From assembly GCA_024282035.1 (NCBI GenBank), contig JAMWZR010000007.1, positions 39,487 to 103,486 of the forward strand: a stretch of DNA of 64,000 nt, in the 5' to 3' direction. The notes beneath the pieces are model-generated. The model worked only from the letters and a program-made list of their open reading frames with translations. It was not told the DNA's origin and searched no databases. Shown here one piece after another: positions 1-64,000 of the stretch; the first letter of the stretch is position 1; every line of letters begins with the position of its first letter. The position numbers and the translations under genes were made by a program. Origin of the DNA: Nitrosomonas sp. Its GTDB lineage: Bacteria > Pseudomonadota > Gammaproteobacteria > Burkholderiales > Nitrosomonadaceae.

Positions 1-2
1 CA

Positions 3-92
3 CTGGCAGAGTACCAATCCGAATGGCTATCACACCTGACCGAGTCCTCCGGGATGAAACCTGATTTCGCCCCATCCGATGAAATCCACTAG
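3..92 (+). CDS. C-terminal end of an unidentified protein (partial)
   Basis: An open frame runs from the left window edge to a TAG at 90-92. It encodes 29 residues ending in SDEIH, with codon choice like the flanking core genes. Nothing in this short tail allows a family assignment. The galU start lies 20 bases further on, on the same strand, so the two genes may be cotranscribed. The rest of the gene is outside the window. Confidence 0.4.
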   Translation: MAEYQSEWLSHLTESSGMKPDFAPSDEIH

Positions 93-112
93 ACTTGAGG
101 GAGAAGAAGTTA

Positions 113-988
113 ATGAAAACAATTAGAAAAGCAGTTTTTCCTGTGGCTGGACTGGGAACACGTTTTTTGCCAGCGACCAAGGCCAATCCCAAGGAAATGC
201 TCCCTATTGTAGACAAGCCCCTGATTCAGTTTGCTGCCGAAGAGGCCGTAGCGGCTGGAATCGATGTGCTGATTTTTATCATCGGTCGCAACAAGAGTTC
301 CATTCCGGATCATTTTGACAAAGCTTTCGAACTGGAAGCCAATCTTGAGGCAAGTGGTAAAAACGAGATGCTGAACATTGTACGCAACATATTGCCTTCA
401 CGCATCGATTGTGTATATATCCGTCAGCCCGAGGCACTGGGATTGGGGCATGCTGTTTTGTGTGCGCAATCGGTGGTGGGGGATGAACCGTTTGCCGTAT
501 TGCTGGCTGATGATCTCATTTATTCTGATAAAAGGAGTTGTCTCAACCAGATGGTCGATATTTATGGCGAACATCATTGCTCTGTACTGGGAATCGAACA
601 GGTGCCCAAGGAAACAGTGAATCGCTACGGCATTATCGATAGTGCAGCCATGACGGATAGATTGTCCAAAGTGAATGCTATCGTTGAGAAACCTTCTGTC
701 AAGGCGGCGCCATCCAATCTGGCCGTCGTCGGGCGCTATATTCTAACGCCGCGAATTTTCAAGCTTCTGGAGCAAACTGCGCGCGGGGCTGGTAATGAAA
801 TCCAGTTGACAGATGGAATTGCCAAACTGCTCAAGGAAGAATCGGTATTGGGCTATAAATTTGAAGGCAAGCGATTTGACTGTGGAAGCAAATCGGGTTA
901 TTTACAGGCAACGGTAGAATTTGCGTTGCAACATCCGGAATTATCCAAGGAGTTCGAGAAATATTTGCATGCCTTGATGAAGAAGTAG
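113..988 (+). CDS. galU: UTP--glucose-1-phosphate uridylyltransferase GalU
   Basis: This enzyme makes UDP-glucose from UTP and glucose-1-phosphate in the cytoplasm, feeding surface polysaccharide and lipopolysaccharide synthesis. The N-terminus carries the nucleotidyltransferase loop GLGTRFLPATK (residues 13-23) and the following PKEMLPIVDKP segment typical of GalU. The length of 291 aa matches the family. The frame opens at a TTG at 95, but the ATG at 113 is preferred: a purine-rich GGGAG-type ribosome site lies just upstream and the protein then begins MKTIRKAVFP, as in homologues. A strong hairpin terminator follows the gene. The polysaccharide genes at 34-40 kb would use related sugar nucleotides. 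Confidence 0.96.
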   Translation: MKTIRKAVFPVAGLGTRFLPATKANPKEMLPIVDKPLIQFAAEEAVAAGIDVLIFIIGRNKSSIPDHFDKAFELEANLEASGKNEMLNIVRNILPSRIDCVYIRQPEALGLGHAVLCAQSVVGDEPFAVLLADDLIYSDKRSCLNQMVDIYGEHHCSVLGIEQVPKETVNRYGIIDSAAMTDRLSKVNAIVEKPSVKAAPSNLAVVGRYILTPRIFKLLEQTARGAGNEIQLTDGIAKLLKEESVLGYKFEGKRFDCGSKSGYLQATVEFALQHPELSKEFEKYLHALMKK

Positions 989-1017
989 ACCAAATTTGAT
1001 TCTGTGGCATACCCTTA

Positions 1018-1048
1018 ACAGCCGTTCTTCAAGAACGGCTGTTTTCTT
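1018..1048. terminator. Intrinsic terminator between galU and acnA
   Basis: A perfect 12-bp inverted repeat (ACAGCCGTTCTT and its complement, 1018-1029 and 1031-1042) has a minimal loop and is followed on the plus strand by a T-rich tract. It sits between two convergent genes and could stop transcription from galU. Its palindromic form may also act on acnA transcripts. Confidence 0.8.
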
Positions 1049-1075
1049 TACATCACTTGAACATGGATCATAAAT

Positions 1076-3931
1076 TCAATGAGCCATTAATTCCCGGAGT
1101 ACGAAAGGCAGTATCCCGCCATGCCGGAAATAATCGACTTCGATGGCAGTGTCGATGCGACACAGTAACGACACACTTTGATGTTCACCATTTTTTTTGT
1201 GGATGACCAGTGTGACGTCCTGTTGCGGTTGAATGTTATCCAGCCCCAGAATATCGAATCGCTCATTCCCCTGGATGCCGAGTGAGCCGACGTTGTCGTC
1301 ACCCTTGAACTGCAGTGGCAACACCCCCATGCCGATCAGGTTGCTGCGGTGAATGCGCTCGAAACTCGTTGCAATGACAGCCTTGACACCCAGTAATTGG
1401 GTACCTTTTGCAGCCCAGTCGCGGCTTGAACCGGTACCGTATTCCTTGCCACCAAACACGACAGTCGGGATGCCTCGCGACTGATATTGCATGGCGGCAT
1501 CGTAAATACTCATCGTGACAGGTTCTGAGTTGGAATCAGCCTGGTACAGCGTGACGCCGCCTTCGCTTCCCGGAATCATGAGATTTTTGATACGAACGTT
1601 GGCAAAGGTGCCGCGCATCATGACTTCATGATTTCCACGACGAGCGCCATAGCTGTTGAAATCAGTCTTGCTGACATGGTGTTCGAGCAGGTAGCGGCCG
1701 GCAGGCGAAGAGTCCTTGATGGAGCCTGCTGGACTGATGTGATCCGTTGTGACCGAGTCGCCAAATACACCTAGTGCAAAGGCATTTTTGATATCACCGG
1801 ATACTTGGGTTGCAGAAACTTGTAATGAAAAATCCTCAAAGAAAGGAGGCTCTGCGATATAGGTTGACTCCGGCCAGTTATAGGTTTCCCCACTGACCGT
1901 GCTCACTTTGTTCCATAAATCATGATCCTTGGTGAGATGGCTGTAGAGTTTGCGGAAAGTATCCGAATTAGCGGCAAATTTCATGAGTGAATGGATTTCG
2001 GAGCTGCTCGGCCAAATATCTTTCAGCCAGACCGGTTGGTTATTCTTGCCAATACCAATCGGTTCCTGTGTCAGATCTTTTAAAATGCTGCCGGCCAGTG
2101 CATATGCGACAACGAGCGGTGGCGATGCCAGAAAATTGGCGCGAATATTGGAGTGTATGCGTGCCTCAAAATTACGATTACCGGATAACACTGCTGCACA
2201 AACCAGGTCATTTTTGACGATGGCTTCCTCGATGGGTTCTGCCAGTGGTCCTGCATTGCCGATACATGTCGTGCAGCCATAACCCACGATATTAAAGCCG
2301 AGTTGTTCCAGATAAGGCAGTAATCCGGTTATCGTCAGGTAATCGGTTACCACGCGGGAACCAGGGGCGAGCGATGTCTTGATATGGTGTTTGACCGACA
2401 GACCTTTCTCGACAGCCTTTTTGGCCAGCAATCCTGCAGCGAGCAGAACGCTGGGATTGGAAGTATTGGTGCAGGATGTAATTGCAGCAATCAGCACATC
2501 GCCATGACCAATCTCGATTTGACCATTACCTGAAGGGATGACTGAAGGTGACGCAGGATTGGTTGGCGTCGGATGATTACTGACCATTTCGGTTACATTA
2601 CGGGTACTTTGCGCAGTTAAGTGATTGTTATCGACACCGACGTGCGTACATACATCTGGATTCTGGGTGCGAACATTGCGAATGGGAAAGTGCTGATCGA
2701 TGTCATCATTCTGCTTGCCGTAACCATTTTCTGTAACAGGCTTGTTAAAGAGTTCGGTGAACCGGGATTTGACATCGTTCAACTCGATACGGTCCTGGGG
2801 ACGTTTGGGACCGGCCAGGGAAGGTGCGACGGTGGCTAGATCCAGTGCCAATTCCTGTGTGTAATCGATATCCCCTTTCTGTGGAATGCCGTACATTTGC
2901 TGTGCCTGAAAGTAAGCCTGGAAAGCGTCGATTTCCTCGGTGGTGCGACCTGTTCCCTTAAAATACGCCATGGTTGCGTGATCCACCGGGAAGAATCCCA
3001 TGGTGGCGCCATACTCGGGTGCCATATTGGCAATAGTGGCGCGATCCGGTAATGTCAGCGAGGCTGTGCCCTCCCCAAAAAATTCGACGAATTTCCCAAC
3101 CACATTGGCTTTGCGCAGCATTTCGGTAATCGTCAGTACCAGATCGGTAGCCGTGACCCCTTCGCGCAGTTGTCCGGTCAGATTCACTCCAATGACATCG
3201 GGCGTCAGAAAATAGACTGGCTGTCCCAGCATGCCCGCTTCTGCTTCTATTCCACCCACGCCCCAGCCAACAACACCGATACCGTTAATCATCGTGGTGT
3301 GCGAATCGGTGCCGACCAGTGTATCTGGAAAGACCAGACCATCACGCTGATGTACGCCGCGTGCGAGATATTCCAGATTGACCTGATGTACGATACCGAT
3401 TCCGGGAGGAATAACCTTGAATGTTTCAAAAGCCTGCATTCCCCACTTGATGAATTGATAACGCTCATTATTTCTGGAGAACTCAATTTCCATGTTGTGG
3501 TCCAGAGCCTCCTTGGAGCCGTAATGATCCACCTGAATGGAATGATCAACGACTAGATCAACCGGAACCAGGGGTTCGATCAATTTCGGGTTTTTACCTA
3601 ACCGAACCGCAGCACTGCGCATGGCTGCCAGGTCTACGAGCAGTGGCACGCCTGTAAAGTCCTGCAAAACGATCCGTGCTACAACAAAGGGGATTTCATC
3701 GGTTCGGGTTGCATTGGGTTGCCAGTTGGCCAATTGTCTGACATGGGTTTCGGTAATTTTTTTATTGTCGAAATTTCGCAGAACCGATTCCAGTATGATA
3801 CGGATGGAAATAGGCAGGCGTGATATTTTGCCGATGCCATTTTTTTCCAGCGCCGGTAGAGAATAATACCGGGCAGTCTTTCCTTGTATGGCTGGTAACT
3901 CAAGCAGGCTGTTGAATAAATTGTGATTCAT
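1076..3931 (-). CDS. acnA: Aconitate hydratase A
   Basis: This is the TCA-cycle aconitase, converting citrate to isocitrate with a [4Fe-4S] cluster. The 951-aa protein has the cluster cysteines in TSCTNTSN (about residue 487) and YGCTTCIGN (about 553 and 556), and the C-terminal swivel domain with [13 protein letters not shown]. This is the AcnA/IRP architecture, with the swivel domain C-terminal. The frame extends upstream to 3970, but the ATG at 3931 gives the expected N-terminus ([12 protein letters not shown]). The stretch around residues 420-470 is longer and more polar than in compact AcnA proteins. The gene converges on galU, with the shared hairpin between them. Confidence 0.96.
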
Positions 3932-4096
3932 GGCGATGTTCCCGGTGAGAGTGGTGTTCAGTAAGTCCAATTCGTTTTTTGTGCCTATTATATTTTAGAA
4001 AAACGAAGTCACGCGTGGTTTTTGCTCATTGATAAAGGCAAAAATCACTATTTTTTTAGTATGACGAATTGATGTGAAAACAGGGGAAGGGGATGC

Positions 4097-4173
4097 TGGG
4101 GTGGCTGATGGGACTCGAACCCACGACAACCGGAATCACAATCCGGGACTCTACCAACTGAGCTACAGCCACC
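4097..4173 (-). tRNA. tRNA-His (anticodon GTG)
   Basis: The complement folds as a tRNA with anticodon GTG in the loop ATTGTGATT, a T-arm GGTTCGAGTCC, the extra G at position -1 typical of tRNA-His opposite C73, and an encoded CCA at 4099-4097. It is first from the left in a cluster of three tRNAs on the minus strand. Confidence 0.96.
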
Positions 4174-4254
4174 ATTTGTAAAACTGGAAACAAGCTCACA
4201 AATAATGAGCTGTATCTGGCAATATGGTCCACATGATATTGTTTAGAACATTTG

Positions 4255-4331
4255 TGGCGTGCCCGACAGGGATCGAACCTGTAACCCCCAGCTTAGAAGG
4301 CTGGTGCTCTATCCAATTGAGCTACGGGCAC
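4255..4331 (-). tRNA. tRNA-Arg (anticodon TCT)
   Basis: The complement forms a full cloverleaf: acceptor GTGCCCG paired with CGGGCAC, anticodon loop CCTTCTAAG giving TCT, T-arm AGGTTCGATCC, and an encoded CCA. It lies between tRNA-His and tRNA-Pro on the same strand. Confidence 0.96.
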
Positions 4332-4367
4332 CAAGTCGGGCTTGCCCCACAATATTAGGGCCGAAAT

Positions 4368-4444
4368 TGGTCGGGGTGGAGAGATTTGAACTCCCGACAT
4401 CCTGGTCCCAAACCAGGCGCGCTACCAGGCTACGCTACACCCCG
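4368..4444 (-). tRNA. tRNA-Pro (anticodon TGG)
   Basis: The complement gives acceptor CGGGGTG paired with CACCCCG, discriminator A, encoded CCA, anticodon loop TTTGGGA (TGG) and T-arm GAGTTCAAATC. It is the promoter-proximal member of the three-tRNA cluster. Confidence 0.96.
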
Positions 4445-4669
4445 GAAAAGGCGACACTATACCTTCTTAGTCAGAATACGTCAATTTCTTCGTGGCGATC
4501 ATGCAAAAGTGGAAACTGGGGGAATGGAAAATCTCTTCTGAAACCCATAATGTGTAATAAGAATCACATAAACACGATATAGAGTATGTGTAAACTCACA
4601 TCAAGACCTGGGTTTTTCGTGTTAATGTACAAAACAGTCATCGAATCAATTGCAGATGATAACTTGCTG

Positions 4670-4675
4670 TATAAT
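4670..4675 (+). promoter_or_regulatory. Candidate -10 element upstream of dksA
   Basis: A perfect TATAAT lies 64 bases before the dksA start in an AT-rich stretch. No well-spaced -35 consensus is obvious, so only the -10 is proposed. Confidence 0.35.
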
Positions 4676-4738
4676 GCAGAATTTTGTAAATAGCATACGT
4701 TTTTTATGCAACCGGAATTAAGATAGGAGCTTTGGAAG

Positions 4739-5164
4739 ATGCCACAAGAGCAACATAGTAAGCATGTGACTCCCTATGAATTAAAGCCTGGTGAAGAGTA
4801 TATGAATCAAGACCAGTTGCAGCATTTTCGTAAAATACTGGATGATATGAAAACGGAATTGGGTCAAGATATTGATCGGGCGGTTCATACCATGCAAGAC
4901 GAAGCAACGGTTTTTGCTGATCCTAACGATCGTGCCAGTCAGGAATCTGATATGACTTTGGAGTTACGTAATCGAGACCGTGAACGTAAATTGATCAAGA
5001 AGATCGATGAAATTATTGGCAAGATTGATTCAGGGGATTATGGTTATTGTGAAAGCTGTGGGATTGAAATTGGTTTAAAGCGACTTGAAGCTAGGCCTAC
5101 TGCGACGCTTTGTATCGACTGTAAGACCCTAGATGAAATTCGTGAGAGGCAAATCGCCAAATAA
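4739..5164 (+). CDS. dksA: RNA polymerase-binding transcription factor DksA
   Basis: DksA binds in the RNA polymerase secondary channel and, with ppGpp, adjusts transcription in starvation. The 141-aa protein has the coiled-coil tip acidic pair D61 and D64 in ADPNDRASQ and a C4 zinc finger at C104, C107, C125 and C128, so it is the canonical zinc-containing form. The ATG at 4739 has an AGGAG ribosome site at 4725-4729. The gene is monocistronic, facing pnp, with a hairpin between the two. Confidence 0.96.
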
Positions 5165-5207
5165 TCAGTAATCAGTGATAGCTGGTTTTTAGATTTTGAA
5201 GAACTGG

Positions 5208-5254
5208 AAGGGCTCTATTGTATTGAATGTAAATACTCGAGCCCTTGTTTTTTT
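5208..5254 (+). terminator. Probable terminator of dksA
   Basis: AAGGGCTC (5208-5215) pairs with GAGCCCTT (5239-5246), followed by a long T tract. The loop of about 23 bases is larger than usual, which lowers confidence. Confidence 0.6.
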
Positions 5255-5258
5255 GGTT

Positions 5259-7397
5259 TTATTCTGTAGTTGGTGACGTATTTTCTGCATCTGCAGCGGG
5301 ATTTCCGCTTTCTTCCGAGATGACTGCCTTCATGCTCAACCGTAACCTTCCCTTGTCATCTGCTTCTAAAACCTTGACTCTGACTTGTTGTCCTTCACTT
5401 AAATGATCAGAAACATTATTGACTCGTTCGCTGGCAATCTGTGAGATGTGTAGCAAACCGTCCTTGCCGGGAAGGACACTGACAATGGCGCCAAAATCCA
5501 ACAATTTCAGTACTACGCCATCGTAAATCCTGCCAACTTCAACTTCGGCGGTGATGTCTTCAATACGTTTTTTCGCGAGTTCGCCACCCTCGGCGTTAAT
5601 ACAGGCGATAGTTACCTGACCATCATCGGTAATATCGATGGTGGTGCCTGTCTCCTCAGTTAATGTGCGAATCACGACACCACCTTTACCGATCACATCA
5701 CGAATTTTTTCTGGGTTGATCTTTAGTTTGATAATTCGTGGTGCATGTACCGAGATATCTTCACGTGTGCTGGGCAGAGCCTGTTTCATGATCTGCAGTA
5801 TATGCATTCGTCCTTCATGAGCCTGGATTAGTGCGGCGTGCATGATTTCTTTGGTAATTCCCTGGATTTTGATATCCATTTGCAATGCAGTGATGCCTTT
5901 TTCGGTACCGGCTACCTTGAAGTCCATGTCGCCCAGATGATCTTCATCACCCAGAATATCGGTCAGCACTGCAAAGCGATTCCCATCCTTGATCAGGCCC
6001 ATTGCAATACCTGCAACATGTGATTTGAGCGGTACACCGGCATCCATTAGTGCCAGACAACCACCACAGACCGATGCCATTGAACTGGAGCCATTGGATT
6101 CAGTGATTTCGGATACAACTCGCAGGGAATAGCCAAATTCTTCAGCGGATGGAAGAACAGCCACTAGCGCGCGTTTCGCCAGTCTGCCGTGGCCAATTTC
6201 GCGGCGCTTTGGGGTACCGACACGACCAATTTCTCCAGTTGCATAGGGAGGCATGTTGTAGTGCAACATGAATCGGTCACTATAATCACCCTGCAAAGAA
6301 TCAATTCTTTGTTCATCACGAGCCGTTCCCAAGGTGGCAACAGCCAAGGCTTGGGTTTCACCTCGGGTGAACAATGCAGAGCCATGTGTTCTGGGTAAAA
6401 CGCCATTACGTATCGTAATCGGTCTGACTGTCCGCGTGCCACGACCATCTATACGCGGTTCTCCATCCAGTATCTGGTTTCTAACAATTTTTGCTTCGAG
6501 TGCGAAGTAAGCTTCGGTAAAGGATTGCAAATCCGGGCCACCTTCTGTATCGACACCGATTTCAGTTGCTACACGTTGTCGTATTGTTTCGATCGTTTCT
6601 GATCTAACCTGTTTTTGCTTGATTTTGTAAGCTTGTCTAAGATCCGCTTCAGCCAGTTGGCTAATTTTTTCTGCCAGCGCAGTATCCTTTTCCGGAGGAG
6701 TCCAGTCCCAGGCCGTTACCCCGGCTTCATCAGCAAATTCATTGATCGCATTGATGACGGTCTGCATCTGCTCGTGACCATAGGTGACAGCTCCCAACAT
6801 GATTTCTTCTGATAGTTCCATAGCATCCGATTCGACCATCAGAACAGCCTGTTGTGTTCCTGCCACGACCAGATTCAGTTGGGTGTCCTTAAGTTCAGAA
6901 ACAGTGGGATTGAGAACGTATTCATTATTGATGTAACCGACCCGAGCTGCGCCCAAAGGACCATCAAATGGTATGCCGGACAAAATCAGTGCTGCAGAAG
7001 TACCAATGATAGATGGTATATCCGGATCTATCTCACTATCGGCAGACATCACGGTAGCGACGATTTGAACTTCGTTATAGAAACCTTCGGGGAAAAGGGG
7101 GCGAATCGGACGATCAATGAGCCTGGAAGTAAGCGTTTCTTTTTCTGAAGGACGGCCTTCACGCTTGAAAAAGCTGCCTGGAATCCTGCCCGCAGCGTAG
7201 AATTTTTCCTGATAATCCACTGTAAGTGGGAAAAAGTCCTGTCCAGGCTTAATGTTCTTGGCGCCCACAACAGTAACGAGTACTACTGTATCGTTCATTG
7301 TGACCATGACGGCGCCATGCGCCTGTCTGGCAATCTCTCCAGTTTCTAAAGTAAGCGTGTGTCGTCCGTAAGTAATGCTCTTCTTGATAGGCTTCAA
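5259..7397 (-). CDS. pnp: Polyribonucleotide nucleotidyltransferase (PNPase)
   Basis: PNPase is the 3'-5' phosphorolytic exoribonuclease of the degradosome. The 712-aa protein shows two RNase PH domains, a KH domain with RDVIGKGG near residue 566, and a C-terminal S1 domain (about 619-690) beginning GRIYDG. The start is a TTG at 7397 preceded by AAGGA, and the protein begins [11 protein letters not shown] as in homologues. It lies downstream of rpsO in the conserved rpsO-pnp order. The hairpin between the two genes probably serves in processing and autoregulation, as known for this operon. Confidence 0.96.
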
Positions 7398-7423
7398 TTA
7401 ACAATCCTTTTTTTGATGAAGTT

Positions 7424-7474
7424 TTCCAGTTATAGAATGGCGTGAATTCATGTAATGGTGGCCATTCTGTATGG
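7424..7474 (-). other. rpsO-pnp intergenic hairpin
   Basis: AGAATGGC (7434-7441) pairs with GCCATTCT (7461-7468), and the flanks extend the stem imperfectly to CCA/TGG. In other proteobacteria a stem at this position is cut by RNase III and then used by PNPase to control its own mRNA. That role here is inferred from position only. Confidence 0.55.
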
Positions 7475-7515
7475 AAAAAAATCGGCGCAGTCTGCTGCTG
7501 TATTGGCGGTAGACT

Positions 7516-7785
7516 TTATTTGCGCAAACCAAGTCGCTCGATTAGTGTTTGATAAGACTCCTGATTGCGGCGTTTCAGATAATCGAGTAATTTGCGACGA
7601 CGACTCACCATACGCAGCAGGCCGCGGCGCGAGTGATGATCCTTGACGTGTATCTTGAAATGCCCAATCAAATCATTGATCCGGGTGGTTAACAGTGCAA
7701 CCTGAACTTCTGGCGAACCCGTATCTCCGGCAGCGCGCTGGTAGTCGCGGACCACTTGTGCCTTTTGGTCAATAGTAACTGACAT
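7516..7785 (-). CDS. rpsO: 30S ribosomal protein S15
   Basis: An 89-aa protein of the usual S15 length. It contains the conserved GSPEVQVA segment, the central [16 protein letters not shown] motif (seen here as [10 protein letters not shown]) and the LDYLKR tail, which bind 16S rRNA helices 20-22. The ATG at 7785 is preceded by a GGAG ribosome site. It is the first gene of the rpsO-pnp unit and is divergent from trpG. Confidence 0.97.
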
Positions 7786-7991
7786 AAAATTTCTCCAATT
7801 AAATTAGCAGTGTAAGGAAGACCCGGAATTTTACTATTTAATCGGCTTCTTGTCCAAATCAGATATGCTGAGAAATACTGCCCAAATCGGGGATGGCTAA
7901 AAGCGTGGCAACACGCATGTGGACTGAACTGATAAAATCCATTCCGGAGCAATGTTATTTGATTGGTATTTACACGATAGGGCTTGAGAAA

Positions 7992-8555
7992 ATGCTGTTG
8001 ATGATCGACAACTATGATTCTTTTACTTATAACCTGGTGCAGTATTTTTCCGAGCTGGGTGAAAAGGTTGCAGTATATCGCAATGATGAAATCACGCTGG
8101 ACGCCATCTCGCAGCTTCAACCTGAACGAATAGTCATATCACCCGGACCTTGTACGCCAACCGAAGCCGGAATTTCACTCTCGGTGATTGATCAGTTCAG
8201 TGACGATATTCCCGTGCTGGGGGTGTGTCTGGGACACCAGAGCATTGGACAGGCTTTTGGTGGCAAGATCGTGCATGCAAAACAATTGATGCATGGCAAG
8301 ACATCCCCAATCTTTCATCACGATACCGGTGTTTTTCAGGGACTGCCGAATCCTTTTATCGCAACGCGCTATCATTCCTTGGTTATCGATCGCTCGACAT
8401 TGCCGGATTGCCTTGAAGTAACAGCATGGACAGAAGATGGTGAAATCATGGGGGTTCGTCATAAAACCCGTGCTATCGAAGGAGTGCAATTTCATCCGGA
8501 ATCCATTCTGAGCGAGCATGGTCATCAATTACTGAAAAATTTCCTGACTCGATGA
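7992..8555 (+). CDS. trpG: Anthranilate synthase component II (glutamine amidotransferase)
   Basis: TrpG supplies ammonia from glutamine to TrpE in the first step of tryptophan synthesis. The class I amidotransferase triad is visible: C79 in LGVCLGHQ, and H168 and E170 in GVQFHPES. The frame opens at 7893, but the ATG at 7992 gives the standard start [14 protein letters not shown] and a 187-aa protein. The first gene of the trpGDC run, it has no trpE on its upstream side, where rpsO is divergent. The synthase large subunit must be encoded elsewhere. It may also serve PabB for folate synthesis. Confidence 0.95.
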
Positions 8556-8586
8556 GCAGGATAGTACAAAAAACCAAGGGAATGAC

Positions 8587-9618
8587 ATGACACCACAACA
8601 GGCTTTACAACAGATTATCGCCCATCAGGAAATCAGCCATGATGAAATGGTGGTGCTGATGCGCCAAATCATGCAAGGGGAGGTTTCGCCTGTTTTGATT
8701 GCTGGACTGGTGATCGGTCTGCGGGTCAAAACGGAAACGGTTGAAGAAATTGCTGCTGCGGCGCATGTGATGCGCGAACTGGCTACACGTGTGGCGATCG
8801 AAGATGACAGCTATCTTGTCGATACCTGTGGAACGGGCGGGGATGCAGCACATACTTTCAACATATCCACAGCGGCGGCATTTGTCGCGGCGGCAGCCGG
8901 TGCGCGAGTGGCCAAACACGGTGGCAGGTCGGTTTCCAGCAAGTCGGGAAGTGCCGATGTGCTCGAAGCATTGGGTGTCAATCTGGATCAGACGCCACAG
9001 CAAGTGGCAAGCAGTATTCACGACATTGGTGTTGGTTTCATGTTTGCTCCGCACTATCATGCAGCCATGAAGCATGCCGCGCCGGTGCGACGGGAATTGG
9101 GTGTCAGGACGATTTTCAATATTCTCGGGCCCCTGACCAATCCGGCTAACGCCAGACGTCAAGTACTGGGCGTGTTTTCAGGGGATTTGGTATTGACGCT
9201 GGCGCATGTTCTCCATAAATTGGGTAGTCAGCATGTCATGATCGTGCATGGAGAGGATGGTCTGGACGAAATCACGATCTCGGGCGCTACTCGCGTGGGT
9301 GAGCTAAAGAATGGCAAGGTACATGACTATTTCATCAGACCGGAGGACTTTCAATTGAAAACGACGAGTATCGAATCATTGCGGGTCAATGATTGCGAAC
9401 AAGCTAAGTCCATGCTGCTTTCCGTACTGGAAAATGTACCCGGTCCTGCGCGCGATATCGTGCTGTTGAATGCCGGTGCTGCCATCTATGTTGCCGGTAA
9501 GGCAGAGACGCTCGCTCAAGGTGTCGATAAGGCGGCGCAAGCAATTGCAAGTGGCGCTGCGCTCGGCAAACTCCGTCAGCTCATCGAATTCACACATAAA
9601 AATGGCGGTGAAACATAA
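8587..9618 (+). CDS. trpD: Anthranilate phosphoribosyltransferase
   Basis: TrpD transfers phosphoribose from PRPP to anthranilate. The 343-aa protein shows the glycine-rich PRPP loop VDTCGTGGD near residue 80, the [21 protein letters not shown] segment, and the conserved NILGPLTNP. The ATG at 8587 follows an AAGGGA ribosome site. It lies 31 bases after trpG and 2 bases before trpC, so the three genes are very probably one transcript. Confidence 0.97.
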
Positions 9619-9620
9619 TC

Positions 9621-10469
9621 ATGTCAGACATTCTTAAGAAAATCCTGACCGTTAAAAGACAGGAAATTGTTGCGGCAGAAAAACAGAAATCGTATGCAGC
9701 ATTGTTACAGGAAGCAGCCACAGCATCACCAGTTCGCGATTTTGTAGCGGCCGTGCGTGACAAGATTGCGGCAGGGCAATCCGCCGTGATCGCCGAAATC
9801 AAACGAGCCAGTCCCAGTAAGGGTGTCTTGCGCGGAAAGGTCACTGACGCTCAGGCGCCAATGTTTGAGTTCATTCCTGCAGAAATCGCCGCAACCTATG
9901 CTCGGCATGGTGCAGCGTGTCTGTCGGTGTTGACCGATCAGCAGTTTTTCATGGGGAGTCCACAGTTCTTGCAGGAAGCGCGTGCAGCATGTCCACTGCC
10001 TGTGTTGCGCAAGGATTTCATACTCGAGGCTTACCAGATTGCCGAAGCCCGGGTAATGCATGCCGATTGCATCCTGCTGATCGTCAGTGCATTCCTGCTG
10101 GATCAGGATGCTGCCACAGACTCACCTGTCATGCGGATGCAAAAGCTCGAAACTCTGGCCCATTCACTGGGTATGGCTGTGCTGGTGGAAGTACATGATG
10201 CAGCCGAACTGGAAATGGCGCTCCAGCTCTCAACGCCGCTGATCGGTATCAATAATCGAAATTTACGGACATTCGAAACTTCACTTGATACCACCATTTC
10301 CTTGCTGCAAGCCATTCCTTCCGATCGAATCGTGGTTACCGAAAGTGGCATACATACCCCGGCAGATGTCGAACGCATGCGTGTAAGCGATGTACATGCC
10401 TTCCTTGTAGGTGAAGCGTTCATGCGAGCCGAAGATCCGGGAGCCGAGCTTGCACGCTTGTTCTTTTGA
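9621..10469 (+). CDS. trpC: Indole-3-glycerol-phosphate synthase
   Basis: TrpC closes the indole ring in tryptophan synthesis. The 282-aa TIM barrel has the catalytic lysine segment [10 protein letters not shown] (residues 59-68), RKDFI, VEVHD, GINNRNL and the C-terminal TESGI motif. It is a stand-alone TrpC, not a TrpC-TrpF fusion. It ends the trp block, and AT-rich island sequence begins right after its stop, so this is the last host gene on the left side. Confidence 0.97.
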
Positions 10470-10639
10470 TAACCGGCCAATTGCTGGAGCGAAATAGAAA
10501 TCCATTTGGTTGTAATAAGTTAGTTTGTTGTTTTGTCAATATTGATTATTAATACCTCCAAACTACTATGATTATAAAAGATTATTCCTAATTTTAAAAA
10601 TTAAATACAAAGAAAGATACAAATCTAGTATTCAGAAAT

Positions 10640-10919
10640 TTTAATATGGGCGGCACTGTCATAACGCTGCATCAGGTTCAACGAGGTATCTGACCAACGA
10701 CCATAAATCATCAACGATTTTTCAATCGAATCGCGTCTTTATAGCCTTTTAACATCATAGAAACAGGAATTCTTGTTCCAATTTTTTTAGAGTATTGATA
10801 ATTTTTGTTCTATCCTCTGAATCCATAACACCAATATTAAAAGGCATTTTTCTGTATATTGGCTCTACATTTTTGATTGTATCGTTGGCTTCAGTCCTCA
10901 AAATAAAAACAACAATCAT
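10640..10919 (-). pseudogene. Degraded coding remnant, possibly of a tyrosine recombinase
   Basis: The minus strand holds broken coding-like pieces. A 54-codon ORF starts at 10919 and stops at 10755. Shifting frame at a run of seven A (minus strand) would lengthen it. Further on, another frame reads YGRWSDTSLNLMQRYDSAAH before a stop near 10628. The last piece resembles the C-terminal tail of tyrosine recombinases, where the nucleophile sits in an RY motif. That resemblance is a weak visual match. The stretch may be the relic of an earlier element at the left edge. Confidence 0.3.
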
Positions 10920-10945
10920 CTAGAAATGTAATCATCTCAGAGTAT

Positions 10946-11254
10946 TCATTCAAATACGCCTAACACGGACGGAAAATCCTGAGGTGGAAACAATCTTTTT
11001 ACACTTGTAAACTGCCAGCCACCAATTTTCCCATTAGTGGTTGGCACACCAAGTGTGTTTAGCGTTCCAGCTATTTCCTTTTTACTCATACAAAGTAACG
11101 AATAATCCCCTCGCCTACATTTTCCGCATTTGCAAAAATTTTCAAATACTCTTCTGCGTACTACCTCACGTAATTCCTTTCTCTTTGTGCTTGCTTTCAA
11201 AGCCGCCGCAGCTGTTGCTTGTGTAGTTCTAATTTTTTTCTTTTTTTCATTCAT
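10946..11254 (-). CDS. Small basic protein with recombinase-like C-terminus
   Basis: A 102-aa protein with a very lysine-rich start (MNEKKKKIRTT), a central cysteine cluster CKCGKC followed 9 residues later by another Cys, and the segment KEIAGTLNTLGVPTTNGKIG. That last segment resembles the helical recombinase domain found after the catalytic domain of large serine recombinases (typically IAxxLNxxGxPTxxG). The serine catalytic domain is absent. It may be a DNA-binding protein or a relic of a recombinase. The resolvase at 13939-14499 is too far away for a simple frameshift of one gene. Function is not assigned. Confidence 0.45.
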   Translation of the reverse strand: MNEKKKKIRTTQATAAAALKASTKRKELREVVRRRVFENFCKCGKCRRGDYSLLCMSKKEIAGTLNTLGVPTTNGKIGGWQFTSVKRLFPPQDFPSVLGVFE

Positions 11255-11804
11255 AGCCCAACGGATTGTAACCCCCTATTTCATAAATAGGTATGAGAAA
11301 TAAATCTTGAAATCGGTGTGAATAGAAGCATGGAAATCACTCATTCTTTGGATAGTTATCAAGAGGATTCTAGTTACATGAGCAATTCAACACACCACAG
11401 TTAACGGCATGTGCGAATTAAAGCTTTTGTCACATTTATATGGTGAGAAAGCAAATTTAACGCAAGGTTTGCATTAGCTCCAGCCAAGAAATGTTTTTTA
11501 TAAATATGTAAGTAAGTAGTAATCAAGTTACTTTGATTTGGCACCTTTAAGGGTGAATCGAGTATCGGGATATTAATGAAGCTAACTAACAAACTGTGTG
11601 TTTACTGAGTATTCAGAATACATGGTTTAGTTAACTATTTCCGTTAGTTATAGTTTTTAAGCTTTAGAGATATTTCATATTAATGATTATTGATAACTGA
11701 TTAGTTGAAGATTTGAATAATCCTAGAAATCAACCATTCATCAAAATTGATTTAATGGCTTACATAAATGAAATTTAACTAAAACTTATAAAGGTATGTA
11801 TTAA
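11255..11804. other. AT-rich intergenic stretch of the island
   Basis: No convincing gene. CCTATTT and AAATAGG (11276-11292, 3-base loop) form a short hairpin or operator-like site just upstream of the small basic protein. An AAAGGT ribosome-like site near 11791 serves the Rep-like gene. A 63-codon ORF on the minus strand (11401-11592) has no start signal or recognisable features. Confidence 0.4.
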
Positions 11805-12365
11805 ATGGAAAGAAAAAAAGCAATATTACAATCTGAAATGACTCAATGGATTAATGAATTTAATCATAATGGCTCATTAATGTTAACTATTAGCGAACCA
11901 CATAAACGATTAAAGAGGTATGCAATTGATGGAACAAACTTAGAACCAATTATTGCTGAGATAATAAGATTGAGTAATGCTAGTGTATTTACGAAGAATA
12001 AAAGACATGAATCACTCGATGGCCTTATTGTAGAAGAAAGTCCGCGTTTCCGCCCTCACTATCATATTCTTTTCTCAAAACCTGAGAAAATGGAATTCGA
12101 TGTGTTTAGAAAGCGATTAAGCAGAATTGCTAATCTCATGTGCAATGAAAACTTTAAATTCGATTTAAGTAAATCAAATTTTTCCCAAAAAACAAAAGAA
12201 ATAATATCTAAACCTTGCTACGACCGATATGCCAAAGTTTCTGATTATCATGAAAACTCAGCCAGTTATTTAACCAAAGAATTGGGATTTGCGAATTACT
12301 ATATGCTACAAGGTCGCGGATTCAATCGGGAGAATGACAAGCTGACTTTGAAAGTTACTAAATAA
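11805..12365 (+). CDS. HUH-endonuclease, Rep-like protein
   Basis: The 186-aa protein shows the three rolling-circle initiator motifs in order: a hydrophobic motif I SLMLTIS (residues 24-30), a metal-binding HUH motif as H85-Y86-H87 in PHYHILF, and motif III Y155-LT-K158 with Y155 as candidate nucleophile. HUH enzymes nick single-stranded DNA and remain linked through this tyrosine. They start replication of small plasmids and phages, or transfer and transposition. There is no helicase domain, and the length fits a minimal single-domain initiator. The gene stands alone with AT-rich codons and an AAAGGT site upstream. It could be a replication gene of an integrated element, or a transposase-type HUH enzyme. 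The assignment rests on motifs read by eye. Confidence 0.55.
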   Translation: MERKKAILQSEMTQWINEFNHNGSLMLTISEPHKRLKRYAIDGTNLEPIIAEIIRLSNASVFTKNKRHESLDGLIVEESPRFRPHYHILFSKPEKMEFDVFRKRLSRIANLMCNENFKFDLSKSNFSQKTKEIISKPCYDRYAKVSDYHENSASYLTKELGFANYYMLQGRGFNRENDKLTLKVTK

Positions 12366-12738
12366 TTTAAAAAGCCTATCGTTTTGCAATAACAGCGATT
12401 ACTAATGAGCATTTCTTGCAGAGTGGCAATTCATCGAGTGAAATTATCATTTAGAGATTAGCTAGCATTAAAGTTGATTACCCGCTGCCATTAATCAAAG
12501 AAATTTTTTAGATGTAATTGTTCGTTAATTTGAAAATTGAAGGCCCTCGAAAGAGGGTTTTTTTTGTTTTATGTAGCTCAAGGTACATTAATTTCAAACT
12601 CTTTGAGGGTTCCAAGCCATGTGGGGCATGAGGGTTGAATATGAATATAATTGTCTAACGGTAGTGAATTCCCCAACCCCAAAAAAACAAATTAATAATC
12701 ATCTTAGTATCCGGCCCGACTGTGTAAGCTGCTGTCAG
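12366..12738. other. Intergenic stretch with an intrinsic terminator
   Basis: No gene is seen. The stretch contains a good terminator at 12544-12565, about 180 bases after the Rep-like gene. The long distance leaves room for an untranslated RNA or a long 3' end. Confidence 0.4.
12544..12565 (+). terminator. Intrinsic terminator downstream of the Rep-like gene
   Basis: CCCTC and GAGGG close on a GAAA tetraloop and are followed by eight T residues, a textbook rho-independent terminator on the plus strand. Confidence 0.85.
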
Positions 12739-13662
12739 CTAAGATTCCATATTCCCATCTATTGATTGCTTATAACTAAACTGAAAATCAAATATTTCTT
12801 GTTTCGTAAAAATTTCAGAAAATGCTGTTATCAATTTCCCCCTTAATTCATAGTTTCTAGTAACACAGATATCAACATCGCTAATTAAATGTTTAGTAGC
12901 AAGTTTGAGTGCTTCATAGTTTCGTTCGCCAATTATTTCTATGATTTCCGTCTCATACAAAGATTGCCCACTGCAAACACCATTTTCTTCAATAAGCTTC
13001 TGATATTTAAAATGTAATGAGGAGCGAAGCTGAATGTCGTTTAGTGTTATAAAGAAATACTGGTTTGCTACATGCAGGTCTACCATTAACTCTCTGTATT
13101 TCGGATTGAATAAAAAAGCTATTTCTTCAGCTTTAAGTTCTGACTTTGGAGCTTGAAAATTATGTAGAGGCAGCATTTCTATATGACAAAGTGGCTTATT
13201 TCTGTGGGGTTCTATAAAATCTTTTCTAAATTGCACTATTGTGTTTAATCGTTCAAAAAGTATATACAGAACTGTGTTTGCTGCTGCTAACTGCTTATCT
13301 CTTTTTCCTTTCTCTAAGATATGATTTTGTGTTTTAAAAGCTATCCCTGCACCAAGAAAAGTTGCGAACAAAGTCATAAGTGCTGGAATATAATTTCCTA
13401 ATTTTGATTGGTCGAGTTTAATCTCTTTTAATTCATCGCTATAAATTTCTGAATTTTGTTTTAGCGTCGCAATTTTATTTTCTATTTCAATATTACGAAT
13501 TTCTAAACTATTTTTAAGGTCTTCAATTTCTTTCTCTAATTCAATTTTGTTTGCTTCAGCTACATGTTGATATTCCGTTGCACTTATTGCTGGCGTAGCT
13601 GACAGCATAATAAACATAAAAATGAAAAATTTCGTAACAAGGAAGAGTAGCTTTGATTTCAC
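12739..13662 (-). CDS. Membrane-anchored coiled-coil protein of unknown function
   Basis: A 307-aa protein not recognised as a named family. A signal-peptide-like hydrophobic N-terminus (about residues 5-28, ending AISA) precedes a charged heptad-like coiled coil (about 38-85). A second hydrophobic segment follows (about 91-109, YIPALMTLFATFLGAGIAF), then a 200-residue soluble part rich in charged residues. If both hydrophobic segments are used, the coiled coil would be periplasmic and the large C-terminal domain cytoplasmic. It is AT-rich like the rest of the island and stands alone between the Rep-like gene and the resolvase. Membrane proteins of this layout occur among accessory and defence genes, but there is no direct sign of such a role. 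Confidence 0.6.
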   Translation of the reverse strand: MKSKLLFLVTKFFIFMFIMLSATPAISATEYQHVAEANKIELEKEIEDLKNSLEIRNIEIENKIATLKQNSEIYSDELKEIKLDQSKLGNYIPALMTLFATFLGAGIAFKTQNHILEKGKRDKQLAAANTVLYILFERLNTIVQFRKDFIEPHRNKPLCHIEMLPLHNFQAPKSELKAEEIAFLFNPKYRELMVDLHVANQYFFITLNDIQLRSSLHFKYQKLIEENGVCSGQSLYETEIIEIIGERNYEALKLATKHLISDVDICVTRNYELRGKLITAFSEIFTKQEIFDFQFSYKQSIDGNMES

Positions 13663-13938
13663 TATATATATGTATTTAAATATGATTTTTTCAATGTGCC
13701 TTTTATCTAGTCAGCACCTACAAATTTCCTACTGGTTCAAGTTTCATTGGGTGACGATAAAAATCAGCACCACAAATCAGCAGATTCTCAAAGATTCTCC
13801 TATAAGAAAAAACACTTACATAGCTTGACAATACGAAAGGTCTAAAAATAATATTTTTAACCATTTTTTTGGTATTATTATTGTATATCATATAGTTACG
13901 TAATTTTCAAACTTACCTAAGCTGATAACTTTTCTGTA

Positions 13939-14499
13939 TTATCCTGAATTAGTTTCAGACAATAGTCTGTAAACCGATGCCTTGGATAAGCTATACGCTG
14001 TCATTAAATCTTTTATTAATACTCCATTGGTACGTTTTTGGCGCATTTCTTCAATTTGTGAATCAGATAGTTTGGCTTTTCGACCAAAGACAACCCCATT
14101 ATTTTTTGCTTTGCTGATACCTTCCATCTGACGCTCTTTGCGAAGTTCAGTCTCAAATTCTGCAATACTAGCCAGTATCCCAAAGAGTAATTTACCTGTC
14201 GGGGAAGTAGTATCTATGGATTGGTCAAGAACTCGAAAACCCACGCCTTTTTCGTTTAATTGCTGAAGAATATTGTGCAAATCAACAGTAGAGCGAGCAA
14301 GCCTATCTAGTTTTGTTATGACTAAAACATCTCCTTCCCTTACATAATCTAGGCATTTTTTTAATTCTGCCCTATTAGCATTGGTGCCAGATTTTTTTTC
14401 CTGATAAATTTTTTCGCAATGATTTGATTTAAGTTTTTCAATCTGAACTTCAAGGGATTGACCAATGCTGCTTACCCTAGCGTACCCAACAATCGCCAT
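13939..14499 (-). CDS. Serine recombinase, resolvase/invertase family
   Basis: The 186-aa protein matches the small Tn3-resolvase/Pin type. It has R8 and nucleophile S10 in YARVSS, catalytic arginines R66 and R69 in TKLDRLARS, the conserved FxxLASIAEFE-type helix (seen as FGILASIAEFE), and a C-terminal Hin-like helix-turn-helix with VYRLL. The length fits a complete resolvase. It probably resolves cointegrates or inverts DNA at a nearby site. The perfect inverted repeat at 14549-14574, about 50 bases upstream of the start, is the obvious candidate site or operator. No transposase accompanies it in the window. Confidence 0.9.
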   Translation of the reverse strand: MAIVGYARVSSIGQSLEVQIEKLKSNHCEKIYQEKKSGTNANRAELKKCLDYVREGDVLVITKLDRLARSTVDLHNILQQLNEKGVGFRVLDQSIDTTSPTGKLLFGILASIAEFETELRKERQMEGISKAKNNGVVFGRKAKLSDSQIEEMRQKRTNGVLIKDLMTAYSLSKASVYRLLSETNSG

Positions 14500-14548
14500 G
14501 TCTTACAATTCCTTAGATATTGAGAGAATGTTATTATAAGACATTTTT

Positions 14549-14574
14549 TGAGACATTGAAAGAGCAATGTCTCA
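14549..14574. promoter_or_regulatory. Perfect inverted repeat upstream of the resolvase
   Basis: TGAGACATTG (14549-14558) and CAATGTCTCA (14565-14574) form a perfect 10-bp inverted repeat with a 6-base spacer. A further AAGACAT half-like sequence lies at 14539-14545. Resolvases bind inverted-repeat subsites next to their own gene, so a res subsite or autoregulatory operator is the natural reading. Confidence 0.55.
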
Positions 14575-14914
14575 AATAGTTTACTTTATAAGATATATTT
14601 CAAGCTCGATAGACTGGGTTAAGTTCCCACACAAAAGTGTCAAGCTATAAGCGATTTACTTTACAAGTACATCTTGGTAAAAATTTTGAGTTGTAATCTT
14701 AAGAATCCGTATGGTAAAGAAATAAACAACATGATGAATCTATGATGAAATCTGGTAGCTCATTAGATAATATAACTCTACTAGCATAGGGTCTAATTTG
14801 TGTGACTTTTTCATACAGAAAATTCTTGAGAAACTGCTATTTTAAGTTTTTGGTATTATAGTCCCATGTATTACTTAAGCGGAGTATCTTGACCAAAACT
14901 CGATTTAGGCATAT
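14575..14914. other. AT-rich intergenic stretch before the Septu-like pair
   Basis: No gene is seen. TTTACTTTAYAAG occurs twice, near 14580 and near 14655. These could be additional binding sites for the resolvase, or chance in AT-rich DNA. The promoter of the ATPase gene should lie here. Confidence 0.3.
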
Positions 14915-16174
14915 ATGAAATTCAAAAAATTAACAATAAGAGAATGGCGGCAATTTGCTGAAGTTGAGATTGAGTTTCATCCACGTATCACAGTTATTAC
15001 TGGTGCCAATGGTGCTGGCAAAAGTACGATTCTAAAGATTTTATCCCAGCATTTTGGATGGTCGCATCAGATTTTGTCTACACCAATGGTGTTACCAGAT
15101 TCTGGAGAAATCAGCTATTTTCCCGGATTGTTTAAGCAACTATTCAAGGCAAACTTGAATGAAACAACAAACAGTGTCGGAATGATAATGTACGACAATG
15201 GCACAAATTCATGTCTGAACGTTCCAGAAAATAATGTTGCGTCGTACACTCTGCATATACAGAACGAACAATCTGTAGAAGGCCTGCATATAAACTCACA
15301 CCGACAAATCCAGAATTATCAACAAATCAGCAACATTCCCGTAACTGCAATTACTGCAGAGCACGCATATCGTGTTTATCATCATGATATTATGAACAGA
15401 TATCACGGTGGTCATACGCAATTCTCTCCAATCTATCGAATGAAAGAATCAATCATTTCAATGGCAACATTTGGTGCGGGAAATCAGTATGTTCAAAAAA
15501 ATCCAGTTTTAGAAAAACTCTTTATAGATTTTAAAAACGTACTGTCCAAAGTGCTGCCACCGACTGTGGGATTTATAGATATTAGTATTCGGATTCCTGA
15601 TGTGGTCATAATTACTGAAACAGGTGAATTTATGATCGATGCGGCATCTGGTGGTTTGATGGCAATCATTGACCTAGCTTGGCAAATATTTCTTTTTTCA
15701 CACAATAAGGAAGAGTTTACAGTCACCATCGATGAACCAGAAAACCATCTACACCCTTCTATGCAGAGGAGCTTGTTACGTCGCCTGACAGAAGCATTTC
15801 CAAAAGCGCAATTTATTGTGGCAACTCATAGTCCTTTTATTGTCTCATCTATTAAAGATTCATTTGTATATGTCCTTCGATACGAAGATTCAAATGAAGA
15901 AACTCAAATACCAATACTTCGACGAATATCTTCGTTAAGGCTAGATACGACGAATAAAGCAGCGACTGCTAGTGAAATTTTAAGAGAGGTTCTTGGAGTT
16001 CCTGTAACACTTCCAGAATGGGCTGAAGACGAACTCCACGCAATTACTAAAGGTTTCAGCATTCAACAAATCACCCCTGAAAGCATCCGCAATCTGAGAC
16101 AACAGCTCGAAAATGCTGGTTTAGGTGAATACTATCCCGAAGCATTAAAGATCGTGGTGGAAACGAATGATTAA
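14915..16174 (+). CDS. Septu-like defence ATPase (PtuA family)
   Basis: A 419-aa SMC/OLD-like ATPase. It has Walker A GANGAGKST at residues 30-38, a Walker B/Glu segment TIDEPENHLHP near 270-280, and a switch histidine in ATHSPF near 303-308. This is the single-polypeptide ABC-type fold with a long insert between the two halves, as in anti-phage ATPases. Its 3' end overlaps by 8 bases the start of an HNH nuclease gene, which is the arrangement of type I Septu (PtuA-PtuB). In Septu the ATPase holds the nuclease in a complex that cuts DNA on phage infection. The same pair also accompanies reverse transcriptase in one retron type, but no reverse transcriptase is seen here. The assignment is by motif and context. 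Confidence 0.7.
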   Translation: MKFKKLTIREWRQFAEVEIEFHPRITVITGANGAGKSTILKILSQHFGWSHQILSTPMVLPDSGEISYFPGLFKQLFKANLNETTNSVGMIMYDNGTNSCLNVPENNVASYTLHIQNEQSVEGLHINSHRQIQNYQQISNIPVTAITAEHAYRVYHHDIMNRYHGGHTQFSPIYRMKESIISMATFGAGNQYVQKNPVLEKLFIDFKNVLSKVLPPTVGFIDISIRIPDVVIITETGEFMIDAASGGLMAIIDLAWQIFLFSHNKEEFTVTIDEPENHLHPSMQRSLLRRLTEAFPKAQFIVATHSPFIVSSIKDSFVYVLRYEDSNEETQIPILRRISSLRLDTTNKAATASEILREVLGVPVTLPEWAEDELHAITKGFSIQQITPESIRNLRQQLENAGLGEYYPEALKIVVETND

Positions 16175-16844
16175 ATTAACAAAATCTAATAAGCCAAATG
16201 TACTTATCCAGAATGCCGAAGATTGGACGAACACTCTCCTCCAAAAACTCAACAACAATCTGCCATTAACTTCTACTGAGAAAACAAGATATAGGCATCC
16301 TGAGATTAAGGCTGCTCTAGTTTCTGAAACAAATGGGAAATGTGCATATTGTGAAAGCAAACTTCAGCACATTCATCATGGGGATGTTGAGCATATTTTT
16401 CCAAAATCACTTGCACCTGAAAAAACATTTGAATGGGAAAATTTGACGTTTGCTTGTGAGATTTGTAATAAAAATAAATCCAACAAAGACCCAAATGTTG
16501 AATATATTATTGATCCATATCATATAGACCCTGCAGCGCACCTTTTTTTTATGGGTTCATTTGTATTCACTCTTGGGACAAGTTTAGGAAAAAATTCTAC
16601 AGAAATACTCGATCTAAATAGGATTACTCTTTGCGAACAACGTAAAGAGAAGCTAGAAAAGGTAATGGGTATTTTCGACACCATTCTTAGAAAAGAACTT
16701 CCTTTAGTAGTACGTAAAACAATTTACAACAACCTTCTTGCTAACGAAGGAAGTACTTCTTCTGAGTATTCTGCGATGATTAACTCTGCCATTCTTGCTA
16801 TGAAAGGTAATTTACCCAAAGAACTTGTTGGGTTAAATGATTAA
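16167..16844 (+). CDS. HNH endonuclease (PtuB-like Septu effector)
   Basis: The 225-aa protein has a zinc-stabilised HNH centre: C59 and C62 in CAYC, E75-H76 in GDVEHIFPKS, N92, and C97 and C100 in CEICNKNK. This is the typical layout of the PtuB family and related HNH enzymes paired with ATPases. It probably acts as the DNA-cutting effector, with the ATPase as sensor or regulator. The ATG at 16167 lies inside the 3' end of the ATPase gene, so translation is coupled. Length and gene order fit a complete two-gene Septu system. Confidence 0.72.
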   Translation: MIKLTKSNKPNVLIQNAEDWTNTLLQKLNNNLPLTSTEKTRYRHPEIKAALVSETNGKCAYCESKLQHIHHGDVEHIFPKSLAPEKTFEWENLTFACEICNKNKSNKDPNVEYIIDPYHIDPAAHLFFMGSFVFTLGTSLGKNSTEILDLNRITLCEQRKEKLEKVMGIFDTILRKELPLVVRKTIYNNLLANEGSTSSEYSAMINSAILAMKGNLPKELVGLND

Positions 16845-17536
16845 AATGGAAGCAGCAGATAATCAAGCCAGTGCCCAGGCTTATCCGACTTGGTGAATAA
16901 AGACGAGCACGTACCGATTTTGAGGTTGATTGGAAAATATAAAATCTGAGTTAACTCTTTTTTGTACGGTTAGATTTATATATGGTCTATATTTATTAAT
17001 CGGTTCGTTTTGATTGCGTTATTCATCGTTCATAGATTTGGAATACCATGCTCCATTCTGACTTGCAATTCCTAAGGTTTTTTGAAAAGCAAATACTAGG
17101 GCTTGATAATCTACTAAGTCGCTTGTTATAAAGATTCTCCTAATTAACCAGAAGTCGCTTGAAAAACTATGTCAGTTTATTTTTTGTAATCAAATGATAA
17201 GTTTTTGACGATTTGTGAGCAAATAAACGAGAAAGGTTAGTCACTGAATAAGAAGAATTCCGGCTCTGTGTCAAAAGAGTTAATCATATACATATTCGTA
17301 TACCTGTATATTAAATAATACAGTAATATATTGATATGTATTATTAATTCTAAATTAAATCAACTCGATTATGAAAGAGCTGTTATGAGGCAAAAGTGGG
17401 GGAAGTATCTGAATAGATGCTATCGGCTAGTAACCAAAGAAGAATGTTTAACCACGTCTTAGCGTTGAAATAATAACTATTTCAATTGAAGTTATTTTTC
17501 CATTCTTTTCGGGTCAGATAAGCTTTTCAACATTAA
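16845..17536. other. 692-base non-coding stretch between PtuB-like gene and integrase
   Basis: No credible gene in any frame. The segment is very AT-rich. It contains AAGTCGCTTG twice within about 35 bases (near 17116 and 17153). A stem AATAAC/GTTATT around 17472-17496, followed by T residues, could end the integrase transcript or the defence transcript. Nothing else is recognised. Confidence 0.4.
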
Positions 17537-18733
17537 TTAAGACTCTTTTTCCTTAAAATTCTGGGCAGTTTTAAAAGCTTTGTTTAAATATTTTGACCAA
17601 ATATTCATCATCTCAATACGTTCATCCAGATATTTTGCTCTGTTATATGTCTTGCCCAAATGACCAATAACCCTATGGTTTAGCTGAACTTCAATATATT
17701 TTGGGTCAATTTTGAATTCTTCGTCAAGTATTGTTCTGGCTAGAGCCCTAAATCCGTGAGGGGTATGTTTATCCTTGTATCCCAATTTGTTCATAACAAA
17801 ATTCAAACAAAGTTTGTTTGTATGTCTTGTTTTATCAATAACTTTATCTTTATTTCTGGCAGGAAATACATATATTGGTGAATCAAAAGTCTTGGCAACA
17901 TTAAGTAATGAAATAACTGTGTCTGACAATGGGACAATCGACTGAACATTAGTCTTACTGCTTAAATGGCTCCACTTCTTCTCTTCAAAATCAATCTCAC
18001 TCCATTTCATACTTACAACTTCTTTAGGTCTTTGAAACACATGCGCTAAAACCATTAATGCTAATGCATTAATTTTATTATTTTTCTCTCCGTGTATATC
18101 ATTTAGTAACTTTCCCACTGCCAAAAGTCTTTTTAACTTATTGTCAATGTCATCAATGATACAAGGGTTATGTTCGGTTCTTGGTTTGGTAAATGCCCCT
18201 TCAGTATCGCTTAAAACATTAACCTCGATTTGGCCATGAATTTTGGCAAATTTTAGAGAATTATTAATCAACTTATGCATTCTGAAAGCTACATTTTTGC
18301 TTTCAATTTTTTTAATATGGTTAATGACTGTTTGAAGTTCTAATTCTTTTATATCTTTATTTCCTAGACTCTTTTTGATGTGGTTTTGATACATATTAAC
18401 CATTACAGTATAGGTGCTTTCTTTCATACCTCGGGATTTAATATATTCAAAAACTGCTTCATTCAAGGTAATGATCTTTTCTTTTTTGGGGTTTGGGTCA
18501 ATACCAGAATCAACTTTTTCAAGTATTTCATCCCTTAATTTCTTGGCATTCTCAATGGTGATTTTGGGGTATTTCCCCAACGAGATTGGTTTTTCTTTTC
18601 CTTGAAATTGAACTCGAACCTTCCAAAATTTAGACCCATCAGGCTTTATTTGGAGAAATAATTTTTTGTCAATTTTAAATAAGTATGGGGTAGCTTTTAC
18701 TTCTATTTCATCAATTTGTTTTGCGGAAAGCAT
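17537..18733 (-). CDS. int: Tyrosine-type site-specific integrase (P4-like)
   Basis: A 398-aa integrase with an N-terminal DUF4102-type arm-binding domain (GKYPKITI and VDSGIDP near residues 53-80), a core-binding region, and a catalytic domain. The active-site set is visible: R235 (FQRPKEV), K260, H326 and R329 (HGFRALART), H353 and nucleophile Y363 (KTYNRAKY). The frame can start at a TTG at 18751, but the ATG at 18733 gives the more usual N-terminus. It lies at the right edge of the island and is most likely the enzyme that inserted it. The usual tRNA target of this family is absent next to it. Confidence 0.9.
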   Translation of the reverse strand: MLSAKQIDEIEVKATPYLFKIDKKLFLQIKPDGSKFWKVRVQFQGKEKPISLGKYPKITIENAKKLRDEILEKVDSGIDPNPKKEKIITLNEAVFEYIKSRGMKESTYTVMVNMYQNHIKKSLGNKDIKELELQTVINHIKKIESKNVAFRMHKLINNSLKFAKIHGQIEVNVLSDTEGAFTKPRTEHNPCIIDDIDNKLKRLLAVGKLLNDIHGEKNNKINALALMVLAHVFQRPKEVVSMKWSEIDFEEKKWSHLSSKTNVQSIVPLSDTVISLLNVAKTFDSPIYVFPARNKDKVIDKTRHTNKLCLNFVMNKLGYKDKHTPHGFRALARTILDEEFKIDPKYIEVQLNHRVIGHLGKTYNRAKYLDERIEMMNIWSKYLNKAFKTAQNFKEKES

Positions 18734-18936
18734 GATATAAAAATGAGTCAAAAAAATACAAGAAAAAATACAAAATTAGGCTCAATAACCATAACGGTTT
18801 GCGGCTTTAATAACTTAACAAAAAATTAACATTAATAAAAACAATATGTTAAAGTCAGAAAATTAAGATAATCCGTTCAATATTGATAAATAAGTGTCGT
18901 AAAAGGAACATATTATTTAAAAAATAGGGGCCTGAC

Positions 18937-19773
18937 ATGCTACACCAATCAAAGCAGAAAAATTTAGCGGATTGGGTCAATTTTCTGACCGCCGCTGAAA
19001 TTCCCGTTCTCAAGCAAACAGCACGCAATCTGCTGATACTCGAAGAAGATGAACAGCATTTGAATGCTCGTAGTATCGCGCAGGTTGTCAGGAATGATCC
19101 GCTGATGACCGTCAAGATGCTGCGTTATCTGCAGCAACACAAACACCGTAGTCAGGAACATGATGTCATGGAGGTTGAGCAGATCGTTCTGATGCTGGGA
19201 CTGGAAGCTACGGTAACGCAGATACCTCCCAAGCCCCTAGTTGAAGATATTCTGGGGGGCGATCACCGCAATGCCCTGGTCTATATGTTGAAAACCGTGC
19301 ATCGCGCCAACATGGCTTCAAACTATGCCTTCGATTGGGCTGTAAGGCTGCATGACCTGCATTTCGAGGAGATTCGTGTGGCTACGTTGCTGCACGATAT
19401 TGCCGAGATCCTGATGTGGTGCTTCGCGCCTGATGAAATGCTGCAAGTCAAGCAGATTCAGAAACAGGATAAAACCGTGCGCAGTGCCAAAGCACAAGAG
19501 CGTATTTTTGGATTCTCCCTCAGTCACTTGCAACTGGAATTGTCACATAAGTGGCGCTTGCCTGAGTTGCTGATCACCCTGATGGACGACAAAAATTCAT
19601 GTCTGCAACGCGTGCGCAATGTTTCCCTGGCTGTCAGTCTCGCAAGACATGCGGCAAATGGCTGGGACGATGCTGCACTGCCGGATGATTACGAAGAAAT
19701 CGCCAGATTGCTGCATCTGAAGGTTTCGGAAGTAATGTCCATCGTTCATGCTGAAAAGCAGCAGGAAACCTGA
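18937..19773 (+). CDS. HDOD-domain signalling protein
   Basis: A 278-aa protein with an HDOD-type helical domain. There is an N-terminal part with IAQVVRNDPLMTVKMLRY (residues 47-64), and an HD pair at H153-D154 in LLHDIAEIL. HDOD proteins are non-enzymatic or degenerate HD-domain regulators linked to c-di-GMP and stress signalling. No GGDEF or EAL domain is attached. The ATG at 18937 follows an AGGGG ribosome site, and base composition returns to host-like values here. It is the first host gene right of the island. Confidence 0.8.
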   Translation: MLHQSKQKNLADWVNFLTAAEIPVLKQTARNLLILEEDEQHLNARSIAQVVRNDPLMTVKMLRYLQQHKHRSQEHDVMEVEQIVLMLGLEATVTQIPPKPLVEDILGGDHRNALVYMLKTVHRANMASNYAFDWAVRLHDLHFEEIRVATLLHDIAEILMWCFAPDEMLQVKQIQKQDKTVRSAKAQERIFGFSLSHLQLELSHKWRLPELLITLMDDKNSCLQRVRNVSLAVSLARHAANGWDDAALPDDYEEIARLLHLKVSEVMSIVHAEKQQET

Positions 19774-19802
19774 ATTCGGCAAGATTACTTGCTGCCGTAT
19801 GT

Positions 19803-20096
19803 TTGTACGAGCTGGGCGATCATAGTAGCGCGTTATTTCCGGCCGGTGTAAGGCGTTTTGATTACCTGGTGCAGGCGGTTCGGCGTGCTGGTGCAAAAAA
19901 ACTGATCTTCGGGTCCGACGGACCCTGGCTGCATCCCGGACTGGAATTGCACAAGATCAAGTTGCTGGGTCTGCCGGCCCGGGAAGAAACCCTGATTCTG
20001 GGAGGTAATGCCAGCCGGCTGATTTTTTCCCGTACTCCGAGAGTCGGGCATCGTCGTCGGAGCACGGGTTCAGTCATGCAGTTTACCCGTCATTGA
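19803..20096 (+). pseudogene. C-terminal fragment of an amidohydrolase-family (TIM-barrel) protein
   Basis: The frame encodes LIFGSDGPWLHPGLELHKI followed by LILGGNASRLI. This is the recognisable C-terminal signature of amidohydrolase-2 metal-dependent hydrolases, including the metal-binding Asp in GSD. The first two thirds of such a protein (about 280 aa) are missing. The frame opens inside the spacer after the HDOD gene with no ribosome site, and the proposed start is only a TTG. It looks like a deletion remnant. Its end overlaps the 3' end of the carboxylase gene on the other strand by 7 bases. Confidence 0.6.
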
Positions 20097-23000
20097 TGTT
20101 CAATAATCGCTAGTATCTGCCCCGCGGATACGTAACTGCCCTGTTTGCAGAATAGCTGTTTTATGGAACCGGTGACCGGGGACTCCACCGGGAACTCCAT
20201 TTTCATCGATTCGATCAGCATGATCGATTGTCCTGTTGCAACGCGCTCACCTTCCTGAATCAGCAGGTTCCACACGGTACCACTGACCTGTGCGCTGATG
20301 GGATGAGCGCCTTCGGGCAGATCCAGTTCGCTTTGTGCATCGGCTTCGTCCAGAGTGTCCTCGGTGACGGATTCGCTTGCTGGACTGCTCTGCCAGCGTT
20401 GCCGTTCAGCCTCGAAGGCAGCTTGCTGCCGGTTTCTGAATGTATCGATACTGCGACTGTGCTCGTGTAAAAAATCGTTGTACTGTTTCAGATTCAGTAC
20501 GGTATTTTCCGTGTTTAAGCGGAAACGTCCACTGATGAAATCTTTGCGCATGTCCAACAACTCGCTTTCTGAAACCGGATAAAAGCGGATCTGATCGAAA
20601 AAGCGCAGGAGCCAGGGCTTGCCATCCGTGAAATCGGCGGTTTGACGGTAGCGGTTCCACATCGGTATGGTTCGCCCTACGAACTGGTAACCACCGGGCC
20701 CTTCCATACCATAGACGCATAAATAGGCACCACCTATGCCTACGGCATTTTCCGGTGTCCATGTGCGCGCCGGGTTGTATTTGGTGGTGACCAGGCGATG
20801 ACGCGGATCGAGCGGAGTGGCAACCGGTGCGCCGAGGTAGACATCGCCCAGTCCCATGACCAGATAGCTTGCCGAGAATACGATCTCCTGCACCGCTTCG
20901 ATGCTGTCCAGTCCATTGATTCGTCGGATGAATTCAATGTTGCTTGGACACCAGGGCGCGTCGTGACGCACCGACTGCATGTATTTCTCGATTGCCAGGC
21001 GGGTGGCGACATCGTCCCAAGATAATGGCAAATGCACGATGCGCGATGGTACTTCCATGTCGTCGATGGCGGGTAGTCGTCCTTCTGCGGCAATTAGCTG
21101 ATCCATCAATGCGTTTCGCGATAACCGAAATGAATCGAAATGTATCTGCAGTGAACGGATGCCAGGGGTGAGATCGATGATACCGTGCAAGGTTTTGTCG
21201 TCGATACGCTGTTGCAGCCACATCATCAGGGCATGCACGCGAAAACGCAGATTCAGGTCGAGAACCGGCGGTCCGTATTCAATCAGCACATATTTGTCCC
21301 CGGATTGCCGGTAGGTGACCGCCATGCGTTCGGGTTGTGCCGGAATGTGATGCAGAATCGGATCGCCGGGTGTGATGGATTGGGCAGGTACTGGCATGGC
21401 ATCTCCATCATCGGGTTGCTGCAGCAGTTTGTTTTGCTGTTGTTCCAGAATGATGGCATCTTCAATGGTGATCGGAAAAAAGCGCACCCGGTCACCGGGT
21501 TTGAGCTGACCGATTTTCCATAATTCAGCCTGCGCAATGGTGGCCGGACACACAAATCCACCCAGGCTGGGGCCATCCGGACCCAGGATGATCGGCATGT
21601 CTCCGGTAAAGTCAATCGCGCCGATGGCATAAGCATTGTCATGGATATTGGAAGGATGCAGACCTGCTTCGCCGCCATCGGTTCGCGCCCATTGGGGTTT
21701 GGGACCAATCAGGCGCACGCCGGTGCGGCTGGAATTGTGATGTACTTTCCATTCCACGGCGAAGAATTGCTCGATATCGCTTGCGGTAAAGAAATCGGGG
21801 GCGCCGTGGGGTCCGTACAATACGGCGATCTGCCATTGATCCGAATAGTGCGGAATGAGTTGTGACGGGAACAACCGTGGTGACGGTCGCGCCGACGGCA
21901 GCGCCGGTACATGCAGCACATCGCCGGAACGCAACACCCGGCCGGCATGTCCACCGAACTGGCCGAGCGTGAACGTGGCTTGGCTTCCCAGATAGGCCGG
22001 CACCTTAAAGCCGCCATGCACGGTCAGATAGACGCGACTTCCGGCTGACCGTACCTTGCCAAAGCGCAGTATGGCGCCAGCTTTGATGAAATGTGTCTGC
22101 CATTGCTCCAGTGGTTCGCTATCGAGGTGCATATCGATCGATGCACCGCACACGGCGATGATGCTGTCGCAGTTGAAGCGCAGCGTCGGACCGGCCAGCG
22201 TGATTTCCAGGCCTGCACAGGTTTCAGCATTTTGCACCAGTCGATTGGCGATGCGAAATGCCAGATTGTCCATGGGACCCGATGGCGGGACACCGATATG
22301 CCAGTAGCCGAGGCGCCCAGGATAATCCTGAATCGAAGTCTGTACACCGGGATTCAGGATATCCAGCGTATGCGCCCGATAGTGGAATCCGCCGAGGAAC
22401 TGCGTGCTGTATCGTCCTGATTGGAACGCGGTACTTTGAAGAATCTGCTGCAGATAGCCGAGGTTGGTTTCAATGCCCTGCAGTTCCATTTCTTCCAGAG
22501 CGATCAGCAGTTTGGCAATGGCCTCCTGGCGATCGGGGGCATGTACGATGATCTTGGCCAGCATCGGATCATAGAAGGCGGATACGTCAATTCCACGCTC
22601 AACCCAGGTTTCGACCCGTGCAGCAACAGGGAATAGCGCTTCGGTCAAGGTGCCGCTGGAGGGTTGAAAATCCTTTCCGGGGTTTTCCGCGTAAATTCGT
22701 GCCTGGATCGATGCGCCTCGTGGCTTGAGTGGGTAAGCGTCGAGTGCGGGCAATTCATCTGCTGCCTGACGCACCATCCATTCCACCAGATCGACACCGG
22801 TGACTTCTTCGGTGATGCCGTGTTCAACCTGCAACCGGGTGTTGACTTCCAGAAAGTAGAATTGTTGCTGTACAGGGTCGAAAATGAATTCGACCGTACC
22901 GGCAGACTGATAGTCGATGGCCTTGCCCAGCTTGACCGCCGTGTCCAGCAAGGCTTGCCGCATGGCCGGCGATAAATCGGGAGCGGGTGTTTCCTCGATG

Positions 23001-23710
23001 ACTTTCTGGTTGCGGCGCTGCATCGAGCAGTCGCGTTCGCCCAAAGCGAGGACTTGTCCTTTGCCATCCCCGAAAATTTGCACTTCGATATGCCGTGCCT
23101 GGTCGACGTACTTCTCCAGAAACAGTCCGGCATCCCTGAAATTGTTTTGCGCCAGCACCTTGACCGACTCATAGGCATCCCGCAGTTCCGTTTCGTTCCA
23201 GCACAACCGCATGCCGATACCGCCGCCGCCCGCTGTACTTTTGAGCATGACCGGATAACCGATATGTTTGGCGCGATGGCAGGCGCTCTCGAGATTATCG
23301 AGTAATCCACTGCCCGGTAGCAGCGGCACCTGATTTTCCTCCGCTAGAGCTCGGGCAGTATGTTTCAGACCGAAAGTGCGCATCTGTTGCGGTGTCGGAC
23401 CAATGAAACGAATGCCATGTGCTGCGCACTGCTCGGCGAAATCAGCGTTCTCGCTCAGAAAACCATAGCCCGGATGAATCGCTTGCGCGCCACTGTGTTG
23501 AGCAATATCAAGGATCTTGTCCGTGCGCAAATAACTCTCCGCGGCCAGGCCGGTGCCGATGCAATGGGCTTCATCGGCCATGGCAACGTGACGCGACAAG
23601 GCATCCGCTTCGGTGTAAACCGCTACACTGGCGATGTTCATGCGGCGCAGCGTACGTATGATGCGGCAGGCAATGGCCCCACGATTGGCAATCAGGACTT
23701 TGGTGAACAT
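20090..23710 (-). CDS. Biotin-dependent urea/guanidine carboxylase
   Basis: A 1206-aa multidomain enzyme. It has an N-terminal biotin carboxylase with ATP grasp (MFTKVLIANRGAIACRI start, GGGGIGMR loop), a carboxyltransferase part homologous to KipA/KipI (about residues 460-1080), and a C-terminal biotinyl domain with biotin lysine K1170 in ESMKMEF. The family carboxylates urea to allophanate. Members next to DUF1989 proteins and guanidine riboswitches have been shown to prefer guanidine. With the riboswitch at 26655-26760 heading this operon, guanidine carboxylase is the better name for the activity, by inference. The start has an AGGA site and is the last gene of the operon. No allophanate hydrolase gene follows it. 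Confidence 0.92.
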   Translation of the reverse strand: MFTKVLIANRGAIACRIIRTLRRMNIASVAVYTEADALSRHVAMADEAHCIGTGLAAESYLRTDKILDIAQHSGAQAIHPGYGFLSENADFAEQCAAHGIRFIGPTPQQMRTFGLKHTARALAEENQVPLLPGSGLLDNLESACHRAKHIGYPVMLKSTAGGGGIGMRLCWNETELRDAYESVKVLAQNNFRDAGLFLEKYVDQARHIEVQIFGDGKGQVLALGERDCSMQRRNQKVIEETPAPDLSPAMRQALLDTAVKLGKAIDYQSAGTVEFIFDPVQQQFYFLEVNTRLQVEHGITEEVTGVDLVEWMVRQAADELPALDAYPLKPRGASIQARIYAENPGKDFQPSSGTLTEALFPVAARVETWVERGIDVSAFYDPMLAKIIVHAPDRQEAIAKLLIALEEMELQGIETNLGYLQQILQSTAFQSGRYSTQFLGGFHYRAHTLDILNPGVQTSIQDYPGRLGYWHIGVPPSGPMDNLAFRIANRLVQNAETCAGLEITLAGPTLRFNCDSIIAVCGASIDMHLDSEPLEQWQTHFIKAGAILRFGKVRSAGSRVYLTVHGGFKVPAYLGSQATFTLGQFGGHAGRVLRSGDVLHVPALPSARPSPRLFPSQLIPHYSDQWQIAVLYGPHGAPDFFTASDIEQFFAVEWKVHHNSSRTGVRLIGPKPQWARTDGGEAGLHPSNIHDNAYAIGAIDFTGDMPIILGPDGPSLGGFVCPATIAQAELWKIGQLKPGDRVRFFPITIEDAIILEQQQNKLLQQPDDGDAMPVPAQSITPGDPILHHIPAQPERMAVTYRQSGDKYVLIEYGPPVLDLNLRFRVHALMMWLQQRIDDKTLHGIIDLTPGIRSLQIHFDSFRLSRNALMDQLIAAEGRLPAIDDMEVPSRIVHLPLSWDDVATRLAIEKYMQSVRHDAPWCPSNIEFIRRINGLDSIEAVQEIVFSASYLVMGLGDVYLGAPVATPLDPRHRLVTTKYNPARTWTPENAVGIGGAYLCVYGMEGPGGYQFVGRTIPMWNRYRQTADFTDGKPWLLRFFDQIRFYPVSESELLDMRKDFISGRFRLNTENTVLNLKQYNDFLHEHSRSIDTFRNRQQAAFEAERQRWQSSPASESVTEDTLDEADAQSELDLPEGAHPISAQVSGTVWNLLIQEGERVATGQSIMLIESMKMEFPVESPVTGSIKQLFCKQGSYVSAGQILAIIEHQ

Positions 23711-23753
23711 GGCATTATCCTTTTAGAAATGTGCAGATACAGGTGACGTGCGG

Positions 23754-24413
23754 CTAGGGTTTGTCCCAGACCAGCAGTCGAATCGGTGTTGGGTTATAGG
23801 CATTGCACGGATTGTTGAGCTGCGGACAATTCGAAATCAGCACCAGCACATCCATTTCCGCCCGCATTTCGACGTATTTACCCGGTGCTGAAATGCCGTC
23901 GATGAATTCCAGGCCACCTTCTTCGGTGACTGGTACATTCATGAAGAAATTGATGTTGCTGGGGATGTCACGTTTGTTCAGGTGCAGCTGTTCACAGGCT
24001 GATTCGTGCGCCAGCGCATGCAGGAAGTTATCGCGGCAACTGTGCATCGGCAGTTTTTCCAGCGCATAACGCACGGTATTGCTCTCCGCTGCGCAGGCTC
24101 CACCCAGTGTGTCGTGACGGCCACAGGTGTCAGCGACGATGGTGAACATGGCATTGCCAAAATTCGAATACAGCGAACTGTTCGTGGTCAGGTAAAGCTG
24201 ATTGCCGATCCGGATGGTGTGGGTCGCGCTATAGCGCTCTTGTACCTGGTGTGCGTTGAAGAACAGGGTGTCGACCGCTTGGTTGCCTTGCAGATCGACA
24301 ATACGGAATGTCTGGCCGCGTTTGACCATTTTTACCCAGGGTTCGCCGGCAGCGCAAATCTCATCGATGACGGCCGATGCGGGATCCAGTTGGCTGGTTT
24401 GCAGTGTACTCAT
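23754..24413 (-). CDS. DUF1989 protein, carboxyguanidine deaminase subunit-like (UAAP2 type)
   Basis: A 219-aa DUF1989 protein of the urea-carboxylase-associated type 2. It begins near GEPWVKMVKRGQTFRIVDLQGNQAVDTLFFNA in the characteristic way, with probable metal ligands in CGRHDTLGG. In systems studied elsewhere two such proteins form carboxyguanidine deaminase (CgdA/CgdB), turning carboxyguanidine into allophanate and ammonia. Its ATG overlaps the stop of the preceding DUF1989 gene by 4 bases, so the two are translationally coupled, consistent with a heteromeric enzyme. The carboxylase follows 43 bases downstream. Confidence 0.85.
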   Translation of the reverse strand: MSTLQTSQLDPASAVIDEICAAGEPWVKMVKRGQTFRIVDLQGNQAVDTLFFNAHQVQERYSATHTIRIGNQLYLTTNSSLYSNFGNAMFTIVADTCGRHDTLGGACAAESNTVRYALEKLPMHSCRDNFLHALAHESACEQLHLNKRDIPSNINFFMNVPVTEEGGLEFIDGISAPGKYVEMRAEMDVLVLISNCPQLNNPCNAYNPTPIRLLVWDKP

Positions 24414-25135
24414 GCTATGACTCCACCATAATAGTTTTCAGTGTTGATCAGTGCGCGCTGATTTTCGGCGATGTGCAGGCAGGATTGCAGCGCATCCGCT
24501 GAGGTGTGAAACAATTCCAGTTGTACGGCACCGGGCTGATAGTGTGGTTTGGTATCCAGCGGATGCGGTGCAGCCGACAATACTACCAGCGTGTTCATGA
24601 CAAAACTGAGATCGACATGATCGCCCGCCTGGCTGTGTTCGGCATGAAACATCAGTCGACCGTTGGTATCGGCCGTAACCTTGCTGAAAAAATTGATATT
24701 GGACACGATGTCCCGCATGCCCAATCCCCATTTGCCGAGCTCGATCAGCATGCCGTCTACGCCATTGCGATACATGGCATTACGGTGTTCCTGATAGCGT
24801 GCGGTACCGTATTTTTGCTGTATCGATGCTGCGTCGCTGAGTCCGCAGACGGTGTCGTGCCATCCCAGTGTGTCGTTGGTGATGCCGCAAAAGAGGCGTC
24901 CCATGTCGGAATGGCAGGCATGTCCTTGGGTAAGCCGGAAGGTATGTTGCGATTTCAGGGTGTCCGCCATGTTGTAGCGCTCCAGTTTTTCTTCCTGATT
25001 GAAGAACAGCACGGCGGCATTGGCGCCACCCTGTTTGTCGGTCAAGCGCAATGTGGTGCCGCGACGAACGATGCCAGACCAGTGACATCCACCGGGTACG
25101 ATTTGTGTCCAGATTGGGGTGTTGAGCTGATTCAT
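24410..25135 (-). CDS. DUF1989 protein, carboxyguanidine deaminase subunit-like (UAAP1 type)
   Basis: A 241-aa DUF1989 protein of the urea-carboxylase-associated type 1. The opening GCHWSGIVRRGTTLRLTD and the Cys/His pattern GWHDTVCGLSD suggest a metal site. It is the expected partner of the 219-aa paralogue downstream, with coupled translation at both ends: its own start overlaps the permease stop by 4 bases. The likely role is conversion of carboxyguanidine to allophanate. That role comes from studied homologues and is supported here by the riboswitch. Confidence 0.85.
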   Translation of the reverse strand: MNQLNTPIWTQIVPGGCHWSGIVRRGTTLRLTDKQGGANAAVLFFNQEEKLERYNMADTLKSQHTFRLTQGHACHSDMGRLFCGITNDTLGWHDTVCGLSDAASIQQKYGTARYQEHRNAMYRNGVDGMLIELGKWGLGMRDIVSNINFFSKVTADTNGRLMFHAEHSQAGDHVDLSFVMNTLVVLSAAPHPLDTKPHYQPGAVQLELFHTSADALQSCLHIAENQRALINTENYYGGVIA

Positions 25136-26595
25136 GATGCGTTCCTTTTATGAGTGGTTTTGCCATTCAGCCATTTTTGATAAAACAGGTATACGGTAGT
25201 CGAGGTCAGGATACTGCCGAGTACCAACGGTGTGGCCCATAACTGCCACCACGGTGCATCGGCTGCTATGGCATAGGGTCTGGGCCAGGCGATGTTGACC
25301 AGTTCGAAGGCCGACCAGATAAAAGCAAGAAAATTGACAATCAATCCCCAGGTCCCCAGTTTCAGTTCGCCCAGCTGCGGATTCCAGCGTCCGGTCAGTC
25401 GTGCATACAGCGCAAATCCGGTGGTGAAGGTGAACATGGCGTAGAGGCCGCCGGTGCCAAAGGCGATAATGGTGGCGACGGCGTCGTCATTGAACCCGAA
25501 TGCCAGACCACACCCGGCCAGCAATACCGTGAACAATATGGCATTGCGCGGGATCTTGCGCGTGGTGACGTGACTCAATACCGCTGGCATGTTGCCCTCG
25601 CGTGCCATGGAATACACGATGCGTGAAGTGTACTTGACCATGGATGCGCCGCAGGCCAGAAAGGCGGTCATGACGATTGCCAGAAAGGGCATTTCGAACC
25701 ATTCACCGATGCTGCTGGCAATCAATGGTGTGACCGGGTCGGAGGTGTGGCTGGAGTGCCGCAGTGTGTCGTGTTCAAACGCCAGGATCAGTGCAGCCGA
25801 ATTGAACAACACTACGGTACCTACGACCAGCAGCGACATGAAGATGGCGCGGGGTACCATGCGTTTGGGCTGATGGGTTTCCTCGGCAGTTGTGGAGCAG
25901 GCATCAAAACCGATAAAGGCCCAGCCCGAAATGGCCAATGCTGCCAGAAAGGCAGCCATTTCACTGGGCGCCGTCCCGGTTCCCAGTTGCTGGAACAGTT
26001 CGGTTACCGGATGCTGGCGAAAGAAAAAGAACAATATCAGCGCCACGCCGAACGAACCGACCACTTCCGCATACACACCGAGCTTGATGACCAGATTGAA
26101 GAGACTGACGGGAGCCAGATTTAGCAACATGCACAGCAAAAGAAAGAAAGCACCCCAGAACACCATGGTGCCGCCGCCTTCATCTGGGAACCCAACAAAA
26201 GTAGCCAGCCAGAAACCGCCAGTATAGGCTGTCGTGGTGACCATGGCGATGGTGGAGCAAATGTAGATGACGCCGGCGTAATGTCCTGCCATGACGCCAC
26301 CAAGTTGTCGCGCCCATTTGTAGGCGCCGCCAGCGATGGGAAATTGTGAGGATAATTCGGCATAAACGGTTGCCACCAATAACTGCATGAGCAGACAAAC
26401 CGCCAGTGCGGCAAACCAGCCGCCACCCGCCACGACGGTTTGCACGCCGATGATGGCGTATAGTCCGGCAACCGGTGAAACCACGGCAAAACCCAAGGTG
26501 AAACTGTGCCACACGCTCATGCTGCGATGCAGTGTTTCGCTTATGGCGTTGTTGCTATCGTGCTGTGTAGTGATTGATTCTGATGAATCCGACAT
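25132..26595 (-). CDS. APC-superfamily permease, probable guanidine/urea-type importer
   Basis: A 487-aa integral membrane protein with about 12 hydrophobic segments. It has the APC-type first helix SFTLGFAVVSPVAGLYAIIG and the GGAYKWARQLGG loop, and matches permeases habitually encoded with urea carboxylase. It heads the operon permease-UAAP1-UAAP2-carboxylase and sits directly behind a guanidine-I riboswitch. Import of guanidine or a related compound is therefore the most economical role. Substrate specificity cannot be read from sequence. The ATG at 26595 has a GGAG site. Confidence 0.85.
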   Translation of the reverse strand: MSDSSESITTQHDSNNAISETLHRSMSVWHSFTLGFAVVSPVAGLYAIIGVQTVVAGGGWFAALAVCLLMQLLVATVYAELSSQFPIAGGAYKWARQLGGVMAGHYAGVIYICSTIAMVTTTAYTGGFWLATFVGFPDEGGGTMVFWGAFFLLLCMLLNLAPVSLFNLVIKLGVYAEVVGSFGVALILFFFFRQHPVTELFQQLGTGTAPSEMAAFLAALAISGWAFIGFDACSTTAEETHQPKRMVPRAIFMSLLVVGTVVLFNSAALILAFEHDTLRHSSHTSDPVTPLIASSIGEWFEMPFLAIVMTAFLACGASMVKYTSRIVYSMAREGNMPAVLSHVTTRKIPRNAILFTVLLAGCGLAFGFNDDAVATIIAFGTGGLYAMFTFTTGFALYARLTGRWNPQLGELKLGTWGLIVNFLAFIWSAFELVNIAWPRPYAIAADAPWWQLWATPLVLGSILTSTTVYLFYQKWLNGKTTHKRNAS

Positions 26596-26630
26596 GCCGA
26601 GTCTCCATGTGTAAAGGTTTTGCCCTGATT

Positions 26631-26652
26631 GTAATGTAACTCAGTACATTAC
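26631..26652 (-). promoter_or_regulatory. Hairpin between riboswitch aptamer and permease start
   Basis: GTAATGTA pairs with TACATTAC (perfect 8 bp, 6-base loop) directly after the aptamer on the minus strand. No U tract follows, so it is not a plain terminator. It may be part of the expression platform. Confidence 0.45.
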
Positions 26653-26654
26653 TG

Positions 26655-26760
26655 CTTAACCTCCCGGGCTTTTATCCCTCCGTGGAGTCCCGTCATCGCG
26701 AGACCGGAAACTCTTGGACCTGTCACCTTATGCTACTTTTGGCCGGAACCCTAGTTTCCC
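26655..26760 (-). ncRNA. Guanidine-I (ykkC) riboswitch aptamer
   Basis: Read on the minus strand, the stretch has the ordered conserved blocks of the ykkC/guanidine-I class: CTAGGGTTCCG (26754-26744), AGGTCCAAGAG (26721-26711), then an ACGG...ACTCCACGG region. The hallmark 3' block GGAGGGATAAAAGCCCGGG runs over 26681-26663, followed by AGG. This class binds free guanidinium and turns on genes for its export or breakdown. Its position, about 60 bases before the permease start, makes the four-gene operon a guanidine-responsive unit. Confidence 0.93.
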
Positions 26761-26779
26761 CTGTTGATGCGTGACACAT

Positions 26780-26817
26780 AATTAAAATGCGCCAGCAACA
26801 TTCGACGCATTTTAATT
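26780..26817 (-). terminator. Terminator between FecR-like gene and riboswitch
   Basis: AATTAAAATGCG (26780-26791) and CGCATTTTAATT (26806-26817) form a perfect 12-bp stem with a 14-base loop, and the 3' side read on the minus strand is T-rich. It would isolate the guanidine operon from transcription of the upstream FecR-like gene. Confidence 0.7.
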
Positions 26818-26909
26818 TTGAATGATGAAAATTGCAATCATCCTTTTGCTCGTTTGGGTGCCGTCCTGCCAAGTCAGGCAAGCCAGATGATGCTCTAAAA
26901 ATAAAGGAA

Positions 26910-27743
26910 TTATCTGGAAAAATGGCGAAAGCCGTGTGTACTGTATCGACCGCTATTTCTGAATGCACCGGGGATCATTACGGCAGCAACGGCAATGACA
27001 GCGACTGTGGCTGCTACAGCGACTACTTTCCGCCAATCGATTTCAGTTTTATAGAATGGATAGTTTTCTTTCCATTGTGTATGCATCCAGATTTCTTCCG
27101 TTGCCATGTGGCGTGGGCGGTGGATTTTATTGTGGGTAATGATGACTTCATGCTCTGATTTGACATCGATCGACTGCGTTTCATCACTGCGCAGTGTCAC
27201 TTTGATTTCTCCATTGATGGCAATAATGCGGGTTTGCTGTGAAGAAACGCCGATGTGCAGGACGGCATGGTGAGCCTGAATGACGGCGTGCGGAGTTTCG
27301 ATTTGCTGATGACAGCGGGATGTGTCGGTGTAAGCCTTGCCATATTTGAATTCATCGATCACGATCAAACACCCCGAATCCGGTTTTTTAAATTCGATGT
27401 GGGCACTGCTATTGACCCCGGTATAAACCGACGACCCATTACGCACAGCAGATTCATTCTTTGCGGGAGAAGAGTTGACGACTACGGCGTTTTTTCCCGA
27501 AGTATGGATCCAGCCCATGGTCTGACTCCCTGACATGGTGCTGTTACGTACGCGCATACTGGTTTTTTCATTCTGTTCCCAGAACCCACTTTCGACGGAA
27601 TACGTTCTATCGTGAATTGGAACGGTTTTGCAGCCGACTAACATCAAGACGATCAATAGTATAACGAGTAACCTATTTTTCTGACGGTTGCATAGGTTTG
27701 AAAGGGGCATTCTGCAGATTGGTAATTCGTATACGGAATCCAT
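26910..27743 (-). CDS. FecR-like lipoprotein with C-terminal hydrophobic segment
   Basis: A 277-aa protein. The start at 27743 is supported by a strong AAGGAGAGG site. A hydrophobic segment ends in a lipobox LVGC with C38 as the acylation site. The middle part reads as a beta-rich FecR-type domain (GSSVYTGVNSSAHIEF, then TPHAVIQAHHAVLHIGV, then INGEIKV). A second hydrophobic stretch, VVAVAATVAVIAVAAV, lies near residues 241-256. FecR domains outside iron signalling occur in cell-surface proteins. No sigma factor or TonB receptor is nearby, so this is not a classical FecIR system. Exact function unknown. Confidence 0.65.
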   Translation of the reverse strand: MDSVYELPICRMPLSNLCNRQKNRLLVILLIVLMLVGCKTVPIHDRTYSVESGFWEQNEKTSMRVRNSTMSGSQTMGWIHTSGKNAVVVNSSPAKNESAVRNGSSVYTGVNSSAHIEFKKPDSGCLIVIDEFKYGKAYTDTSRCHQQIETPHAVIQAHHAVLHIGVSSQQTRIIAINGEIKVTLRSDETQSIDVKSEHEVIITHNKIHRPRHMATEEIWMHTQWKENYPFYKTEIDWRKVVAVAATVAVIAVAAVMIPGAFRNSGRYSTHGFRHFSR

Positions 27744-28004
27744 TGCACCTCTCCTTGCATTGATTGGCCATGATTGAGCGGCTCGATGGCGCTACTGTAT
27801 ACAGGAAGGGATGAACCAGAACTGAATGTGGTACTAACAATCGGTTAGAGTTTTCGACCGTAATCGTGGTTGCGGTCGGGGAAAGATTGGCACTGGGCTA
27901 TTTCTTGTTTGGCGGCTTGATGGTAATCAAGAATATCATTCTGTAATATGATGTTCTATTTTTGCAGTAATGTGTTTTTATTTTAATAATGAATTTAATG
28001 GGTT

Positions 28005-28880
28005 ATGAGTATGAAGGCAATTTTAAAACAGTTAGCTGCATCAGTTTGCAGTGTATTGGCACTGGGTGCCATTCATAATGCGGCAGCTGATACATCAGGT
28101 AATACGGAAATTCTGTTGAATTGGGCCGAAAGGACGTATCCGCAGTATTTTCCGACGCATCAAGTAACGCAAACTATCAATCCGTGGCTATATCGTTACT
28201 ACCCCGAAACCGGTATCTATGCTGGGGTCAACTCGGGTGATAGCAGTGCCTATGTGTTGGGAGGGCCATGGGGAGAATCGCCTGCACGCATTGATACGCT
28301 GGCAAGCTTGATTGCACAGATTACCAATTCCGGGGGAAATGGCAGCGTGCCGGCATGTAACGCAGCCAATGCTCCTGCTGGTTTGTTTTATACGCAAAAT
28401 GGCAATGTTGTTAATGTCACCACCAATGGACAATGTATACCTTTGCCATCCAGCAATAATTTGTGTCAGGCACCGCCGCAATCTGCTGCGACGGGTATTT
28501 CAGCTTTAACCAGTACCTCAGTGACTTCATTCAAGTTTGACGGAGTAAGTATCAATATTCCAGGGATTCCGAATCCGATTGAATCACTCGGTAAACAGTT
28601 CTCAAACAGTAAGTTCTGCACGATTAATGCACCAACTGAAGGCATAAATCTGACTGTTCATTCGGATGTTTGTTTCGACATGACAGCGCAGTTTGAAGGG
28701 CAGCCCGACGATATTCCCGGGGTGGTGGTAACACCGCCCATCACAATGACTACGAAAAGCACCACGACCAGTCAACAAGTTAGCGATTGTTTCGCAACTG
28801 ACGCTGATTCGGTTTTTGATGCACTTACGAATGAATTCTGGATCAAACAGAATGGTACTTTCGTAAAGCAGTCTTCATGA
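28005..28880 (+). CDS. Secreted protein of unknown function
   Basis: A 291-aa protein with a clear signal peptide (cleavage likely after AHNAAA, about residue 28). An N-terminal domain of about 75 residues follows (LLNWAERTYPQYFP, then YRYYPETGIYAGVNS, then VYVLGGPWG-like spacing). This domain type recurs in many secreted betaproteobacterial proteins, but its function is unknown to me. The rest has several paired cysteines and a Thr/Ser-rich stretch, consistent with an extracytoplasmic protein. Starts at 28005 or 28011 are both possible. It is divergent from the FecR-like gene, so the two may share a regulatory region. Confidence 0.65.
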   Translation: MSMKAILKQLAASVCSVLALGAIHNAAADTSGNTEILLNWAERTYPQYFPTHQVTQTINPWLYRYYPETGIYAGVNSGDSSAYVLGGPWGESPARIDTLASLIAQITNSGGNGSVPACNAANAPAGLFYTQNGNVVNVTTNGQCIPLPSSNNLCQAPPQSAATGISALTSTSVTSFKFDGVSINIPGIPNPIESLGKQFSNSKFCTINAPTEGINLTVHSDVCFDMTAQFEGQPDDIPGVVVTPPITMTTKSTTTSQQVSDCFATDADSVFDALTNEFWIKQNGTFVKQSS

Positions 28881-28903
28881 CCGGTTGATTATTTGCAATT
28901 CTG

Positions 28904-28939
28904 CATGTGCAGATTGTCAATTCTGACGGTCTGCACATG
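28904..28939. terminator. Hairpin between convergent genes
   Basis: CATGTGCAGA (28904-28913) pairs perfectly with TCTGCACATG (28930-28939) across a 16-base loop, just after the secreted-protein gene. There is no clear T tract, so a role in termination is only probable. Confidence 0.5.
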
Positions 28940-29080
28940 TGTACATGATTTGGTTGCGTGGTCTGAAAAAGGGAGTGAAGTGCGATGGAAATCTAGTCTA
29001 GGTATTATGGTGCGCATCGCAATTTATAACGGTATGAATGCGATCGAATGCCCGTTGCGAAAGCTCCCTTTATGTGTTCA

Positions 29081-30166
29081 CTATCCGATTTGTTGCGCAG
29101 TAATCGAATACCTGAAAGCCTCCGGATCGAGCGGATCCAATGTTTTTCCGCCAGTTTCACCATTGGGGTACATGAAGTAGGCCAGTTTGGTCTGGGTATG
29201 CGGTAGTACGACATCATGCGCAGTGTTGTAAGCCAGCCAGTTCATTTCCCAGTTGCCGAACAATTGCTTGCGGATCGTGGTTACTTTGGGATCGTCGGTT
29301 TGCAGGTTGCCCGGCGGTTCTTCGAGCACGACCTTGCGCACATCTGCCGGATCGACCGGTATCCAGCCAAAGCCCTGAATAAAGCATTCTGCTCGGCAGT
29401 GCTGTGCTTTACTGGCATTGGTGCTGCCCAGACCGAGACTCTTGTAGCCCTGCTGTGATGGTGCGATGCGTAACCCGTAGATGTCGCGGGCCGGAATGCC
29501 GACTGATCGCGACAAGCCAACAAACAGGGTATTGAGGTCGGCGCATTTTCCCCCGAGATAGCGTGTTTCCAACATGGTTCTGACATCTCCTCGACCACAT
29601 CCCCTGATCTTGGGATCGCGAAATGTGTTGTCAACGATCCATTCGTAGATTGCACGCGCTTTTTCGAGGTCGGTTTGGGCGAAGCGGGTGATGTTCAGGG
29701 CGGTATCACGTACGATGCCATCGATCGGGATCAGTTCGGTCGGTTCGGTGTAACGCTTTATTTCGCTTTGCGACAGACTGGGGATGCGTGGATCGGGTGT
29801 GGAGAGATTCACGCTGCGATCACGTGTGGCAAAACGGCTGATGACTTCGATGATTGGCGTTTTGATGCCATCTTGCCAGTGAGCATAAAGCATTTCGGCG
29901 CCATATCGGGATTCGATGACGATCTGTGCCGTACCGTTACCGTTCCAGGTATTGCCCAGCGGCTTGTGCCAGTCTGTTGAGGCGGCATAGGGTAGCGGGA
30001 TCCATGCCCGCGTTTGGCTGCCGGGTTCCGCAATTTCCAGTTTCGTGATTACCTCGAAAATGCGCCAGCCTTCGTTGGATGCGGTTGGTGTCGCCCTGCT
30101 CGAGGCCGACCAACCCGTCATGAGGGGTGCGGCTAGAGTCGCTTGCAGGAAAGTTCGTCGTTTCAT
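29081..30166 (-). CDS. Tat-exported transglutaminase-like protein
   Basis: A 361-aa protein starting with a twin-arginine type signal (KRRTFLQA). It contains a transglutaminase-like core: C208 in GGKCADLNTLF, H256 in AQHCRAECF, and an aspartate in WIPVDPAD (D272 or D275). Such domains act as cysteine proteases or acyl transferases on peptides. Export by Tat suggests a folded, possibly metal- or partner-bound protein in the periplasm. It lies just downstream of selU with a 47-base gap and may belong to the same transcript, though a functional link with selenium is not evident. Confidence 0.8.
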   Translation of the reverse strand: MKRRTFLQATLAAPLMTGWSASSRATPTASNEGWRIFEVITKLEIAEPGSQTRAWIPLPYAASTDWHKPLGNTWNGNGTAQIVIESRYGAEMLYAHWQDGIKTPIIEVISRFATRDRSVNLSTPDPRIPSLSQSEIKRYTEPTELIPIDGIVRDTALNITRFAQTDLEKARAIYEWIVDNTFRDPKIRGCGRGDVRTMLETRYLGGKCADLNTLFVGLSRSVGIPARDIYGLRIAPSQQGYKSLGLGSTNASKAQHCRAECFIQGFGWIPVDPADVRKVVLEEPPGNLQTDDPKVTTIRKQLFGNWEMNWLAYNTAHDVVLPHTQTKLAYFMYPNGETGGKTLDPLDPEAFRYSITAQQIG

Positions 30167-30213
30167 GTGTTAATCACCATTTGCGAGGGGCGGATAGGTT
30201 GTTCCGACAACGT

Positions 30214-31380
30214 TCAGTGTAATGGATTGCGCGATTGCATATAATCCACGACCTCCTGTCCAGAACCCCTGAAGCAGGGCTTAACCTGGCGGCGCTGCAA
30301 GGAATCGAGATACAGCGGGTCGTAATAGTATTTGACGAGTTTTTCGATCCAGACTCGGCTCGATTGCACGTCGTTGCGGTGCACCCATTCAGCTTGCGCA
30401 TGCTCCAAGTCTACTGAGATCTCCTGATATCGCTGTCCACCCAGCTTTCTGCTGATCATCGTTAGGGCATGTCGGTATTTTTCAAACAACTGCAAAGCCT
30501 GATGGTACAAGATTTCCGCATCGACTGTGTTGGAAGCGGCTTGCTGTGATATCTGGCGTGTTTGTTGTGCGTGGCCGATCGCAGAGTCCAGAATGTAATC
30601 CTGAAAGATATTGTTTACGCGAGTTGCGAACGGTTCATCGATCCAGATGACTTCGGAATTACGCATATGCGCAAAAAAACTTGCGGGCAAATACACTTTG
30701 CCGATGTGTCGGCTTTCGTCTTCCACTACAATCGGTCCGGGTCGGTCTGCATGATGAAGTTTCAGCAGATTGACGGCCAAGCGGTTTTCGAAATCGATTT
30801 GTGTGGGTTGCGGGATCGGTAGTCCGCCGAAAGCGGAACCGCGATGCTGAGCGATGGCTTCGATATCCAGCACTGGATAACGATTGCCCATTTTCTGTAT
30901 GAGTCTGGTTTTGCCGCTCCCCGTCGGGCCGGTGACAATCAGCAATGTGTGGCTGTCACTGAAGCGATCGATCGCGTCGATCAGAAATCGACGTGCCATC
31001 TTGTAGCCGCCGGTGATCAGTGGTCTGTCCGCACCGGCTTCCCTCAACCATTGCTGAGTAATTTTCGAGCGCTTGCCGCCGCGAAAGCAGTACAGCACGG
31101 TGTGCGGATTATTGCGGACAAAATCCAGCCATTGCTGCAAACGGTCCTGTTTTAAGGCACCCGAAATCATGGCATAACCCAGCCGGACGGCAGCTTCAGA
31201 ACCTTGTTGCTTGTAAGTGGTGCCAACACGTGCGCGTTCCTGGTCGTCGAGGATGGGCAGATTGACCGAACCGGGTAGGGATCCTTGTACGAACTCGACG
31301 GGTGCGCGCACGTCAATCAGTGGCGTGTCAGCAATGAATACAGCGATCAGATCATCGATGCCGATGTTTGAATTATGCAA
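30214..31380 (-). CDS. selU: tRNA 2-selenouridine synthase
   Basis: SelU (MnmH/YbbB) replaces sulfur by selenium at the wobble uridine of Glu, Gln and Lys tRNAs, via a geranylated intermediate. The protein has an N-terminal rhodanese domain with catalytic C98 in LYCFRGGKRS and a P-loop GPTGSGKT at about residues 151-158. The frame is open from a TTG at 31419. The TTG at 31380 is preferred because it overlaps the selD stop by 8 bases, giving 388 aa with the N-terminus close to the rhodanese domain as in homologues. It is coupled to selD, its selenophosphate supplier. Confidence 0.92.
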   Translation of the reverse strand: MHNSNIGIDDLIAVFIADTPLIDVRAPVEFVQGSLPGSVNLPILDDQERARVGTTYKQQGSEAAVRLGYAMISGALKQDRLQQWLDFVRNNPHTVLYCFRGGKRSKITQQWLREAGADRPLITGGYKMARRFLIDAIDRFSDSHTLLIVTGPTGSGKTRLIQKMGNRYPVLDIEAIAQHRGSAFGGLPIPQPTQIDFENRLAVNLLKLHHADRPGPIVVEDESRHIGKVYLPASFFAHMRNSEVIWIDEPFATRVNNIFQDYILDSAIGHAQQTRQISQQAASNTVDAEILYHQALQLFEKYRHALTMISRKLGGQRYQEISVDLEHAQAEWVHRNDVQSSRVWIEKLVKYYYDPLYLDSLQRRQVKPCFRGSGQEVVDYMQSRNPLH

Positions 31381-32422
31381 AATGCACCACTTTGTCTTGA
31401 CGGGATTGTACGGTGCCAATCACTGCAGCAGCCTGGAACCGAAGGCGCAAGGCTTGTAGCATGGATTGGCTGGCATCGGGTGCGACACTCAATAACAAAC
31501 CGCCGCTGGTTTGAGGATCGTGAATCAGCAGTTTATGCAATGTGTCCAGGCTGGACACGTCGATGTGCGGCGCAGTGTATTCCGCATTGGTTCGATGTGC
31601 CTTGGTCAGGAAACCCTGTTCCAGGCAGTGCAAAGCCTGATCGAACCGGGGAAGCTTGGCGGTTTCGATGTGCAGAGTTACTTCACTGGCCTGAGCCATT
31701 TGCATGGCATGACCGGAAAAGCCGAATCCGGTAATGTCGGTGGCAGCGTGGACCGCCGTTTGCAAATCCGGTGTCATAGCATCAATGGCGTTGTTGATGG
31801 TTGCCATACTGTCCAGTGTTGGCATGATGTCTTCTTCGCGCAGTTGCTGTCGCTTCACTCCAGCCGTCATGGTGCCAGTACCCAGTGCCTTGGTCAGAAT
31901 CAGATGGTCTCCGGGGCGGGCGCCTGCATTGGTCCACACATGATGTGGATTGACGAATCCAGTGACCGACAGGCCGAATTTCAATGTGTCGTCGTCGATC
32001 GAATGGCCGCCGACGAAATTGGCGCCGGCTTCGGCGATCTTGTCACTGGCGCCTTGCAGGACATCGACGATGACGGTCTCGGGCAATGTGGCAAGCGGAA
32101 AAGCCAGAATGCCCATGGCGGTAACTGGCTTGCCTCCCATGGCGTAGACGTCACTGAGGGCATTGGCAGCAGCGATGGCACCAAAAAGTTTCGGGGTGTC
32201 GACAATAGGCGTGAAGAAATCCAGGGTTTGTACCAGCGCCAGTTCATCGCTGATTTTATAGATCGCGGCATCGTCAAATAGTCTGCCATCGACCAGTAAC
32301 TCGGGATGTGGAACCGGAAACCTGACCTGCTGCAAAATACGGCGCAGCTCTGTTGCAGCAACCTTGGCAGCACATCCACCCTTTTGTACGGTTTGAGTCA
32401 GAGCGATTTTCTGTGAGTACAT
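31373..32422 (-). CDS. selD: Selenide, water dikinase (selenophosphate synthetase)
   Basis: SelD makes selenophosphate from selenide and ATP. The 349-aa protein has the active-site C17 and K20 in KGGCAAK (Cys rather than selenocysteine), the glycine-rich GGHSIDDDTLK segment and DPQTSGGLL. Its direct coupling to selU indicates that the selenium supplied here goes to tRNA selenouridine. No selA, selB or selC is seen in the window. Confidence 0.95.
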   Translation of the reverse strand: MYSQKIALTQTVQKGGCAAKVAATELRRILQQVRFPVPHPELLVDGRLFDDAAIYKISDELALVQTLDFFTPIVDTPKLFGAIAAANALSDVYAMGGKPVTAMGILAFPLATLPETVIVDVLQGASDKIAEAGANFVGGHSIDDDTLKFGLSVTGFVNPHHVWTNAGARPGDHLILTKALGTGTMTAGVKRQQLREEDIMPTLDSMATINNAIDAMTPDLQTAVHAATDITGFGFSGHAMQMAQASEVTLHIETAKLPRFDQALHCLEQGFLTKAHRTNAEYTAPHIDVSSLDTLHKLLIHDPQTSGGLLLSVAPDASQSMLQALRLRFQAAAVIGTVQSRQDKVVHFA

Positions 32423-32778
32423 GAATGCTTTGAAGCAGGAAGAAGTAGCCCATAATGGGGAAAAATCAGTGGGAAATGAAAGTACAGGAAAGAAAATGCA
32501 GTGTCAAACCGTGATTTCTGATGCTGTTCGTCTGTGAGCGAATGTGCTTTCTGGTTGCCGGGGCGTGTTGCAGTTAATAGGCCAGATTACTGGTATTCAG
32601 GGACACGGAGGGTTGTGGAATTTGGATGCTGAATGCGATGACTTGGAATCTTTCTTTGCATATCCATAAGGATAATTTATTGAGTGCATGCCTGTTTATG
32701 AGTAAACTCACGCTTCAAAATATTTAAATCATTTTTTTCAGTAACAAGTCAGATTACATCATTAATTTAGGATAGTTC
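32423..32778. other. Intergenic stretch between selD and the aminotransferase
   Basis: A 356-base divergent spacer that must hold both promoters. No conserved RNA, repeat or small gene is recognised. An AGGA site lies just before the ATG at 32779. Confidence 0.4.
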
Positions 32779-33996
32779 ATGAATACCGAAGATTTTCGTC
32801 CCGAAAAAGCAGCCAGCATTTTCTACCCGCCACAACGTGTCCTGATGGGACCAGGACCATCTGATACTCATTCTCGCGTTCTGAATGCCATGGCGCGTCC
32901 AACTTTGGGTCACCTGGATCCCGTCTTTACCGAGATGATGGAAGAGATAAAAGGCCTGATGCGTTATGCATTCCAGACTCAGAACCGGATGACCTTCCCG
33001 GTTTCCGGACCCGGTTCGGTGGGAATGGAGATGTGTTTTGTCAACATGATCGAACCCGGTGACAAGGTGATTGTTTGCCGCAACGGTGTGTTCGGTGGAC
33101 GGATGATCGAGAACGTCGAACGTCATGGCGGTGTGGCCGTGGTCGTGGATGATCCATGGGGCGAACCGGTGAGTCCGCAGAAAGTCGAGGATGCCTTGAA
33201 GAGTAATCCCGATGCCAAGATCGTAGCTTTCGTGCATGCCGAAACATCGACAGGGGCGCAATCCGATGCCAAGACATTGTGCGAGATCGCGCGCAAACAT
33301 AATTGCCTGACCATAGTCGATACGGTTACCTCACTGGGTGGCACGCCGATTAGGGTTGATGAATGGGGAATCGATGCCATTTATTCCGGCAGTCAGAAAT
33401 GTCTGTCCTGTCCGCCTGGTTTGTCTCCTGTCAGCTTTTCCGAGCGTGTGACCGAACTGGTCAAGAACCGCAAGCAAAAAGTACATAGCTGGTTCATGGA
33501 CATCAGTCTGTTGCTGAATTACTGGGGATCGTCTTCGCGTACATATCACCATACCGCACCAACCAACGCACTGTATGCGTTGCATGAGTCGTTGCTAATG
33601 CTGTCCGAAGAAGGGCTCGAGCATTCATGGGCGCGTCATCGCTACAACTATGAGGCATTGAAAGCCGGTTTTGCGACATTGGGTATGAATTATGTCGTCA
33701 AGGAAGAATACCGTCTGCCGCAATTGAACTCGGTTTTTGTTCCGGCGGGTGTGGATGAGAAGGAAGTTCGCCGTCGTTTGCTGGACGATTACAATCTCGA
33801 GATTGGAGCGGGATTGGGTGATTTTGCTGGCAAAGTCTGGCGTTTCGGGTTGATGGGGACATCATGCCGGATCGAAAATGTTATTTTCTGTCTGAACGCG
33901 CTGGAAGCCGTTCTGTCGGATCTGGGTATGAAAGTAGAACGGGGTGCGGCTGCTGCAGCGGCACATCGTAGCTATGCTACGAAACCGCTGTCTTGA
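32779..33996 (+). CDS. Serine--glyoxylate aminotransferase
   Basis: A 405-aa class V PLP-dependent aminotransferase. It has the N-terminal LMGPGPSD and LGHLDPVF motifs and the PLP lysine K207 in YSGSQKCLSCPPG. It matches the serine-glyoxylate/alanine-glyoxylate transaminase family that interconverts glyoxylate and serine with glycine and hydroxypyruvate. In autotrophs it can serve photorespiratory glyoxylate removal. No other serine-cycle gene is adjacent, so a full serine cycle is not implied. The gene is single, with a strong hairpin terminator downstream. Confidence 0.9.
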   Translation: MNTEDFRPEKAASIFYPPQRVLMGPGPSDTHSRVLNAMARPTLGHLDPVFTEMMEEIKGLMRYAFQTQNRMTFPVSGPGSVGMEMCFVNMIEPGDKVIVCRNGVFGGRMIENVERHGGVAVVVDDPWGEPVSPQKVEDALKSNPDAKIVAFVHAETSTGAQSDAKTLCEIARKHNCLTIVDTVTSLGGTPIRVDEWGIDAIYSGSQKCLSCPPGLSPVSFSERVTELVKNRKQKVHSWFMDISLLLNYWGSSSRTYHHTAPTNALYALHESLLMLSEEGLEHSWARHRYNYEALKAGFATLGMNYVVKEEYRLPQLNSVFVPAGVDEKEVRRRLLDDYNLEIGAGLGDFAGKVWRFGLMGTSCRIENVIFCLNALEAVLSDLGMKVERGAAAAAAHRSYATKPLS

Positions 33997-34031
33997 GGAT
34001 TTGCCTAAAAAAATAATTTTTCAGATAGAAG

Positions 34032-34085
34032 TTGCAGTCGATTTCTTGCTAAACACGGACAAGGAATCGACTGCAATTCATTTTA
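34032..34085 (+). terminator. Intrinsic terminator of the aminotransferase gene
   Basis: TTGCAGTCGATTTCTTG (34032-34048) pairs with CAAGGAATCGACTGCAA (34060-34076) over 17 positions with a single G-U pair and an 11-base loop, followed by TTCATTTTA. Confidence 0.8.
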
Positions 34086-34113
34086 AACTCATTCCGGATG
34101 ATCCGGTCACCAC

Positions 34114-35103
34114 ATGACTCTGGATTTGTCTTTGACAGCGATCGCGGTATCGTTGTCGTCTTTTTGGGTCGCTTATTTCTCAATCGTCTGGCTGATTAGA
34201 AGCAAACCGGCCTGGGCGTTGGATCGACCTAATTCGCGTTCACTGCATATCCTACCCGTTCCACGCATTGGTGGACTGGGTTTGTGGTTGGGTGTGGTCA
34301 CTTCTTGGCTGGTATGGCAAATTCCGGTTCCTGTTGCCATTGGAGCGGGAGCAGGTATGTTGCTGTTGGTATCGCTTGCCGATGATATAAAACCGCAACC
34401 GGTGTGGCTCCGGTTATTTGTTCACATGACTGCTGCCGGTGCTTTTGTGTATTGGTTGATGCCGGACTTCAACGCGCTTGCGGTATGGGGGGCGTTGGCT
34501 GCCGTAGTCTGGATGACGAATCTATACAACTTCATGGATGGCTCGGATGGCTTGGCGGGAGGAATGACTGTCATTGGATTCGGGTATTTCGGGATATTTG
34601 CACTGTTAGCAGGTGACGGCAATTTTGCTATGATCCATTTTTCAATTGCCGCTGCCGCCATGGCTTTTTTATTGCATAATTTTTACCCGGCACGTATCTT
34701 TTTGGGCGATGCTGGTTCCATTCCCCTCGGGTTTCTGGCAGTAACACTCGGAATATGGGGGTGGGTGCAAGATATCTGGTCAATGGGATTGCCGCTCATG
34801 GTGTTTTCTCCTTTCATTGTCGATGCGACGGTTACCTTGGTCAAGCGCTTGCTGGCAGGGAAAAAGATTTGGCAAGCACACCGCGAACATTACTATCAGC
34901 GTATCATTCAATGCGGTTTCGGTCATCGCAATACCGCTCTCGCCGGATATGTCCTGATGCTCGCTGTTGGAGGCAGCGCACTGTGGGCCGACAGGCAGGA
35001 TCCGTCAATGCAGTTCCGGATGATGTTGGTGTGGGGGGGTATTTATTTGATTCTGATGGTTATTTTTGATTTTTATCAGAAAAATCATCGCACTCGGGGA
35101 TAG
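34114..35103 (+). CDS. Undecaprenyl-phosphate glycosylphosphotransferase, MraY/WecA family
   Basis: A 329-aa polytopic membrane enzyme (about 10 hydrophobic segments). It has the family signatures DRPNSRSLH (N-terminal loop), NLYNFMDGSDGLAGG (catalytic Asp region) and FLGDAGSIPLGF. It transfers a sugar phosphate from a UDP-sugar to undecaprenyl phosphate, the first step in building a surface polysaccharide repeat unit. The dehydratase gene starts directly after it. The family cannot be resolved to WecA or a specific sugar from sequence alone. Confidence 0.9.
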   Translation: MTLDLSLTAIAVSLSSFWVAYFSIVWLIRSKPAWALDRPNSRSLHILPVPRIGGLGLWLGVVTSWLVWQIPVPVAIGAGAGMLLLVSLADDIKPQPVWLRLFVHMTAAGAFVYWLMPDFNALAVWGALAAVVWMTNLYNFMDGSDGLAGGMTVIGFGYFGIFALLAGDGNFAMIHFSIAAAAMAFLLHNFYPARIFLGDAGSIPLGFLAVTLGIWGWVQDIWSMGLPLMVFSPFIVDATVTLVKRLLAGKKIWQAHREHYYQRIIQCGFGHRNTALAGYVLMLAVGGSALWADRQDPSMQFRMMLVWGGIYLILMVIFDFYQKNHRTRG

Positions 35104-35104
35104 T

Positions 35105-37063
35105 ATGTTCGTCAGCAGATTTGGAATGAGAACAGTGATAGCGTTTGCCCATGACTTTTTTGCTGTCGCCATTGCATGGATACTCTCTTTTCTGTTTTGT
35201 TTCAATTTTGACGTGCCACCTGAAGGATATTCGTTGTTACCCAAAGTGCTACCATGGACGATCCCGACACAAACGGCTATTTTTCTGCTGTTTGGCTTGT
35301 ACCGTGGACTTTGGCGATACGCCAGTCTGCCCGACATGAAAAGAATTTTTGTGGCAGTTGGTGTGGGTTCATTATCGGCATTGCTAATGTTGCAGCTAGC
35401 CGGTCTGCTGTCGATGATTCCGGTTTCAGTTCTGGTTCTGGAACCACTTTTGCTACTGCTGATCATGGCGGTGAGTCGACTGGCTTATCGTGCCTGGAAA
35501 GAATACCGTCTGTATGGTGGCGAGGGTAGCGAAGCGAAGCCGGTGCTGATCATCGGAGCGGGTGCGACCGCCATGACCCTGGTGAAGGAACTGACCAGGA
35601 GCAGGGAATGGCATGTGGTCGGCATGCTTGATGATAGTCCCAAGAAGCTAGGGGTGCGTTTGCACGGTGTCAAAGTAATGGGAACCATCAACGAACTTTC
35701 ACACTGGGTGCAACTGCTGACCGTCGAGCACGTCATTATTGCCGTATCCAATGATGCGCACCGGATTTATCGGTATGCGCTGGAAATGTGTTCGGAAATC
35801 GGTGCAAAAGTGATGATCGTGCCATCCTATACCGATCTGATCAGTGGTCATGCCACGGTGAGTAAAATTCGTGAAATCGAACTCGATGACCTGCTTGGCA
35901 GAGTACCAGTCGTGCTCGACAATGATGGCTTGCACGGATTGCTCACTGCAAAATCCATTCTGGTCACAGGTGCCGGAGGGTCGATAGGATCGGAGCTCTG
36001 CCGTCAACTGGCTGCCTTTGAACCCGACCGGATCGTGTTTCTCGAATTGAATGAGTATGCGCTGTACAGTATTCAGGAGGAATTCGTGTCGCGATTTCCT
36101 GGCATCAAGATGTCGTTTGTCATCGGTGATATCAAGGATCATGCGCGAATGACACAGCTCTTCACGCAGTTCCAACCGACTGTGGTGTTTCATGCAGCGG
36201 CTTACAAGCATGTTCCGCTGATGGAACATGAAAATGCCTATCAGGCCCTGCTGAATAACGTTCTGGGCACGTATGTGGTGGCGCAGGTGGCAATGCGCTA
36301 TGGGGTGCAGAAGTTTGTATTGATCTCGACCGACAAGGCAGTTAATCCGGTGAGTGTCATGGGAGCAAGCAAGCGTCTGGCGGAAATGGTTTGTCAGGCA
36401 CTGCAGCAATCCAGCTCAACCTATGATCAGGTACCGGTTACTCAACATAAGCATTCCACTTGTTTTGTCATGGTGCGCTTTGGTAATGTGCTGGGAAGTA
36501 CCGGCAGTGTCATTCCCAAATTTCGTGAACAGATTGCCAGAGGAGGACCTATTACCGTCACCCATCCTGACATGACTCGGTATTTCATGTCGATTCCTGA
36601 AGCGGCCCAACTGGTGTTGCAGGCGGCGTTGATGGGTGGAACCACCGGAGGGGGTGAGATCTTCGTGCTGGACATGGGGAATCCGGTCAAGATCGTTGAT
36701 TTGGCAAATGATCTGATTCATTTGTCGGGATTGACGGAGGAAGACATACCCATTGTGTTCAGTGGATTGCGGTCAGGAGAAAAGCTGCATGAGGAATTGT
36801 TGTCGACCAGCGAGAATACCTTGTCGACGCCGCATGAAAAATTGCGCATCGCTCAGGCGCGTCAGGTTGATGAGAACTGGTTGTTTGATCTGATTAGCTG
36901 GTTGAGCAAGGTGCCGGTTTTAAGCGATCAGGAAGTGCGCACGGAGCTGGAAAAATGGGTGCCGGAATATACGCACAAGGAATCGGAGTCGGTTGAATCG
37001 GATATTGACCCGATTGTGAGCAATAGCGGTGCTAATAATGCGGAGAGTAGTCGAGGTATTTGA
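35105..37063 (+). CDS. Membrane-bound nucleotide-sugar dehydratase (PglF/CapD/WbpM family)
   Basis: A 652-aa protein with four N-terminal membrane segments, a first Rossmann region (VLIIGAGATAMTLV), and a C-terminal SDR domain with NAD site VTGAGGSIGSELC, then HAAAYKHVPLME and STDKAVNPVSVMGASKR. Members are UDP-GlcNAc 4,6-dehydratases that lead to bacillosamine or QuiNAc-type sugars. The ATG at 35105, two bases after the preceding stop, has a GGGGA site and is preferred over an upstream start at 35066. The 3' end overlaps the converging ABC-protein gene by 32 bases. Confidence 0.9.
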   Translation: MFVSRFGMRTVIAFAHDFFAVAIAWILSFLFCFNFDVPPEGYSLLPKVLPWTIPTQTAIFLLFGLYRGLWRYASLPDMKRIFVAVGVGSLSALLMLQLAGLLSMIPVSVLVLEPLLLLLIMAVSRLAYRAWKEYRLYGGEGSEAKPVLIIGAGATAMTLVKELTRSREWHVVGMLDDSPKKLGVRLHGVKVMGTINELSHWVQLLTVEHVIIAVSNDAHRIYRYALEMCSEIGAKVMIVPSYTDLISGHATVSKIREIELDDLLGRVPVVLDNDGLHGLLTAKSILVTGAGGSIGSELCRQLAAFEPDRIVFLELNEYALYSIQEEFVSRFPGIKMSFVIGDIKDHARMTQLFTQFQPTVVFHAAAYKHVPLMEHENAYQALLNNVLGTYVVAQVAMRYGVQKFVLISTDKAVNPVSVMGASKRLAEMVCQALQQSSSTYDQVPVTQHKHSTCFVMVRFGNVLGSTGSVIPKFREQIARGGPITVTHPDMTRYFMSIPEAAQLVLQAALMGGTTGGGEIFVLDMGNPVKIVDLANDLIHLSGLTEEDIPIVFSGLRSGEKLHEELLSTSENTLSTPHEKLRIAQARQVDENWLFDLISWLSKVPVLSDQEVRTELEKWVPEYTHKESESVESDIDPIVSNSGANNAESSRGI

Positions 37064-38717
37064 TTTTCTCGGCGATACTGCCGTCTTCCAGTACGATGAT
37101 CCGATCTATGTTTTTCAGGCTGGGCACCTGCTGACTAAAAATCAATGTCGTACGATTCTCAATCAAAGCTTCCAGAACAGGTAGCAAGTCAGTATCGTTG
37201 CATTCCTCTTGCCTGGGGAAGTCATCCAAGATCAGAATACTTGGGTTTCTCAGAATGGCGCGTGCAATGGCGATCTGTTGGCGTTGTTTTATCGACAGGG
37301 GAGCGGTCAAACCGTCGGTCTGGGTTTGCAGGCCTTCTGGTAACTGGCGAATGAATGTCATGGCACCGGAGGCTTGAGCAGCAGCAGTGATTTGGGCTTC
37401 ATTGGCGCAGCGATTGTCTCCGTAAGCGATATTGCCGGCGATTTTTTCATCCAGTAGCACAGCATTCTGTGTAATCAGCGCGATATGGGTATGCCAGGAA
37501 GGCAGTGCGATGGTTTCCAGGGGGTGGTCATCAAACAGGATGGTGCCGCAATCGGGGTACTGTAATCCGAGGAGTAAGTCGATGAATGCCTCTTTTTCAG
37601 TGGCAGAGCAACCCGTGATGACGATGGTTTCACCCGGCTTGATGCTGAAGTGGTACAAATTGAGGAGCGGGCAGGTCTGGTGCTTGCCATAGAGGCGAAC
37701 TTGTTCGAACGCCAGTTTTCCTCTGGCGTGTCTCGGGATGTTGGTTTTTCCTGTTTGTCCGGATGGTTGGTCGAGGAACGTCAGCAAGGGTTGGATGATT
37801 TTCGCGTTATGCCGAAGCCTGGTGGATATCCGGGCAATCCGGCGAATGGGTGTGATCAGGAGTAGCGAGACGGTAATGAGAGCGGCGGCCTGTCCCAAAT
37901 CGATCTGATGATGGAGTGCCTGCAGCGATAGCGAATACAGGATGGTGATGGCGATGGCTGCCATGAGCATCTGTCCCAAGGCCATAGTCATGGCCGAGAT
38001 TTTTCCCTGCTGATATTGAATCCGAGTAAGGGGTTCAGCCGCTTTGCCGAGACGTTCACTTTCGGTACTGTATCCCGCATGCAGGCGGATCTCGCGATAG
38101 TTTCGCAGGGATTCCGATATGCGTTGCAGCAGTTGTCGCGACGCCTGATGGTACCGGTGATCGGATTGCTGCTGATCGTACATGACTTGCAGGATCAGTA
38201 TCAGCAACGGCAGAATCAAGAGCAACAATAGAACATCACCGTCGTTCAGGTACAGAGCACATGCCATAAGACCTGATACCAGCATGACATCATATGCCAG
38301 TGAGGTAAAAAAGCGGATGGTTGCTTGTGCGACTGGATCGATGCAATGTATCAGAGGTTCAATTTCATTGCTGTCCTGAAGGTGTGGATATTGCTGGATC
38401 GGTAGCGTTAGCAGCTTGTCAAAAAAAGCATGACGAAGCGATGTACCGAACTGATTACCGATCAGGTTGCTGGACAGGATACCCACGAAACAGGCCAGTC
38501 CGCGCAGACCAAATAGCAGCAAAAGCATGAGAATGGCAGACTGAGCGGATAGGGGATCATTATTGATGAAGCTGTCAATGAGTAATTGCTGCACCGAAAG
38601 AGGGGACGCAGCCAGGGTTGCGGCCATAGTCAGGTGAGCGATAGTCGAGACTGCAAGCGACTTCCAAGATAAGTCGAGTGTGCTTAGCAAGCGGAGATGA
38701 AGCTGTAAATTGCGCAT
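37032..38717 (-). CDS. ABC exporter-like protein with degenerate ATPase motifs
   Basis: A 561-aa half-transporter: six-helix membrane domain followed by a nucleotide-binding domain, the layout of MsbA-type exporters. The ATPase motifs are altered. The Walker A site reads GCSATEKEAF (about residues 364-373), with the Lys kept but GKS/T replaced by EKE. The signature reads LSIKQRQQIAIARA instead of LSGGQ. After Walker B, ILILDDFP carries Asp instead of the catalytic Glu. It may bind but not hydrolyse ATP, act as the inactive half of a heterodimer, or be in decay, although the frame is intact. The frame can extend to a TTG at 38753. A role in polysaccharide or lipid export is suggested only by the neighbours. 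Confidence 0.75.
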   Translation of the reverse strand: MRNLQLHLRLLSTLDLSWKSLAVSTIAHLTMAATLAASPLSVQQLLIDSFINNDPLSAQSAILMLLLLFGLRGLACFVGILSSNLIGNQFGTSLRHAFFDKLLTLPIQQYPHLQDSNEIEPLIHCIDPVAQATIRFFTSLAYDVMLVSGLMACALYLNDGDVLLLLLILPLLILILQVMYDQQQSDHRYHQASRQLLQRISESLRNYREIRLHAGYSTESERLGKAAEPLTRIQYQQGKISAMTMALGQMLMAAIAITILYSLSLQALHHQIDLGQAAALITVSLLLITPIRRIARISTRLRHNAKIIQPLLTFLDQPSGQTGKTNIPRHARGKLAFEQVRLYGKHQTCPLLNLYHFSIKPGETIVITGCSATEKEAFIDLLLGLQYPDCGTILFDDHPLETIALPSWHTHIALITQNAVLLDEKIAGNIAYGDNRCANEAQITAAAQASGAMTFIRQLPEGLQTQTDGLTAPLSIKQRQQIAIARAILRNPSILILDDFPRQEECNDTDLLPVLEALIENRTTLIFSQQVPSLKNIDRIIVLEDGSIAEKIKYLDYSPHY

Positions 38718-38843
38718 AATGGTCGATTCTACTACATCGGTTCCGGTGATCAATCCGTCAGACGAGGGTCTGGAGAAGTCTACAGATATAGTACAATCGC
38801 GTTTTGACGTATTTCATGAATTTGTTGAACAGGATTGGAATCA

Positions 38844-39773
38844 ATGCTTAAAGCAAAATCTGTTGCAGTGCGGAATACTTTCAGCTCAACGTGGCCTCGC
38901 CGTAAAGGTTTGATCCTGGCGGGTGGCTCGGGAACGCGGTTGTACCCGGTGACCCAGTCCGTGTCCAAGCAATTGCTGCCTGTCTTTGACAAGCCGATGA
39001 TCTACTATCCACTCAGCACGTTGATGCTGGCGGGAATTCGCGAAATCCTGATTATCACTACGCCGCGCGACAAGGAGCAATTCCAGGAATTGCTACAAGA
39101 CGGCAGTCAGTGGGGGGTGAGTCTAAGCTATGCGGTGCAACCTGAACCGGAAGGATTGGCGCAGGCATTCATCATTGGTGAATCGTTCATTGGTGACGAC
39201 CATAGTGCTTTGGTTCTCGGGGATAACATCTTTTACGGACACGATCTACAGCATTTGCTGGCTAATGCCATGGCGCGCACCGAGGGTGCCAGTGTTTTTG
39301 CTTATCATGTTCATGATCCTGAACGCTATGGTGTGGTTGAATTCGATTCACAGGGCACTGTAATCAATCTGGAGGAGAAACCACTGCATCCGAGGTCGCA
39401 TTACGCGGTGACGGGATTGTATTTTTACGATCAGCATGTGGTTGAGTATGCCAAACGACTGAAACCCTCGGCACGCAATGAGCTGGAGATTACCGACCTG
39501 AACCGGATTTATCTCGATCAGTCGGCATTGCGGGTTGAGATCATGGGACGAGGTTACGCCTGGCTGGATACGGGTACACATGAATCATTGCTCGATGCCG
39601 GACAATTTGTCGCCACGATCGAACATCGGCAGGGCCTGAAAATTGCCTGTCCGGAAGAGATCGCTTTTCATCAGGGCTGGATTGACGCAGCGCAATTGCA
39701 ACAGCAGGTACAACGATTGGCAAAGAGTGGTTATGGTCAGTATTTACAGCAAGTACTGACGCGTGAAATATGA
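38844..39773 (+). CDS. rfbA: Glucose-1-phosphate thymidylyltransferase
   Basis: RfbA/RmlA makes dTDP-glucose, the entry to dTDP-rhamnose and related sugars. The 309-aa protein has the nucleotidyltransferase loop [35 protein letters not shown] and the [10 protein letters not shown] metal-site segment. The ATG at 38844 follows an AGGA site; a TTG three codons earlier is less likely. rfbC follows, 25 bases after this stop. The two middle genes of the pathway (rfbB, rfbD) are not in the window. Confidence 0.95.
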
Positions 39774-39798
39774 AAATGGTTTAACGCATAAGGTGAAT

Positions 39799-40344
39799 AT
39801 GAAGTCGACGCCACTGGCCATACCCGATGTGGTTCTGCTCGAACCCCGTGTTTTTGGTGACGAACGAGGGTTCTTTTTTGAGAGTTTTAACCAGCGTGAA
39901 TTCGACTCCGCTGTAGGCAAGCCCGTACAATTCGTGCAAAGCAATCATTCGCGCTCGACTCGGCATGTGCTGCGAGGCTTGCATTATCAGATCAGGCAGG
40001 CACAGGGCAAGCTGGTACGCGTGGTTGCCGGGGAAGTATTCGATGTTGCAGTGGATCTGCGACGATCATCGGCGACTTTTGGGCAGTGGGTGGGTATGGT
40101 ATTGAGTGCCGAAAACAAAAAACAGTTGTGGATTCCTCCTGGTTTTGCACATGGTTTCGTGGTGGTTTCGGACTATGCAGAATTTCTGTACAACACCACG
40201 GATTACTGGGCGCCCGAGCATGAGCGCTGCATCATCTGGGATGATGCGACGCTGGCTATCGACTGGCCTCTGACTGTGCACCCTGTACTCTCGGCCAAGG
40301 ACGCCAGAGGTGCCGTTCTCAACGAGGCGGAAGTGTATGACTGA
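39799..40344 (+). CDS. rfbC: dTDP-4-dehydrorhamnose 3,5-epimerase
   Basis: RfbC/RmlC epimerises dTDP-4-keto-6-deoxyglucose at C3 and C5. The 181-aa cupin shows FGDERGFF, QSNHSRS, the catalytic H62 in LRGLHYQ and Y131 in FLYNTTDYW. An ATG at 39763 exists, but the ATG at 39799 with AAGGTG upstream gives the standard N-terminus (MKSTPLAIPD). The overlap with radA's spacing (8 bases to the next start) suggests cotranscription through radA. Confidence 0.95.
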   Translation: MKSTPLAIPDVVLLEPRVFGDERGFFFESFNQREFDSAVGKPVQFVQSNHSRSTRHVLRGLHYQIRQAQGKLVRVVAGEVFDVAVDLRRSSATFGQWVGMVLSAENKKQLWIPPGFAHGFVVVSDYAEFLYNTTDYWAPEHERCIIWDDATLAIDWPLTVHPVLSAKDARGAVLNEAEVYD

Positions 40345-40352
40345 TCGCTGCG

Positions 40353-41714
40353 ATGGCCAAGCAAAAAAACGTCTATTCTTGTACTGAGTGTGGTGGGCAA
40401 ACCCTGAAATGGCAAGGGCAATGTCCGCATTGCCAGTCGTGGAACACACTCGTAGAAACCATCGCTGAGAAACTGGTCACACGATTCAGTCCGGTTTCGG
40501 AAATCCGTCAGGTACAAAATCTGGCCGCTATCGAGGCGCGTGAAGAGCCTCGTTATCCAACCGGCATCGAGGAGCTGGATCGGGTGCTGGGAGGGGGATT
40601 GGTTCAAGGTGGTGTGGTGTTGCTCGGGGGCGATCCCGGTATCGGCAAGTCGACCCTGTTGCTGCAAGCGTTGTCCCGCATGTCGACCGAACGTCCGGTA
40701 CTGTATGTTAGTGGCGAGGAATCGGCGCAACAGGTAGCCTTGCGTGCCAAACGTCTGGCGTTGGATGTTCACGCGGTAGATCTGTTCGCAGAAATCCAGC
40801 TCGAGCGCATTCAGTCGGTTTTGGCCGAGCGCAAGCCTGCCATTGCGGTGATAGACTCGATCCAGACGATCTACTCGGAAGTATTGCAATCCGCACCGGG
40901 ATCGGTGGCGCAGGTGCGGGAATGTGCAGCGCAGCTGACCCGATTGGCTAAATCGAGTGGCACCTGCATGATTCTGGTTGGACATGTCACCAAGGAAGGG
41001 GCATTGGCCGGACCGCGTGTGCTGGAACACATGGTCGATACGGTACTGTATTTTGAAGGCGAGATGCATTCCAGCTTTCGTATGGTGCGTGCCTTCAAGA
41101 ACCGATTCGGCGCCGTCAACGAACTTGGTGTGTTTGCGATGGGTGAGAAGGGACTGCGTGAAGTCAAAAATCCTTCCGCATTGTTTCTTTCTCATCATGA
41201 CAGTCAGGTTCCGGGATCCTGCATTCTGGTGACACAAGAAGGAACGCGCCCTCTTCTGGTCGAAATCCAGGCGCTGGTCGATGAAGCGCGTTCACCCAAT
41301 CCGCGGCGTTTGTGCGTTGGACTGGAACAGAACCGACTAGCCATGTTGCTTGCCGTTTTGCATCGTCACGCCGGCATTCCTTGTTATGACCAGGATGTGT
41401 TCATCAATGCCGTAGGGGGCGTCAAAATTACCGAGCCGGGGGCCGATCTGGCCATTCTGCTGGCGGTGGTTTCCTCACTCAAGAATAAACCCATGGCAGA
41501 AAAGACGATTGTTGTGGGCGAGGTTGGTCTGGCCGGGGAAATCCGTCCTGTTCAGCGTGGCCAGGAAAGGCTCCGGGAAGCAGCGAAGCTTGGTTTCCGG
41601 CAAGCGATTATTCCTGTGGCGAACAAGCCCAAGCAAAACATTCCTGGCATGAACGTCATTGCAGTGGCACGCATCAGGGATGCAGTCGAGCACATGCACG
41701 CTATCTTCGAATGA
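40353..41714 (+). CDS. radA: DNA repair protein RadA
   Basis: RadA (Sms) is a RecA-like ATPase that extends branch migration in recombinational repair. The 453-aa protein has an N-terminal C4 zinc finger (C10, C13, C24, C27), Walker A GGDPGIGKST at residues 92-101, the RadA-specific KNRFG motif and a C-terminal Lon-type domain. It is full length. It follows rfbC by 8 bases and precedes a membrane-protein gene by one base, so the three are probably on one transcript. Confidence 0.97.
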   Translation: MAKQKNVYSCTECGGQTLKWQGQCPHCQSWNTLVETIAEKLVTRFSPVSEIRQVQNLAAIEAREEPRYPTGIEELDRVLGGGLVQGGVVLLGGDPGIGKSTLLLQALSRMSTERPVLYVSGEESAQQVALRAKRLALDVHAVDLFAEIQLERIQSVLAERKPAIAVIDSIQTIYSEVLQSAPGSVAQVRECAAQLTRLAKSSGTCMILVGHVTKEGALAGPRVLEHMVDTVLYFEGEMHSSFRMVRAFKNRFGAVNELGVFAMGEKGLREVKNPSALFLSHHDSQVPGSCILVTQEGTRPLLVEIQALVDEARSPNPRRLCVGLEQNRLAMLLAVLHRHAGIPCYDQDVFINAVGGVKITEPGADLAILLAVVSSLKNKPMAEKTIVVGEVGLAGEIRPVQRGQERLREAAKLGFRQAIIPVANKPKQNIPGMNVIAVARIRDAVEHMHAIFE

Positions 41715-41715
41715 G

Positions 41716-42507
41716 ATGAACCGAAACCAGCACCTGATCATCATGGCAGTGATTTCGCTGTTGCTGGTTCTGGCGGCAACGATATTGCCGCCTTATGCGC
41801 AACCGGAGGAATATCACCAGTTTGCCGATCAACGTCATTTTCTGGGAATCCCCAATTTCAATGATGTGATGTCCAATCTGGCTTTCTTATTCAGTGGCGG
41901 CGCTGGCTTGATACTGTTATGGCAAGTCTACCGTATGCCTGTACAGACACTGTTTTACGACATCCGGGAAGCAATACCCTATGTCGTGCTGTTCATGGGG
42001 GTGGCAATCGCTGCGGTGGGATCCATGGTTTATCACTGGAATCCCGGTATCGAACATCTGATGTGGGATCGGTTACCCATTGGCATCAGTATTGCCGCAT
42101 TGTTATCAGCCACTGTATTCGATCGCATTCATCCCAGATTGGGATTGTGGATGCTACCCGTATTGGTTATTCTAGCGGTATGTAGCGTACTGTACTGGTA
42201 TTGGACGGAGTTGCAGGGGCGGGGTAATCTGAATTTTTACATTGTCATGCAGTTCTATTCGATCGTGCTGATTGCATGGATCAGTCTGGTTTTTCCTTCC
42301 CGGTATGTGCCCGACCATGCCGTATTTCAGGTTATTGCGCTATATGGCATTGCAAAAATCGCCGAGACACTGGATGCCCCGATTTTTGTCTGGACTCAGG
42401 GCTGGATCAGTGGACATACCCTTAAACATCTCATTGCTGCCGGTGCCGCTTATCGAATCAAACAGCTCTTACAGCAGCGCCGTGGCATTAGAATGAGTGT
42501 GAAGTAA
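41716..42507 (+). CDS. Ceramidase-like (CREST superfamily) membrane protein
   Basis: A 263-aa protein with about seven hydrophobic segments. It has the pattern of the alkaline ceramidase/CREST superfamily: a serine-histidine pair in GSMVYHW, an acidic residue in LMWDRLPI, and a C-terminal SGHTLKHLIAA motif. These residues coordinate a metal in characterised members, which are hydrolases of membrane amides. The bacterial substrate is not known. The ATG at 41716 starts one base after the radA stop; the longer frame from 41659 overlaps radA and is rejected. Confidence 0.7.
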   Translation: MNRNQHLIIMAVISLLLVLAATILPPYAQPEEYHQFADQRHFLGIPNFNDVMSNLAFLFSGGAGLILLWQVYRMPVQTLFYDIREAIPYVVLFMGVAIAAVGSMVYHWNPGIEHLMWDRLPIGISIAALLSATVFDRIHPRLGLWMLPVLVILAVCSVLYWYWTELQGRGNLNFYIVMQFYSIVLIAWISLVFPSRYVPDHAVFQVIALYGIAKIAETLDAPIFVWTQGWISGHTLKHLIAAGAAYRIKQLLQQRRGIRMSVK

Positions 42508-42582
42508 CTGCCCCACGAGGCAACGGCGGAGCATTCCTTTGCGGATCGCCTCGTCGTTACCATCGCCTAAGACGGTGTGCGA

Positions 42583-43968
42583 TTATTTCGCACGAGCAAA
42601 TTGCTGCTGGCTCTTGCTGGTATTGCTGCGGAAAGCATGATTGCGGTTTCCCGATTCCAAGCCACGATCCTGATTGAAAGTGCGGCCACGTTGACCGTTC
42701 CGGTTTCTAGGTGATTCACTGGCTAATCCAAAGCCAGGTCTGGAATCTTGATTGCCATAGCCAGGACGTTTGCGTTTTTGCGCACCATTGGGTGTGTGTT
42801 TGGCATTGGGATTGCTGAAGCGCGGCTTAATGCGTGGCTCCAGACCAGGAATAACATGCGAAGTGATGCGCTGTCCAGTGTAACGCTCGATCTTGCTCAG
42901 GTGAGCGCTATCCCGATTGGATGCAAACGATACGGCGATGCCAGCTGCGCCTGCCCGTCCGGTTCTTCCGATCCGATGGACATAATCTTCAGCAAATTTG
43001 GGCAAATCGAAATTGATGACGTGAGTGATGTCGGCGACATCGATGCCTCTGGCTGCGACATCGGTTGCGACCAGAACACGCAGACCACCACTACGCAGGC
43101 GTGTCAGGGTGCGGTTGCGTTCACGTTGATTCATGTCGCCATGCAGCGCTGCGGCAGCAAAGCCTTGTGCATAGAGATTGTCGGCCAGTGTGTCGGCATC
43201 CTTTTTGGTGGCCGTGAAAACAATGGCTTGTTTTAAGGTTTGATCGCGCAACACATGATCCAGCAAGCGGCTTTTGTGTGAAATATCGTCGACATAGTGA
43301 AGTCTTTGCTCAATATTTTCGAGCTTGGTTTTTTGCGATGCGACCTGGATGCGTTTGGGAGAATTCAACAGTTTTGACGCGACTTTATCAATAGCCTGAT
43401 CCAGCGTGGCGGAAAACAGGAGTGTCTGGCGTGTCGAAGGTGTTGCAGCAGCAATCGTTTCCACGTCTTCGATGAAACCCATGTCCAGCATGCGATCAGC
43501 TTCGTCCAGTACCATCATCTCCAGGCGACGAAAATCGATCCGGCCACGCTGTATATGATCGATGAGCCTGCCTGGGGTAGCTACCAGAATATCCACCGGT
43601 TGCGATAGCAATTTATTTTGCAGGGGATAAGGCATACCGCCAAGAATACTGACAACCTTAACGCGAGGCAGATATTTGCCATATTTCATGGCAGCTTCAG
43701 AGACTTGTAGTGCCAACTCACGAGTGGGGGTCAGTACGAGAATGCGCGGACCCCGACAGCGGAAAGTGGCCGGTGCTGCCAGGCGATCGAGGGCAGGCAG
43801 CATGAATGCAGCGGTTTTGCCAGTTCCGGTTTGGGCTGAGGCCATGATGTCATGGCCCGATAATAATTCAGGGATGGCTTGTTGTTGTATGGGGGTAGGG
43901 GTGGTATAGCCTGCCTCGTTAATCGCTTTCAATATGGCAGTATGCAGTTTCAGATCTTCAAAAGACAC
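42583..43968 (-). CDS. rhlE: DEAD-box RNA helicase, RhlE type
   Basis: A 461-aa DEAD-box helicase. It has a Q motif (TPIQQQAIP), Walker A AQTGTGKT at residues 45-52, VLDEADRMLDMGF, the SAT motif LLFSATL and HRIGRTGRAG. The C-terminal 80 residues are basic, Asn/Arg/Gly-rich and low-complexity, typical of RhlE tails that bind RNA. The start is a GTG at 43968 with an AGGAAA site. It probably remodels ribosomal or mRNA structures, especially in the cold. A 306-base spacer precedes it. Confidence 0.93.
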   Translation of the reverse strand: MSFEDLKLHTAILKAINEAGYTTPTPIQQQAIPELLSGHDIMASAQTGTGKTAAFMLPALDRLAAPATFRCRGPRILVLTPTRELALQVSEAAMKYGKYLPRVKVVSILGGMPYPLQNKLLSQPVDILVATPGRLIDHIQRGRIDFRRLEMMVLDEADRMLDMGFIEDVETIAAATPSTRQTLLFSATLDQAIDKVASKLLNSPKRIQVASQKTKLENIEQRLHYVDDISHKSRLLDHVLRDQTLKQAIVFTATKKDADTLADNLYAQGFAAAALHGDMNQRERNRTLTRLRSGGLRVLVATDVAARGIDVADITHVINFDLPKFAEDYVHRIGRTGRAGAAGIAVSFASNRDSAHLSKIERYTGQRITSHVIPGLEPRIKPRFSNPNAKHTPNGAQKRKRPGYGNQDSRPGFGLASESPRNRNGQRGRTFNQDRGLESGNRNHAFRSNTSKSQQQFARAK

Positions 43969-44274
43969 GTTGTTTTCCTAAAAAAAGTGAAAATCACACG
44001 CAAGCAGACAAGCCATACCATGTCTGTTCCAGACCGGACGCAATCCCGCTAGCGCAATTATAAAAGTATCGCCACTAACCAAGATTGCCAAATATTTTCT
44101 GGAAAAACGTGAAAATTCGAAGAGAGGTCAGGAACGACAAAGCCAGATATAGATGATCAAAGCGCAAGTCAAAAATCATTTAAATACAAGCCTTCATTAA
44201 CATGAGGCGCGGATTATACTGGATTACTCAATAAGCTGCAATTTGTAATTTTTTTGTATTTCTTTACTTGCTTG
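43969..44274. other. Intergenic stretch upstream of rhlE
   Basis: 306 bases between tyrS and rhlE, both on the minus strand, with no gene and no clear terminator. It may hold the rhlE promoter and a long untranslated leader, a common feature of cold-regulated helicases, but nothing specific is seen. Confidence 0.35.
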
Positions 44275-45489
44275 CTATTTGCCAGAAGACTGGATCGTAA
44301 CCCGCGCGAATTTTCTTTTTCCGACCTGAATGGTGACGGATGTTCCACCTTGGATTTGGAGTGCCTTGTCTTCCACTTTTCCGCCATCCAGTTTTACTGC
44401 ACCTTGATCAATCATGCGGAGTGCCTCACTGGTGCTGGCAGTCAATCCGGCCAGTTTGAGTATTTGAACCAGGGCGATTTCATTATCCGGAATTGGGATG
44501 GTGTGCTCTGGCATGTCTTCAGGTAATGCGCCATGCCGGAAGCGTGCCTCAAAATCCGCCAGTGCGGCTTCGGCAGCTTGCTGACTGTGAAAACGTGCAA
44601 CTATTTCCTGAGCCAACAGTACCTTGATGTCTCGCGGATTGCGTCCAGCTTCAATTTCCGTACGCCATTGATGGATGGTTTGTAATGATTCAAACGACAA
44701 TAATTCGAGGTAACGCCACATGAGTTGGTCGGATACCGACATCAGTTTGCCGAATATTTCTTTGGGACTTTCAGTGATGCCAACATAATTGTTCAATGAT
44801 TTGGACATCTTGTTGATACCGTCCAGTCCTTCCAGCAGTGGCATGGTGAGAATACATTGTGGCGGTTGGTTGAAATGTTTCTGCAATTCTCGCCCCATCA
44901 GCAGATTGAATTTCTGATCCGTGCCACCCAATTCCAGATCGGCTTTCAGAGCCACGGAGTCATAACCCTGAATCAGAGGATACAGAAATTCATGTATCGC
45001 AATGGCCTGATTGTTGCGGTAACGTTTGTCAAAGTCGTCCCGTTCCAGCATGCGTGCCACAGTGTGGGTGGCAGCCAGTTTGATCAGGTCAGCTGCGTTG
45101 AGTCGATCCATCCAGGTTGAATTGAAAACCACTTCAGTTTGTTCCGGTTTCAGAATCTTGAAAACTTGATCTGTATATGACCGGGCATTTTCAGATACCT
45201 GTTCACGTGTGAGCGGAGGACGAGTGGCGTTCTTCCCACTGGGGTCGCCGATCATGCCGGTGAAATCGCCGATCAGAAACAGGATATGATGTCCGAGATC
45301 TTGGAGTTGTCGCAGTTTGTTGATCAACACGGTGTGACCGAGGTGCAGGTCGGGGGCGGTAGGATCAAAGCCAGCCTTGATACGCAAGGGTTTGCCCTGA
45401 GCAAGTTTGCTTGCTAATTCTGATTCGATGAGCAATTCGTGGCAGCCACGCTTGATGATTTCGAGTTGAGCGTTTTGAGGAGTATTCAC
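44275..45489 (-). CDS. tyrS: Tyrosyl-tRNA synthetase
   Basis: A 404-aa class I synthetase. It has the HIGH motif as HLGHT (residues 49-53), the KMSKS motif intact near residue 228, and a C-terminal S4-type RNA-binding domain ([16 protein letters not shown]). This is the KMSKS-bearing TyrZ-like form. It is divergent from the M23 peptidase gene across a short AT-rich promoter region. Confidence 0.96.
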
Positions 45490-45558
45490 GTTATTTTTTT
45501 AAGTTATTGATTATTTTAATTTATAATTTTTAAGATGAGATTTTTAATTATTTTCAAT

Positions 45559-45572
45559 TGTACTTAAGTACA
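45559..45572. promoter_or_regulatory. Palindrome in the tyrS/M23 divergent promoter region
   Basis: TGTACTTAAGTACA is a perfect 14-base palindrome with no spacer in the 154-base region between two divergent starts. It could be an operator for a dimeric regulator. There is no further evidence. Confidence 0.3.
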
Positions 45573-45643
45573 TATTTGATTTCTTTTCATGTTAGACTCG
45601 CGCCTGTTTGCAAATAAACACAAGACAGGAGGTACGTCGTAAG

Positions 45644-46978
45644 ATGCTATATACACGACTTGGTAGCAGTCAACAAAAAAATCTAGCTCAAAAGTCCTCA
45701 AAACTAAACAAAAAATCAATTCGCTGGCTCGTCACCTTATCAAGCATCCCCTTATTTGGCATCGTCACTGCTTTCGGTATCGCTCCGAATACACCTTATA
45801 TCGATGATATACAAATCAAAAATGTCGTACGCGATTTATCGATTCCGGAAGTGCAGCCTGATACCCAATCTAGTCAAACTTTTTGGCAACAAGCTGACAT
45901 TCGACGCGGTGATACCATTGCAAGTATTCTGAATCGTCTGGATATCAGCGATCAAGATTCAACCGATTTCATGCAAGCAGCGCGTGGTAGTAAAGCCATG
46001 CGGCAATTGAAGCCAGGCAAGACGATACAAGTGCAAACTTCGGCAGAAGGTGAATTATTGGCATTGCGCTATGTGTTTGGCGATGAGCAGCTGTTCTTGA
46101 TGGAAAAGACAGATGATGAATTCAAGATGACTGAGCAGCCACTTGAGCTGGACAGTCAGATTCATATGAAGTCGGGAGAAATCAGTACATCATTGTTTGC
46201 CGCGACAGATAGCGCGGGTATACCCAACAGCATTGCGATGCAATTGACTGAAATTTTTGCATCGGAAATCGATTTTTATCGTGATTTGCGACAGGGTGAT
46301 CGTTTTACCGTTGTCTATGAGACCTTATCCAACAGTGGTAAGCGTGCCAAAACAGGACGCGTGCTTGCGGTAGAATTCGTCAATAAAGGTAAATCGCACC
46401 AGGCCATTTATTTCAAAGCATCAAATGGCGCTGATGGATACTACACCCCGGAAGGCGAGAGCTTGCGCAAGGATTTCTTGTTGTCTCCATTGGCATTCTC
46501 ACGTGTCAGCTCGGGCTTCAGTCAGGCGCGTTATCACCCCATTCTCAAGGAATGGCGAGCGCATAAGGGTATCGATTATGCCGCACCGACAGGAACACCG
46601 GTCAGAGCGACAGCCACGGGTATCGTACAGTTTTCAGGATCGCAGCGCGGCTATGGCAATCTGATCGTGCTGAAACACAATGGTAAGTTTGAAACAGCGT
46701 ATGGTCACCTGTCGCGTTTTGCCAGTGGTTTAAGCAAAGGCAAACGAATAAACCAGGGTGATGTCATCGGTTACGTAGGTGCAACCGGAATGGCAACCGG
46801 ACCGCATCTGCACTACGAACTGCGAGTCGACGGTCTGCAGCGCGATCCAACCAAGGTGGCTTTGCCTACTGCTCCTCCCATTACCAAGCGGGATCAGCTG
46901 GCGTTCCAGAAACAAACGCAATCGTTGAGTGCGCGACTCAATATCATGCGTAGCATTAACTATGCATCGCTGGAGTAA
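45644..46978 (+). CDS. M23-family murein endopeptidase (MepM-like)
   Basis: A 444-aa envelope protein. It has a basic N-terminus and one membrane anchor (about residues 27-47), a LysM/OapA-like middle region (RRGDTIASILNRLDIS), and a C-terminal LytM peptidase domain with zinc ligands in HKGIDYAAP and HLHYELR. It cleaves peptide cross-links so the cell wall can grow. The ATG at 45644 is 11 bases from an AGGAGG site; an upstream TTG start at 45608 is less likely. anmK, a murein-recycling gene, follows on the same strand. Confidence 0.92.
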   Translation: MLYTRLGSSQQKNLAQKSSKLNKKSIRWLVTLSSIPLFGIVTAFGIAPNTPYIDDIQIKNVVRDLSIPEVQPDTQSSQTFWQQADIRRGDTIASILNRLDISDQDSTDFMQAARGSKAMRQLKPGKTIQVQTSAEGELLALRYVFGDEQLFLMEKTDDEFKMTEQPLELDSQIHMKSGEISTSLFAATDSAGIPNSIAMQLTEIFASEIDFYRDLRQGDRFTVVYETLSNSGKRAKTGRVLAVEFVNKGKSHQAIYFKASNGADGYYTPEGESLRKDFLLSPLAFSRVSSGFSQARYHPILKEWRAHKGIDYAAPTGTPVRATATGIVQFSGSQRGYGNLIVLKHNGKFETAYGHLSRFASGLSKGKRINQGDVIGYVGATGMATGPHLHYELRVDGLQRDPTKVALPTAPPITKRDQLAFQKQTQSLSARLNIMRSINYASLE

Positions 46979-47048
46979 TGAGTAATTATTGCTCTTGCTG
47001 GTTTTAGTTTTAATTTTTCTTTGAATCGATCGATCTCCCCGTATTTTT

Positions 47049-48182
47049 ATGGGATCCCTAAGATGGGTCGCACAGTCATTGCAACAACATGAGGTTTACA
47101 TCGGCATCATGTCAGGCACGAGCCTGGATGGTGTCGATGCCGTGTTGGTCACTCTGGATGAGCTGAAACCGGCTCTCATAGAATCTGTTTTTCTTCCATT
47201 CGATGCTTCACTGCGACAGGATTTGCTCGATCTGCATCAATCCGGGTATGACGAACTGAATCGCGCTGCGCTGCTCGGTAATCATTTGTCGCGACGGTAT
47301 GCGGATGCTGTGCATCAATTATTGGCACGAGCCAAAGTACGATGCGACCAAGTCGTGGCACTGGGGTGTCATGGTCAAACCATACGACATTGCCCAGAAA
47401 ATGAGAAACAATACACGATTCAACTTGTCAATGGCTCCCTGCTAGCTGAGCTGACCGGCATCATGGTAGTCACGGATTTCAGGAATCGTGATATCGCTGC
47501 TGGGGGACAGGGAGCGCCTTTGGTACCGGCATTTCATCGTGCCCTGTTTGCAGCGCATGATTGTCATCGCGTCATTGTGAATATTGGCGGAATTGCCAAT
47601 ATCACGAATTTGGAGTCTGATGGACGTGTGACCGGATTTGATTGTGGTCCCGGAAATATGTTGATGGATGCCTGGTGCTTCTTGCATCGTGGTGAGCAGT
47701 TCGATCGAGATGGTGCCTGGGCCAAATCTGGACAAAAGATTCCTGAGCTGCTGGATGCGATGTTGCGCGAACCTTTTTTTGCACAACGACCACCCAAAAG
47801 TACCGGACGTGAATTATTCAATTTAAGCTGGCTGAAAAGTCAACTTTCGAGTGACAGTAAAACCGAAGACGTTCAAGCGACATTATTGCAATTGACAGTG
47901 CTGAGTATTACGCAAGCGATTCGTGATTATTGTATTACGGCCAAAGAATTATACTTTTGTGGGGGTGGTGCACATAACGCCGCGTTGATGCAGCAACTGG
48001 AAGCCATGTTGCCAGGCAGGCAATTGATGTTGACCGATCAATTGGGTGTGGCAGCAGACTGGGTCGAGGCTTTTGCATTTGCCTGGCTGGCGCAGCAAAC
48101 TGTCAAAGGCAGGCCGGGTAATCTGCCATTGGTTACTGGTGCCAGTGGTGCGCGGATATTGGGGGCAATTTATCCTGCCTGA
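47049..48182 (+). CDS. anmK: Anhydro-N-acetylmuramic acid kinase
   Basis: AnmK phosphorylates and opens anhydroMurNAc in cell-wall recycling. The 377-aa protein has the N-terminal GIMSGTSLDGVDAV motif, CHGQTI and the VNIGGIANIT and GFDCGPGNMLMD phosphate-binding segments. The start at 47049 has no strong ribosome site; a start nearer the GIMSGTS motif is possible. It pairs functionally with the M23 peptidase upstream and converges on erpA. Confidence 0.94.
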   Translation: MGSLRWVAQSLQQHEVYIGIMSGTSLDGVDAVLVTLDELKPALIESVFLPFDASLRQDLLDLHQSGYDELNRAALLGNHLSRRYADAVHQLLARAKVRCDQVVALGCHGQTIRHCPENEKQYTIQLVNGSLLAELTGIMVVTDFRNRDIAAGGQGAPLVPAFHRALFAAHDCHRVIVNIGGIANITNLESDGRVTGFDCGPGNMLMDAWCFLHRGEQFDRDGAWAKSGQKIPELLDAMLREPFFAQRPPKSTGRELFNLSWLKSQLSSDSKTEDVQATLLQLTVLSITQAIRDYCITAKELYFCGGGAHNAALMQQLEAMLPGRQLMLTDQLGVAADWVEAFAFAWLAQQTVKGRPGNLPLVTGASGARILGAIYPA

Positions 48183-48203
48183 GTGGAATTCAGTGCCGAG
48201 CTT

Positions 48204-48548
48204 TCAAACGGAAAAGGAAGAGCCGCATCCGCAGGTGCTGGCTGCGCCAGGGTTCTTGATGACAAATTGTGCTCCTTTCAGACTTTCCTGATAGTCGATT
48301 TCTGCGCCGATAAGATATTGAAAGCTCATGGGATCGACCAGTAACTGGACTCCATTCTTCTCCATGACTGTATCGTCTTCATTGATCGTTTCATCAAAAG
48401 TGAATCCATACTGAAAACCGGAACATCCACCGCCACTAATAAATACCCTGAGTTTCAGATTGTCGTTACCTTCCTCTTCCATCAGTTGTCTGACTTTGGA
48501 AGCAGCGTTGTCCGTGAAGGAAATGGGTGTGTGATTTGCTGTACTCAT
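48204..48548 (-). CDS. erpA: Iron-sulfur cluster insertion protein ErpA
   Basis: A 114-aa A-type carrier that delivers Fe-S clusters to apoproteins. It has the three conserved cysteines C42 ([11 protein letters not shown]), C106 and C108 (TCGCGSSF). The QYGF context and synteny next to a bactofilin and argC fit ErpA in betaproteobacteria rather than IscA. Confidence 0.93.
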
Positions 48549-48574
48549 AGTATTTGTCTGTATATCAGGTGCTT

Positions 48575-49063
48575 TCAGGTTGTTCTGCTGTTGCGAGTTA
48601 GCCTGCTATCGGTTGAAACTTCAGTCTGTTTTTCGGATCCGGTGGCAAACAATGTTACCATTTTTTCCGACTGCTTTTCATTCTCAGTCTGTGGTTTAAC
48701 CTGTTGATGTATCATTTTTCCTTCGACCATGGCACCGAGCTGGATCTCCAGAGAACCGTAATGAATGTCACCATAGACCTTGGCCTTGGCTTGGAGTTCC
48801 AGATACCCCTGGGCATAGATCGGGCCGTTTACAGTACCGTTGATGATGACATGCGTTACTCTGATCGTTCCGGTGATGCATCCATCCTTGCTTAAAACCA
48901 GTGTGCTGTTCTGTTCTTTGCCACTGCTGATGACATTGCCTGTTACATGACCATCTACCCGAAGGCCGCCGCTGAATGCGATGTCTCCATGTATGTTCGT
49001 GTTGATACCAATGAGTGTATCGATGTGATTATGCAGCTGGTTTTTCTTTTTTCTACCAAACAT
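48575..49063 (-). CDS. Bactofilin-family cytoskeletal protein
   Basis: A 162-aa protein with a central right-handed beta-helix of short repeats ([19 protein letters not shown], then [17 protein letters not shown]). It is flanked by a basic N-terminus (MFGRKKKNQ) and a polar tail, the layout of polymer-forming bactofilins. These scaffold cell-wall enzymes or shape cell poles. The start at the ATG 49063 follows AAGGAG. A GTG at 49078 would overlap the upstream gene. The neighbouring murein genes agree with an envelope role. Confidence 0.9.
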
Positions 49064-49074
49064 GATTTTCTCCT

Positions 49075-49809
49075 TCACAACGCAGGTTGTGCTGTTTGAG
49101 TCAGTAGAGCCTTATCGTTACCATTTTCGAAAATCTGAACCAGAAGATTTTCAACCGTTGTATCGGCAGGTACCTGGAAACTTTCATCCAGGCGATGTAG
49201 AAACCTGAAATGCACCGGAAAATCTGTCGATCCATCCTTGGTTGTCAGAGGTATGGTTTTGCTCTGGTTATTTTGCTGCAATTTGACCTGGAGACGTAAT
49301 TTTCCCTTGAAGTCGGTGGGTTTTCCTCCTCCTTGAATCAAGGTCAGGGTATAACGGTATTTGCCAGGCGTGTCAGTGGCTTTCAGGTTGAATTGGTGAA
49401 TCGAGATGCCATTTTTGCTGTTACCAGACATGAGATGTTGAAAAAAAACCAGTTTTTCCTTGAGCTGATCATTTTCATAGGTTAGCGATTTGACTTGCAA
49501 GGACAGATTATCGCTTGTGGTACTGTTCATCTGTAGCTGATGTGTCAGATCACCAATATGCGAGCATAATTTTTGCTTCTTGGTTTGCTGGCATACTCCA
49601 GGATCGTATGTGAAATCGAATTTTTCCGGAATAGCGGATGGGTTGCCAGTGGTAGCCGATTTACCTGCTTCATACATTCCCCAGGATAGTGCCAGCAACA
49701 GCGCTACAGAAATCATGAAAAAAAGCAGGCGACGTTGCCAAGACCATTGTGGGCGAACCACAACATCAGAAGAGAGGATTTTAGGTTTTTTGTAAAAAAA
49801 CTTGCTCAC
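49075..49809 (-). CDS. Membrane-anchored protein with coiled coil (DUF6776-like)
   Basis: A 244-aa protein with one N-terminal membrane segment (about residues 28-47), a heptad-rich stretch (about 85-125), and a beta-rich C-terminal domain containing YRYTLTLIQGGG and KGKLRLQV. Homologues commonly sit directly before the bactofilin gene in betaproteobacteria, as here, which suggests the two work together at the cell envelope. The biochemical function is unknown. Confidence 0.7.
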   Translation of the reverse strand: MSKFFYKKPKILSSDVVVRPQWSWQRRLLFFMISVALLLALSWGMYEAGKSATTGNPSAIPEKFDFTYDPGVCQQTKKQKLCSHIGDLTHQLQMNSTTSDNLSLQVKSLTYENDQLKEKLVFFQHLMSGNSKNGISIHQFNLKATDTPGKYRYTLTLIQGGGKPTDFKGKLRLQVKLQQNNQSKTIPLTTKDGSTDFPVHFRFLHRLDESFQVPADTTVENLLVQIFENGNDKALLTQTAQPAL

Positions 49810-50009
49810 GGCTTGACTCTATCAGTCTGAGGGTAATCTGCTAACCAGTTGCAGTGTCGATATTGATCAATTTGTCACGTACTTAAACCAGTGGTTTGTT
49901 CATGATTACAAATTGATTTCCTGGTCGATGATAGCAATGATGGCTGGATTGGTAAAGATTCTTACAAACATCGCATGTTTAAATGCGCCACTGAGTGACA
50001 GTAACGGGA

Positions 50010-51038
50010 CTAGGGCAACAGGGGAATCTGATTGATCCCCATGGTTTCAGGTAACCCAAACAGGATGTTCATGTTTTGTATGGCTTGACCTGCGGCACCT
50101 TTGACAAGATTGTCCGTCACCGACAGAATGACTGCGATATCACCATTCTGCGGTTGATGCACTGCGATGCGGCACAGATTGGAGCCGCGTACCGAGCGTG
50201 TTTCTGGATGTTTTCCTGCGGGAAGTACATCGACAAATGCTTCATCCTGATAGCGCTTTTCATACAGAGCCTGTAAATCGACAGTCTGAGTCAGTCTGGC
50301 ATACAGGGTGGCGTGAATGCCACGAATCATAGGTACCAGATGGGGTACAAATGTTAGTCCGATGGATTTCCCGGCGACATTGGCCAGGCCTTGGCTGATT
50401 TCGGGGAGATGGCGGTGACCGGGTACACCGTAAGCCTTGAAATTGTCTGAGGCTTCTGCATGTAAGGTATGGACTTCGGCTTTTCGTCCTGCACCTGACA
50501 CACCTGATTTGGTATCGGCAATGAGATGATCAAGATCCACGATTCCGGCTTCGATCAAAGGTAAAAAACCCAGTTGCACGGCAGTTGGATAACATCCAGG
50601 ATTAGCGATCAGGCGAGCCTGTTTGACCTGTTCGCGATTGATTTCAGGTAAACCATAAACGGCCTCGGCTACGAGATGCGGGCAGGCGTGCTGCATGCCA
50701 TACCATTTTTCCCAGACTGCGATATCCTTGATGCGAAAATCTGCCGCAAGATCGATAACCTTTACGTCAGCTTGCAGCAATGCTTCGGTTTGCTGCATGG
50801 CAATACCATTGGGTGTAGCAAAAAATACCACGTCACATTTGTCGAGTTTGGCTTCACCGGGGTCGCTGAATTTCAGATCGATGCGACCACGCAGGTTTGT
50901 GAACAGATCGGCAACAGGCAGCCCGGCCTCTCCACGTGATGTGATGGTCTTGATGCGTACTTTGGGATGTTGTGCCAGCAGACGTAACAACTCGACACCC
51001 GTATATCCTGTTCCACCGACAATGCCGACATTGATCAT
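50010..51038 (-). CDS. argC: N-acetyl-gamma-glutamyl-phosphate reductase
   Basis: ArgC reduces N-acetylglutamyl phosphate in arginine synthesis. The 342-aa protein has the NADP-binding [17 protein letters not shown] start and the catalytic C149 in [12 protein letters not shown]. The ATG at 51038 has a GGGAGGA site. Located in the conserved order rplM-rpsI-argC, but the terminator at 51081-51109 separates its transcript from the ribosomal genes. Confidence 0.96.
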
Positions 51039-51080
51039 CGTGTTTTCCTCCCTCAGTACATTGTGTTATGACATTGCAAT

Positions 51081-51109
51081 AAAAAAGCCGCCCGAAAGAG
51101 GCGGCTTTT
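51081..51109 (-). terminator. Intrinsic terminator after rpsI
   Basis: AAAAGCCGCC (51083-51092) and GGCGGCTTTT (51100-51109) form a perfect 10-bp GC-rich stem with a 7-base loop, and the minus-strand transcript continues with a T run. It ends the rplM-rpsI transcript. Confidence 0.9.
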
Positions 51110-51125
51110 CATACAGCATAAAATA

Positions 51126-51518
51126 TTAACGTTTAGAGAATTGCTTGCGACGCCGCGCTTTACGCAAACCCACTTTTTTCCTTTCTACTTCACGAGCATC
51201 CCGGGTAACCAATCCTGCTTTGCTGAGTACCGGTTTTAGCGTTGCATCGTGATCAATCAGCGCGCGTGTAATGCCATGACGCACAGCGCCTGCCTGACCC
51301 GATTCGCCACCACCATGGATATTGACCATGATATCAAATGAACTGGCGTTATTGGTGAGCTCGAGAGGTTGCCTTGCTATCATGCGTCCCGTTTCGCGAG
51401 AGAAATATTCATCAATCGGTTTATTGTTGATGATGATCGAGCCTTTGCCCGGTTTGATAAAAACACGAGCAACAGCGCTTTTACGACGACCGGTACCATA
51501 ATTGAATTGTGTGGCCAT
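51126..51518 (-). CDS. rpsI: 30S ribosomal protein S9
   Basis: A 130-aa protein of standard S9 length. It has [12 protein letters not shown] near the N-terminus, [15 protein letters not shown] in the middle and the basic C-terminal tail ending KQFSKR that reaches the P-site. It follows rplM by 6 bases in the universal rplM-rpsI pair. Confidence 0.98.
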
Positions 51519-51524
51519 AAACGA

Positions 51525-51959
51525 TTACGCCCTGATTTCTAGTGGTTTGGGTTGTTGTGCAGCGTGAGGATGCGAGTCACCTGCATAAATTTTCAGCTTT
51601 TTTATCATGGCATATCCCAAGGGACCCTTGGGTAACATGCCCTTGACGGCTTTCTCAAGTGGTCGGGCCGGGAAGCGTGCGTGCATTTTCTTCAGCGGAG
51701 TGGCATAAATCCCACCAGGATATCCGGTGTGACGATAATAAATTTTGTCTTCCATCTTGTTGCCAGTCACGCGTATTTTGTCGACGTTAATGACAACGAT
51801 GTAATCACCTGTATCAACATGTGGTGTGTAGATGGCTTTATGCTTGCCGCGTAACCGGTGCGCAATCTGCGAAGCCAGTCGACCCAAAACCTTGTCGGTT
51901 GCATCGACGACAAACCAGTCATGCTGTACTTCGTGTGGCTTGGCTGAAAATGTTTTCAC
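51525..51959 (-). CDS. rplM: 50S ribosomal protein L13
   Basis: A 144-aa protein with the L13 segments [23 protein letters not shown] and GMLPKGPLG. The start is a GTG at 51959 with an AGGA site upstream. It is the first gene of the rplM-rpsI unit and is divergent from glnS. Confidence 0.98.
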
Positions 51960-52137
51960 GAAAACCTATCCTGCGTATTCAAAAAGAGCCGCAAATTCTA
52001 AGTCAGACAGGGGTAAAAGTCAAATCTGGAACGCGGTGATCCGGTATTGTTGTGCGGAAGCGATGTTGACAGTTGATGGTGTAATGAAAATTCTCTTTCC
52101 AATGTTGAAGAATGGTGGAATTTACGTCAATCATCGC

Positions 52138-52143
52138 TATAAT
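52138..52143 (+). promoter_or_regulatory. Candidate -10 element for glnS
   Basis: A perfect TATAAT lies 90 bases before the glnS start in the rplM/glnS divergent spacer. No strong -35 is seen at the right distance. Confidence 0.35.
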
Positions 52144-52232
52144 CTCTGCGAAAAACAGTCACATGTCACCCTTCAGGGGGAGCGAACGTCCAGTTTTACC
52201 ACATTCATGATCAACAGACCGAGAGGCGTATT

Positions 52233-53939
52233 TTGAACAACAAACCTGCAAATGATCCTGCAACCGAATCTGCACCTTCCAATTTCATCCGCAATATCAT
52301 TGACGAAGACAATCGCATCGGTAAATGGAACAGTCGTGTGGAGACGCGTTTCCCACCCGAGCCCAATGGCTACTTGCACATCGGTCATGCCAAGAGTATC
52401 TGCCTGAATTTCGGTATTGCCCGGGATTACGATGGTGTATGTCATTTGCGTTTCGACGACACCAATCCTGAAAAGGAAGCACAGGAATATGTGGATTCGA
52501 TTTGTGATAGCGTGTCCTGGCTGGGTTTCGATTGGGGCGTGCATTGCTATTACTCGTCCGATTATTTTGTACAGTTGTATGAGTTTGCCGAATTTCTGAT
52601 TACGCAGGGCAAAGCCTATGTTGAAAGCCTGTCTGCTGATGAGATTCGCGAATATCGCGGTACCTTGACCAGTCCTGGCAGGGATAGTCCTTATCGGGAT
52701 CGCCCTGTAGCCGAGAATCTCGATCTGTTTCGCCGCATGAAAGCTGGTGAATTTCCCGATGGGCACTATGTGCTGCGTGCCAAGATCGACATGGCGTCAC
52801 CCAACATCAATATGCGTGATCCGGTTATTTACCGCATCCGCCATGTGCATCATCAGCGTACCGGTAACCAATGGTGCATCTATCCCATGTACGATTACAC
52901 GCATTGCATATCCGATGCTCTGGAACGTATTACCCACTCGCTCTGTACACTGGAATTCGAGGATCATCGCCCGTTGTACGACTGGGTACTCGATCAACTG
53001 GCGGACAAGGTGCCATGTCACCCGCAACAAATCGAGTTTGCACGGCTCAACCTGACCTATACCGTCATGAGCAAGCGCAAACTGATCGAGCTGGTAGAAA
53101 AAAAACTGGTCGATGGCTGGGATGATCCTCGTTTGAGCACACTGGCTGGAGTGCGACGCCGTGGCTTCACACCACGTTCGATTCGGATGTTTACCGATCG
53201 TATTGGTATCAGCAAAGCAGACTCATGGATCGACATGAGTGTACTGGAAGATTGCCTGCGTGAGGATCTGAATGAGCATGCGGTCAGACGCGTTGCCATC
53301 TTGCGGCCACTGAAACTGATCATCGACAACTATCCCGAAGGGCAACAAGAGGACTGCCTGGCACCGAATCATCCACAAAAACCCGAGTTGGGCAAGCGCT
53401 CCATTCCATTTTCCAGAGAGTTGTATATTGAACGTGACGATTTCATGGAAGTACCCAGCAAGGGTTATTTTCGTTTGTCGCCGGGCGCGGAAGTGCGGTT
53501 ACGCTATGCCTATATCGTCAAATGTGTGCACATTGAAAAAAATGCACAGGGTAAAATCGAAGCCATACATTGTACTTATGATCCCGACACCAAAAGCGGC
53601 ACGGCCGGGGCAGAAAGCCGCAAGGTCAAGGGAAACATCCACTGGTTGTCAGTCGCGCATGCCCAGACAGCCGAAGTGCGCCTGTATGACCGACTGTTCA
53701 CCGATCCGCATCCGGACAGTGGTGACAAGGATTACAAATCGGCATTAAACCCCGATTCCAAACAGATCATCAGCGCCTATATCGAAACCGCTTTGTGCGA
53801 AGCGGAACCGGAAGCCAGTTTTCAGTTCGAGCGAAACGGTTACTTTGTCGCCGATCGCATCGATATGAAAGCAGAGAAACCGGTATTCAATCGCGCGGTA
53901 ACATTGCGGGATTCATGGGGGAAACATGCCAGTTCATAA
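52233..53939 (+). CDS. glnS: Glutaminyl-tRNA synthetase
   Basis: A 568-aa class I synthetase with [15 protein letters not shown] (HIGH motif at residues 49-52), the FDDTNPEKE segment and a VMSKRKL motif near residue 278. The DTNP and [11 protein letters not shown] elements are typical of GlnRS rather than GluRS. The start is a TTG at 52233 after a GAGAGG site. The presence of GlnRS implies direct charging of tRNA-Gln. Confidence 0.95.
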
Positions 53940-54050
53940 TAAATATAGTATGCGGCAATTCCCGATAGTTGGAGATTTGCGGGCTTGGTAAGCTCTTGAC
54001 AGAATTCCTTTGGATTTAAATCACAGGTCGTTCAAATGACATTGTGATGC

Positions 54051-54734
54051 TTAAGAGACTAATTGCTCAAAAAAACCACCAATGTTTTTGTTGCGATCAA
54101 TAAAGTGGATTTCATAGATCCAGTAGCGTTCGTGTCCTAATCGGTCAAGTTCCGACATGCTTAAGTGATTGTCCGGATGAATATAGTTTGTTTTTTCTTC
54201 ACCCAGTAATTTTTCATGAGGGAAATTACCAACAAGATGCCCGCAATGTTCGTTGCCATATTCCCATCCGTATTTTTGTGCCAGTGAGCAGGTGAAAGCA
54301 TAAAATTCGGCGCCGGTTATGGTATTGCGATATTTGTCGAAGTAAGCCTTTCCTTCATCCCAGGCCGACGCAATATCCTTGGCTAATTTGTGCATTTGAG
54401 GATCGCTACCTGTAACAAATGTTCTTCCAATATCAGCTTCCCAGTCTTCAAATATCGGACCGAAATCAAAGAATACAATGTCGTTTTCACCCAGGGTCAG
54501 CTCAGGTGGATTTTCACGGTATGGCAATAGGGTATTCTTGCCGCATCGAACAATCTTTTTATGCCAGTATCTTTGAATACCAAATAACTCAAAAGCAAGA
54601 TCATAAACTAATCGATTTAGTTCTTTTTCCGATAAGCCTGGCTGGATAAGTTGGCGCTGCTCCAAAGTATGGAATAATGCAATGGCTTTTTGGTTTGCGT
54701 TTTGAATCTTGGCAAGATTGTTGTTATTGGGCAT
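54051..54734 (-). CDS. M24-family metallopeptidase-like protein
   Basis: A 227-aa pita-bread fold protein. It has the metal ligands of the aminopeptidase P/methionine aminopeptidase family in order: D90 and D101 (FFDFGPIFEDWEADIGRTF), H166 (CGHLVG), E208 (IYEIHF), and probably E223 near the C-terminus. It lacks the N-terminal domain of prolidases. The start at 54734 has no good ribosome site. It lies one base beyond the stop of a small ORF (54736-54813) that does, so translation is probably coupled. It could be an ordinary peptidase or creatinase-like enzyme. Its position after a tiny ORF and an unknown large protein makes peptide maturation a possible role. Confidence 0.75.
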   Translation of the reverse strand: MPNNNNLAKIQNANQKAIALFHTLEQRQLIQPGLSEKELNRLVYDLAFELFGIQRYWHKKIVRCGKNTLLPYRENPPELTLGENDIVFFDFGPIFEDWEADIGRTFVTGSDPQMHKLAKDIASAWDEGKAYFDKYRNTITGAEFYAFTCSLAQKYGWEYGNEHCGHLVGNFPHEKLLGEEKTNYIHPDNHLSMSELDRLGHERYWIYEIHFIDRNKNIGGFFEQLVS

Positions 54735-54735
54735 T

Positions 54736-54813
54736 TCAGAATACTTGCAATTTAAAGATTTGTTGATTTATATGTTCAATATCAACAATATTAGCTGATT
54801 GCTTGGCTATCAT
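54736..54813 (-). CDS. Small ORF (25 codons) upstream of the M24 peptidase
   Basis: A 25-residue frame starting MIAKQSANIVD and ending in QVF has a CAGGAAA ribosome-like site 5 bases before its ATG. Its TGA is one base from the peptidase ATG, which lacks its own site. It may be a translated leader that couples translation, or a second small peptide. There is no similarity evidence. Confidence 0.35.
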   Translation of the reverse strand: MIAKQSANIVDIEHINQQIFKLQVF

Positions 54814-54854
54814 GATTTTCCTGTTGACTTGAAAGTTGACTATGGTCTTTTATG

Positions 54855-54888
54855 GGGATTAAGGAGGGCAGTTACCCTCCTTAATCCC
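54855..54888 (-). other. Perfect 14-bp hairpin after the 19-codon ORF
   Basis: GGGATTAAGGAGGG and CCCTCCTTAATCCC pair perfectly over 14 bp with a 6-base loop, 13 bases after the micro-ORF stop (minus strand). The next bases are CATAAAAG, not a U tract. It could partly terminate or protect the RNA, so that the short upstream message is more abundant than the downstream gene. It could also mask the AGGAGG sequence it contains. Confidence 0.7.
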
Positions 54889-54901
54889 AAGCTAATTAAT
54901 A

Positions 54902-54961
54902 TTACTCATGAACTCCGCCGCACTTTCTAAGGCCGGCACGAACTTTGGTTTTTACTTTCAT
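54902..54961 (-). CDS. Putative 19-residue peptide, candidate RiPP-type precursor
   Basis: A 19-codon frame from ATG at 54961 to TAA at 54902 encodes a strongly basic peptide starting MKVKTKVRAG and ending CGGVHE, with a single cysteine. A near-perfect ribosome site (CAGGAG) lies 5 to 6 bases before the ATG, which is unusual for chance. It sits 95 bases after an unrecognised 626-aa gene and before a strong hairpin and a peptidase gene, all on one strand. That is the order expected of a small modified-peptide cassette. Expression and homologues could not be checked. Confidence 0.45.
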   Translation of the reverse strand: MKVKTKVRAGLRKCGGVHE

Positions 54962-55056
54962 GATGCTCTCCTGTTACTGAATTTCCCGTGCCCATCGCAC
55001 GTCGATCTGTCAGCCCCGTGCTGGCCTTGCGCGCGCATTAATTTGACTTTTACTGC

Positions 55057-56937
55057 TCAGGTGTCTAAGCAATCGATTATTTCAATACTCTCTTGGGTTA
55101 TAGCCACTTCAATCCCTATAATTTTCATCACCTCATTGATTAAGTAGGGTGGATGGCTTTTTTCTTCTTCTACCTGATAATAAAAGTAGAGATCTTTTGC
55201 AGTGAGCTGTCGAAGCGGTTGTTGACGACCGAGAAGTTGATTGATGTGATATTGAATTTCAGTAGCAGCTCGAAGAACGACTTGTTCAGTTAAAAAATAA
55301 CTCATTAAACAGTTGGTCAGGTCATCGAGTATGCTATTGGCAGCAATATTTTTTGAGTCGAATCGCTTTTGTAACAAGCGATACAATTGATTTTTTGCTG
55401 CTGTCTGCGAGTGCGTCCAGACTGGAGTAAGTCTGTCAGTTAGGGCTGTTTTCGAAGTGATCTGACCGAGACCGCTAGTGGCTTGGGCGTACATGTCGGA
55501 ATATGCTCGCTCGTTATTGATTCGCCATTCTTCTGTTCCAACATAGGTATGTGATCTTACAAAATCTACTAGATCAACCATTTGATTCCGGATTGTGATA
55601 AATGCTGGTAACTCTTTCTCTGGCCACCTTTCAGTAATCGATAATATTTGCTCGTAAGTGCGGGCGACTCGATTCCAGAGTGAAGAGGTCACTGCATTGA
55701 CCTGTAACCCATAAAAGCCGTAGTCGAAAGCCGACTCGATTGCATCGAGAGCAGAAATGACGGCTTCATCAAGTACTACCGACTCAGCATCGTCAACAGG
55801 TTCACCATCAATGAGCACATGCAAGAGCTCTTCAATCATCGCTTTCGGACCGGCGCATACGCCATAGTCTGAAATGAAAACCGCGTTTCGTTCTGCATAA
55901 GCGTATATTTGATTGCTTGTTACGACAGTGTCTGGTGGCAGTGTAGGCTCATCGACCGCTATGAAAAGCATGTAATGCATAGTCATCCGTATCCCATCTG
56001 TTACTCTGAACATTGAAGAAAGAACTGGATGGAGATGGCCATTCTCAATCCGGTTCTTTTTTTTCATCATCAAAAATGCGGGTAGTGCCAACACTTGAGT
56101 GGATAGGCGTTCCAGATCACCAACCGTCCAACCTTGTTGTCTTATCTTGGGAAATCTTCTCAAATAAGCTTCGCGGAAATAATGAAGTGCAGCTAATGTT
56201 TGCTTCCAGTGCATTCTGATACTCTTTAGCGCTGTTACATTCATTGGTTTGTCATCTTGGAATCGACTACCTGGATGTAAGCAAGTCCGCCATGTCGTTG
56301 GCACATCGAGTCGTAACTGGGTAGGAAAAGCATTGGCTTCTCCAATCTGACGACCTTCTGCATCGAGTGCGATGTGGACAATCCGGTAAATGGGAATGAT
56401 TGATTCCAGATACCCTACTTCTGTTGAACGGCCAGTCAGATCATGGGTTATTTTTGCGCATTCGTCATACCACATTCTTGGTGTAGTACTTTTAGAAGGC
56501 GGAACAAGGGAAGGACGAGAGCCAATTTGGGATAAAGATGAGTTCGATGTATTGGGACTTGCTTGATCAAGTATGCCTTCATTGATCAAATGATCTAGTA
56601 AGTCTTTTATTTGTGTCCATTGATATCCATTACCCCAGGTTGTTGCTTCTTGAGCGATAAAATATTCATGTTTGGCAAGCTCCTCACCAAAATCAAATAG
56701 TTCGGGATCGTCAAAGCAGACTTCTCGTTGTCCATAGTAAATATGAAATTCCTTCATGCCTGATTCATCGATCGTATACTCAGCAACCACACGCTTAAAA
56801 TTCGGAAAGAAAATTGTATCTTCAGGATCTAAAGCAGATTGCTGGGTATGATTTTCGTGGAAGGGACAATGATTAACACTTGAATTACTGGTTTCAGAAA
56901 CATTTCTGTGATCATGGATTGGCATTGGTTTATTCAT
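55057..56937 (-). CDS. Large protein of unknown function, possible peptide-modifying enzyme
   Basis: A 626-aa protein that I do not recognise. The N-terminus is His/Cys-rich (HDHRN, NHCPFHENH). Next comes a segment of about 65 residues (EFHIYYGQREVCFDDPELF through IKDLLDHLINEGIL). Its strand-strand-helix pattern resembles a winged-helix domain, similar in outline to PqqD-like RiPP recognition elements. The remaining 450 residues are mainly helical with no visible nucleotide-binding, radical-SAM or P-loop motif. No signal peptide is seen, so it should be cytoplasmic. The ATG at 56937 has a GGAAGGA site; a TTG at 56955 is less likely. The 19-codon ORF follows on the same strand. Confidence 0.55.
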   Translation of the reverse strand: MNKPMPIHDHRNVSETSNSSVNHCPFHENHTQQSALDPEDTIFFPNFKRVVAEYTIDESGMKEFHIYYGQREVCFDDPELFDFGEELAKHEYFIAQEATTWGNGYQWTQIKDLLDHLINEGILDQASPNTSNSSLSQIGSRPSLVPPSKSTTPRMWYDECAKITHDLTGRSTEVGYLESIIPIYRIVHIALDAEGRQIGEANAFPTQLRLDVPTTWRTCLHPGSRFQDDKPMNVTALKSIRMHWKQTLAALHYFREAYLRRFPKIRQQGWTVGDLERLSTQVLALPAFLMMKKKNRIENGHLHPVLSSMFRVTDGIRMTMHYMLFIAVDEPTLPPDTVVTSNQIYAYAERNAVFISDYGVCAGPKAMIEELLHVLIDGEPVDDAESVVLDEAVISALDAIESAFDYGFYGLQVNAVTSSLWNRVARTYEQILSITERWPEKELPAFITIRNQMVDLVDFVRSHTYVGTEEWRINNERAYSDMYAQATSGLGQITSKTALTDRLTPVWTHSQTAAKNQLYRLLQKRFDSKNIAANSILDDLTNCLMSYFLTEQVVLRAATEIQYHINQLLGRQQPLRQLTAKDLYFYYQVEEEKSHPPYLINEVMKIIGIEVAITQESIEIIDCLDT

Positions 56938-57265
56938 GTTATTCCTTCCGCTCAAATTTAGAATTTATAGAAGCAACAAGAATCAATTTCTTAATCGATT
57001 TGCAGATTAGCAATTTAATCTCTTGAAATCAGTGATAAATCTCACGTATTGGAATTGATGCAAGCTCTGGCTGATCGATTACATGGAGAATGAGGAGAAT
57101 TAAAGTAAGACGAGTAATCGCCACAGTGGCGACAATTTAGTCTTTGATTACAAAGAACATATGACTGCAACCAAATAAATACTTAACGAGCATTTATGTA
57201 TTCTGGTGGATGAAAATGACTTGATATCGATTCTGTTTGACTGCTTCCGATAATTCCCAAAAAGG
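56938..57265. other. Intergenic stretch upstream of the unknown large gene
   Basis: About 330 AT-rich bases between the YdjM-like gene and the unknown large gene, both on the minus strand. It should contain the promoter of the large-protein/peptide unit. No repeat, RNA motif or small gene is recognised. Confidence 0.35.
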
Positions 57266-58333
57266 CTAGTCAATATAAAATCTACCTCGTTGTCGTACCA
57301 ACCGCCAATCAGCCCGATCATGCTCCCGGCACACCCCGTAGCGGAACGATGGCGGGAGTTCAGGGAACTGGAAGCGCAAATCGTAAAACCAGACGCAAGT
57401 ACTTTTTTCTGAATGATCCATGTCTTCCAACACCGGCAATTGGGCAAAGCTGCGAAAAGATTTGAGGGCAGGAGCCTGCCAGGCTTCGCTTATCAGTGCG
57501 GTATGATCTGGGTCGTTACCGAACTGATGCTTTGTGCTCCATTTGATCTCGGTGCTCGGATGGTAAGCTGCAGCCATCTTGGGGACAAGCCAGGCATGTG
57601 CAGTGGTAGTTGGTGTTGCGGCAAAGGGCGATAAATTTACATTGGCAAGGTGATAGGTTGCATCATGCAAGACGATCAATTTCCAGTGGAATGGCGATAA
57701 CGGTTGCGGAAGCGCCGAGATCGACGCTTTTGTTACAGTGTGTCGTGAGGCATGATCCTGGGTCAGTTCGATGGCCTGCTGGCGCAGTGTCGAGAGTAAA
57801 GTGACATACCCGCACAGGATGATCAGCGCCACGATGGCGGGGATTCTGGATTGGGGAAGGCAATATGAAGCCACCAGACCAGCCATGATGATCAGACTGA
57901 ACCAGGGATCGATGACAAATACCAATGGCAGCGCAAAACGTTCAGTAGAGAATGGTGCAAACAGCATCAGACCATACGATGTGATGACATCGCCGGCAAT
58001 ATGAGCAGCCAGACCGAGCATAACCGGCGTCATGAATAGCGGCCAAGCATGCCGACCGCGACTCAGTCTTGCGCCTATCCTGGACAACATCCATGCCCAC
58101 AGCGGCAGCAGGAGCAGCGAATGGGTTGGACCCTGATGCCAGTTCAGGTAAGTCAGGGTATCGATCAGTCGCAACATGACATCCACGTCCGGAAATGCTG
58201 CAGCAGCAAAACCGGCGACGATTTGCAGGCGTAGTGGCAATCGGGTTTGCCCTGCAACATCGCTCAGGGTCGTTGGCGATTGACTTGCCCGCACCAGCAG
58301 GGCGCCGCTCAACGCATGCGTGAGCGGATCCAT
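57266..58333 (-). CDS. YdjM/DUF457-family membrane-bound metal-dependent hydrolase
   Basis: A 355-aa protein beginning MDPLTHALSGALL, with the family's conserved histidines and aspartates in FPDVDVML, WHQGPTHSLLLLP and LAAHIAGDVITSYG. These are interspersed with about five hydrophobic segments. Family members are inner-membrane proteins with a putative metal site; the best known (YdjM/LexA-regulated) has no defined substrate. The last 130 residues are soluble. It is 3 bases downstream of the TetR-type regulator and probably cotranscribed with it. Confidence 0.8.
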   Translation of the reverse strand: MDPLTHALSGALLVRASQSPTTLSDVAGQTRLPLRLQIVAGFAAAAFPDVDVMLRLIDTLTYLNWHQGPTHSLLLLPLWAWMLSRIGARLSRGRHAWPLFMTPVMLGLAAHIAGDVITSYGLMLFAPFSTERFALPLVFVIDPWFSLIIMAGLVASYCLPQSRIPAIVALIILCGYVTLLSTLRQQAIELTQDHASRHTVTKASISALPQPLSPFHWKLIVLHDATYHLANVNLSPFAATPTTTAHAWLVPKMAAAYHPSTEIKWSTKHQFGNDPDHTALISEAWQAPALKSFRSFAQLPVLEDMDHSEKSTCVWFYDLRFQFPELPPSFRYGVCREHDRADWRLVRQRGRFYID

Positions 58334-58336
58334 GGC

Positions 58337-59056
58337 CTAGCCCGATTTAGCGCGCATTTCTTTTACAACGGGTTCATGCAAGACAAAATCATTGGTAACG
58401 TACGTGGTTGACGCTGGTGAGTCTGTTTCGGCTGCTGGTGCAGTCATGTCGGCTGATGTTTCCTTGCGTGACGAACCATACACTACATGATCAAGCGATT
58501 CCGCCAGCAACAGCTTGTGTTCGAGAAAATCGCGCGTGCGCCGCGAGTTTTCCGATTCATCGCGCATCCAGAACAGGAAAGTAGCCAGATAAATGGAAGT
58601 CAAACCGGTTTCTTCCAGCGCACGACGCAGGAATGTGGCATCACGCTGTGCGGCTTCGCGCATCCACTGCACAGTACGACTGATGCGCATGATGGCGGGT
58701 ATCTGGATATGCAGATGTCCCGGCTCCAGTTTGGTGCCTATCATTTGCCGAGATACTCTGCGGTGCGTAGCCAACGCATCCAGCCAGCTCATAATCAGAT
58801 GCTGCAATTTTTCCCTTGGCGTCAATGACAGGAACACCACACTCTCGGCTGCCTTGAGCATGGCACTATCGGCGCGATCAAACCAGGCGTCGACCAGTTC
58901 TTCCTTTTCACGGAAATGAAGACGAACATCTTCGAGAGTAATATTCAACTCGGTAGCAATATCGAACAAGCGTACGGCTTCCCATGATGAACGTTCGGCG
59001 ATGACAACAGCCGTATCTACAATCGCTTCGCGTATCTCAAGCTTACTTTTTTTCAT
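58337..59056 (-). CDS. TetR-family transcriptional regulator
   Basis: A 239-aa protein. It has an N-terminal helix-turn-helix of TetR layout (IREAIVDTAVVIAERSSWEAVRLFDIATELNITLEDVRLHF) followed by a helical ligand-binding part. The HTH recognition helix ends in HFREKEEL, as usual. The start at 59056 follows a GGAGGA site; the upstream ATG at 59122 adds 22 residues with no support. The tail of about 35 residues is Ser/Thr/Ala-rich and disordered. It is divergent from the isochorismatase gene, a common target arrangement. Confidence 0.8.
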   Translation of the reverse strand: MKKSKLEIREAIVDTAVVIAERSSWEAVRLFDIATELNITLEDVRLHFREKEELVDAWFDRADSAMLKAAESVVFLSLTPREKLQHLIMSWLDALATHRRVSRQMIGTKLEPGHLHIQIPAIMRISRTVQWMREAAQRDATFLRRALEETGLTSIYLATFLFWMRDESENSRRTRDFLEHKLLLAESLDHVVYGSSRKETSADMTAPAAETDSPASTTYVTNDFVLHEPVVKEMRAKSG

Positions 59057-59414
59057 CTTGATCCTCCACATAGCGTTAATAGGAGTGGCGAAATGCAATG
59101 CCATTTTTACTGTAGCATACAAGGACTAGCAAAAAAATCGGATATTGCTGACAGCCGATTGATTTCATCGGATTCATAAATCGACGTGGCTACCGACGGA
59201 TGCACTGAGCATCATGCTTGCATGACCTGCTTTTGAACGCTCGTAAATTTTTCCGGCTCTATAGGCTATATGGCGGATAAGTAACACTCACCGGCACCCC
59301 ACTTTGCAGTACTGATCCTGCCATGATCAAACCCAAGAAACACGATGTGCAACTGAATGAATCGCATTGATTCAAAATTTACGGATCAAACGTTAACCCC
59401 AAAGGAGCGCGACC
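59057..59414. other. Divergent spacer of TetR regulator and isochorismatase genes
   Basis: About 358 bases without a gene. AATCGG and CCGATT (59136-59141 and 59155-59160, 13-base spacer) form a small inverted repeat near the regulator's start that could be its operator. The plus-strand gene has a GGAG site just before its ATG at 59415. Confidence 0.4.
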
Positions 59415-60050
59415 ATGAACCAGACTTTCATCTACAACCGGCTCGACCGGGAAAAAGCTGTTTTATTGCTGGTGGATCATCAATCCGGCCTCATTTCACT
59501 GGTGCAGGATTTTTCGCCGAATGAGTTCAAGAATAACGTGTTGGCTTTGGCAGCTTGCGGTCAGTATTTCAAGCTACCCACCATATTGACCACCAGTTTC
59601 GAAGAAGGACCGAATGGACCGCTGGTTCCTGAAATCAAGGCCACATTTCCCGACGCGGCGTACATCGCGCGACCAGGTAACATCAATGCCTGGGATAACC
59701 CGGATTTTGTCAATGCGGTCAGAAAGACTGGCCGCAAGCAATTGATCATCGCCGGCGTAGTGACCGAAGTGTGTGTTGCTTTTCCGGCATTGTCGGCGAT
59801 CGCGGAAGGGTATGAAGTATTTGTGGTTACCGATGCTTCCGGTACGTTTAACGAAGTCACGCGCGATGCAGCCTGGATGCGCATGCAGGCGGCTGGCGTA
59901 CAGCTGATGAGCTGGTTTGGTGTGGCCTGCGAATTGCACCGCGACTGGCGCAATGATATTGAAGGGTTGGGCACTTTGTTTTCCAATCATTTACCCAATT
60001 ATCGCAATCTGATGACAAGTTATTTCACCATTACCGAGAAAATGAAATGA
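59415..60050 (+). CDS. Isochorismatase-family cysteine hydrolase (YcaC-like)
   Basis: A 211-aa cysteine hydrolase with the triad residues D21 (LLVDHQSG) and C120 (VTEVCVAF, preceded by the cis-peptide GVVT) and a probable basic residue near IARPG. This is the layout of the nicotinamidase/isochorismatase superfamily. The length and N-terminus match the YcaC-like group, whose physiological substrate is not settled. It is monocistronic, divergent from a TetR regulator that may control it, and converges on an aquaporin gene. Confidence 0.87.
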   Translation: MNQTFIYNRLDREKAVLLLVDHQSGLISLVQDFSPNEFKNNVLALAACGQYFKLPTILTTSFEEGPNGPLVPEIKATFPDAAYIARPGNINAWDNPDFVNAVRKTGRKQLIIAGVVTEVCVAFPALSAIAEGYEVFVVTDASGTFNEVTRDAAWMRMQAAGVQLMSWFGVACELHRDWRNDIEGLGTLFSNHLPNYRNLMTSYFTITEKMK

Positions 60051-60143
60051 GAACTCGCTGCCTGTGGTGACGAAGCATGCGCAAGATTGTCCAGATTGGC
60101 TTTGCAGAATACATTGAAACGCGAATCTGGAATAACTACAGAG

Positions 60144-60179
60144 ACGCGGAACCCTGGAAATGCGGTAAGGGTTCCGCGT
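60144..60179. terminator. Hairpin between isochorismatase and aquaporin genes
   Basis: ACGCGGAACCCT (60144-60155) and AGGGTTCCGCGT (60168-60179) form a perfect 12-bp GC-rich stem with a 12-base loop between convergent genes. T tracts are weak on both sides, so a bidirectional terminator is likely but not certain. Confidence 0.65.
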
Positions 60180-60196
60180 TGAATCGAAGAGAGTTG

Positions 60197-61252
<1,056 letters not shown>

Positions 61253-62740
61253 TTAGATGATGAAATCGGTTGATCCGGTGAAATCCAGGCTGCTCAGAGT
61301 TGTACCCACTAGGATGATGTCTCCTGTTCCTGCTCCGTTGCTTCCTGCGGCTGCGGTCAGATCGATACGGATATCCGCTCCGGACTGCGTGGTCAATGCC
61401 TGAACCTGTGCCAGCGATAGCCCGAAACTGCTCAGGTCGATACGGTCATCACCGGTATCATCAAAATCCAGAATCGTCGATTCAGCAGACGTTGTCGTTA
61501 CCGAGAATGTATCCGCACCCGCGCTGCCGCGGTAGTTCGTTGCCGCGGAAGTGGCAACGGTGATGGTATCGTTGCCTGCGCCGCCGATGATTTCTTCGAT
61601 GCTGGTTAGCGTAGGCCCAATGGAGAAATCGAGGATATCGTCGCCAGCCGTGGCGACGATTTGGTCGGTGTTTGCGCCGCCATTGATATTTTCGACGGAG
61701 ATGAGGTTGCTCAGCCCGCTGGTGACGTAGAAGACATCGTTGCCGCCGATACCAAGCCAAGTGTCATTGCCTGCTCCGCCATCAACACTGGTATCCAGTC
61801 CATCGCCACTGCCGACGACCGTGAAGGTATCGTCGCCATTTCCGCCCGAGAGGATATCGACGCCGGCACCGCCGCGTATGGTATTGGCGTCGCCATTGCC
61901 CGTGATGGTATCGTTGCCTGCGCCGCCAATGATTTCTTCGATGCTGGTGAGCGTCGGCCCAATGGAGAAATCGAGGATATCGTCGCCAGCCGTGGCGACG
62001 ATTTGGTCGGTGTTTGCGCCGCCATTGATATTTTCGACGGAGATGAGGTTGCTCAGCCCGCTGGTGACGTAGAAGACATCGTTGCCGCCGATACCAAGCC
62101 AAGTGTCATTGCCTGCTCCGCCATCAACACTGGTATCCAGTCCATCGCCACTGCCGACGACCGTGAAGGTATCGTCGCCATTTCCGCCCGAGAGGATATC
62201 GACGCCGGCACCGCCGCGTATGGTATTGGCGTCGCCATTGCCCGTGATGGTATCGTTGCCTGCGCCGCCAATGATTTCTTCGATGCTGGTTAGCGTAGGC
62301 CCAATGGAGAAATCGAGGATATCGTCGCCAGCCGTGGCGACGATTTGGTCGGCGTTCGCACCGCCATTGATATTTTCGACGGAGATGAGGTTGTCGAGCC
62401 CGCTGTGACGTACAACATCGCCGCTTGCCGCCGATACCAAGCCAAGTGTCATTGCCTGCTCCGCCATCAACACTGGTATCCAGTCCATCGCCACCCTGCC
62501 GTACGACCGGTGAGATCTTGTTGGCAACTTTCGCCCCCTGAAGAGGATATCGACGCCGGCACCGCCGCGTATGGCATTGGCGTCGCCATCGCCCGTGATG
62601 GTATCGTCGCCTGCGCCGCCAATGATTTCTTCCGATGCCTGGCGGGTAGCGTCGGCCCAATGGAGAAATCGAGGATATCGTCGCCAGCCGTGGCGATGAT
62701 TTCTCTTGGTCGGTGTTTGCGCCGCCATTGAGATTCCCAA
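61253..62740 (-). CDS. RTX-type repeat protein, C-terminal part
   Basis: This is the C-terminal part of a large calcium-binding repeat protein. It contains tandem 114-residue units rich in GGAGNDTITGNGDANTIRGG-type nonapeptides that bind calcium in beta-rolls. It ends in the uncleaved secretion tail of type I secreted proteins (DIILVGTTLSSLDFTGSTDF). The frame is clean up to about 62390. Further upstream it runs through copies with insertions and deletions, so the start given is only the end of the open frame. The natural gene very probably continues into the N-terminal block at 62840-64000 and past the window edge. No type I exporter genes are in view. Confidence 0.75.
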   Translation of the reverse strand: MGISMAAQTPTKRNHRHGWRRYPRFLHWADATRQASEEIIGGAGDDTITGDGDANAIRGGAGVDILFRGRKLPTRSHRSYGRVAMDWIPVLMAEQAMTLGLVSAASGDVVRHSGLDNLISVENINGGANADQIVATAGDDILDFSIGPTLTSIEEIIGGAGNDTITGNGDANTIRGGAGVDILSGGNGDDTFTVVGSGDGLDTSVDGGAGNDTWLGIGGNDVFYVTSGLSNLISVENINGGANTDQIVATAGDDILDFSIGPTLTSIEEIIGGAGNDTITGNGDANTIRGGAGVDILSGGNGDDTFTVVGSGDGLDTSVDGGAGNDTWLGIGGNDVFYVTSGLSNLISVENINGGANTDQIVATAGDDILDFSIGPTLTSIEEIIGGAGNDTITVATSAATNYRGSAGADTFSVTTTSAESTILDFDDTGDDRIDLSSFGLSLAQVQALTTQSGADIRIDLTAAAGSNGAGTGDIILVGTTLSSLDFTGSTDFII

Positions 62741-63180
62741 TGGAGATGAGGTTGCTCAGCCCGCTGGTGACGTAGAAGACATCGTTGCCGCCGATACCAA
62801 GCCAAGTGTTATTGCCTGTCTGGCCATCAATACTGGTATTCAATCCATCGCCCCGACTGCCCGTAACGACGAAGGTATCGTCGCCATTTCCGCCCGAGAA
62901 TATATCGATGCCGGCACCGCCGCGTATGGTATTGGCGTCGCCATTGCCCGTGATGGCAATCGTTTGCTGGCGCCGCCGATGATTTCTTCGATGCTGGTTA
63001 GCGTAGGCCCAATGGAGAAATCGAGGATATCGTCGCCAGCCGTGGCGACGATTTGGTCGGTGTTTGCGCCGCCATTGATATTTTCGACGGAGATGAGGTT
63101 GCTCAGCCCGCTGGTGACGTAGAAGACATCGTTGCCACCGATGCCAAGCCAGGTGTCATTGCCCGTGCCGCCATTGACGG
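61589..63180 (-). repeat. Tandem 342-bp coding repeats
   Basis: The landmark TGGTATYCARTCC recurs at about 61789, 62131, 62474 and 62834, and as CGGTATCCAATCC near 63178. This gives a 342-base unit (114 codons). The two units at about 61600-62280 are nearly identical in bases, not just in protein. A second family of about 336-base repeats lies further right (for instance 63569-63670 against 63905-64000). The units around 62390-62990 carry several small insertions and deletions. Confidence 0.85.
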
Positions 63181-64000
63181 TATCCAATCCTTCACCACTG
63201 CCGGCAACCATGAAGGTATCGTTTCCTCCATCGCCAAACAAAATATCATCTCCGGCCAAGCCTCTGATGGTATCGGCACCTTCACCACCGCGAAGTGTAT
63301 TTGCAGCCGCATTACCGGTAATAGTGTCGTTACCGAAGCGGCCATCGACCGTGACATCGGTCAGTGTCGTTCCGGAAAAATCAAGGGTGGTACCGGTATC
63401 GTCGCCGATCACCTTGACGTTGGCAAAGCCGTTGGCGCTGATTTCCTTGATGCTGTTGCTGGATGTAAAGTTGCCCTTCAGGCCAATATTGGTGCCGGCA
63501 CCCTGTGCCCTGATGACATCATCACCGATACCACCGTTGTAGGTATCGAAACCTTCTCCCGTACCGTTGACCAAGAAAGTGTCATTACCGCCTGCACCAT
63601 TAAGTATGTCATCGCCAGCACCGCCCCGAATGGTGTTATCGTCGCCATTGCCGGTAATGGTGTCGTTGCCGAAACGGCCATCGACCGTGACGCCGTTCAG
63701 AGTAGTGCTGGAGAAATCAAGGGTGGTGCCAGAGTCGTCGCCGATCACATTGACGTTGGCGAATGTATTGGCGGAGATTTCTTCGATACCGTTAGCCAGG
63801 CCAAAGCTGCCTTTCAGGCCGATGTTGGTACCGGCACCCTGTGCCTTGATGGTATCCGTGTCATCGCCGCCATCGTAGATATCGAACCCTTCACCGGTAC
63901 CATTGACCAAGAAAGTGTCATTGCCGCCTGCACCATTAAGTATGTCATCGCCAGCACCGCCCCGAATGGTGTTATCGTCGCCATTGCCGGTAATGGTGTC
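62840..64000 (-). CDS. RTX-type repeat protein, upstream part (partial at window edge)
   Basis: The open frame runs off the right edge in the same RTX style: GGNDTFLVNGTGEG and GNDTITGNGDDNTIRGGAGDDIL units, plus NVKVIGDDTGTTLDFSGTTL segments of a second repeat type. The frame closes near 62840 only because of frame breaks at about 62840-62990, after which the same repeat pattern resumes in another frame. It is most likely the same gene as 61253-62740. The true N-terminus lies outside the window. Confidence 0.7.
   Translation of the reverse strand, partial: DTITGNGDDNTIRGGAGDDILNGAGGNDTFLVNGTGEGFDIYDGGDDTDTIKAQGAGTNIGLKGSFGLANGIEEISANTFANVNVIGDDSGTTLDFSSTTLNGVTVDGRFGNDTITGNGDDNTIRGGAGDDILNGAGGNDTFLVNGTGEGFDTYNGGIGDDVIRAQGAGTNIGLKGNFTSSNSIKEISANGFANVKVIGDDTGTTLDFSGTTLTDVTVDGRFGNDTITGNAAANTLRGGEGADTIRGLAGDDILFGDGGNDTFMVAGSGEGLDTVNGGTGNDTWLGIGGNDVFYVTSGLSNLISVENINGGANTDQIVATAGDDILDFSIGPTLTSIEEIIGGASKRLPSRAMATPIPYAAVPASIYSRAEMATIPSSLRAVGAMD

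Follow-up and report, generated by a model that had tools for sequence, protein, structure and literature searches.

Organization of the cassette in Nitrosomonas

Does a 19-codon open reading frame in Nitrosomonas sp. encode the precursor of a processed peptide, and does the large protein encoded beside it act on that peptide? We addressed this question in a 64,000-nucleotide stretch of contig JAMWZR010000007.1 (the window). A sequence-only reading had proposed a RiPP-like peptide-maturation cassette of a new type here, composed of a 626-residue protein (X), the micro-ORF, a hairpin, a 25-codon ORF, and an M24-type peptidase. X, the micro-ORF, the hairpin, and the peptidase all lie on the minus strand where that reading had placed them, and a second Nitrosomonas genome, LK110 (L002/L030), displays the same order of X, micro-ORF, hairpin, and M24. 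The features of the window are as follows.

55057..56937, minus strand: X, 626 aa, with a predicted RRE-type winged helix (~34-127), a mostly helical core (~145-440), and a C-terminal helical region (22-member alignment; AF2)
56557..56838, minus strand: winged helix of X at residues 34-127, predicted to be of RRE type (AF2 fold and Foldseek)
54962..55056, minus strand: spacer between X and the micro-ORF, 69 of 95 bases identical to LK110, containing the CAGGAG ribosome site
54987-55001, minus strand: small hairpin CGTGC-GATGG-GCACG within this spacer
54902..54961, minus strand: precursor-like micro-ORF MKVKTKVRAGLRKCGGVHE, with putative leader MKVKTKVRAG and putative core LRKCGGVHE (border also putative)
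54855..54888, minus strand: stable hairpin 3' of the micro-ORF, 15 pairs; a 16-pair hairpin lies at the same place in LK110
54051..54734, minus strand: M24 metallopeptidase, 227 aa (Pfam PF00557, E 7e-23)

The reading frame of X opens with an ATG at 56937, preceded by the Shine-Dalgarno-like GGAAGGAA, and its stop ends at 55057. The 19-codon micro-ORF has its ribosome site CAGGAG 6 bases 5' of the ATG, as proposed, and is also present in LK110, where 13 of the 19 codons are identical, 4 differ synonymously, and 2 conservatively. When the window was shuffled 50 times at the mononucleotide level, the DNA pattern of the peptide never matched. Given this recurrence, the codon conservation, and the shuffles, the arrangement of the cassette is more than chance.

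The hairpin at 54855-54888, described earlier as a perfect 14-bp stem, is present and very stable (-27.7 kcal/mol; z -6.6; 0 of 200 shuffles equally stable), but its 15 pairs comprise 14 Watson-Crick pairs and one G-U. It contains no T-run and is therefore not called a terminator. A search of positions 54650-55150 against Rfam returned three matches, all at chance level. The peptidase combines its Pfam match with retention of D90, D101, H166, E208, and E223 in three of three homologues, residues that are likely metal ligands. The 25-codon ORF (54736-54813), considered as a second peptide, is not conserved and has no counterpart in LK110; we rejected it as a part of the cassette.

The peptide family and its pairing with X

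The micro-ORF belongs to a wide group of tiny peptides that begin with MK[VI]K[ST][KN][VI][KR]AG and end in a variable tail; a near-fixed MKxK[ST]..xAG start with a variable tail is the pattern sought in RiPP precursors. Scanning 84,980 genomes with the peptide pattern yielded 109 stretches, with 146 pattern-matching ORFs that end in a stop, 139 of them no longer than 130 aa and most far shorter. X is encoded in 23 of the 109 stretches, with a peptide at most 443 nt downstream in 22 of these. Conservation of the micro-ORF beside homologues of the large gene had been set as a test of the original proposal. A peptide of the family lies at most 445 nt downstream in 26 of the 27 X genes with downstream sequence, a selected number given that most were found through the peptide, and it is present at all three X genes reached by X rather than via the peptide (G025, G639, and G736). 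One X gene (G529) has no peptide directly after it. The candidate precursor is linked across species to X, its putative maturation protein.

X partners one peptide subtype, recognizable by a Cys unit ([RK]CxG-like) in its tail. All seven tested genomes with a Cys-type, SRC[VA]G-like peptide encode X, five of them already known to do so and two (G1087 and G1088) new; full X is found in none of the 25 tested genomes with other subtypes. The Cys motif occurs in 24 of 27 peptides at X loci versus 13 of 119 elsewhere (Fisher 4e-15, for a motif defined post hoc and uncorrected for kinship). Four of the 25 X-less genomes nevertheless hold Cys-bearing peptides of another make (L016, L059, L065, and L095), those of L016 and L095 fitting the Cys expression, so a Cys tail is insufficient to predict X. 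The RRE profile was found in just 1 of 42 genomes with other subtypes, and the MKxK..AG start is therefore not generally tied to an X-type RRE.

Predicted architecture of X

X matches nothing in Pfam (no hit at E<=1), NCBIfam, PADLOC, or the PDB sequence families. This agrees with the earlier view that it has no recognised enzyme motif; nor was X assigned to any housekeeping family. The AF2 model of the full protein has a pLDDT of 83.8 and a pTM of 0.76, rising to 93.8 and 0.81 for the winged-helix domain alone. Residues ~34-127 are predicted with high confidence to form an RRE-type winged helix, in agreement with the winged-helix-like N-terminal segment suggested at ~40-115. Its best Foldseek matches are the winged helices of the ribosomal oxygenases MINA53/NO66 (E 5e-5 to 2.5e-3), followed by RRE-bearing RiPP proteins with weak E-values of 0.02-1.1. 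Pfam scans place no JmjC/cupin domain in X, and the likeness to MINA53/NO66 comes from the winged helix alone. The PqqD-like outline noted earlier does not amount to a family assignment, PF05402 (PqqD) being absent from the Pfam matches of 22 members of the family.

The core of X matches neither the family models nor any fold among solved structures. All 11 aligned homologues retain Arg196, Glu200, Asn233, and Cys361 (R196, E200, N233, C361), a pattern resembling that of an active site. X-core homologues without an RRE exist in other loci: in L003 the neighbors are an NRPS together with one JmjC/cupin and one MBL-fold protein, in L163 a Rieske oxygenase, and in L007 an ATP-grasp protein. These neighborhoods look biosynthetic. 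A further candidate homologue (L006/L008) was rejected, its match falling in a biotin carboxylase frame. The VCAGP loop of X prompted the idea of a haem-dependent dioxygenase or haem-thiolate protein, which we also rejected, as it has no Pfam or Foldseek support.

Distribution and export genes

Members of the X family include proteins from Nitrosomonas, Methylomonas, Nitrospira, Ramlibacter, and Phenylobacterium. Their distribution is patchy, with the cassette present in 2 of 149 relatives. A first scan of genome contigs with whole X confirmed no relative, and the six peptide patterns then in use were too specific; relatives with 35-60% identity were found afterward. A search with a three-row profile through 369 genomes from the class turned up no additional X. 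Within three groups chosen as X holders, the protein occurs in 7 of 201, 4 of 60 (plus a fragment), and 1 of 298 genomes. A tblastn search of plasmids with the 20-aa peptide gave no match.

An exporter composed of C39-ABC and HlyD accompanies 13 of the 23 X loci versus 14 of the 86 other stretches; none is seen in the other 10 X loci, within stretches of at most 8 kb. Nine of the 23 loci encode an outer-membrane efflux protein. The window genome carries its C39 exporter on another contig, where C39-ABC, ABC, and HlyD are 94, 93, and 91% identical to the set adjoining the LK110 cassette and are adjoined by two MQVKTN[VL]KAG peptides. The L030 exporter scores above the C39-ABC cut-offs (C39, PF03412, 65.9 versus 22 bits; ABC_tran, 80 versus 25), and the own-genome copy (C6) reaches 73.3 bits for C39. 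Among methane and ammonia oxidisers, MbnH-like di-haem proteins or a multicopper oxidase occur near loci of this peptide superfamily.

A putative maturation pathway and its alternatives

We propose, at a probability of roughly 0.77, that the cassette belongs to a RiPP-like pathway of an undescribed, RRE-dependent kind, in which X modifies the peptide and a C39 exporter cuts and secretes it. This reading builds on the gene pairing, the predicted RRE-type fold, the conserved peptide start, the link between X and the Cys tail, and the exporters in many clusters; the conserved pairing and the predicted fold together lend support to the new type of maturation cassette first suggested. The first ten residues of the micro-ORF product would serve as leader and the last nine as core. 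The winged helix of X would bind the leader, its core domain would modify the Arg/Lys-Cys-x-Gly unit, the C39 peptidase of the ABC exporter would cut after Ala-Gly, and the exporter, encoded elsewhere in the window strain, would secrete a product that the M24 peptidase may trim. Chemical modification of the peptide by X is hypothetical, and because its core matches no family or solved fold, X may instead serve in binding or escort.

The peptide might accordingly be secreted unmodified, like a bacteriocin or pheromone, with X as a non-catalytic escort, immunity, or docking partner whose winged helix hands it to the exporter. The core's want of a known enzyme relative fits such a role, as do the histidine kinases at 6 of 23 X loci, reminiscent of peptide signalling, and the other peptide subtypes that adjoin C39 exporters without X. 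X tracks the Cys-type tail and not export, however, its RRE-less core homologues sit in biosynthetic-looking settings, and its four invariant residues resemble an active site; we consider unmodified secretion unlikely.

Much less probable is a regulatory leader, with the micro-ORF acting as an attenuator or coupling uORF of the M24 gene and the hairpin as a switch. The hairpin does lie between the two, an arrangement kept in LK110, and no ribosome site is seen for the M24 gene. Yet the peptidase, correctly recognized in the window, was seen with X only there, in LK110, and in L043. Of the 23 stretches with X, 21 show no M24 gene, and in 20 of those a peptide directly follows X. The peptide also occurs in tandem copies, one L043 copy holding three STRCGG units, and its codon changes between the two Nitrosomonas genomes are mostly synonymous. 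Least credible of all is that the micro-ORF encodes a type I toxin or another membrane-active micro-protein with no relation to X; this would suit a very short, basic peptide with a hairpin nearby but not 19 residues devoid of a hydrophobic stretch, nor the conserved pairing with X.

A bolder form of the maturation pathway, to which we give slightly under even odds, holds that the X proteins are enzymes of a new family and a new fold, with undescribed chemistry on the Arg/Lys-Cys-x-Gly unit and guidance by a ~10-residue leader that the RRE reads. The pathway would form one branch of a large, many-phylum MKxK[ST]NxKAG superfamily processed by X, RRE-JmjC proteins, and others, and secreted by C39 exporters. 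Copper handling may be the role of the product in methane and ammonia oxidisers, given the neighboring di-haem proteins or multicopper oxidase.

Relationship to known systems

As in RRE-dependent RiPPs, a short candidate precursor adjoins a protein whose winged helix is predicted to be of RRE type. The structural matches of this domain in X include TbiB1 (lasso peptide), TruD/LynD-type heterocyclases, McbB (microcin B17), and PbtF (thiopeptide), with MccB (microcin C7) just at rank 40 (prob 0.38). X differs from these enzymes in its core of no known family, and models for YcaO, ThiF/E1, radical SAM, lanthipeptide, and lasso enzymes do not hit it; the putative leader has ~10 residues. NHLM/NHLP export (TIGR03794/03796/03797) likewise places HlyD, C39-ABC, and a second ABC in a row (L030 and L125), but the exporter subunits miss its curated cut-offs (185.5 versus 853.3, 96.2 versus 709.4, and 22.9 versus 156.2 bits). 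NHLM/NHLP precursors are Nif11/nitrile-hydratase-like, unlike the tiny ones paired with X. Methanobactin shares with this system a Cys in a tiny precursor, and some X clusters encode an MbnH/MauG-like di-haem protein (L033: TIGR04039, 105.7 bits, below the cut-off of 362.85); X itself has no NCBIfam or Pfam match and hence none to the MbnB/MbnC models.

The RRE-JmjC fusions offer another comparison. At L100/L170, a JmjC protein whose winged helix is homologous to that of X adjoins MKVKSNVKAGNARALSRG, a peptide with the same start, whereas X lacks the JmjC/cupin match. The main-text parts of Bregman et al. 2025 (PMC12710340) place bacterial JmjC-RRE homologues in RiPP-like contexts and mention neither an X protein nor an MKxK..AG leader. 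We found no description of the X/peptide family in a literature search with thin coverage of subscription journals.

The X/peptide pair joins a defined putative substrate of 19-20 residues to a protein family of ~620 residues, and for many related peptides the reading frame is below the size that routine gene prediction picks up. If X proves catalytic, peptide maturation would have an enzyme outside all family models used, and the MKxK..AG start would provide a handle for finding related peptides.

A four-part cassette recurs in a second Nitrosomonas genome

X (a 626-aa protein), the 19-codon micro-ORF, a hairpin, and an M24 metallopeptidase gene all lie on the minus strand, as the sequence-only reading had placed them.

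55057-56937, minus strand: X, 626 aa
54902-54961, minus strand: micro-ORF, 19 codons
54855-54888, minus strand: hairpin
54051-54734, minus strand: M24 peptidase gene
52233-53939, strand opposite to the cassette: neighbouring glutamyl/glutaminyl-tRNA synthetase gene, read as glnS
57266-58333: neighbouring YdjM-family gene

The G+C content of the cassette is 41.9%, compared to 47.8% for the window; because ~15% of equal-sized window stretches are lower still, the difference hints only weakly, if at all, at foreign origin.

Among 149 genomes of relatives, the window's own included, X is present in two. The micro-ORF pattern (≤2 mismatches) marks the same two, as does the M24 gene at E ≤ 1e-20 among the 91 genomes searched. 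The second carrier, Nitrosomonas sp. LK110 (G025, on the contig of locus L030), retains the order X, micro-ORF, hairpin, M24. Its contig begins within X, which is 60% identical to the window protein over residues 463-624, and its M24 protein is 81% identical. Between the two copies, 13 of the 19 micro-ORF codons are the same, 4 are synonymous, and 2 carry conservative changes; the corresponding counts of same, synonymous, and residue-changing codons are 57, 42, and 66 for X (n = 165, stop counted) and 90, 94, and 44 for M24 (n = 228). The peptide is therefore conserved more tightly than X. The X-to-micro-ORF stretch shares 69 of 95 bases, and the hairpin-to-M24 stretch 49 of 102, with 18 more opposite gaps. 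A small hairpin (CGTGC-GATGG-GCACG, 54987-55001) precedes the micro-ORF and is identical in LK110; it has no Rfam match above chance level.

X combines a predicted RRE-type winged helix with a core of no assigned family

Twenty-two X members, some truncated, can be aligned over ~620 residues. Pfam, NCBIfam, PADLOC, and PDB sequence searches of X gave no worthwhile match (stray single-member Pfam matches, best E 0.018), in keeping with the earlier impression that no known RiPP enzyme family is visible. Foldseek with the AlphaFold2 model of X (pLDDT 83.8, pTM 0.76) yields 318 matches at E ≤ 10 and none at E ≤ 0.001; among the best 50, MINA53 (probability 1.00) and McbB (0.92) alone are probable. 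These two span 94-108 columns, which we take to be the N-terminal domain.

Modelled alone, this 94-residue domain (pLDDT 93.8) retrieves MINA53 and NO66 first, with three matches at E ≤ 0.001, followed by TruD (E 0.02), McbB (0.04), PbtF (0.11), 4v1t (LynD-type; 0.13), TbtB (0.14), TbiB1 (0.15), and MccB (1.1). The predicted fold fits an RRE-type winged helix, in line with the winged-helix-like N-terminal segment noted earlier, with MINA53 and NO66 matching better than the RiPP proteins. Its strand-helix order agrees with the RRE definition in PMC12710340. Across 11 aligned cores, Arg196, Glu200, Asn233, Gly315, and Cys361 are strictly conserved, and no histidine is common to all.

X is paired with Cys-type peptides

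The peptide family derives from a single scan of the genome collection with a sequence pattern, which gave 109 stretches, some of them surely chance matches. The short peptides begin almost uniformly with MK[VI]K[ST][KN][VI][KR]AG (in part required by the search pattern); their tails vary (including ...SRCVGI, RCGG units, ...WG(A/T), NHNQ, and GADD...PNH), and tandem copies are common. Acidobacteria, Myxococcota, Planctomycetes, Chloroflexi, and many Pseudomonadota are among the organisms named, which come from stretches L012-L091. For classing we used the 146 pattern-matching ORFs with a stop codon (7 of them >130 aa), leaving out ORFs with no stop inside the stretch, such as the second L040 copy.

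A phmmer search of X against the ORFs of these stretches matches 23 loci. The peptide lies 3' of X in 22 of them, at -3 to 443 nt; in L089, X extends past the stretch end. Tails with the Cys motif, an [RK]CxG-like unit, occur in 24 of 27 peptides of X loci versus 13 of 119 elsewhere, by an expression composed after the peptides had been seen and broad enough to take in L016 and L095, whose peptides are of another make. X is also encoded in all seven genomes, selected by eye, with an SRC[VA]G-like peptide on an X-less stretch (G1087 and G1088 newly, the other five previously known), and full-length X in none of 25 selected genomes with other subtypes, four of which have Cys-bearing peptides of another make; these tests covered those 32 genomes.

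The micro-ORF proved conserved beside X homologues, as expected of the peptide-maturation locus first proposed. Among 30 X genomes, a peptide lies ≤445 nt downstream in 26 of 27 X genes with downstream sequence, a selected sample in that most were reached via the peptide; G536 was counted by separate reading, its MNIK start having escaped the peptide expression. G764 (a fragment), G1087, and G1088, where contigs end beside X, fall outside this count. In the one exception, G529, a GADD-type peptide is found upstream of X, and another part of the contig carries an RC-type peptide (L087). Among genes reached via X with downstream sequence, the peptide follows in three of three (G025, G639, and G736), omitting the window, chosen for having both, and G583, whose contig is common to pattern locus L077.

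L043 encodes two peptides (6564-6683 and 6911-7003), one with three tandem STRCGG units and the other with PRCGG and TRCSG, and these repeats suggest RCGG as the modified unit. They adjoin X, an outer-membrane efflux protein, and an M24 peptidase. Elsewhere, NHNQ/NHNE-type ORFs (L012, L044, L058, L071, L105, L107, and L117; those named are Acidobacteria and Minicystis) repeat the KxKxxxKAG unit within a single ORF, and L016 (11-5060, Terriglobia) encodes five related peptides, CGSGGCMHAA and CGSGGCMHVA tails included, adjoined by an ECF sigma factor.

The winged helix and the core also occur apart

An RRE match was found in 1 of 42 genomes with other peptide subtypes. This genome, G1099, also one of the 25, matches the winged helix of X only, in the C-terminal domain (E 4.5e-11) of a JmjC protein (PF08007, E 6.7e-16); the reverse search with that domain matches X proteins. 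The gene lies ~100 nt upstream of a peptide, in the same genome as L100.

L170 490-1788: JmjC gene
L170 1887-1943: peptide MKVKSNVKAGNARALSRG, downstream of the JmjC gene

This case lends support, short of proof, to the winged helix reading the MKxK..AG start.

Eight X-core homologues have no RRE: L003, L007, L151-L155, and L158, the last six from later X searches. None of these loci has a peptide by a strict expression able to miss variants, and their surroundings look biosynthetic: NRPS (condensation, AMP-binding, and carrier domains), MBL-fold, and JmjC/cupin proteins at L003, an ATP-grasp protein at L007, and a Rieske oxygenase, a methyltransferase, and a vanadium-haloperoxidase-like protein around L163. 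On the Burkholderia arboris plasmid (L003 768-10591), whose record has no annotated features there, the row reads inositol-phosphatase-like, MBL-fold, cupin_8/JmjC, X-core homologue, NRPS. L163 carries two RRE-less homologues 11 kb apart (3074-4330 and 15210-16487) in one Methylomonas-family genome, and L165 and L166 have similar neighbours.

Exporters and other neighbours

Neighbours were counted by homology calls from one Pfam-scanned representative per type, in stretches ≤8 kb. C39-ABC and HlyD proteins accompany 13 of 23 X loci versus 14 of 86 other stretches; X loci also have an outer-membrane efflux protein (9/23), a histidine kinase (6/23), an MbnH/MauG-like protein (4/23), and M24 (2/23; L030 and L043). 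Di-haem proteins of the MbnH/MauG-like kind (~745 aa if complete) occur in L033, L052, L083, and L111, also in L077, adjoining peptides with CRG, CRS, or CSG tails; the hosts are methanotrophs and Nitrospira.

In LK110 the exporter genes directly follow the M24 gene on the opposite strand. The window's own genome carries them on another contig, C6 (stretch L125), 94, 93, and 91% identical to the LK110 set, with two peptides upstream of HlyD and C39-ABC whose start is similar to that of the cassette peptide.

L125 9945-10019 and 10201-10293, minus strand: peptides MQVKTNVKAGRRGRGGHDDGPNHQ and MQVKTNLKAGKHGADDPAGDDRGNHGAGHK
L125 11319-13307: multicopper oxidase, beyond these peptides

In LK110 a pair of such peptides occupies the corresponding position in the same arrangement, and the exporter and peptide family are therefore linked beyond X. 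The common start may serve the exporter's peptidase; C39 peptidases cut at double-glycine sites, to which an AG end is similar.

A candidate RiPP-like pathway

Sequence comparison and structure prediction support a conserved precursor, a linked X, an RRE-type fold, a link between X and Cys tails, and an exporter. Read jointly, they point, with a probability of about 0.77, to an undescribed RRE-dependent RiPP-like pathway in which the peptide is modified by X, cut after AG, and exported. The winged helix would hold the ten-residue peptide start, and the core would modify the [RK]CxG unit; cleavage after AG and secretion would fall to the exporter, and M24 may trim the product. The window product would derive from LRKCGGVHE. 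Its function could possibly be antibacterial, signalling (given kinase and regulator neighbours), or copper handling, given the MbnH-like neighbours in methanotrophs and Nitrospira and the multicopper oxidase near the Nitrosomonas exporter.

No account of the family appeared in the literature searched, outside which most subscription papers lay; a description may exist elsewhere. RiPPs are a known kind, within which the cassette would be a new class with a maturation protein, X, of no assigned family.
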